Source: Mucilaginibacter sp. (GTDB lineage Bacteria; Bacteroidota; Bacteroidia; Sphingobacteriales; Sphingobacteriaceae). From it: a stretch of DNA of 35,303 nucleotides. This document shows positions 1 to 35,303 of this stretch, in pieces. Position 1 is the stretch's first letter, and every line of letters begins with the position of its first letter. The position numbers were made by a program, and so were the translations under genes. Below the pieces are notes generated by a model that was not told the origin of the DNA, searched no databases, and worked only from the letters and a program-made list of their open reading frames with translations. The stretch is from NCBI GenBank assembly GCA_016763755.1, contig JAESTD010000141.1:1-35303 (forward strand), written 5' to 3'.

Positions 1-339
1 ACAGATGCGGTAAAATCAAAACCATCTGTAAGTCTTGGCTATAGTGTACCTGTAGTAGCGCTTGGCGATTTTGTGTATTATCCAACTGCCGATAACAAGA
101 TATCTGTTTATAACGCAAAAACACAGGTGCATGAAAAGGATAATTTTGTTACCGATGGTACGACATTTAAAAGCGTGTTCGCCTTGGCAGCCGATGAACA
201 ATCCGGCGAAATATTTGTAACAGATGCCTTGGATTTTAGCTCTAACGGAACATTAACGGCGTTTGACAAAACAGGCAAAAAGGAATATACGATAACCACA
301 GGTATAAGCCCGGGCAGGGTTATATTAGTTAACAAATAG
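1..339 (+). CDS. C-terminal fragment of a secreted YncE/DUF5074-like beta-propeller protein (5' end outside window)
   Basis: Frame is open from base 1 (TDAVKSKPSVSLGYSVPVVALGDFVYYPTADNKISVYN...) to TAA at 337-339. Repeated 'YYPTADNKISVYN' and 'GEIFVTDALDFSSNGTLTAFDKTGK' blade-like motifs. Confidence 0.6.
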   Translation, partial: TDAVKSKPSVSLGYSVPVVALGDFVYYPTADNKISVYNAKTQVHEKDNFVTDGTTFKSVFALAADEQSGEIFVTDALDFSSNGTLTAFDKTGKKEYTITTGISPGRVILVNK

Positions 340-365
340 CCCTTTTATTTACAATGCTTATTAGG

Positions 366-373
366 TAAATTTG
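366..373 (+). promoter_or_regulatory. Candidate Bacteroidota -7 element TAAATTTG upstream of the 391..960 CDS
   Basis: Matches TAnnTTTG. A TTTT (343-346) lies 19 nt upstream as a weak -33 element. Confidence 0.4.
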
Positions 374-390
374 CATTACATAGATACAAC

Positions 391-960
391 ATGTCACAAA
401 AAAATAATACCCGCACTCTGGTGCTTATTTTAATGATCTTCGCCGCTGCGGCAATGCGTTTGGTTAGTTTTAAATTTCCGGTGTTAAGTAATTTTACGCC
501 TGTTGGTGCCATTGCATTATTTGGCGGCGCATATTTTAGCGAGAAATGGAAAGCCTACCTTGTACCTGTTGCAGCGCTTCTTATCAGCGATATATTTATT
601 AATCACCTTTACACATCAAAATGGGTGTTATTTAACATAGATTCTATCTGGATGTATCTTTGCTTTGCAGCGATGGTTTTCATTGGCACGTTAATAAAGA
701 AGGTGAATGTTGCCAATGTGGCATTAGGCTCATTAGCTGGCGTTTTGATCCACTGGTTGGTGATAGATCTGCCTTGGTTGTACGGAACGCTTTACCCGCA
801 CACACTTGCTGGTTACGGCCAATCTTTAGTAGCCGCAATTCCGTTTGAGCGCAACATGGTGTTCGGCGATATCCTGTTTGGAACTATTCTTTTTGGTGGC
901 TTTGAGCTGGCTAAAAGCAAATACAATGTTTTGCGCACAGAGCGCCAGTTAGCGTTGTAA
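391..960 (+). CDS. DUF6580-type integral membrane protein
   Basis: 189-aa ORF with several TM segments and the N-terminal 'FPVLSNFTPVGAIALFGGAYF' motif; followed by a terminator. Confidence 0.7.
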   Translation: MSQKNNTRTLVLILMIFAAAAMRLVSFKFPVLSNFTPVGAIALFGGAYFSEKWKAYLVPVAALLISDIFINHLYTSKWVLFNIDSIWMYLCFAAMVFIGTLIKKVNVANVALGSLAGVLIHWLVIDLPWLYGTLYPHTLAGYGQSLVAAIPFERNMVFGDILFGTILFGGFELAKSKYNVLRTERQLAL

Positions 961-980
961 TTAACAAATTTAAATATCAG

Positions 981-1010
981 AAAGCGGTTGGGTTACTAAC
1001 CGCTTTTTTT
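981..1010 (+). terminator. Rho-independent terminator
   Basis: AAAGCGGTT-gggttact-AACCGCTTT followed by a T-run. Confidence 0.85.
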
Positions 1011-1123
1011 ATGTTTGAACTCGAATTATTTGAATTGAAAGAATTTTAAAAATCACTCCGGCATCAGCAAATTATGTTAATTCCAATAATTCTTTAAATT
1101 CAGGGCCAGAGCATCTTTAATCT

Positions 1124-1810
1124 ATGAAGAAAATAGTAGTACTTACCGGCGCGGGGATAAGCGCTGAGAGCGGCTTAAAAACGTTTAGAGACAGTGATGG
1201 CTTGTGGGAAGGATATAACATTGAGGATGTTGCCACACCCGAAGCCTGGGCGCGTGACCCTGAGTTGGTACAGGAATTTTATAACGAGCGCCGCCGGTCT
1301 CTTTTGCAGGCTGAGCCTAATGCTGCCCATTATGCGCTGGCCAGTCTGCAGGATAAGTACGAAGTACATATCATCACCCAAAATATTGATGACCTGCATG
1401 AGCGTGCGGGCTCAGAAAATGTAGTGCATCTGCACGGCGTAATAACACGCTCGCAGAGCAGCGTTAACCCAAAGCTTACTTACCCTATAGATGGCTGGGA
1501 AATTAAGATGGGGGAGACCTGCGAACTGGGTTCGCAACTACGCGCCCATGTGGTATGGTTTGGCGAAGCCGTGCCGATGATCGAGCCCGCGGCAGCACTT
1601 TGTTCACAGGCCGATATTTTCATTTTAGTAGGTACCTCGCTGGCTGTTTATCCTGCCGCCGGTTTGATCAATTATGTACCGCGCACCGTTACTAAATATA
1701 TTATTGATCCGAACATCCCGACCGTTGCAAACCGCTCAATTATAGAGATGCCTTATAAAGCAACAATAGGGGTGCCGATGGTAGTTGAAGAGTTGTTGGC
1801 GGCAGAATAA
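1124..1810 (+). CDS. cobB: NAD-dependent protein deacylase, Sir2 family
   Basis: GAGISAESGLKTFR, TQNIDDLHERAG, HLHG, VVWFGE and GTSLAVYPAAGL motifs. Confidence 0.92.
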   Translation: MKKIVVLTGAGISAESGLKTFRDSDGLWEGYNIEDVATPEAWARDPELVQEFYNERRRSLLQAEPNAAHYALASLQDKYEVHIITQNIDDLHERAGSENVVHLHGVITRSQSSVNPKLTYPIDGWEIKMGETCELGSQLRAHVVWFGEAVPMIEPAAALCSQADIFILVGTSLAVYPAAGLINYVPRTVTKYIIDPNIPTVANRSIIEMPYKATIGVPMVVEELLAAE

Positions 1811-2003
1811 ACTCGATATACGTTGGAGATCAAAAACGTCCAAAATTAACTAAAAACTACCGAAAATATTTACCAAATTAAATTTGGATTCATATTTTAA
1901 TTATACATAAATAATTGATATTCAAATGTTTATCTTAATATTTTAAATTAAGTCTTATCTTATCCTTACGTCGCCAAATATCTCCAAAACATCATTTACG
2001 TAT

Positions 2004-2035
2004 AAAGCCTGCCAAATTAAATTTGGCAGGCTTTT
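2004..2035 (+). terminator. Intrinsic terminator with a 15-bp perfect stem
   Basis: AAAGCCTGCCAAATT-a-AATTTGGCAGGCTTT followed by TATTATTTT. Confidence 0.8.
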
Positions 2036-2086
2036 ATTATTTTACATAAGTAATTATTTTACAATAATTTACAATGTTTATATCTA

Positions 2087-2335
2087 TTAATAATTATACC
2101 TGTAATAAGCCTCATGGTAATCTTTACCCATTTCTGTAAACCGCACTGAAACTTTAGCAAGAAAAGCCTCATCTAATATTTCGAATACCGAATTAACGCC
2201 ATCAGTCAGATCCATTTCGGGTACTTTGTAGGTCTGTTCTAAAGTACCTTGTTCCATTTTCACGATGAACTTTTGGTTCATACTCATGATGGTTATTTTA
2301 AAATCGGGGTGCGGCAATTCTGCTATTACTCTCAT
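2087..2335 (-). CDS. Hypothetical 82-aa protein, probably co-transcribed with the CrtA-like gene
   Basis: ORF overlaps the stop of 2332..3042 by 4 bp; no recognised domain. Confidence 0.6.
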   Translation of the reverse strand: MRVIAELPHPDFKITIMSMNQKFIVKMEQGTLEQTYKVPEMDLTDGVNSVFEILDEAFLAKVSVRFTEMGKDYHEAYYRYNY

Positions 2336-3042
2336 TGTGCTATTGTATTTAATATTCCGGCCAGGGGGTCTTTTCCGTTAATGCTGCCAATACTTTCAAT
2401 TATCTTAAAACGGGCAAAAAGCTCTTCGCTATACCAAGCTTCACTTCGTGTTCTTTTGATTACTTCAGCATGTTCTTTGCTGCCGTAAGCAAAGGCCTTC
2501 ATCTGCTCAGAACTTTCCCAAACCGAGAAAGTGGCCTGCCGGTAAACGGGTGCTTCGCCAATACCTACAGAGGTTACATATCCCGGTGCCGATGCCATCA
2601 GATGCGCCACCTCATCAACATGCGACCAGAAGTTTTTCAACCTGCTTGCACGGATGGTTGCGCGGGTAAGTACCGCTATCGGACCATCAATTTCTTTCAC
2701 GTTCACTTTACCAAAAGGTTCCTTGCCATCCCATTTGCCGTGGCTTTGCATAGGCCGGCACAAAACCGTCCAACCCTCATTAGCCAGCATGCGCCACCAT
2801 TTGCTTATAAAAGAGCCCTTGGCAAAGCGATCGTAAGCTTCACGGTCATCCCACACAGCCAGCAATCCCCACTGCTGCCAATCGGGCTGCAAATCAAAGG
2901 TTCCATTACGGCCGGTGCCCAATAGCTTCCAAAATGTACAGCCATCCTGCAGCATCATGGGGAGGCGGTGCAGGGCCATGGCAAACAAAGCAAAGGGTAC
3001 AAAAAGCTTGCGGTAACGTACTATGGTGAGGCTAACGATCAT
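2332..3042 (-). CDS. Spheroidene monooxygenase (CrtA)-like protein
   Basis: CrtA-like motifs 'DGCTFWKLLGTG', 'WGLLAVWDDREAYDRF', 'GPIAVLTRATIRASRLKNFW', 'ATFSVWESSEQMKAFAYGSKEH'. Confidence 0.75.
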   Translation of the reverse strand: MIVSLTIVRYRKLFVPFALFAMALHRLPMMLQDGCTFWKLLGTGRNGTFDLQPDWQQWGLLAVWDDREAYDRFAKGSFISKWWRMLANEGWTVLCRPMQSHGKWDGKEPFGKVNVKEIDGPIAVLTRATIRASRLKNFWSHVDEVAHLMASAPGYVTSVGIGEAPVYRQATFSVWESSEQMKAFAYGSKEHAEVIKRTRSEAWYSEELFARFKIIESIGSINGKDPLAGILNTIAQ

Positions 3043-3117
3043 CTATCCGCGAATTAAAATATTAAATATGAGATTTAGCTTATTTACTTTCAGCGCAGTG
3101 TAATTACTTTTGATAAT

Positions 3118-3600
3118 ATGGCAGAAGATCTTAAAATCACTACATCCGCGGATAAAGAAGAGCAATACCGCTCGCTTATCCCACAAATTGAAGCTTTACT
3201 TTATGGCGAAACCGACCTGATAGCCAACTTGGCTAACGTTGCAGCAGCGCTAAAGGAACAATTCAAATGGTTTTGGGTAGGTTTTTACCTGGTAAAAAAC
3301 AACGAGCTCGTTTTAGGCCCTTTCCAGGGACCGGTTGCATGCACTCGTATTGCAAAAGGTAAAGGCGTTTGCGGAACATCATGGGAAAAAGCTGCGGTTT
3401 TGATAGTACCCGATGTGGAAGAGTTTCCTGGCCATATTGCTTGTAGCTCAGCATCGCGTTCAGAGATCGTATTGCCGTTATTTCATGAAGATCATGTGAT
3501 AGGTGTATTAGACGTTGACAGCGAAGATCTTGATAAGTTTGATGATGTGGATGCAAACTACCTGCAACAGGTTGTACAATTAATAAAATTCAATGCCTAA
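3118..3600 (+). CDS. msrC: GAF-domain free methionine-(R)-sulfoxide reductase (fRMsr-like)
   Basis: 160-aa GAF protein with the three expected Cys contexts (VACTRI, GVCGTSW, HIACSSASRSEIVLPL) and 'VIGVLDVDSEDL'. Confidence 0.85.
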   Translation: MAEDLKITTSADKEEQYRSLIPQIEALLYGETDLIANLANVAAALKEQFKWFWVGFYLVKNNELVLGPFQGPVACTRIAKGKGVCGTSWEKAAVLIVPDVEEFPGHIACSSASRSEIVLPLFHEDHVIGVLDVDSEDLDKFDDVDANYLQQVVQLIKFNA

Positions 3601-4246
3601 GATATTTTTGATAGCTGGTTTAGGTGCTGATAAGCGCCTGTTTAAAAACATTCAAATACCCGATAGGTATGAAGTTGTTTACGTTGAATGGCCCGAACCT
3701 AAGCTTACCGATACTTTAGCTAATTATTCACAATCAATTATTAATCAGTATCATATAATCGATAAAGATATAACAATCGGTGTATCTTTAGGTGGAGTAA
3801 TATCAACTGAAATAGCTAAACGAGTTAACCTCGGTAAGGTTATATTAATATCAAGCATCAAGACAGATTCCGAGACTCCTTGGTACTTTAATATCTTCAG
3901 AAAACTGCCTGTTTACAAACTTACGTCCGGCAAGTTATTTAATAAATTAGGATTTGTAGTCAGGCTGGTATTCGGCTCCATGTCAAAAGAAGATCAGGCA
4001 TTGTTCAAAAGCATGTTATCAAATTCGTCACCCATATTTCTAAAATGGGCAATGGGTGCAATCCTCAACTGGCGCAACGATGTCATCCCGCCAAACCTTT
4101 ACCACATCATCGGAGATAGTGATCTGGTATTTCCGTACAAAAACATTAAAAACCCAACTGCGGTTATCAAAGGCGGCACACACATTATGATATTTGACAA
4201 GGCAGCGGAAATAAACGCCTTTCTTGCCGACATCCTGAAAACATGA
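3593..4246 (+). CDS. Alpha/beta hydrolase
   Basis: N-terminal 'IFLIAGLGADKRLF', nucleophile elbow GVSLGG, C-terminal 'GGTHIMIFDKAAEIN'. Overlaps both neighbouring CDSs. Confidence 0.75.
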   Translation: MPKIFLIAGLGADKRLFKNIQIPDRYEVVYVEWPEPKLTDTLANYSQSIINQYHIIDKDITIGVSLGGVISTEIAKRVNLGKVILISSIKTDSETPWYFNIFRKLPVYKLTSGKLFNKLGFVVRLVFGSMSKEDQALFKSMLSNSSPIFLKWAMGAILNWRNDVIPPNLYHIIGDSDLVFPYKNIKNPTAVIKGGTHIMIFDKAAEINAFLADILKT

Positions 4247-4845
4247 AGTTACCTCAACTGTACTATAAAAACCCCAATGTGGTGGCCCTTAGTCGCAACT
4301 TGCTGGGTAAGTACCTTTTTACCTATATTGGTGGTAAGCTTACCGGTGGATACATTGTTGAAACAGAAGCCTATGCAGGCGTTATCGACAAGGCTTCGCA
4401 TGCATATAGCGGGCGCTTAACACCACGCACTAAAACCATGTACAGCGAAGGTGGCATTATTTATGTTTACTTGTGTTACGGTATCCACGAGATGCTAAAC
4501 GTTGTTACATCATCAGAAGGAGAACCGCATGCTATTCTGATAAGGGCCATACAACCGACAGATGGGATAGAAACCATGCTCCATCGCCGTAAAATGGAAC
4601 AACTGAAGCCCAACATCACCAAAGGGCCGGGCTCGGTAGCAAAGGCGATGGGAATATCAAGGCAGATAAACGCCGAGAGTTTACAGAGCGACATTATTTG
4701 GATAGAAGATCGCGGGTTAGTGTTCAAAGATAATGAAATAGCGGCAGCTCCACGGATAGGTGTTGATTACGCCGGCGAGGATGCTTTTTTACCGTATCGG
4801 TTTTATGTAAAAGGAAATAATTATGTGAGCAAGCCTAACAAATAA
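4243..4845 (+). CDS. DNA-3-methyladenine glycosylase, AAG/Mpg family
   Basis: LLGKYLFT, IVETEAYAG, ASHAYSGRLTPRTKTMYSEGGIIYVYLCYGIHEMLNVVT, GPGSVAKAMGI motifs. Confidence 0.93.
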   Translation: MKLPQLYYKNPNVVALSRNLLGKYLFTYIGGKLTGGYIVETEAYAGVIDKASHAYSGRLTPRTKTMYSEGGIIYVYLCYGIHEMLNVVTSSEGEPHAILIRAIQPTDGIETMLHRRKMEQLKPNITKGPGSVAKAMGISRQINAESLQSDIIWIEDRGLVFKDNEIAAAPRIGVDYAGEDAFLPYRFYVKGNNYVSKPNK

Positions 4846-4891
4846 TATTCAGCTTGGTTATTTGCTCATCTATTAAAAAGAAACAGACACT

Positions 4892-5392
4892 ATGAGCAGC
4901 GATTGGTCAAGAACAGAAGGCCTTGAATATCTTAAAGACAAGGTAAAAGAGATTAAAACAGCAATGCTAACTACTTATAGCGAGGAGCATGGCTTTAGTA
5001 GCCGCCCTATGGGTACAGCCAATATTGATGAAGCCGGGAATATATGGTTCTTCACAAACGAATATTCGCCAAAAGTGAGCGAAATATCCATGGAGAACTC
5101 GGTCTCATTAACATATTCTGATGTGGACAACCATACTTACCTGAGCATAGTAGGCGAGGCTACCGTGCAGCACGATAAGGAAAAAATGAAAGAACTTTGG
5201 AACCCGTTCATTGAGGCTTTCTTTCCCGAAGGACTAAATGATCCTAAATTAACGCTATTGAAAGTAGAGCCTAACGACGCTGAATATTGGGACAGCAGCA
5301 GCAGCCGAATGGTGGTATTATTCAATATGCTTAAAGCCCGGTTAACAGGTAAACAATATGATGAAGGCAAACATGGTAAAGTAGCTCTTTAA
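4892..5392 (+). CDS. Pyridoxamine 5'-phosphate oxidase family / general stress protein 26-like
   Basis: 'AMLTTYSEEHGFSSRPMGTANIDEAGNIWFFTN' flavin split-barrel signature. Confidence 0.8.
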   Translation: MSSDWSRTEGLEYLKDKVKEIKTAMLTTYSEEHGFSSRPMGTANIDEAGNIWFFTNEYSPKVSEISMENSVSLTYSDVDNHTYLSIVGEATVQHDKEKMKELWNPFIEAFFPEGLNDPKLTLLKVEPNDAEYWDSSSSRMVVLFNMLKARLTGKQYDEGKHGKVAL

Positions 5393-5415
5393 CCGGTCGT
5401 TTTTATAAGACAAGT

Positions 5416-5443
5416 AAACCACAACGTATGAACGCTGTGGTTT
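5416..5443 (+). terminator. Intrinsic terminator
   Basis: AAACCACA...TGTGGTTT hairpin followed by T-rich TTATTTTTT. Confidence 0.7.
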
Positions 5444-5463
5444 TATTTTTTAATAAAACCGTT

Positions 5464-5494
5464 TTTGCAAAGATTAAAACAATGCCTAATATTG
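5464..5494 (+). promoter_or_regulatory. Candidate Bacteroidota promoter TTTG-N19-TAATATTG upstream of kynU
   Basis: One mismatch to TAnnTTTG, with spacing of 19. The -7 element ends only 5 bp before the ATG. Confidence 0.35.
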
Positions 5495-5498
5495 ATTT

Positions 5499-6788
5499 AT
5501 GATTTACCATGATTCACTTGAGTTTGCTCAACAACTGGATGAACAGGATGGGCTGAAAAGCTTTCGCGATGAGTTTCTGTTTCCGTTGCATAACGGGCAG
5601 AAAGCCATTTACCTTTGCGGTAATTCATTAGGTTTACAACCGCGGGCAGCAGGCGAATACATAAAAATACAACTGGATAACTGGGGAGGCTACGCTGTTG
5701 AAGGCTGGTTTATGGGTAATGATCCATGGCTTAACTATCATAAGGCATTATTACCCATGTTATCAGACTTATTTGGTGCAAATGAGAAAGAAATAACTGT
5801 AATGAACTCACTTACAGTAAATCTTCATTTACTAATGGTAAGTTTCTATAAACCAACAAATAAAAGATTTAAAATACTAATGGAAGCAGGCGCGTTCCCG
5901 TCAGACTAGTACGCGGTTGAAAGCCAGGTGCGCTTCCATGGCTTTGATCCTAAAGAGGCTATCATAGAGGTTACTCCGCGTGCGGGTGAGGTTACTTTAC
6001 GTACCGCAGACATCATTGAACAGATAGAAGACAACGCCGACGAGATAGCCCTGGTATTGTTCAGCGGTATCAACTACTATACCGGGCAGCTGTTTGATAT
6101 GGAAGCCATTGTAAAAGCTGGACACAAAGCTGGCGCAATGGTGGGTTTAGACCTGGCACACGCTGCCGGCAATGTGCCTTTACAATTGCACAATTGGGGT
6201 GCCGATTTTGCCACCTGGTGCTCATACAAATACATGAACTCTGGGCCGGGCGGTATAAGCGGGGCTTTCATCCATGAGCGGCATTTCGCTAACGATAAAC
6301 TTAACCGCTTTGCAGGATGGTGGGGCTATCGCCGCGATAAACAATTCCTGATGCAACCGGGATTTGATCCTGAATTGGGCGCGCAAGGTTGGAATGTTAG
6401 CACCAGTCCGGTGATATTGATGGCAATACATAAAGCCTCGTTGGATATTTTCGAAAGCGCAGGTGGTATCACGCCACTCAGAAAGAAAAGCGACCTGTTG
6501 ACCGGTTATCTGGAGTACCTCATCAATAATATCAATCAAAAGCACGGGGAAGAAGTTTATCGCATCATCACCCCAAAAGATCAGAAAGAAAGGGGTAGCC
6601 AGCTTTCCGTTGTCTGCAAGCGCAACGCCCGCGCGATTTTCGATCATCTTGCGCAAAACGGCATTATCGGCGACTGGCGCGAGCCGGACGTGATCCGTTT
6701 AAGCCCTGTACCACTTTACAATTCATTCACCGATGTCTACTACACCGCTGAAGGCCTTTTTAAAGCCCTTGGCGCCACTAACGCATAA
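5499..6788 (+). pseudogene. kynU: Kynureninase interrupted by one in-frame TAG at 5907-5909
   Basis: ORFs 5499..5909 and 5928..6788 share a frame and join as ...EAGAFPSD*YAVESQVRFHGFDP.... The PLP-lysine region 'FATWCSYKYMNSGPGG' is in the second part. Confidence 0.88.
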
Positions 6789-6791
6789 CCT

Positions 6792-7658
6792 ATGGTATCC
6801 TATAATCCCAAACAGTGGTTCAAGCTTCTATTCAGAGTAGAAAAGGCCGATACACTCCGCGAGCTCTTTCCACTAATGCTGATTCTGGCGGCTTATGCCG
6901 GCATAGTTACATATTTTCTTACAGACTTTTGGCACCTACCCGAGACCTCGATGCTCAAGAAGGTAATCTATATTCATCAGACTATAGGATTTGTATTCTC
7001 GTTGCTGCTGGCTTTTCGTATCAACTCGGCGTATGACCGCTGGTGGGAGGGCCGCAAACTTTGGGGTAGTCTGGTAAACAACAGCCGTAATCTGGCTATC
7101 AAGCTAAAGCATTTGGTGGGCATTCAAGATGCTGCGTTTTTTAATTACGCTATTCCGCGATACGCAAGGGCTATGAAAGATCATCTCCGAGATAGCTATA
7201 ACACCGAACAGGAGAGCCCTTTCAGTATAAACCCTTCGCTGCATGTCCCTAACCAAATAGCATCAGCTATCATCGGCAAAGTTTATACTCTAAATAAAGC
7301 AGGCCAAATAAACCCTGAGCAATTGGTGAGCATAACTACTGAAATTACTTCTTTTACAGATATTTGTGGTGCATGCGAGCGGATCAAGAAAACACCTATT
7401 CCGTTCTCTTATAGCGTGTTCATCAAAAAATTCATCTTCCTGTACATGATGACACTGCCGCTAACCTGGTGTTTTGATCTGAAGTATTTCATTATGCCCA
7501 TTATCGCGATTGTATTATATGTATTTGGTAGCATTGAACTGATAGCGGAGGAGATCGAAGATCCGTTCGGCACCGACCCAAACGATCTGCCGCTTGACGA
7601 TATCTGCAATAATATCCGCAAACACGTAGGCGAAATATTTGAGGGAAACAATGCTTAA
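6792..7658 (+). CDS. Bestrophin family ion channel (UPF0187)
   Basis: 'LLLAFRINSAYDRWWEGRKLWGSLVNNSRNLA' and 'IEDPFGTDPNDLPLDDICNNIRKHVGEI' motifs. Confidence 0.9.
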   Translation: MVSYNPKQWFKLLFRVEKADTLRELFPLMLILAAYAGIVTYFLTDFWHLPETSMLKKVIYIHQTIGFVFSLLLAFRINSAYDRWWEGRKLWGSLVNNSRNLAIKLKHLVGIQDAAFFNYAIPRYARAMKDHLRDSYNTEQESPFSINPSLHVPNQIASAIIGKVYTLNKAGQINPEQLVSITTEITSFTDICGACERIKKTPIPFSYSVFIKKFIFLYMMTLPLTWCFDLKYFIMPIIAIVLYVFGSIELIAEEIEDPFGTDPNDLPLDDICNNIRKHVGEIFEGNNA

Positions 7659-8553
7659 AATAGCGTTCGACCCTATATATGCTCATCCACTACCGGAGGG
7701 GCACCGGTTCCCGATGCTGAAGTACGAACTTATACCTGAACAGTTGCTTCATGAGGGTGTTATCATTTCTGAAAATCTCTTTTCGCCGGGATTAGTAGAT
7801 GAGGATGTTATTTTGCTTACCCATGACGCCGATTACTGGCATCAACTCCGCGACCTTACATTGCCCCCCAAAGAACAACGGCGTATTGGATTCCCGCTAA
7901 CGCAACGTTTGGTTGATCGCGAACGTTGTATTGCACAAGGAACTATTAATGGTTGCCAATATGCCAAAAAGTACGGTATCGCTTTAAACGTAGCCGGCGG
8001 TACCCACCATGCCGGTACAAATTGGGGAGAAGGTTTCTGTCTATTAAACGACCAGGCGATTGCAGCTAACTATTTGTTAAGTAATAACTTATATAAATCT
8101 ATCTTAATTGTAGATTTAGATGTACACCAGGGAAATGGCACTGCACAAATATTTGAGCACGAGCCGCGTGTGTTCACTTTTTCGATGCATGGCGATAAGA
8201 ATTTCCCATTTAGAAAAGAGCGTTCAGACCTTGACATACCATTAGATGACGGCATTGCAGATGAGGAGTATTTAACCTTGCTTAAGGCAGCTCTGCCAAA
8301 ATTAATAGAAGAACAAAAGCCCGATTTTATATTTTACCTTTCGGGTGTAGATGTTCTTTCATCAGATAAATTAGGCAAACTATCACTTAGTAAAGAGGCA
8401 TGCAAAGAGCGCGACAGATTTGTTCTTTCGCAATGCAAGCAAGCTAACATACCGGTACAAGTAAGTATGGGTGGGGGATATTCGCCGCAGATAAAAGATA
8501 TTGTTGAGGCGCATTGCAATACCTACCGCGTAGCAGTTGAACTATTCTTTTAA
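7651..8553 (+). CDS. Histone deacetylase / acetoin utilization family deacetylase
   Basis: GGTHHAG, DLDVHQGNGTA and MGGGYS motifs. The ATG at 7651 (MLKIAFDP) is preferred to the upstream TTG at 7639. Confidence 0.9.
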   Translation: MLKIAFDPIYAHPLPEGHRFPMLKYELIPEQLLHEGVIISENLFSPGLVDEDVILLTHDADYWHQLRDLTLPPKEQRRIGFPLTQRLVDRERCIAQGTINGCQYAKKYGIALNVAGGTHHAGTNWGEGFCLLNDQAIAANYLLSNNLYKSILIVDLDVHQGNGTAQIFEHEPRVFTFSMHGDKNFPFRKERSDLDIPLDDGIADEEYLTLLKAALPKLIEEQKPDFIFYLSGVDVLSSDKLGKLSLSKEACKERDRFVLSQCKQANIPVQVSMGGGYSPQIKDIVEAHCNTYRVAVELFF

Positions 8554-9927
8554 ATCATCAACCACAACAATCTGGTGTTTTTTACTAATGGATTGAAACC
8601 TAAAGAACAGCATGATCGATGATGCTGCCAATCCGCACACCAGGCCATACCATACACCTGTCACGCCTATTTTAAAATGTATACCGAGCAGATAGGCGAT
8701 AGGCAAACCTATTATCCAATAAGAGATAAAAGTGATTACCGTAGGTTTATTAACATCGCCCATACCACGCAATATCCCCAGCCCAACCACCTGCGTTCCA
8801 TCGAATAATTGAAAGAATGCCGCAACCACAAGTAACTGTGCTGCAATAGCAATCACGCGTTTATCTGTTGTATATATCCATGGCAGCCATTGGTTACAGA
8901 AAGTAAATATGATCGCTGTAACGCACATAAATACAATAACGATGTGATAATTTGATATAGCAGACAACCGCAGCTCGCGATGTTTACCGGCTCCAAAATA
9001 GTTACCGGATTTTACCGCCGCCGCCGATGATACCCCACTTGCCATCATATAGGTCATTGCAGCCAATGATATGGCAATTTGATGTGCAGCTTGTTGTACC
9101 GGCCCGATAGTACCGATGAGAATAGAAGCCCCGCCAAATGCACTTAGCTCAAATGTCGCCTGCAAAGCTACCGGCATACCTATCTGCAGTAGCTGCTTTA
9201 TGCGCAACCATTCTACGTTCTTAAACGCAAACTCATGCAGATATTTTTTAAAAGAAGGCGAACGCAAAACGTATATCGCCATGGCTATTGCCATTAAACA
9301 ACGGTCTATTAAAGTGCTGTAACCCACGCCACGGATTCCCATAGGCGGTATACCGAACATTCCTTTCACTAACACGATACCCACCAAAATATTGAGGATG
9401 TTGCCTGCGATAGTGATGTACATGGCCTGTTTAGTAAAGCCTAACCCTTGGGCAAATTGCTTAAAGGCATCAAATATCATCAGGGGCACCATCGATAAAC
9501 TCAACAGAAAAAGAAACGGTTTAGCCTGCGCTACAACTGCGGGAGATTGATCGAGTTTATTGATAAATAACGCCATCACCGAGTAAACCACGGCGAACAA
9601 TGCAAAACTTGTAAGGATGTTAAGCAGCAAACTATTGCTCAGCAAACGGCCGCACTCTGCAAAGTTTTTACGGCCGTTATGTTGTGCAATAAGAGGGGTA
9701 ATGCCATAGCTGATCCCCAAACCAATAGCCAGGGGAACAAGAAAGGTGCTAATTGATAACGATACTCCGGCTAAGGCATTGGTACCTGCAAACTGACCAA
9801 CAATGATGGTATCAGACAACTGCACCAGCGTGTGGCCAATCTGCGATAATACCACCGGTATAGCCAGTTTTAAGCTATCCCGATAATAAGAATCATATTT
9901 TTTAAGCAGCGTATTCATAACCGGCAC
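8542..9927 (-). CDS. MATE family efflux transporter
   Basis: 461 aa, 12-TM pattern, 'LAIPVVLSQIGHTLVQLSDTIIVGQFAGTNALAGVSLS' N-terminus. Confidence 0.92.
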   Translation of the reverse strand: MPVMNTLLKKYDSYYRDSLKLAIPVVLSQIGHTLVQLSDTIIVGQFAGTNALAGVSLSISTFLVPLAIGLGISYGITPLIAQHNGRKNFAECGRLLSNSLLLNILTSFALFAVVYSVMALFINKLDQSPAVVAQAKPFLFLLSLSMVPLMIFDAFKQFAQGLGFTKQAMYITIAGNILNILVGIVLVKGMFGIPPMGIRGVGYSTLIDRCLMAIAMAIYVLRSPSFKKYLHEFAFKNVEWLRIKQLLQIGMPVALQATFELSAFGGASILIGTIGPVQQAAHQIAISLAAMTYMMASGVSSAAAVKSGNYFGAGKHRELRLSAISNYHIVIVFMCVTAIIFTFCNQWLPWIYTTDKRVIAIAAQLLVVAAFFQLFDGTQVVGLGILRGMGDVNKPTVITFISYWIIGLPIAYLLGIHFKIGVTGVWYGLVCGLAASSIMLFFRFQSISKKHQIVVVDDLKE

Positions 9928-9965
9928 ATGAAGGAGCCGGCAAAGGTAAACATTAGGGTGTTAAA

Positions 9966-10589
9966 CTACATGGCTGTGTAAAACTCTTCTTTCTCGGTAG
10001 TGTGTACTGCCAATACACCTGATAATACCAGGTCAACCAATATACGCTGCGCGCGCCTGCGGCCGATATTCAACAACGTGCAAAACTCTTTTACTGTTAT
10101 GCGGTCTTGTTTATCCAAATGTTCAAGTAAAGCCTTTTCTTTCGATGAGTACTCGATCAGCACACCTTCTTTGTCCGCACCGCGGCGTAAAACATCAACC
10201 ACTACTTTACTAGCCAGCACACTTTTATCTTTTACTCGGATATATACCCACCATTTGCCGTCTTCGGCGAGCGCGTAATGGGGCTTCTCAGCGCTTTCCG
10301 GTATATCAACCATCAGTACTATCTTATCGTCATAATAAACCTCTTCAAAAATTGGTTCAAGAGCAGGACGACAAAAAAAATGCGCAGCCTTTTCTATCAT
10401 GTAGCGCTCCTCTGTCTCATCTTTAACGCCTTTTATAGTACCATCATCAAGTACGCCGATAAGCAGGCGGCCGCCAACATTATTAGCATAAGAAACCATT
10501 GTTTTAGCTATCTTTTCGCAACTGGTAATGGTTTTCTTAAAATCAAGTTTTACGCCCTCGCCTTCAAGTATCTGTCTCTTTAAGTTCAT
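9966..10589 (-). CDS. AlbA_2/Schlafen-type putative DNA-binding ATP-binding protein
   Basis: 'GEGVKLDFKKTITSCEKIAKTMVSYANNVGGRLLIGVLDDGTIKGV' AlbA_2 signature plus a C-terminal HTH-like region. Confidence 0.8.
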   Translation of the reverse strand: MNLKRQILEGEGVKLDFKKTITSCEKIAKTMVSYANNVGGRLLIGVLDDGTIKGVKDETEERYMIEKAAHFFCRPALEPIFEEVYYDDKIVLMVDIPESAEKPHYALAEDGKWWVYIRVKDKSVLASKVVVDVLRRGADKEGVLIEYSSKEKALLEHLDKQDRITVKEFCTLLNIGRRRAQRILVDLVLSGVLAVHTTEKEEFYTAM

Positions 10590-10601
10590 TTCTTAGTTTC
10601 T

Positions 10602-11051
10602 TTATTTATAAGGCGTAAATATTTCCATCCAACGGTCAGCACGTGTGATTTGTTCAAAACCGAATTGTTTATACAAAGTGTGTGCATCTAATGTAGCCAA
10701 AACAAAACGGCGCAGGCCCTGCAGATCGGGGTGCGATATAATTGTTTGCACAAGCCATTTTGATAAACCAATGTTTCGGTAAGGCTCTAAAATAAACACA
10801 TCACACAAATAAGCAAACGTGGCTTTATCGGTTATTATACGAGCAAAACCAGCTAACTTGTCTCCCTTATAAACGCCGAAACAAAGCGAATTGTCTATAG
10901 CTTTTTTCAGTTTATTTGCCGGTATGCCTTTGGCCCAATAAGAATCGTTATCAAGGTATTTAAATATCGTATCAAAATCAAGCAGGGAGTTATCGGTTGA
11001 TATGCGATAGCCCTTATTAGCAAACAGGGCATCATTCATGTACACTGGCAT
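10602..11051 (-). CDS. GNAT family N-acetyltransferase
   Basis: 'LAGFARIITDKATFAYLCDVFILEPYRNIGLSKWLVQTIISHP...' GNAT core and 'HTLYKQFGFEQI'. Confidence 0.9.
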   Translation of the reverse strand: MPVYMNDALFANKGYRISTDNSLLDFDTIFKYLDNDSYWAKGIPANKLKKAIDNSLCFGVYKGDKLAGFARIITDKATFAYLCDVFILEPYRNIGLSKWLVQTIISHPDLQGLRRFVLATLDAHTLYKQFGFEQITRADRWMEIFTPYK

Positions 11052-11524
11052 TATTCTGTAGGTTTAAAGTTAAGGTCTCGTATATAAACTTCGTTTTGTA
11101 ACGAAACACAAATTTCACCATCAACGTTAAAAATATCTATCGCAAGAGTGTTTTCATATTTTCCTGATGCATTAAGCACCGCAAGAGCTTCTTGTAGCTG
11201 CTGATCTGTTATTGATATTTTAAACGTTAAAGAAGAATTTGCAGGCTTCAAAAAATCGATCTTCGATGATTTTGACCATATTTTCAGTCTCCGGTCCGGA
11301 GATTTCAAGATCCTGTCAAAAAGAACCGGGTAACAGGGGTCTGCGGCTGCAAAAATTGTCCCGCCAAAGATTGTTCCGTTATAATTTTTGTTAAAAATAC
11401 TTTTAAAGACCTTTACTTCAACTCCTCTGAAACCCTTGTAGAACCGGTGTATCCAAATACGCTGGAACAAGAGGGGAGGATAGAAGCGCATTATCCATTT
11501 GAGCGATGTTTCTGATAGCACCAT
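11051..11524 (-). CDS. DUF4442 / hotdog thioesterase-like protein
   Basis: 'RVNKNYNGTIFGGTIFAAADPCYPVLF'-type DUF4442 motif in the ORF (FNKNYNGTIFGGTIFAAADP). Confidence 0.75.
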   Translation of the reverse strand: MVLSETSLKWIMRFYPPLLFQRIWIHRFYKGFRGVEVKVFKSIFNKNYNGTIFGGTIFAAADPCYPVLFDRILKSPDRRLKIWSKSSKIDFLKPANSSLTFKISITDQQLQEALAVLNASGKYENTLAIDIFNVDGEICVSLQNEVYIRDLNFKPTE

Positions 11525-11705
11525 TACGCTTAAATATCAGAAAAAATATAAGTATTAAATGAGATGAGGCTAAAATGTGGAAATTATTTTGAGCATGAAT
11601 AAGTTTAAACAAGTTTTGTAAAATTTTAATAAACAAAAATAGAGTTAAGCGGTTTAATAAACTGTTAAAAGACAACGAATAACAAACATCTTTAAACTTA
11701 TATCC

Positions 11706-11906
11706 ATGAAAAAACAATTTTTTGCATTTGCCGCAGCGGCAATGATCATTGGTTCAATCGTGACGGGTTGTGGTTCAGAAAAAGCTACAAACGGTGCTGA
11801 CAGCACTAAAACAGATTCTGCAGCGGCTACAACTGCACCGGCAGCTACAGACACTACAAAAGCGCCAGACACAACCAAGACAGACACAACTAAAAAACCT
11901 ATGTAA
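11706..11906 (+). CDS. Small low-complexity lipoprotein
   Basis: Signal peptide with lipobox 'GSIVTGCGSEK', then a T/D/K/A-rich tail. Confidence 0.7.
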   Translation: MKKQFFAFAAAAMIIGSIVTGCGSEKATNGADSTKTDSAAATTAPAATDTTKAPDTTKTDTTKKPM

Positions 11907-11924
11907 TTGGTTTTTTAGCGAAAT

Positions 11925-11961
11925 AAAAAATGCCCGAGCAGTAAATGCCCGGGCATTTTTT
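11925..11961 (+). terminator. Intrinsic terminator, near-symmetrical and possibly bidirectional
   Basis: AAAAAATGCCCG...CGGGCATTTTTT between convergent genes. Confidence 0.85.
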
Positions 11962-11975
11962 ATGATCGATATTGT

Positions 11976-12770
11976 TTAAAATGCTGATTTGATAACGCCG
12001 CCATCTGCCCGCACAGTTGCACCGTTGGTAGCCGCTGCCAATGGGCTTGCGATATATGTTACGGCATTGGCGATCTCATCAGGTGTTATAAAGCGCTTTA
12101 ACAGTGATGTACCGCGCATATGAATGAAAAATTCTTCTTCAATTTGTTCTGTGGTTTTATTTTGACCTTCTGCAAGGGCTTTTACAAAATCACCAACGCC
12201 TTCGGAAAGTGTTGGGCCCGGCAATACTGTATTCACGGTTACGCCGGTGTGTTTGGTTAATTCTGCTAACCCACGTGCCACAGCTATCTGCGCAGTTTTG
12301 CTCACACCGTAATGAATCATTTCTTCAGGGATTTGAATGCCGGATTCACTTGAGATGAAAATGATGCGACCCCAGTTTTTTGCCAACATTTTATCGAAAT
12401 ATGCACGTGATAAACGCACGCCACTTAGCACATTCACTTCAAAAAACTTCATCCAGTCTTCGTCAGAAATATCTGCAAACGGCTTCGGCTCAAAAATCCC
12501 TACGTTATTTACGAGAATGTCAATTTCAGGAAGTTGATGTAATAAATTCTCAATTTGCTTCTTGTCTGAAAAATCTGCAGCGATGCCTTTAATATTCGGA
12601 TTACCGCTTTCCGCGATGAGCTTTTGAGCAACCTCATCAACCTTCGACTTATTGCGGCCATTTATGTAAACCACTGCGCCTTCATTAGCCAGCGACTTTG
12701 CAATGGCGTAACCAATGCCTGCAGTTGAACCGGTTACCAAGGCAATCTTATTTTTTAGTTGTAAATCCAT
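11976..12770 (-). CDS. SDR family oxidoreductase
   Basis: 'ALVTGSTAGIGYAIA', 'NVG', 'YGVSKTAQ'. Start placed at MDLQLKNKIALVTG. Confidence 0.88.
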   Translation of the reverse strand: MDLQLKNKIALVTGSTAGIGYAIAKSLANEGAVVYINGRNKSKVDEVAQKLIAESGNPNIKGIAADFSDKKQIENLLHQLPEIDILVNNVGIFEPKPFADISDEDWMKFFEVNVLSGVRLSRAYFDKMLAKNWGRIIFISSESGIQIPEEMIHYGVSKTAQIAVARGLAELTKHTGVTVNTVLPGPTLSEGVGDFVKALAEGQNKTTEQIEEEFFIHMRGTSLLKRFITPDEIANAVTYIASPLAAATNGATVRADGGVIKSAF

Positions 12771-12953
12771 ATTCTTATTCTTTATACTCAACGTTAATAA
12801 CAATTTAGGCAAAGTTGTTCATTTAGGTAATAAACGTTATATCAAGGTGACATTAATGTGTTGAAATGTTATAAATATGAAAAATCAGCATAAAAATAAA
12901 TCCATTATAAATTCATATAATTAATATTATGTTAAGTAAAAAGTATTTTAAAA

Positions 12954-12975
12954 GAGCCTGTATGGCTACAGGCTC
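12954..12975 (-). terminator. Intrinsic terminator of the TPR gene
   Basis: GAGCCTGTA-tggc-TACAGGCTC; the minus-strand reading continues TTTTAAAA. Confidence 0.65.
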
Positions 12976-12982
12976 CTACTTA

Positions 12983-14236
12983 TTACTTTCCTAATGCTTT
13001 AATTTGTGCATCAATTTTATTTGCGTTTGCATCATCGCGTTTACCTTTGTAATACGTCATCAAACCATTAAGAGCATCTACAGACTTAGGGTTAAGCTCA
13101 ACAGCTTTTAATAAATACGGCTTGGCAGCGTCAAACATAGCGCTTGCTTTTGCAATCTGTGCAGTATATTCCTTTTGTTTGTTTGCCGGCAATTTATTAG
13201 CAGCATTGTAAGTAACAATTGCGGGTGATAAATAAACGAAACCTAAATTTAAATTTGCTTCAAAGTAGTTCGGGTCAAGCTCAATCGCCTTTTTGTACAT
13301 TTCAGCGGCTTTGTCATAGCTTGATTTCTTATCGGCTTCCATAGTTGCTTTTGCAGCTGGTGCCGCTTTAGCAATTTTACCCGAGGTATAAGAATCAGCT
13401 GTTTGTGAATACGCTAAACCTGCGTAATAATAAAGATCTTTATTTTTCGGATCGGCAGCAATTGCGCTTGTAAGTTTATCTACTACTTCCTTTTGTTTTC
13501 CTTGTTTTAAAGCGATATCTATTTGATTCGCCCTTAAAGGTGCATGTTTAGGAAACTTGGCTAAACCCTCATCAATAGATTTTAACGCATTGGCGGTATC
13601 TTTTGCTAATAAATAAGAATTTACAAGAATAGCATAACTGCTATCAGCTCTTGAATATTTGGTGGTCACCAATTTGCTGTAATTGGTAGCCGCAGCCGGG
13701 TAATTTTTTGAATTAAAGGCAGCCATAGCAGTATACAAAATTGCTGTAGTATCCTCGGGATTCATGTTGCGGTAATAATCAAAAGATTTGTAGGCTTCTT
13801 CGAATTTACCAGCGTTGAATTCTTTAGCGCCTTTGTTACCCTGGTATTGGCCAAGTGTAATTTTGGCATTGTCTATGATTTTTTTGTTTTCACCTTTTTT
13901 ATCAAGTTCTTCTGCTTTTTTTAAGGCATCGCTTGCGGTAGTAAAATAAGGCAGTGCAGTTTCGGGTGCATTTTGATCGCTGGTTTCTATTAAACCGGCA
14001 TAAATTGATGCTTTTACTGCCCATGTTAAAGGCAATTGAGAGGTTTTTTCGTTAGCTGATGCTTTATCGATAGCTTCCTGCGCCTTAACCAAAGCTGGCT
14101 TAGCCAATGCAGGTTGGCTTTTAAGCCCCTGGTATTTGTCGAACTCAGACTGTGCAGTGCTCAACTCCCCTTTTTGTGCGAAAGCTGCTGTAGAGACGAG
14201 GCCTAAAACGCCTATCATTAAGAATTTAATTTTCAT
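12983..14236 (-). CDS. Tetratricopeptide repeat protein with signal peptide
   Basis: 'MKIKFLMIGVLGLVSTAAFAQ' signal peptide and multiple TPR motifs (e.g. AAEMYKKAIELDPNYFEANLNLGFVYL). Confidence 0.85.
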   Translation of the reverse strand: MKIKFLMIGVLGLVSTAAFAQKGELSTAQSEFDKYQGLKSQPALAKPALVKAQEAIDKASANEKTSQLPLTWAVKASIYAGLIETSDQNAPETALPYFTTASDALKKAEELDKKGENKKIIDNAKITLGQYQGNKGAKEFNAGKFEEAYKSFDYYRNMNPEDTTAILYTAMAAFNSKNYPAAATNYSKLVTTKYSRADSSYAILVNSYLLAKDTANALKSIDEGLAKFPKHAPLRANQIDIALKQGKQKEVVDKLTSAIAADPKNKDLYYYAGLAYSQTADSYTSGKIAKAAPAAKATMEADKKSSYDKAAEMYKKAIELDPNYFEANLNLGFVYLSPAIVTYNAANKLPANKQKEYTAQIAKASAMFDAAKPYLLKAVELNPKSVDALNGLMTYYKGKRDDANANKIDAQIKALGK

Positions 14237-14298
14237 CGTTACTGTTTTTGATTGGTAATGAGTGTGTTTGGCGGTTTTGAAGCCGCATTCTTAGTTTA

Positions 14299-15405
14299 TT
14301 AATTTATTTGTTCCAAACGGCTGTTAACCCGTTCCAACTGTGATTGATTTCCAGTTTTATTGTATGCAAGTGCCAGTAACTCAAGACACTTTTTATCGCG
14401 CGGAGCCATTTCGTTTGCCTTTTCTAACCACAAAATTGCATTAGTTATATTTCTTTCGCCCTCATCTTTTTTAACCGCGCTTTGTTTAAAATATAACAAG
14501 CCTAAGTTAAATACCGGCTCATATGCATTGCCATTCAACTCGATGGCGCGCAGATACAAAGACTCCGCCTTATCAAATTGGTTTAAATTATCATAACAGT
14601 TTGCTGCTACAAAAGTTATATCCGGATTACTTGCGTTATTATCTAAAAGCTGCGACAATAGTGGTTCTAACGACTTATAATCACGCTTATTATTGTAAAT
14701 GTTAGCTTCATCCTGCAGTAATTGTTTATTTGTTGGCAGTAACTTCCTCCCCTTTTTCACAATTTGCAAGGCTCGCGCAGTATCACCCAATGATTTATAA
14801 ATTGACGACGCCGTTTCCAGATACTCCAGCTTAGTACTATCTGTATTTACTAAATTATCATAATACTTAGCGGCATCCTGCAGATTGCCTTGCTTATTTA
14901 TTGCATAAGCCAAATAGACATTGATATTCTTTTGACCGGGCGCGTATTTTTTAGCATTTTGAAAAGCAGATGTCGCGCCTTTGAAATCGTTGCTACGGGT
15001 TAACGTAAACCCTTTACGAACATATGCATTTGACAGGCAGCGGCGCGAATAGTCCATTTCGGCCTGGTAATTGAATATTTTGCTTTTGGCAGCAAACTTT
15101 TCATACAAAGTGGCCGTTTGGTCTACAAAACCGTCCGGTTGGTTTAATGTATTTGTCGAATCTACCTGTAATATGCTCGAGTACACAATTAAACGGTAAA
15201 TATTCTTTTCAATATCGTTCGAGTCTTTTTTGGTTACTACAAGGCTATCTGCAGATTTCTTTGCTCGCGCTAAAAATGCAATATCTGCTTTTTGCTTATA
15301 AAAAGCGAGGTTGTTTACCACACTCTTTAACGCTTCTGATTGCCCAAAAGCGCAAGATGTAATAAACAACCCTGCTATAAATAACCCTAACTTGCTTTTT
15401 CGCAT
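14299..15405 (-). CDS. Tetratricopeptide repeat protein with signal peptide
   Basis: 'MRKSKLGLFIAGLFITSCAFGQ' signal peptide and TPR repeats (AESLYLRAIELNGNAYEPVFNLGLLYF). Confidence 0.85.
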   Translation of the reverse strand: MRKSKLGLFIAGLFITSCAFGQSEALKSVVNNLAFYKQKADIAFLARAKKSADSLVVTKKDSNDIEKNIYRLIVYSSILQVDSTNTLNQPDGFVDQTATLYEKFAAKSKIFNYQAEMDYSRRCLSNAYVRKGFTLTRSNDFKGATSAFQNAKKYAPGQKNINVYLAYAINKQGNLQDAAKYYDNLVNTDSTKLEYLETASSIYKSLGDTARALQIVKKGRKLLPTNKQLLQDEANIYNNKRDYKSLEPLLSQLLDNNASNPDITFVAANCYDNLNQFDKAESLYLRAIELNGNAYEPVFNLGLLYFKQSAVKKDEGERNITNAILWLEKANEMAPRDKKCLELLALAYNKTGNQSQLERVNSRLEQIN

Positions 15406-15408
15406 AAG

Positions 15409-18051
15409 CTATTCGGTTTGGTCATCCTCGGTAGCTGCATCATCTGCATTACCTTCGTCTATTTTTGTATCTTGTTTAATGTCAGAATCTTCGGTTCCGG
15501 TAGCAATATCGGCGTCAGTTTGCTCGGCAATCTCCTTGTCGGCTATTGCTTCTGCTGTTACCGCCTCGTCAAGCTCTTCTTCCTCTACGTGCTCAACAGT
15601 CGCAACCGATGCAATTTCGTCGTTACCTTTTAACGTAATTAACCTCACCCCTTGCGTTGCACGGCCCATTGTACGTAACTCGGCAATAGCCATACGTATG
15701 ATAATGCCCGATTTGTTGATGATCATTAAGTCTTCCGTATCAGTAACACCTTTTATGGCAACAAGGTTTCCGGTTTTTTCAGTAATGTTTAAAGTTTTTA
15801 CACCTTTACCCCCACGGTTGGTAACCCTGTAGTCTTCAATATCAGTACGTTTACCGTAACCTTTCTCTGATACTACTAACACAGTTGTTTCGGTATCATT
15901 GATGCTTATCATACCAACTACCTCATCGTTATTACTATCCAGGCTTATACCACGTACACCGGTTGCTGTACGCCCCATTGGCCTTACAGTAGACTCATTG
16001 AAGCGAATTGCGCGGCCTGATTGCAGTGCCATTACAATTTCGCTTGCACCAGTGGTTAATGTTGCCTCAAGCAGCGAATCGCCTTCGTTGATGTTGATGG
16101 CGTTGATACCATTTGCACGCGGGCGTGAGTATGCTTCTAAAGATGTCTTTTTGATAACACCTTTTTTGGTACACATGATAATGAAGTTGTTCTCCAGGTA
16201 CTCCCTGTCTTTTAACGACTTCAATTTGATGTATGCCTTTATCTTCTCCTCTTTAGGTATATTGATAATATTCTGTATTGCACGGCCCTTTGAGGTACGG
16301 GTGCCTTCAGGTATTTCAAATACACGTAACCAGAAACATTGCCCGCTCTCGATAAAGAACAGCATGTAATTATGGTTTGATGCGATGAGCAGGTGCTCTA
16401 TAAAGTCGGCATCGCGGCTGTTGCTGCCCAACGAGCCTTTACCCCCCCTGCCCTGACGACGATATTCAGTCAATGACGTGCGTTTGATATAACCCTCGTG
16501 AGAGATGGTGATCACAACATCCTCATCCTCAATAAAGTCTTCGGTTTGCATCTCTGCAGATGAGTGTACAATTTTGGTTTTACGTTCATCACCGTATTTC
16601 TCTTGTATCTCGGCCAATTCCGTTTTGATAATACCCATACGCAGGCCTTCATCAGCCAAAACAGACTTTAAGTATTCTATCTGTTTCATCAGCGCATCAT
16701 ACTCATCACGGATCTTATCACGCTCCAGACCTGTTAAACGGCGAAGCGTCATATCCAGGATAGCACGTGCCTGTATGTCGCTTAAGCCAAATTGCGTCAT
16801 CAAACCTTCGCGCGCTTCATCAGGTGTACCTGATGCACGGATGAGCTTGATAACCTCATCAAGATGATCGAGCGCTATCAGTAAACCTTCTAAAATATGC
16901 GCACGTTTTTCTGCCTCGGCAAGCTCAAACTTGGTACGTCGTATAACTACCTCATGCCTGTGTTCAACAAAGTGATGGATCAGGTCTTTCAGATTAAGCA
17001 ACATTGGGCGGCCATTAACCAGCGCTATATTGTTTACACTGAACGAGGTCTGTAGTGAAGTATATTTATAAAGATTATTTAAAACGATAGAAGCATTAGC
17101 ATCGCGTTTTATCTCATAAACCACCCGTATCCCTTGCCGGTTAGATTCATCGCGGATAGCAGAGATACCTTCGATCTTTTTCTCGTTAACGAGTTCGGCA
17201 GTGCGCTCGATCATCAAAGCTTTGTTAACTTGGTAAGGCACATCACTAACGATGATACGCTCACGGTCGTTGTTGTAAGTTTCAATCTCGGCAGTTGCAC
17301 GGATAACGATACGGCCGCGGCCGGTCTCTAATGCAGCGCGTGGGCCTTCAAAACCATAGATAATACCACCTGTGGGGAAATCAGGGCCTTTAACGTGTTT
17401 GATCAGCTCTTCAATTTGAATATCACGATCATCGATATAAGCTAACGTAGCATCAATAACCTCATTAAGGTTATGTGGCGCCATATTGGTAGCCATACCT
17501 ACTGCAATACCAGATGCACCGTTAACCAATAAGTTGGGGAACTTAGCAGGCAACACGGTTGGCTCTTGCAAAGAGTCGTCAAAGTTAAGCTGGAAGTCGA
17601 TGGTATCCTTATTGATGTCAGCTAACATCTCTTCGGCTATTCTCTGAAGCTTTGCCTCAGTATAACGCATTGCTGCAGGCTGGTCACCATCTATCGATCC
17701 ATAGTTACCTTGTCCTTCAACAAATGGGTAGCGCAAGCTCCAGTCTTGCGCCATACGTACCATGGCATCGTATACTGAAGTATCGCCGTGCGGGTGGTAC
17801 TTACCCAACACCTCACCCACTATACGGGCTGATTTTTTGTACGGCTTGTTATTACTCAGGCCGAGATCGAGCATGCCGTAAAGTACGCGCCTGTGTACCG
17901 GTTTTAAACCGTCGCGTACATCGGGTAAAGCCCTTGATACGATAACAGACATTGAATAGTCAATGTAAGCTGATCGCATCTGTTCATCAATATTTATCGG
18001 AATTATTCGGTCTTCTTTGTGGGAGTTCTCGTTTTCTAAATCTTCAGCCAT
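15409..18051 (-). CDS. gyrA: DNA gyrase subunit A
   Basis: '[29 protein letters not shown]', '[18 protein letters not shown]', '[18 protein letters not shown]', GyrA-box-like 'GRGGKG', acidic C-terminal tail. Confidence 0.97.
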
Positions 18052-18249
18052 TTTTAATTTTTCTGTAGACAGTTATGGCGCTTGTAAAATAGGTTTATCT
18101 GTAACTAAAGCGACCTGCGAAGATAACAAATTATACAGAGAATAGCGGTTTTTTTACTAACATTCTGCCGGTTTTTCACACTGTATACGGTGCCGGAAGT
18201 TGGTGCGAGAGCGAGGACAAAAATAGCCAAGAAACTGCCATAAGTTTTG

Positions 18250-18645
18250 CTACTGTACTCTTTTCCAGTATTCCTCTACAACGGTTCCGTTAGGTAGCAC
18301 ACCATTAAATACCAGCGTATCGCTACGGATCTGGAAATGATACTTTATGGTAACATTAAGCCACTTAGATGGCTGGGCGCTGTATGTCTGCGTTTCTAAG
18401 CAACTATCTTGCACAAGTTTATAATTGCCTGTTTCGTAAGTAAGTGGTTGGGCATCTTTTTCGATGTACGTGCCTGCGTAATGATCATCGTTGTATTGTC
18501 TGCGTAAAGTATATTCTGTAGAAGCCGGAGAAGGCTTGCCATTATATACACCGCCGCTATACTCCCATCTACCGGTTAAGCCACCATCAATTTTAAACGA
18601 TGATAAAACAACCAAAAGCAATACAACAATAACTAAATACTTCAT
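18250..18645 (-). CDS. Hypothetical secreted lipocalin-like protein
   Basis: 131 aa with an N-terminal hydrophobic signal and 'GRWEYSGGVYNGKPS'; directly downstream of hemF. Confidence 0.6.
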   Translation of the reverse strand: MKYLVIVVLLLVVLSSFKIDGGLTGRWEYSGGVYNGKPSPASTEYTLRRQYNDDHYAGTYIEKDAQPLTYETGNYKLVQDSCLETQTYSAQPSKWLNVTIKYHFQIRSDTLVFNGVLPNGTVVEEYWKRVQ

Positions 18646-19560
18646 CTAAACCCAATTAATTCCTTTTTTCAATAAGCCCAGCGTTTTCTCTTCCTCACTG
18701 CCCGGCTGTGCCTGGTAGTTGTACATCCATTTGGCAGTCGGCGGCAAGCTCATCAGTATCGATTCAATACGACCGTTAGTTTCCAATCCAAATTTTGTGC
18801 CTGCATCATACACCAGGTTAAATTCTGCATAGCGACTACGGCGTTGATACTGCCATAACTGTTGTTCTTCGGTAAATGTTTTGTCGCGGTTGCGGTTAAC
18901 CAGTTCAACGTAGGTTGGCGCAAAGGTACGTCCCACGGCTTTGGAGAACTCAAACACCTGCTCCCAGGTTATCTCATCAGTGGCTGTTAATCGATCATAA
19001 AATATGCCACCTATGCCGCGTGTTTCGTTACGGTGTTTGATGTAAAAGTAGTCATCGGCCCAGGCTTTAAAACGATGATAAAAATCTGAGTTAAACTTAT
19101 CGCAGGTGTCTTTCAATTGTCGATGAAAGAAACTTGCATCTTCCTCAAAAACATAATGTGGTGTAAGGTCGATCCCGCCACCAAACCAACGAACCGGCGG
19201 GGTATTACTATGAAATGACGATGGCATCTCAAAATACCTGATATTCATGTGAATGATAGGCACCAAGGGATGATTAGGATGAATAACGATGGATACGCCA
19301 GTGGCAAAAAAATCGTCCTGCTCTACATTTAAGGCCTTTTTAACCGTGTGGGGTAACTGGCCGTGTACGGCAGAAAAGTTTACTCCACCCTTTTCAAATA
19401 TGTTTCCGTTTTGTATAACGCGGGTGCGGCCACCGCCGCCGCCATCGCGTTCCCAAAGTTCCTGTTCAAACTTAGCTTTCCCGTCGGTTGCTTCAAGTGC
19501 GGCACATATCTCGTCCTGTATTTGCTGGTAATCGGCGGCAATTTGTTCGTGAGTTATCAA
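18646..19560 (-). CDS. hemF: Oxygen-dependent coproporphyrinogen III oxidase (TTG start proposed)
   Basis: 'GGGGGRTRVIQNGNIFEKGGVNFSAVHG', 'PPVRWFGGGIDLTPHYVFEEDA', 'RGIGGIFYD', 'GRIESILMSLPPTAKWMYNY'. Confidence 0.96.
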   Translation of the reverse strand: MITHEQIAADYQQIQDEICAALEATDGKAKFEQELWERDGGGGGRTRVIQNGNIFEKGGVNFSAVHGQLPHTVKKALNVEQDDFFATGVSIVIHPNHPLVPIIHMNIRYFEMPSSFHSNTPPVRWFGGGIDLTPHYVFEEDASFFHRQLKDTCDKFNSDFYHRFKAWADDYFYIKHRNETRGIGGIFYDRLTATDEITWEQVFEFSKAVGRTFAPTYVELVNRNRDKTFTEEQQLWQYQRRSRYAEFNLVYDAGTKFGLETNGRIESILMSLPPTAKWMYNYQAQPGSEEEKTLGLLKKGINWV

Positions 19561-19710
19561 TGAGTGATAGATTGAATGAGCGAATGAGTGAGTTGCTTTA
19601 AGGCATCAAAGTTAAGCAAAGTAAACAAATCTGTTTACTCTATGCCATTTGAGTTATCCAATCTAAAAACATTCGTTCCTTCCATCAATCACTAATTCAC
19701 TCATTAAATG
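19558..19710. repeat. Inverted array of degenerate 8-bp units (GAATGAGT-like / ATTCACTC-like)
   Basis: Left arm 19558-19597 in 8-bp register (caatgagt gatagatt gaatgagc gaatgagt gagttgct). Right arm 19671-19710 in 8-bp register (attcgttc cttccatc aatcacta attcactc attaaatg). Confidence 0.6.
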
Positions 19711-19711
19711 C

Positions 19712-20956
19712 CTAACTAACCCCTGCTTCTTCTTCAATATAATTGAGATCCTTGCCAAAGGTTTCTTTTAGCTGACTAAGTGCAAACAATGCAATAACGG
19801 TTAGGGCTATCATCATGATATAACCTGCGCTTATTTGCCCGTAACTAACTTTAAGTGCGTTAAAAGCGAGGGTTATAGGAATTAACGAGCCTCTTACAAA
19901 GTTAGGTACAGTAGTGGTTACGGTAGCCCTTATATTAGTACCAAATTGTTCTGCTGCAATAGTTACAAACGTAGCCCAATACCCTACCGAGCAACCCATA
20001 AAAAAGCAAACCCAAATAAAGCGCTCATGCGTTATACCTTCCGACCTTAAATAAATTATGGCAGCAATGGTAGATAACACATGAAAAACTGCCATGGTAG
20101 TTTTGCGGGATTTTATCAATTGAGCTAACAAGCCGGCAAAAATATCGCCGATGGATATACCGATATATGTATAAAAAATCCCCTCGCCTGCACTTAACAC
20201 ATCTTTTGAGTGAAGTGCTTTGCCAAACTCTGGACTAAACGTTACCAACACACCCACCACATACCACAAAGGGGCTCCAATCAATATACAGAAAAGGTAT
20301 TTTTTAAAACGTTTAAAATTGGTGAACAACATAAAAAAGTTTCCTTTTGAAGCCTTGCTCTCCTGCACATCCTGGAACATGCCCGATTCAAATGTACCGA
20401 TACGCACAAACAGTAACAGGATGCCTAAGCCCCCACCTACCATGTAGGCACTTTGCCATCCATGCTTGGCCACGGCATAGGCGGCTGCTGCTCCAAATAG
20501 GCCAATCACAGCTACGATCATGGTGCCATATCCACGCTTCTCTTTACTCAAGGTTTCGGTTACCAAGGTTATACCTGCGCCCAACTCTCCTGCTAACCCT
20601 ATCCCCGCTACAAAGCGAATAGCGGCATACATAGGCACATTAACTACAAAAGCGTTTGCAAAATTAGCTATCGAATACAGCAGTATCGAACCGAACAAAA
20701 CTTTTATTCGACCCATTTTATCGCCTACAATTCCCCAGATTATACCGCCCAAAAGCAGGCCTGCCATTTGCACATTGATAATTAGCTGACCTTTAGTAGT
20801 TATCTCTGCCTCGTTTAAACCAAGATCAGTTAAGCTGGGTACTCTTACTATAGAAAATACCAGCAGATCGTATATATCGACAAAATAGCCAAGTGATGCG
20901 ACCAACACTAAAAATATAGCATTGCGGGTTAGTTTAGATGGGGCAGCTTCTATCAT
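19712..20956 (-). CDS. MFS transporter
   Basis: 414 aa, 12-TM pattern, 'GIIWGIVGDKMGRIKVLFGSILLYSIANFANAFV', 'RFVAGIGLAGELGAGITLVTE'. Confidence 0.88.
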   Translation of the reverse strand: MIEAAPSKLTRNAIFLVLVASLGYFVDIYDLLVFSIVRVPSLTDLGLNEAEITTKGQLIINVQMAGLLLGGIIWGIVGDKMGRIKVLFGSILLYSIANFANAFVVNVPMYAAIRFVAGIGLAGELGAGITLVTETLSKEKRGYGTMIVAVIGLFGAAAAYAVAKHGWQSAYMVGGGLGILLLFVRIGTFESGMFQDVQESKASKGNFFMLFTNFKRFKKYLFCILIGAPLWYVVGVLVTFSPEFGKALHSKDVLSAGEGIFYTYIGISIGDIFAGLLAQLIKSRKTTMAVFHVLSTIAAIIYLRSEGITHERFIWVCFFMGCSVGYWATFVTIAAEQFGTNIRATVTTTVPNFVRGSLIPITLAFNALKVSYGQISAGYIMMIALTVIALFALSQLKETFGKDLNYIEEEAGVS

Positions 20957-21020
20957 TTACTGTGAATAATTGGTGTGCTAAGGTAATTATTGCGGTTAAG
21001 GCTACAAACTTTTGCAAACA

Positions 21021-21044
21021 AAAAAACCCCTGTTGCCAGGGGTT
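21021..21044 (-). terminator. Intrinsic terminator of the cold-shock gene
   Basis: AACCCCT-gttgcc-AGGGGTT; the minus-strand reading is followed by a T-run. Confidence 0.75.
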
Positions 21045-21068
21045 AATTGTTATTAGGTTTATGTAGGA

Positions 21069-21266
21069 CTAAACTTTTTTCACCTTTACGGCTTGCAAGC
21101 CTTTACGGCCTTCCTCTTCCTCATACTCCACATCGTCGTTATCTTTAATTGCATTTACACCGCCTTGCACGTCTTTAAAGTGTACAAACAGGTCCTTACC
21201 TTCTTCGGTTATAATAAATCCGTAACCTTTTTGGGTGTTAAACCATTTTACTTTTCTAGTTTTCAT
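21069..21266 (-). CDS. Cold-shock protein (CspA family)
   Basis: 'GKVKWFN..KGYGFI' equivalent: 'RKVKWFNTQKGYGFIITEEGKDLFVHFKDV'. Confidence 0.93.
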   Translation of the reverse strand: MKTRKVKWFNTQKGYGFIITEEGKDLFVHFKDVQGGVNAIKDNDDVEYEEEEGRKGLQAVKVKKV

Positions 21267-21359
21267 AATTCTTTAATATTAATAATTGCGTTAAGATTAG
21301 TAAGTAGTTCAAACTGAATAAGTACCTTATCATCAATGTAGAATTACAACTATCTATAC

Positions 21360-21367
21360 CAAATATA
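21360..21367 (-). promoter_or_regulatory. Candidate -7 element TATATTTG of the cold-shock gene
   Basis: The minus strand reads TATATTTG (TAnnTTTG), about 95 bp before the ATG, implying a long 5' UTR. Confidence 0.4.
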
Positions 21368-21420
21368 ATAAAATATTAATATTCAAGTAAATAATTATTT
21401 TTCAGGAATTTAGCGCAAAA

Positions 21421-21450
21421 AAAAGCCGCCTGCAGGTGCAGGCGGCTTTT
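21421..21450 (-). terminator. Strong intrinsic terminator
   Basis: AAAAGCCGCCTGCA-gg-TGCAGGCGGCTTTT; the minus-strand reading continues as a T-run. Confidence 0.88.
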
Positions 21451-21471
21451 ACTATATATTGGGGTTGAGAA

Positions 21472-21942
21472 TTATTTAACTTTTTGGAAATAGCTAACAC
21501 CAGAACCCGGAACAACTTTTAACAATACTTCTTCGTTGTCATTTGCTACGTCAACAAAGTAAACTAATGAATCAACGTTGTCATCATTCTCTAATTTGAT
21601 AACTTCTTTTGCGAAGTAACCTTGGTATTTACCAGAGATCTCTTTTTGAGCTGATACTGGTAGCGCATTGTATTGTACAGTTTGTGTAGTACCGATCAAT
21701 TCGCCACGTTGATTATAGAAAGCTGATTTTTGTACACCGTCGATAGTGAAGGTAACTTTCTGGAATTTAGATGTTACTTTCCAGGTTACGTTCTCAGCGC
21801 CAAAATAATCAGCGTTAAATTTATTGATTGCTAAATAAGTTACGTTAGCTGAATCGTCTTTTACTTTTGGAGCTTTGTCGCCTGCAAAAACGTTAACGCT
21901 TAATAATGCTGCAACTGCTGTGGTTAAAAATATTTTCTTCAT
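21472..21942 (-). CDS. Hypothetical secreted protein
   Basis: Signal peptide MKKIFLTTAVAALLSVNVFAGDK. Start set at the internal Met of the longer ORF. Confidence 0.75.
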   Translation of the reverse strand: MKKIFLTTAVAALLSVNVFAGDKAPKVKDDSANVTYLAINKFNADYFGAENVTWKVTSKFQKVTFTIDGVQKSAFYNQRGELIGTTQTVQYNALPVSAQKEISGKYQGYFAKEVIKLENDDNVDSLVYFVDVANDNEEVLLKVVPGSGVSYFQKVK

Positions 21943-21972
21943 GGCTGTCTTTGTCTTTTTTAATTTATGCAA

Positions 21973-22003
21973 CAAAAATACACCAGAGTTGAATATTGTC
22001 AAA
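21973..22003 (-). promoter_or_regulatory. Bacteroidota promoter TTTG-N19-TATTTTTG
   Basis: The minus strand reads TTTTGACAATATTCAACTCTGGTGTATTTTTG, an exact TAnnTTTG with TTTG 19 nt upstream, before 21472..21942. Confidence 0.7.
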
Positions 22004-22076
22004 ATAACGGTTAATTTTTATGAAATTTTGATAATTATACTATGCAAAAAGCAAAAATGTCAAAATAAGAGCCAAT

Positions 22077-22142
22077 ACTTAGTGTATTTTTACAATATGT
22101 TAAAGATTCTTGCAAATACTTATTGTAAAAAGTACACTAAGT
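22077..22142. repeat. 21-bp inverted repeat with one 1-nt bulge
   Basis: ACTTAGTGTATTTTTACAATA (22077-22097) versus TATTGTAAAAAGTACACTAAGT (22121-22142); 23-nt loop. Confidence 0.85.
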
Positions 22143-22201
22143 TAAATTCTTGTAAATAGAATTGGATTTCGTGACGATATGATGACAAAAAACCACATTC
22201 T

Positions 22202-23008
22202 TTAGCCGTTATCGGCAAATCCCGGATACAAGGTCATTCCACCATCGGCAAAAATTGTGGTGCCGGTAATGTAATCTGCCTCATCAGACGCGAGCCACGC
22301 CGCCAATTTTCCAATATCTTCCGGCTGGCCGATACGGTTATATGGAATGAGCGTGAGGAGTTTTGTTAATGCTTCCGGTGATTCCCAAGCGTCCCTGTTT
22401 ATTGGTGTTTGAATAGCACCCGGCCCAATGCCGACTACACGGATTTTCTGAGGTGCCAATTCTTGCGCTATGCTTTTCATAAACAGGCTAATACCACCCT
22501 TGCTTGCCGCATAATTAACATGACCCGCCCATGGGATAACTTCGTGTACGCTGCTCATACAAATGATCTTACCGGCAGCTTTACTAATACCTTTTCTTAT
22601 GCCCTGTTGTATGAAGATTTTTGCCGCTTCGCGAGAGCAAAGGAACTGCCCGGTGAGATTGGTACCGATGACGGTATTCCAGTCATCTAAAGACATATCC
22701 ACAAACTTTGCATCTTTCTGCAAACCGGCATTATTTACCAGGATATCCATCGAACCAAAAACATCCAGATGGTGGGCGAACATCCGCTGCACATCGTGCT
22801 CTTTACTCACGTCGGCCTGATAAGCTATCGCCTCTCCCCCTTCATCAATAATTTGGCTAACAACCTCATTCGCAGCCTGCAGGTTATGAAAGTAGTTAAC
22901 TAACAACTTGGCTCCGGCCTGTGCTAACGCTAAGGCAACGCCTTTGCCAATACCGCTATCAGCACCGGTTACTATAGCCGACTGACCTTTGAGATTTTGA
23001 TTATCCAT
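22202..23008 (-). CDS. SDR family oxidoreductase, glucose 1-dehydrogenase-like
   Basis: 'SAIVTGADSGIGKGVALALAQAGA', 'NNAGLQ', 'YAASKGG'. Start placed at MDNQNLKGQ. Confidence 0.88.
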   Translation of the reverse strand: MDNQNLKGQSAIVTGADSGIGKGVALALAQAGAKLLVNYFHNLQAANEVVSQIIDEGGEAIAYQADVSKEHDVQRMFAHHLDVFGSMDILVNNAGLQKDAKFVDMSLDDWNTVIGTNLTGQFLCSREAAKIFIQQGIRKGISKAAGKIICMSSVHEVIPWAGHVNYAASKGGISLFMKSIAQELAPQKIRVVGIGPGAIQTPINRDAWESPEALTKLLTLIPYNRIGQPEDIGKLAAWLASDEADYITGTTIFADGGMTLYPGFADNG

Positions 23009-23059
23009 GGTATAATGCAAAGCAAATGTGACAATAAGATTGTTTGCCGCACAAACAAA

Positions 23060-23803
23060 TTACAGGGCTTTTATATAATCCAGGAAAAGATATAGTGCTT
23101 TGCGCTTCTCTTCCGTAAGGTTAAAATCCAGTTTGTGCATCAGGTAATCTTCCAGGTCAAAATCGGCACGATGAGGCAATACTTTCAAAAGATCGGTACG
23201 ATGAGCTAAGCCGTGGCGCAACGCCTGGTTAAATTCTTTTACAAATTCTTCTGAGATAGGTTTGTTAGCGATCCACGCCGCGAAAACGAATGGCAGGCCC
23301 GTAAACTTCTTCCACTCGCCCGATAGATCGTATACATATTTATATTTTTCGGTTTTGCCGAAAGTACGGTCGCCTATTTGCACAAAGGCTGTTTTGAGGT
23401 CGGTTGATGATGCATAATCGGCCGCGCCGGCCACTAACTCGGGTGTAACCTTCCAATAGTTTTTAAGCAACACCTTAGCCAGATTATTTGAGCTGCGCGA
23501 TTCGGGGTCTAATTGCACCGTAGTAGCTTCCTCGATAGGGCAATTGCTGAAGATAAATACTGAATTTACCGGGCCCTCTGCACCGATACAGTAGTTAGAG
23601 ATGATATGCCACTCGGGAAGGCTTAAAGTAGCCGCAACAGGTATCAAACCGATGTCTACTTGGTTATCTATTAATTTCTGGGCACAATCTGAGGGCATAT
23701 CAAGACTCAGATCAATATTTTCTTTAATGTCAGAATGTTGCAGTCCGTATAAAAAGGGTTTGGTGTTAGTATAACTAACAGCCGATATTTTAATCTTATT
23801 CAC
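23060..23803 (-). CDS. mqnA: Chorismate dehydratase, futalosine menaquinone pathway
   Basis: 'KISAVSYTNTKPFLYGL', 'DIGLIPVAATLSLPEWHIISNYCIGAEGPVNSVFIFS', 'FVFAAWIANKP'. Confidence 0.88.
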   Translation of the reverse strand: MNKIKISAVSYTNTKPFLYGLQHSDIKENIDLSLDMPSDCAQKLIDNQVDIGLIPVAATLSLPEWHIISNYCIGAEGPVNSVFIFSNCPIEEATTVQLDPESRSSNNLAKVLLKNYWKVTPELVAGAADYASSTDLKTAFVQIGDRTFGKTEKYKYVYDLSGEWKKFTGLPFVFAAWIANKPISEEFVKEFNQALRHGLAHRTDLLKVLPHRADFDLEDYLMHKLDFNLTEEKRKALYLFLDYIKAL

Positions 23804-23816
23804 GTTAATGATTCTC

Positions 23817-24443
23817 TTAGATAGATTTTAGATGGAGCGCGTTGTTTGCATCAACTATGGTAAACTTGCTGCCATCATAAGTAATTTTATAAAGCACCAG
23901 GTTTTGGTGCGGGAAGGTATCCATTTGGGTTAATGGCTGCTCAGTTAAAATGCACATCAACAAGCGCAATGCGCGACCATGCATACATATCAAAACCGTT
24001 TTTTCTTCGGGATGGCTCATGATCACACTCATAGCCTCACGCTGACGTATCTCCACCTCGTTGGGGCTCTCGCCGCCTTCAAACTTTGAATCAAGTTTAC
24101 CATCCACCCAATCACGCATCAGGTTAAGGAATGCGCCTTTGTTCTCCGGCGTAGCGGGTTGTCCTTCCAGAACACCCCAGGCAAGCTCATCCAGTCCGCT
24201 TAATTTCTCAAACGGGATGCCTTTATCAATAAATGGTTGGATGCTTTGTTGCGTACGTTTAAGCTCAGAAATGTAGATCTTATCAAAAGGTATATCTTTA
24301 TATGCAGCGTAAAACTGCTGCGCTTGCCGCTGCCCTTCTTCGTTTAAGTCGGTATCGCGGCCGCGGCCCTGTACAATTCCTAATCTGTTCAGTTCGGTTT
24401 GCCCGTGGCGTACTATATAGAGTGTTTTTTGGGTATCGTTCAT
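23817..24443 (-). CDS. Histidine phosphatase family protein
   Basis: 'LYIVRHGQTELNRLGIVQGRGRDTDLNEEGQRQAQ', 'VLICMHGRALRLLM'. Confidence 0.92.
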   Translation of the reverse strand: MNDTQKTLYIVRHGQTELNRLGIVQGRGRDTDLNEEGQRQAQQFYAAYKDIPFDKIYISELKRTQQSIQPFIDKGIPFEKLSGLDELAWGVLEGQPATPENKGAFLNLMRDWVDGKLDSKFEGGESPNEVEIRQREAMSVIMSHPEEKTVLICMHGRALRLLMCILTEQPLTQMDTFPHQNLVLYKITYDGSKFTIVDANNALHLKSI

Positions 24444-24539
24444 TTGTTCATTAGTTCAGTTGTTCATTGGTATCTTAATGGCTCACCTTCCGTGTTACTA
24501 ATAAACTAATGAACCATTGAACCAGTGAACTAATTAATA
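24437..24539. repeat. Inverted array of degenerate 8-bp units (NGTTCATT / AATGAACN)
   Basis: Left arm cgttcatt tgttcatt agttcagt tgttcatt (24437-24468). Right arm aatgaacc attgaacc agtgaact aattaata (24508-24539). Confidence 0.75.
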
Positions 24540-25723
24540 ACCGGCAGCTTGTAATAATTCGGTTTCGCCGTTTCTTCAAACTGATGGTCTTTGTAGTCGG
24601 TTACCACGTTATATAACGTGTCACGTTCTATAGGGTGGCGGCCAATGTTCTTGATCAGCTCTATCAATTCTTTAGTGCTCATGGCCGGGTGTTGCTCCTC
24701 GGCACCAGCCATCGAGTATATCTTGGTGGTATCATCAAGCGTACCGTCAATATCGTCAACACCAAAGTTTAATGACAACTGCGCCGTGGTACGGCTTATC
24801 ATTGCCCAGTAAGCTTTTATATGATCAAAATTATCCAGGTAAATGCGGGCGATCGCATAGTTACGCAAGTCTTCAATCACAGTTGATTCCGGAACGTTAC
24901 TCATCTGGTTATCCTGATTGCGGAACTTTAGCGGTATAAAGGTCTGGAAACCACCTGTACGATCTTGCAACTGGCGTAAGCGTTCCATATGGTCAACACG
25001 ATGCCAGTACTTTTCAATATGGCCGTAAAGCATGGTAGCGTTTGAACGCATGCCCAACTTATGCCATTCTTCGTGGATATCCAGCCACTGGTCGCCGGTA
25101 CATTTATCTTTGGCGATAAGATCACGCACTTCCGGATGGAAGATCTCCGCACCACCGCCCGGTATCGATTCCAAACCTGCATCCTTCATCATCCTCATGC
25201 CGGTAGCATAATCTATTTTAGCTTTTTTGAAGATGTAGTGATACTCAACAGGTGTTAAAGCTTTTACATGCAGATCAGGCCTGTGTTGCTTTATGCGAGT
25301 AAACAGTTCGCTGTAGAACGGAACATCATACTGCGGTAGCACGCCACCAACAATATGCACTTCGGTAACCGGTTGGTCATCGTATTTTTTAACGATATCC
25401 AGCATTTCTTCCATTGTGTATTCCCAGCCGTCAGAGCGCTGTTTCAATAAGCGCGAGTATGAACAAAACTTGCAGTCGTAAACGCAAAGGTTTGTAGGCT
25501 CGATATGGAAATTACGATTAAAGTAGGTTTTATCTCCGTGTTTTTGCTCGCGTATGTAATTAGCCAGTACGCCAAGATAGCCTAATTCGGCCTTTTCGTA
25601 AAGCAGTACCCCCTCGTCAAAACTTATACGTTGGTTATGAAGTACCTTCTCGGCTATATCTTTAAGTTCGGGTAAAAGCTGAGGATCGTTCATCAGCACC
25701 CGTAAATTCTCTGATACTTCCAT
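24530..25723 (-). CDS. mqnE: Aminofutalosine synthase, radical SAM
   Basis: 'HIEPTNLCVYDCKFCSYSR' CX3CX2C cluster motif and 'SIPGGGAEIF'. Start set at MEVSENLRVLM; an upstream Met (25753) is possible. Confidence 0.9.
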   Translation of the reverse strand: MEVSENLRVLMNDPQLLPELKDIAEKVLHNQRISFDEGVLLYEKAELGYLGVLANYIREQKHGDKTYFNRNFHIEPTNLCVYDCKFCSYSRLLKQRSDGWEYTMEEMLDIVKKYDDQPVTEVHIVGGVLPQYDVPFYSELFTRIKQHRPDLHVKALTPVEYHYIFKKAKIDYATGMRMMKDAGLESIPGGGAEIFHPEVRDLIAKDKCTGDQWLDIHEEWHKLGMRSNATMLYGHIEKYWHRVDHMERLRQLQDRTGGFQTFIPLKFRNQDNQMSNVPESTVIEDLRNYAIARIYLDNFDHIKAYWAMISRTTAQLSLNFGVDDIDGTLDDTTKIYSMAGAEEQHPAMSTKELIELIKNIGRHPIERDTLYNVVTDYKDHQFEETAKPNYYKLPVIN

Positions 25724-25821
25724 TTTGGAAAAATATTTGAGCAAATGTAGCAAAATACCACATTTTTAAAACGAATGTTGACAACCATCGCGTGTTTAAA
25801 CACCGAAGTATGACAATGATG

Positions 25822-26331
25822 TTACAGAGCTTTGATGTCTTTTATTTGGACACCATTAAAGCAATCGTCCTGGCAACCTTTGGGCACATAGCCGACTGAT
25901 TGTATTAAACCGTTATCATCAACGCTGAAATAGATATCGTTCTTTTGTTTGTTAACATTTATCATTTTAGGTGCCTGTGCATAGACCTGATCTAAAGTTA
26001 TGGGTTTGGCCGCGTAATCATCATGGGTACCAATATCGCTGCCTGTCTCCGTCCAACTATTAGTAATAATACGGGTAGGTGAATTTTGTTGTCTCTCGCC
26101 AGACGTAAAGGCTCTTTGAATCACTTTGCCATTTTGGACACTTATCTTGGTTTCCATAAAACTGCCTGTCCATGAGGTAAAATGCACAACGTAAGAGTAA
26201 AAGTTGTTTACAGAAGCTTTATAAGCATGCCATTTTTTTAGGCTTTCGTCTATTTTGTTTTGATTTTCATCTTTCTTACAGGCAACAAATAACAGGCAAA
26301 TAGCGAGGATAGCAAGTGAAACGCGTTTCAT
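25822..26331 (-). CDS. Hypothetical lipoprotein (DUF6174-like, tentative)
   Basis: 'MKRVSLAILAICLLFVACKKDE' signal with lipobox; start trimmed to this Met. Confidence 0.65.
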   Translation of the reverse strand: MKRVSLAILAICLLFVACKKDENQNKIDESLKKWHAYKASVNNFYSYVVHFTSWTGSFMETKISVQNGKVIQRAFTSGERQQNSPTRIITNSWTETGSDIGTHDDYAAKPITLDQVYAQAPKMINVNKQKNDIYFSVDDNGLIQSVGYVPKGCQDDCFNGVQIKDIKAL

Positions 26332-26432
26332 GATTTTAAGGTTTGTGTATGCTATAATACGGCAATAATCTGCCAAACGCTACAGCATTCACAATTTTTC
26401 TTAGTTAATTTGGCAGCTTATCCATCACAACA

Positions 26433-27548
26433 ATGAAAATAGAAACCATTGCCATACACGCCGGTAACCATGTTGACCCACACACTAAAGCTGTTGTGCA
26501 GCCAATTATTATGGCCACTACATTTGAACGTGATACCGATGGTGGATATGCATCAGGTTACCAATATAGTCGCTCCTCAAACCCGAACCGCGAGGCATTG
26601 GAAAAAGTATTAGCCCAACTGGAGAATGGTGTTGAAGCAGCGGCCTTTTCATCTGGCAATGCAGCGGGTATGTCTGTTTTTCAATCATTGCTACCGGGTA
26701 CACACGTAATTGCACCGGACGATATGTATCATGGTTTGCGTAACCAGGCAAAGCAGTTGTTTGCAGGAATACTGGAGTTTGATTTTATCGATGTCAATGA
26801 TGAAGCATTGCTCCGTGCACATGTCAAACCCAATACCGGCATTATCTGGGTAGAGACACCATCTAACCCGCTGTTGAAAATTACCGATATAAAAAAGGTA
26901 GTTTCCATAGCCCGCGAGCATAATGTTAAGGTGGTTTGTGATAATACATTTGCTACCCCGGTATGCCAGCAACCACTATCGCTTGGTGCAGATCTGGTGA
27001 TGCATTCATCAACAAAATACTTCGGCGGCCACAGCGATCTAATGGGCGGCGCACTCATAACCGCAAAAAAAAATGATTGGTGGGAAAAGATCCGTGCGGT
27101 ACAAACCATGGGCGGCGCAGTGCCTTCTCCTATGGATTGCTACTACCTTGTGCGCAGCATAAAAACGCTGCCGTATCGCGTAAAAGGGCACGTACATAAT
27201 GCGCAGCTTTTGGCCAACTTCTTAGAAAATCATCCGGCCGTTGAACAGGTGATGTATCCGGGATCAGATTCGCATCCGCAACGCGAGACAGTAAAAGAGC
27301 AAATGATATTGCAGGGCGCAATGATGTCGTTCACGCTTAAAGGTGGCGAAGCAGAAGCAAGAAAAGTGGTAAATACCTTAAAAATATTTACGCAAGCCAC
27401 CAGTTTGGGCGGCGTTGAAAGTTTGATAGAGCACCGCGCATCTGTTGAAGGGCCGGATACCAAAACGCCGTTTAACTTATTAAGGGTATCAGTGGGCTTA
27501 GAGCATATAGATGACCTGATAGCTGATATGGAGCAGGCAATGGCATAA
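26433..27548 (+). CDS. metB: Cys/Met-metabolism PLP enzyme, cystathionine gamma-synthase/lyase type
   Basis: 'YQYSRSSNPNREALEKVLAQLENG', 'VETPSNPLLKITDI', PLP-Lys motif 'MHSSTKYFGGHSDLMGG', 'RVSVGLEHIDDLIADMEQA'. Confidence 0.85.
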   Translation: MKIETIAIHAGNHVDPHTKAVVQPIIMATTFERDTDGGYASGYQYSRSSNPNREALEKVLAQLENGVEAAAFSSGNAAGMSVFQSLLPGTHVIAPDDMYHGLRNQAKQLFAGILEFDFIDVNDEALLRAHVKPNTGIIWVETPSNPLLKITDIKKVVSIAREHNVKVVCDNTFATPVCQQPLSLGADLVMHSSTKYFGGHSDLMGGALITAKKNDWWEKIRAVQTMGGAVPSPMDCYYLVRSIKTLPYRVKGHVHNAQLLANFLENHPAVEQVMYPGSDSHPQRETVKEQMILQGAMMSFTLKGGEAEARKVVNTLKIFTQATSLGGVESLIEHRASVEGPDTKTPFNLLRVSVGLEHIDDLIADMEQAMA

Positions 27549-27595
27549 ACCGTATACGCTATTTACCGTAAAATGATAATTATTTAAGAATTTTA

Positions 27596-27628
27596 TTTGG
27601 AAGATACTTCCCCATTGCCCTATATTTG
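27596..27628 (+). promoter_or_regulatory. Bacteroidota promoter TTTG-N21-TATATTTG driving the met leader
   Basis: TTTG 27596-27599 and TATATTTG 27621-27628, about 50 bp before the riboswitch. Confidence 0.6.
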
Positions 27629-27680
27629 AAACAATATTTGGTAGCAATACCGTGATCAATTTTCCCTCACACGGATTTTG

Positions 27681-27791
27681 ATTTATAAAGAAGCGGCGAG
27701 AGATCAGGCTCTGAGAACCGCTGGCAACCCTGCAAGGTGCAGAAGGTGCCAATTCCTGTCCCGGAGAATAGGTTACCCGGGGGATATAAAT
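27681..27791 (+). ncRNA. SAM riboswitch of the SAM-I clan (SAM-I or SAM-I/IV variant)
   Basis: Core GGCAACC-CTGCAAGGTGCAG-AAGGTGCCAATTCC. P1 ATTTATA (27681-27687)/TATAAAT (27785-27791), P2 AGCGG/CCGCT, P3 CTGC/GCAG, CCCGG/CCGGG helix. Upstream of the metY-like gene. Confidence 0.88.
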
Positions 27792-27799
27792 TAATAGTC

Positions 27800-27913
27800 A
27801 TGAAAAGTCTGATTTATTTAGCCCAACAAAACACATCGCAAGCCCAATCGGGTACCCTTACTGTATACAACCCATTTAACGGCTGTATTTGTATGTGTTG
27901 CTGCTGCTGTTGA
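27800..27913 (+). CDS. Candidate Cys-rich leader peptide, 37 aa (MKSLIYLAQQNTSQAQSGTLTVYNPFNGCICMCCCCC)
   Basis: ATG 8 nt after riboswitch P1; 7 Cys in the last 9 codons (TGT ATT TGT ATG TGT TGC TGC TGC TGT TGA). Below the size cutoff of the supplied ORF track. Confidence 0.65.
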   Translation: MKSLIYLAQQNTSQAQSGTLTVYNPFNGCICMCCCCC

Positions 27914-27916
27914 TGC

Positions 27917-29343
<1,427 letters not shown>

Positions 29344-29378
29344 AGACCTTCTATTAGTTTTTTAGTTTTTAAAGTGAT

Positions 29379-29413
29379 AGTTACAGGGGGCGGGCAACCG
29401 CTCCCCGATAACT
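29379..29413 (+). promoter_or_regulatory. GNRA-tetraloop hairpin in the metY-metX intergenic region
   Basis: AGTTA-ca-GGGGGCGG-GCAA-CCGC(t)CCCC-ga-TAACT. Confidence 0.6.
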
Positions 29414-29425
29414 GAAAAAGAAGAA

Positions 29426-30481
29426 ATGAGTACACAAACCTTTACTTATACAGGAACTTTCGAACTTGAATCGGGCCGTAAACTACAGGGTATTGAAATA
29501 GGTTACAATACTTACGGCACCCTCAACAAAAACCGGGATAATGTAGTGTGGGTATGCCATGCCCTCACTGCTAATTCCGATGTTTTTGATTGGTGGAAAG
29601 GCCTTTTCGGCCCGGAAGACCACTTTAATCCTGATGAACATTTTATTATATGTGCCAACGTTCTGGGGTCGCCATATGGCACTGTCAATCCTTTAAGCAC
29701 GAACCCGGCTACAGGGCAGCCCTATTTCCTGGCTTTTCCGGATTACACCATCAGGGATATTGTAAAGGCACATCAGTTACTTGCCAATCATTTAGGGATC
29801 GATAAAATTGAAATATTATTAGGTGGTTCTTTAGGCGGCCAGCAAGCATTAGAATGGAGCATCATCGAGCAGGATCGTATCAAAAATTTGATATTGATAG
29901 CAACCAACGCCAATCACTCACCTTGGGGCATTGCTTTTAACGAATCGCAACGTTTGGCCATCAGTGCCGACCGTACTTTCCAGGCTGGCAGTATCGATGG
30001 TGGCGCCAAAGGTTTAAAAGCAGCAAGAAGCATTGCGCTCCTATCATACCGTAATTACAAAACTTACGGCATTACCCAGCAAGAAGACAGTGACGAAACA
30101 CCGGAGACCTATAAAGCGGTAAGTTATCAAAACTATCAGGGACAAAAACTGGTTAACCGTTTTAATGCTTATAGTTACTGGTACCTCTCAAAAGCAATGG
30201 ATTCGCACAATGTAGGCCGCGGTCGTGGTAGTGTGGATAAGGCTTTAGGATTGGTAAAAGCGCGCACCTTGGTTATCGGCATAAAATCTGACGTGTTGTT
30301 CCCTATCGAGGAGCAACAGTATCTGTTCAGGCATATACCTAAATCGGCATTCGCCGAGTTAGACTCGTTTTATGGTCACGATGGTTTCCTGATAGAAACC
30401 GAAGACCTTACAAAGGTTATCACATCCTTCCTGAAAACGGATGTAAAGGGAAAAATTATTGAATTACAAAAAATAGCTTAA
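29426..30481 (+). CDS. metX: Homoserine O-acetyltransferase
   Basis: 'NANVLGSPYGTVNP'-type motif (CANVLGSPYGTVNPLS), GGSLGGQQALEW, 'YGHDGFLIE'. Confidence 0.95.
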   Translation: MSTQTFTYTGTFELESGRKLQGIEIGYNTYGTLNKNRDNVVWVCHALTANSDVFDWWKGLFGPEDHFNPDEHFIICANVLGSPYGTVNPLSTNPATGQPYFLAFPDYTIRDIVKAHQLLANHLGIDKIEILLGGSLGGQQALEWSIIEQDRIKNLILIATNANHSPWGIAFNESQRLAISADRTFQAGSIDGGAKGLKAARSIALLSYRNYKTYGITQQEDSDETPETYKAVSYQNYQGQKLVNRFNAYSYWYLSKAMDSHNVGRGRGSVDKALGLVKARTLVIGIKSDVLFPIEEQQYLFRHIPKSAFAELDSFYGHDGFLIETEDLTKVITSFLKTDVKGKIIELQKIA

Positions 30482-31716
30482 TGAGCAAGAAACTTACCAT
30501 TGGCCTCTTCGGCTTCGGCGTTGTTGGCCAGGGATTGTACGATATTATCAAAACAAAGAACCTTAATCTGGAGATCGTAAAGATCGCTATCAAAAATCCT
30601 GAAAAAGACCGCTCCCTACCAAAAGAGTTGTTCACTACCAACAGGGATGAAATACTCAACAACCCCGAAATCAACACGGTTGTTGAATTGATAAATGATA
30701 CTGAAGCCGCGTTCGAAATTGTATCACGTGCTTTAAGTTCAGGCAAAAATGTGGTATCAGCGAGCAAGAAAATGATCGCTACCTATCTAAGTGAACTGAT
30801 CGAATTGCAACACAAGCATGGAACATCATTATTATATGAAGGTTCAGTTTGTGGCAGTATCCCAATCATCCGTAACCTGGAAGAATATTACGATAATGAA
30901 TTACTGCACTCTATCAGCGGTATCTTTAACGGATCATCAAATTACATTCTCTCAAAAGGATTTATAGAGGGACTGGACTATGCATCGGCCCTTAAACAAG
31001 CACAAGACCTTGGCTTTGCCGAAACCGACCCAACTATGGATGTTGGTGGCTACGACGCAAAATATAAACTCATCATTGCGGCATCACATGCTTATGGCGT
31101 GGTTATCGATCCTAAAGATGTATTGAATGTTGGTATTCAGAATCTATCAGCCAAAGACCTGCAGTACGCACGCGAAAAGAACCTGAAGATAAAACTGGTG
31201 CCGGTGGCTAAAGAGTTGGACGACCGCCACGTAACATTATTTGTATTACCCAAGTTTGTTACCGAGAGCGAATTTCTTTACAATGTGGAGTACGAGTACA
31301 ACGGCGTAACCGTACAAGCTGCATTTGCAGATCAGCAATTCTTTTTCGGTAAAGGGGCAGGTGGCCATCCCACCGGCTCTGCAGTATTGTCTGATATTGC
31401 GGCGCTACGCTATAATTATGCCTACGAATACAAAAAGGCTAAAGCTGATAATAACCGACTGCAATTCACTAACAACGTAGACATCAACGTTTACTTGCGC
31501 TATGAGGATGAATCATTAGTTGAGGCATTAGCGTTTAAACACATCCACGAGCGATTCTATTCGGGCAGTTATAAATTTGTTATCGGTAAGATCAATCTGC
31601 AAAAGCTGATCGATAATCAACAGCAAATAGCTGATACCGGTGCATTTGTTGCTTTCGCCGATCAGCTCTCAGGCGTTACTTTGGCCGAGAGTAAATTGCA
31701 AGCGGCCGAAGCCTAA
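30481..31716 (+). CDS. hom: Homoserine dehydrogenase
   Basis: 'IGLFGFGVVGQGLYDII', 'VVSASKKMIATY', 'GSVCGSIPIIRNLEEYYDNELLHSISGIFNGSSNYIL', 'GFAETDPTMDVGGYDAKYKL'. Starts on the last base of the metX stop. Confidence 0.95.
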   Translation: MSKKLTIGLFGFGVVGQGLYDIIKTKNLNLEIVKIAIKNPEKDRSLPKELFTTNRDEILNNPEINTVVELINDTEAAFEIVSRALSSGKNVVSASKKMIATYLSELIELQHKHGTSLLYEGSVCGSIPIIRNLEEYYDNELLHSISGIFNGSSNYILSKGFIEGLDYASALKQAQDLGFAETDPTMDVGGYDAKYKLIIAASHAYGVVIDPKDVLNVGIQNLSAKDLQYAREKNLKIKLVPVAKELDDRHVTLFVLPKFVTESEFLYNVEYEYNGVTVQAAFADQQFFFGKGAGGHPTGSAVLSDIAALRYNYAYEYKKAKADNNRLQFTNNVDINVYLRYEDESLVEALAFKHIHERFYSGSYKFVIGKINLQKLIDNQQQIADTGAFVAFADQLSGVTLAESKLQAAEA

Positions 31717-31734
31717 CTAAAAATGCTGCATAAT

Positions 31735-31770
31735 TAAAAAGCCGTTCAGGAAATCCTGAACGGCTTTTTT
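31735..31770 (+). terminator. Intrinsic terminator of the met/hom operon
   Basis: AAAAAGCCGTTCAGG-aaat-CCTGAACGGCTTTTTT. Confidence 0.92.
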
Positions 31771-31793
31771 GTTGGTATGGGTGCCTAAAAAAG

Positions 31794-31818
31794 AAAGGCT
31801 TCCGTTCGGAAGCCTTTT
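31794..31818. terminator. Second intrinsic terminator between convergent genes
   Basis: AAAGGCTTCC-gttc-GGAAGCCTTTT; A-run on the left gives a T-run for the minus-strand gene. Confidence 0.8.
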
Positions 31819-31854
31819 GTAGAACTCACAAATTAAATTAACTATATTCCTGTA

Positions 31855-33318
31855 CTATAAACTTCTGTTTGAGTCCCATTTTTCGAGGTAATGGGCTACC
31901 CTGCTTACAAATGAGCCACCTAACGCGCCGTCCACCACGCGGTGATCGTATGATAATGAAAGGAACATCATATGTCTGATAGCGATTGCATCACCCTTAG
32001 GCGTTTCTATAACGGCAGGTTTCTTTTTAATCGCACCTACCGCTAATATGGCCACCTGAGGTTGGTTTATAATAGGTGTGCCCATCACGTTACCAAAAGA
32101 GCCCACGTTGGTTATTGTAAAAGTACCTTCGCGAACATCATCAGGTTGCAGCTTGTTGCCACGCGCCCGGTTCGCCAGATCGTTAACTGCTTTGGTTAGA
32201 CCTAACAAGTTTAACTCGTCGGCTTTTTTAATAACAGGTACAATAAGGTTACCACTTGGTAAAGCGGTGGCCATACTGATATTGATATCCTTTTTCTTGA
32301 TGATCTGTGTACCATTTACGGATACGTTGATCATCGGAAAATCTTTGATAGCCTTAACAACTGCCTCAATAAATATCGGGGTAAAAGTTATTTTTTCTCC
32401 TTCGCGCTTCTCAAATGAATTTTTAACACGTTCGCGCCATAAAACCAACTCGGTAACATCGGCCTCAACAAATGATGTAACGTGCGGCGATGTTTGTTTG
32501 CTAAACACCATATGGTCGGCGATAAGCTTACGCATCCGATCCATTTCTATGATCTCCTGCCCACCTGATACTGATGCGGTAGAACCACTCGCAGCTTCGG
32601 ACTTTGGAGCTTCATTAGAACCGCCAGATGCTGAAGATACTTGACCCGGCTTTGGCTCCGTTGTTTGCGGTTGTTGTGGCACAGAAGCATTTGCGCCAAC
32701 CTGCGTGGTTTGCTGATCTGTAAAGTTTAATGTTGATTTGCTTTTAATACCACGGCTTTGGATGTATTCCAGCAGGTCGTCTTTTGTAAGGCGGCCTTCC
32801 GCGCCTGTTCCTGGTATACCGTCAAGTTCATTATTGCTGATACCTTCCTGCATGGCAATATTTTTTACCAGTGGCGAGTAAAAGCGATTTTCATATTTCA
32901 CGCCATCTGTTACAGATGCATTTTGTCCTTTTTGTTCGAGTTGGTCTATGCCAGGGATAACTTCAGATGCTTCAGTTACCTTTTCCGGTTGTTCATTAAC
33001 TTCAGTTGTTTCAACGGCCGGTTGCTCAGGTGCTTTTTCTTCAGCAACAACGTGTGGTGTCGCGTCTTCTTCGGGACCTTCGGTTTCTATAACAGCTATA
33101 ACAGACCCTACCTGCACTACATCATCCTCTTTGCAAAGCTGTTCAATTAATTTTCCAGATACCGGAGAAGGTACTTCTGAGTCTACTTTATCAGTAGCGA
33201 TCTCCATAACTGCCTCGTCTGCTTCAATATAATCTCCTGGTTTTTTATTCCATTTAATTATGGTTGCTTCTGCAACACTTTCACCCATTTTCGGCAGTAA
33301 TAATTGGTATTTGGCCAT
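31855..33318 (-). CDS. Dihydrolipoamide acyltransferase (E2) of a 2-oxoacid dehydrogenase complex
   Basis: Lipoyl domain 'EIATDKVDSEVPSPVSG', PSBD 'SPLVKNIAMQEGI...GTGAEGRLTKDDLLEYI', catalytic 'LSLSYDHRVVDGALGG'. Confidence 0.93.
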   Translation of the reverse strand: MAKYQLLLPKMGESVAEATIIKWNKKPGDYIEADEAVMEIATDKVDSEVPSPVSGKLIEQLCKEDDVVQVGSVIAVIETEGPEEDATPHVVAEEKAPEQPAVETTEVNEQPEKVTEASEVIPGIDQLEQKGQNASVTDGVKYENRFYSPLVKNIAMQEGISNNELDGIPGTGAEGRLTKDDLLEYIQSRGIKSKSTLNFTDQQTTQVGANASVPQQPQTTEPKPGQVSSASGGSNEAPKSEAASGSTASVSGGQEIIEMDRMRKLIADHMVFSKQTSPHVTSFVEADVTELVLWRERVKNSFEKREGEKITFTPIFIEAVVKAIKDFPMINVSVNGTQIIKKKDINISMATALPSGNLIVPVIKKADELNLLGLTKAVNDLANRARGNKLQPDDVREGTFTITNVGSFGNVMGTPIINQPQVAILAVGAIKKKPAVIETPKGDAIAIRHMMFLSLSYDHRVVDGALGGSFVSRVAHYLEKWDSNRSL

Positions 33319-33361
33319 AAGTAAACAATATATCTATCCCCAAAATTAGGGAAATGAAATC

Positions 33362-34609
33362 TTAAGTAGTAGTTTCTTTAATTAAAGTATCCAACATAAA
33401 AAATGCCGCTACGGCACTTCGCTCAATGTTTTGCACCCGCTTATTACCGAATGTGAATTTCTTTGCCTCCGTTTTATTTGCATTTGCAACAGCTATCCAC
33501 ACGGTACCTACCGGCTTATCTTCCGTACCACCATCGGGGCCCGCAATTCCTGTTATCGCCACTGCATAATCCGACTTAAACTGGCGCAAAGCACCCTCAA
33601 CCATTTCAGTAACAGTTTGTTCGCTAACCGCACCGTGTTGATATAGAGTTTCTTCTTTAACTCCTAATACACTTTGTTTTAAATCGTTTGAGTAGGTAAC
33701 ACCACCACCCAAATAAACCGCTGACGAGCCGGGATGCTGTGTTAATAAATGAGACAAATACCCACCTGTACAACTTTCGGCTACAGATAGGGTTAATCCT
33801 CTCTTTTGCATTTCATCAAGGATCACCTTTTCTATAGGCTTATCTTCTTCAGCAATTACATTTATCCCTACCCGCTCAACTATACGTGCTGCAAAAGTTT
33901 CTATCTGCTGTTTTAAAAGTGCCTCGTTTTCACCGTCGCCACTCAAACGCAGACGTACCTGACCCATTTTTGGCAAATAAGCCAACTTTATATTAGGCGG
34001 CAGGCTATCTTCAATGTCAGCGATCTTCTCTGCCAGGTATGACTCTCCCTCACCTGCTGTAAGAATGGTTTTATGAACAATAACCGGTAGTTTTAAAACA
34101 CTTTTCAGCTTTGGCGCAACCTGGTCCTGCATCATGTATTGCATCTCAAATGGCACACCCGGCATTGATACATAGATCTTACCTGCTTCATTAAACCACA
34201 TCCCAGGAGCAGTACCATTATTATTCAATATTACCTCGCAGTTTTGAGGCACCTGGGCCTGCAATCGGTTAACATCAAGCATTGGGCGATTGTACCGTTT
34301 AAAAATGTCTAATACGTTATTTAAAGCATCATGGTTTAAAACCAGCGGTACGTTAAAATATTCAGCAAGGGTTTGCTTGGTTATATCATCTTTAGTAGGC
34401 CCCAATCCACCTGTTATCAGGATAATATCAACACGGGCTGCCGCTTCGGCAAGGGCTTTTAAAATATGCTCTCGGCTGTCAGACACGGATGAAATCTGCT
34501 TAACCCTTATCCCTTCCCGATTAAGCAATTGCGCCATCCAGGCAGAGTTTGTATCTACAATTTGTCCTATTAATATTTCGTCGCCAATGGTTATTATTTC
34601 TGCCAGCAT
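33362..34609 (-). CDS. cinA: CinA family protein (competence/damage-inducible, NMN amidase)
   Basis: 'AEIITIGDEILIGQIVDTNSAWMA', 'TGGLGPTKDDITK', 'SVAESCTGGYLSHLLT', 'AITGIAGPDGGTEDKPVGTVWIA'. Confidence 0.95.
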   Translation of the reverse strand: MLAEIITIGDEILIGQIVDTNSAWMAQLLNREGIRVKQISSVSDSREHILKALAEAAARVDIILITGGLGPTKDDITKQTLAEYFNVPLVLNHDALNNVLDIFKRYNRPMLDVNRLQAQVPQNCEVILNNNGTAPGMWFNEAGKIYVSMPGVPFEMQYMMQDQVAPKLKSVLKLPVIVHKTILTAGEGESYLAEKIADIEDSLPPNIKLAYLPKMGQVRLRLSGDGENEALLKQQIETFAARIVERVGINVIAEEDKPIEKVILDEMQKRGLTLSVAESCTGGYLSHLLTQHPGSSAVYLGGGVTYSNDLKQSVLGVKEETLYQHGAVSEQTVTEMVEGALRQFKSDYAVAITGIAGPDGGTEDKPVGTVWIAVANANKTEAKKFTFGNKRVQNIERSAVAAFFMLDTLIKETTT

Positions 34610-34610
34610 A

Positions 34611-35303
34611 TTAGTTAAAGCCTGGGTTGTTGGTGTAATCGCTCCGTTTACTTAATTTAAGATCTTGCAATATGGTCGACTTAACCTTTAATGTAACATT
34701 GTATGATTTGTAAAAACCAAAAGGCAGCCAGTTAATGGAAAGATCCCAGCAACGCAGATCGCGATAAATTGCAAACGAGGTTGCATCAGATAATTTCCCG
34801 GCCTTAAGGTCATAAGTGGTGTTATACTGTATTTTCCACTTTTGGGTTAGGCTAACATCGCCGCTTATCATCAGGGTATTACCTGTAGTACCTTTATTGG
34901 TGTAATTGTTAAAATACGAAAAGCTATAATTAAGCGATAAGTTCCACGGTACATTGAAATCCATATAAGCACCGGGGTCACCATTCATTAAAGCTAAGCG
35001 TTGCGCCTGGTCTGGCGACATCGTTTGCAGCGAAGTACCCGGGGGTAGTTGCGTTTTTTTAGGAGAAAAAGTTGATGAATTTAAACTCGAACTCATGGAC
35101 AATGTAAAGTTTGTTAAAGTCGGGAATTTCCCCTCGTCCCAGGTATAACGGTTTATTTGTCGCGCATATTTGAATATAGATGCTGACGTGATGGAATCCC
35201 GCACTACGGTAACGTACGGATCTAACGATCCGCTGAAACTTAAGTTAACTTTCTGGTTAAAAATAGACGTGTGCCCGTTAAATGATATCGGCGATAACTT
35301 TAA
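34611..35303 (-). CDS. C-terminal part of an LptD-like outer-membrane LPS assembly protein (5' end outside window)
   Basis: Frame stays open to the window edge (LKLSPISFNGHTSIFNQKVNLSFSGSLDPYVTVVRDSITSAS...) with beta-barrel-like alternation to the stop at 34611. Confidence 0.75.
   Translation of the reverse strand, partial: LKLSPISFNGHTSIFNQKVNLSFSGSLDPYVTVVRDSITSASIFKYARQINRYTWDEGKFPTLTNFTLSMSSSLNSSTFSPKKTQLPPGTSLQTMSPDQAQRLALMNGDPGAYMDFNVPWNLSLNYSFSYFNNYTNKGTTGNTLMISGDVSLTQKWKIQYNTTYDLKAGKLSDATSFAIYRDLRCWDLSINWLPFGFYKSYNVTLKVKSTILQDLKLSKRSDYTNNPGFN

Follow-up and report, generated by a model that had tools for sequence, protein, structure and literature searches.

In the classical attenuators of the trp and his operons, a run of regulatory codons is located shortly 5' of alternative RNA folds. 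Leaders with runs of cysteine codons are found upstream of cys operons in Mycobacterium and Propionibacterium acnes, and upstream of cbs in Bifidobacterium longum; for the mycobacterial cys leaders, Rho-dependent termination has been proposed (Seliverstov et al. 2005, PMC1262725). According to the papers that cite the original work, the polycysteine leaderless small ORFs (sORFs) of mycobacteria respond to Cys (Canestrari et al. 2020, Mol Microbiol 114:93-108; cited in PMC13236596 and PMC9094748). In Rhodobacterales, tandem Cys codons of the uORFC-8-2 motif precede cysS, and ribosome-mediated attenuation was inferred (PMC8632094). For Flavobacterium psychrophilum, one study mentions leader-peptide attenuation ahead of amino-acid operons (PMC9723704). 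No Cys leader has been reported in Bacteroidota, and none behind a riboswitch, in the literature that we covered, from which subscription journals are mostly absent, making the novelty provisional; an account of sulfur control by leader peptides in Bacteroidota was not found there either.

The locus described here is contained in a stretch of 35,303 nucleotides (the window) from Mucilaginibacter sp. (contig JAESTD010000141.1, assembly GCA_016763755.1). On the plus strand, it consists of a plausible promoter, a SAM-I aptamer, an upstream ORF (uORF), 116 untranslated nucleotides and the genes metY-metX-hom. The promoter-like site (27597..27628), read by eye, has TTG at 27597-27599 and, after 21 nt, TATATTTG at 27621-27628, and was compared with TTG/TAnnTTTG, the Bacteroidota promoter consensus; a sigma-70-like match coincides with the site, such matches being no more frequent than in shuffled sequences. 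The SAM-I (S-box) riboswitch aptamer (27680..27792) belongs to Rfam family RF00162 (75.9 bits, the gathering score being 44.4; E 2.7e-16). The uORF (27800..27913) starts with ATG at 27800, comprises 37 codons and terminates with TGA at 27911-27913. Seven of the nine final residues of its translation, MKSLIYLAQQNTSQAQSGTLTVYNPFNGCICMCCCCC, are Cys, and this tail, CICMCCCCC (27884..27910), contains the proposed sensing codons. The first operon gene, metY (28030..29343), encodes an O-acetylhomoserine/O-acetylserine sulfhydrylase (TIGR01326, 692 bits, above cut-off) and is followed by metX for a homoserine O-acetyltransferase-like protein (29426..30481; TIGR01392, 355 bits, below the model cut-off) and hom for homoserine dehydrogenase (30481..31716; NF004976, 319 bits, above cut-off). 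The product of the gene 5' of the leader (26433-27548) falls into the cystathionine gamma-synthase/lyase superfamily, none of the models shown reaching its own cut-off. The preliminary description of this DNA had proposed the Cys-rich 37-codon ORF, a SAM riboswitch 5' of it, the metY-metX-hom order and an ORF-to-metY distance of about 115 bp; the ORF agrees in sequence and coordinates, the RF00162 match and the NCBIfam models bear out the riboswitch and the genes, and the measured gap is 116 nt. We think it probable that the uORF encodes a leader peptide sensing the supply of Cys (and Met) codons by ribosome-mediated attenuation, behind a SAM riboswitch. Sequence comparison makes it very likely that the operon thus has its own cysteine gauge, a kind of device for which all earlier descriptions come from other bacterial phyla.

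Like the Cys leaders of mycobacteria and other Actinobacteria, the Mucilaginibacter uORF has a run of Cys codons at its stop, precedes sulfur or cysteine genes and comes without an intrinsic terminator. Unlike the mycobacterial sORFs, it occurs in another phylum, behind a riboswitch and some 165 nt past a plausible start site, contains Met in its tail, is followed by conserved post-stop hairpins and heads a methionine operon; the likeness is one of arrangement. Because the SAM-I aptamer separates the promoter from the ORF, the uORF is not a member of the leaderless sORFs, although it shares their Cys run at the stop, and is at most similar to them in its working. The uORFC-8-2 motif also has Cys codons in a leader ORF, but just two, which are placed inside a terminator-forming structure, in front of a different gene, in a different phylum and without a riboswitch. 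With the trp and his attenuators, the leader shares a run of putative regulatory codons, here shortly before folds that may be alternative, but it has a SAM-I aptamer in front, and no intrinsic terminator or 3:4 stem was found in it. The aptamer precedes methionine genes, as is known for SAM-I (RF00162), but a Cys-tailed uORF directly behind it stands where a recognizable expression platform for metY would be expected. In common with amino-acid-sensing leader peptides, the uORF is short and located in the 5' leader of a biosynthetic operon related to the amino acid, and its cluster of codons for the regulated amino acid is kept while the rest drifts. Provisionally, the new part is the arrangement of SAM and Cys sensing in series, polycysteine leaders as such being known from other phyla.

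Conservation of the tail in close relatives had been set beforehand as the test on which the sensing interpretation could fail. Genomes of the genus were sampled via metY, present in 40 of the 41, without querying the tail, so that the sample is unbiased; because these genomes share ancestry, the counts below show conservation and not independent events. In each of the 40 leaders, SAM-I lies upstream and the uORF, 28-40 codons long, ends in a cluster of Cys: the frame, the position after the riboswitch and the cluster are kept, and the peptide body is not. The test thus did not refute the interpretation. At least four Cys among the last 10 codons of an ATG ORF were found in 38 of the 40, versus 19 of 12,000 dinucleotide shuffles (0.16%) and none of the 40 reverse strands. 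Among 65 leaders compared, the stop of the Cys tail is always in frame with the first ATG 3' of the aptamer, which usually lies 9 nt past the TATAAA of the aptamer. The uORF is real and is conserved beyond what chance would give. Across the 40 genus uORFs, Cys accounts for 56% of the last ten residues versus 1.0% of the rest of the peptide, and Met for 12.3% versus 0.6%. The bodies vary widely, and the tails include CICMCCCC, CMCMCCC, CCCMCC, ACCCCR and CCCCCC. The enrichment of Met in the tail suggests a leader responsive to Met as well as to Cys; alternatively, there is possibly an RNA-level reason for the ATG of the tail. The hexamer ATGTGT is retained in 35 of the 40 tails, and the first two Cys codons after Met show a strong preference for TGT, then TGC. 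Natural weakened variants also exist: two Mucilaginibacter leaders (L267 and L268), both matched by our leader model, have kept the ORF with just 2-3 Cys in the tail (MRRCC, MRSCC).

Two predicted hairpins, P1 and P2, follow the stop codon. P1 (27921..27955), which begins 7 nt past the uORF stop in the window, pairs CACGT (27921-27925) with ACGTG (27951-27955) and has an inner helix of TTTTTC (27930-27935) and GAAAAA (27944-27949), whereas P2 (27968..27981) pairs GGATAG (27968-27973) with CTATCC (27976-27981). Both recur across Mucilaginibacter leaders, and P2 is formed in relatives by different sequences, CCGGTT/AACCGG or CTGGTAAA/TTTACCAG. Mean folding z-scores are -1.8 for P1, -1.7 for P2 and -2.5 for both together; the window's own 161 nt, folded alone, are unexceptional (z -1.1). 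On a plain MAFFT alignment P2 was misaligned, and RNAalifold recovered P1 alone of the two hairpins; the structure was therefore set by hand and counted. In this structure, 97.8% of cells of the P1 outer helix pair and changes on both sides are seen in P2; overall, 85% of cells pair versus 35-66% for slid versions. Its covariation score, which relatedness inflates and which involves an imperfect alignment of P2, was reached by none of 500 shuffles. P1 and P2 are thus predicted hairpins supported by covariation in Mucilaginibacter. Beyond the genus, matches to the leader model (R1) lean largely on the tail itself and many are short, so that the evidence for the P1/P2 module is confined to Mucilaginibacter. 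A tentative alternative fold is a predicted duplex in which ATGTGT (27893..27898) of the tail takes GCACGT (27920-27925), on the 5' side of P1, as its partner, and the choice between this duplex and P1 resembles the 1:2 versus 2:3 switch of classical attenuators. No consistent third fold, and no consistent 3:4 partner for the 3' side of P1, was found among the species compared. The idea that the 3' side of P1 sequesters the metY start was rejected, the pairing partners differing from species to species, as was an intrinsic terminator after the uORF, there being 0 terminator-like sites in 27540-28100. Leader peptides working through Rho or through translation need no such ribosome-controlled terminator.

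In the mechanism that we propose, the uORF is translated and its terminal Cys (and Met) codons would gauge charged tRNA-Cys (and tRNA-Met). Upon shortage of these tRNAs, the ribosome would slow down in the tail, and its position relative to P1 would set the RNA fold between the uORF and metY; the altered fold would then raise expression of metY-metX-hom. A stalled ribosome acting as an activator is favoured because of geometry and logic, given that SAM should repress methionine genes. Bacteroidota rely little on Shine-Dalgarno pairing. Since the aptamer ends 7 nt before the uORF, SAM bound to it would probably hinder initiation at the nearby start codon, and if uORF translation is needed for expression, the SAM and Cys/Met inputs agree. 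High SAM would result in no uORF translation and low operon expression, whereas low SAM with scarce Cys/Met would lead to stalling and high expression, full expression needing both. As output step, our first guess is termination by Rho within the 116 nt ahead of metY, the route suggested by Seliverstov et al. for mycobacterial cys leaders; a translational effect is the other candidate. That scarcity of Cys should induce a methionine operon is plausible but not self-evident. Tentatively, and at somewhat less than even chances, we propose a two-input RNA gate in which the SAM-bound S-box blocks uORF initiation and Cys/Met scarcity activates the operon only when the uORF is translated. In such a gate, the riboswitch would act on the sensing leader peptide and not directly on the gene, and the gate would belong to a broader sulfur regulon of Bacteroidota with polycysteine leaders in control. 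Four points go beyond the first reading of this locus: the enrichment of Met in the tail, the two post-stop hairpins, the likely coupling to the riboswitch and the spread to other genes.

Cys-tailed leaders recur in other Bacteroidota, in front of met operons with SAM-I and in front of other sulfur genes. A scan of GTDB genomes with the pattern CMCCCC-stop yielded at least 120 stretches; the pattern is biased and many matches lie inside unrelated genes. Among these, at least 34 have a Cys-tailed ORF ahead of metY and at least seven more ahead of an OsmC-like gene (L054, L059, L082, L084, L085, L102 and L111); in L054 the leader heads osmC-metY-metX-hom. Cys-tailed leaders were also found ahead of metX. 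SAM-I was confirmed with Rfam in eight stretches (L050, L054, L058, L084, L108, L114, L131 and L146). Without SAM-I in the leader, Cys tails precede cysH-cysD-cysN-cobA (L065) and cobA...cysI (L113), as well as SusC loci with an adjoining sulfatase (L092, L133). A search for cysH by family, with no tail pattern imposed, revealed leaders with CCCCCC or CCCCCCC in family f58; most sampled cysH genes, including that of the window's genome, have no Cys-tailed leader immediately in front. As negative controls, most other SAM-I sites in the genus, for example those before cysteine-desulfurase-like genes, have no Cys tail, and neither do the SAM-I leaders of a phylum-wide sample, in which many precede metY. 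The window's own genome contains two further Cys-tailed leaders, both before SusC-type genes: on contig C150, SAM-I is followed by MKTAFTQPVKSLSITALLACRQMQGMCCCCC and the SusC-type gene, and on C320 the leader ends with PMCACTCCCCC. The C150 locus (L315) and those of three further genomes (L317, L318 and L319) have the order SAM-I, Cys-tailed uORF, SusC-like gene and, as annotated by eye, SusD-like lipoprotein gene. This second conserved arrangement in Mucilaginibacter suggests that import of a sulfur-bearing nutrient is under the same control.

The spread of the tails bears on alternatives to codon sensing. One, already raised in the preliminary description, is that the tail acts as a peptide, either as a nascent chain or as a released thiol/metal ligand (copper, zinc, redox), and not via tRNA-Cys. 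A cluster of seven thiols could serve as a metal site, nascent-chain copper sensors rich in Cys (CutF-like) are known, Bacteroidota included (PMC9973294), and redox genes such as OsmC and AhpC/TSA are among the neighbours. However, CxxC-type spacing is not kept in tails spanning CCCMCC, ACCCCR and CCCCCC, a signal peptide is not seen in the peptides, and the genes behind are mostly for sulfur assimilation and sulfate-ester use, not for metals. The presence of the same tails before sulfate-assimilation and sulfatase/SusC loci fits Cys sensing and counts against a metal-binding peptide, leaving the peptide-ligand explanation unlikely. It is improbable, too, that the uORF is translated but senses nothing, merely keeping ribosomes on the leader or feeding reinitiation while control of metY is left to the SAM riboswitch. 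Through reinitiation, leader genes are reported to enhance translation of the genes behind them (PMC4833913), but reinitiation has no need of Cys and Met at the tail, which is the sole conserved part of the peptide; the 116-nt gap is long for it, and other sulfur genes have Cys tails in leaders that lack SAM-I. Conservation of ATGTGT with its P1 partner, together with the TGT-then-TGC preference, would be expected if the conserved feature were an RNA element, a G/U-rich TGY repeat that pairs with the hairpins behind it, and the frame were incidental. This we hold to be quite improbable: each of 65 leaders has retained the frame, its start position and its openness, Cys is kept in tails of other codon order, and the Cys tails of other families have unrelated downstream RNA. 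A chance reading of an intergenic region, conceivable given that short ORFs abound and that TGY repeats have arisen by chance at other places in the window's genome, is contradicted by the genus-wide conservation and the shuffle tests and has a negligible probability. If the uORF is indeed a sensor of Cys/Met codon supply, Cys-codon attenuation extends to Bacteroidota, a metabolite riboswitch and an amino-acid-sensing leader peptide work in series on one mRNA, and met, cys and sulfatase/SusC loci are concrete targets.

Three minor observations concern the other leaders. In a Rickettsiales MAG (L076:350-600), an ORF ending with ACCCMCCCC is located 67 nt before the siroheme synthase gene cysG; it is possibly a Cys leader outside Bacteroidota, or the contig is misbinned. 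Three loci (L092:1945-2045, L078 and L314, the last being C320 of the window's genome) have in common a conserved stretch of some 90 nt, which lies 3' of the Cys-tailed uORF and 5' of the SusC-type gene. When aligned, the three contain stem-like halves, ACCGGC..GCCGGT and GGATGACAG..GTAACGCCAATCA..TCATCC; the stretch has no Rfam match even at E 1 and may possibly be an unreported structured RNA. Finally, seven leaders without SAM-I (L043, L051, L056, L092, L133, L123 and L151) have in common a TATAG/TTAGTAGA-like A+T-rich motif 5' of the uORF, which is perhaps the binding site of a sulfur regulator.
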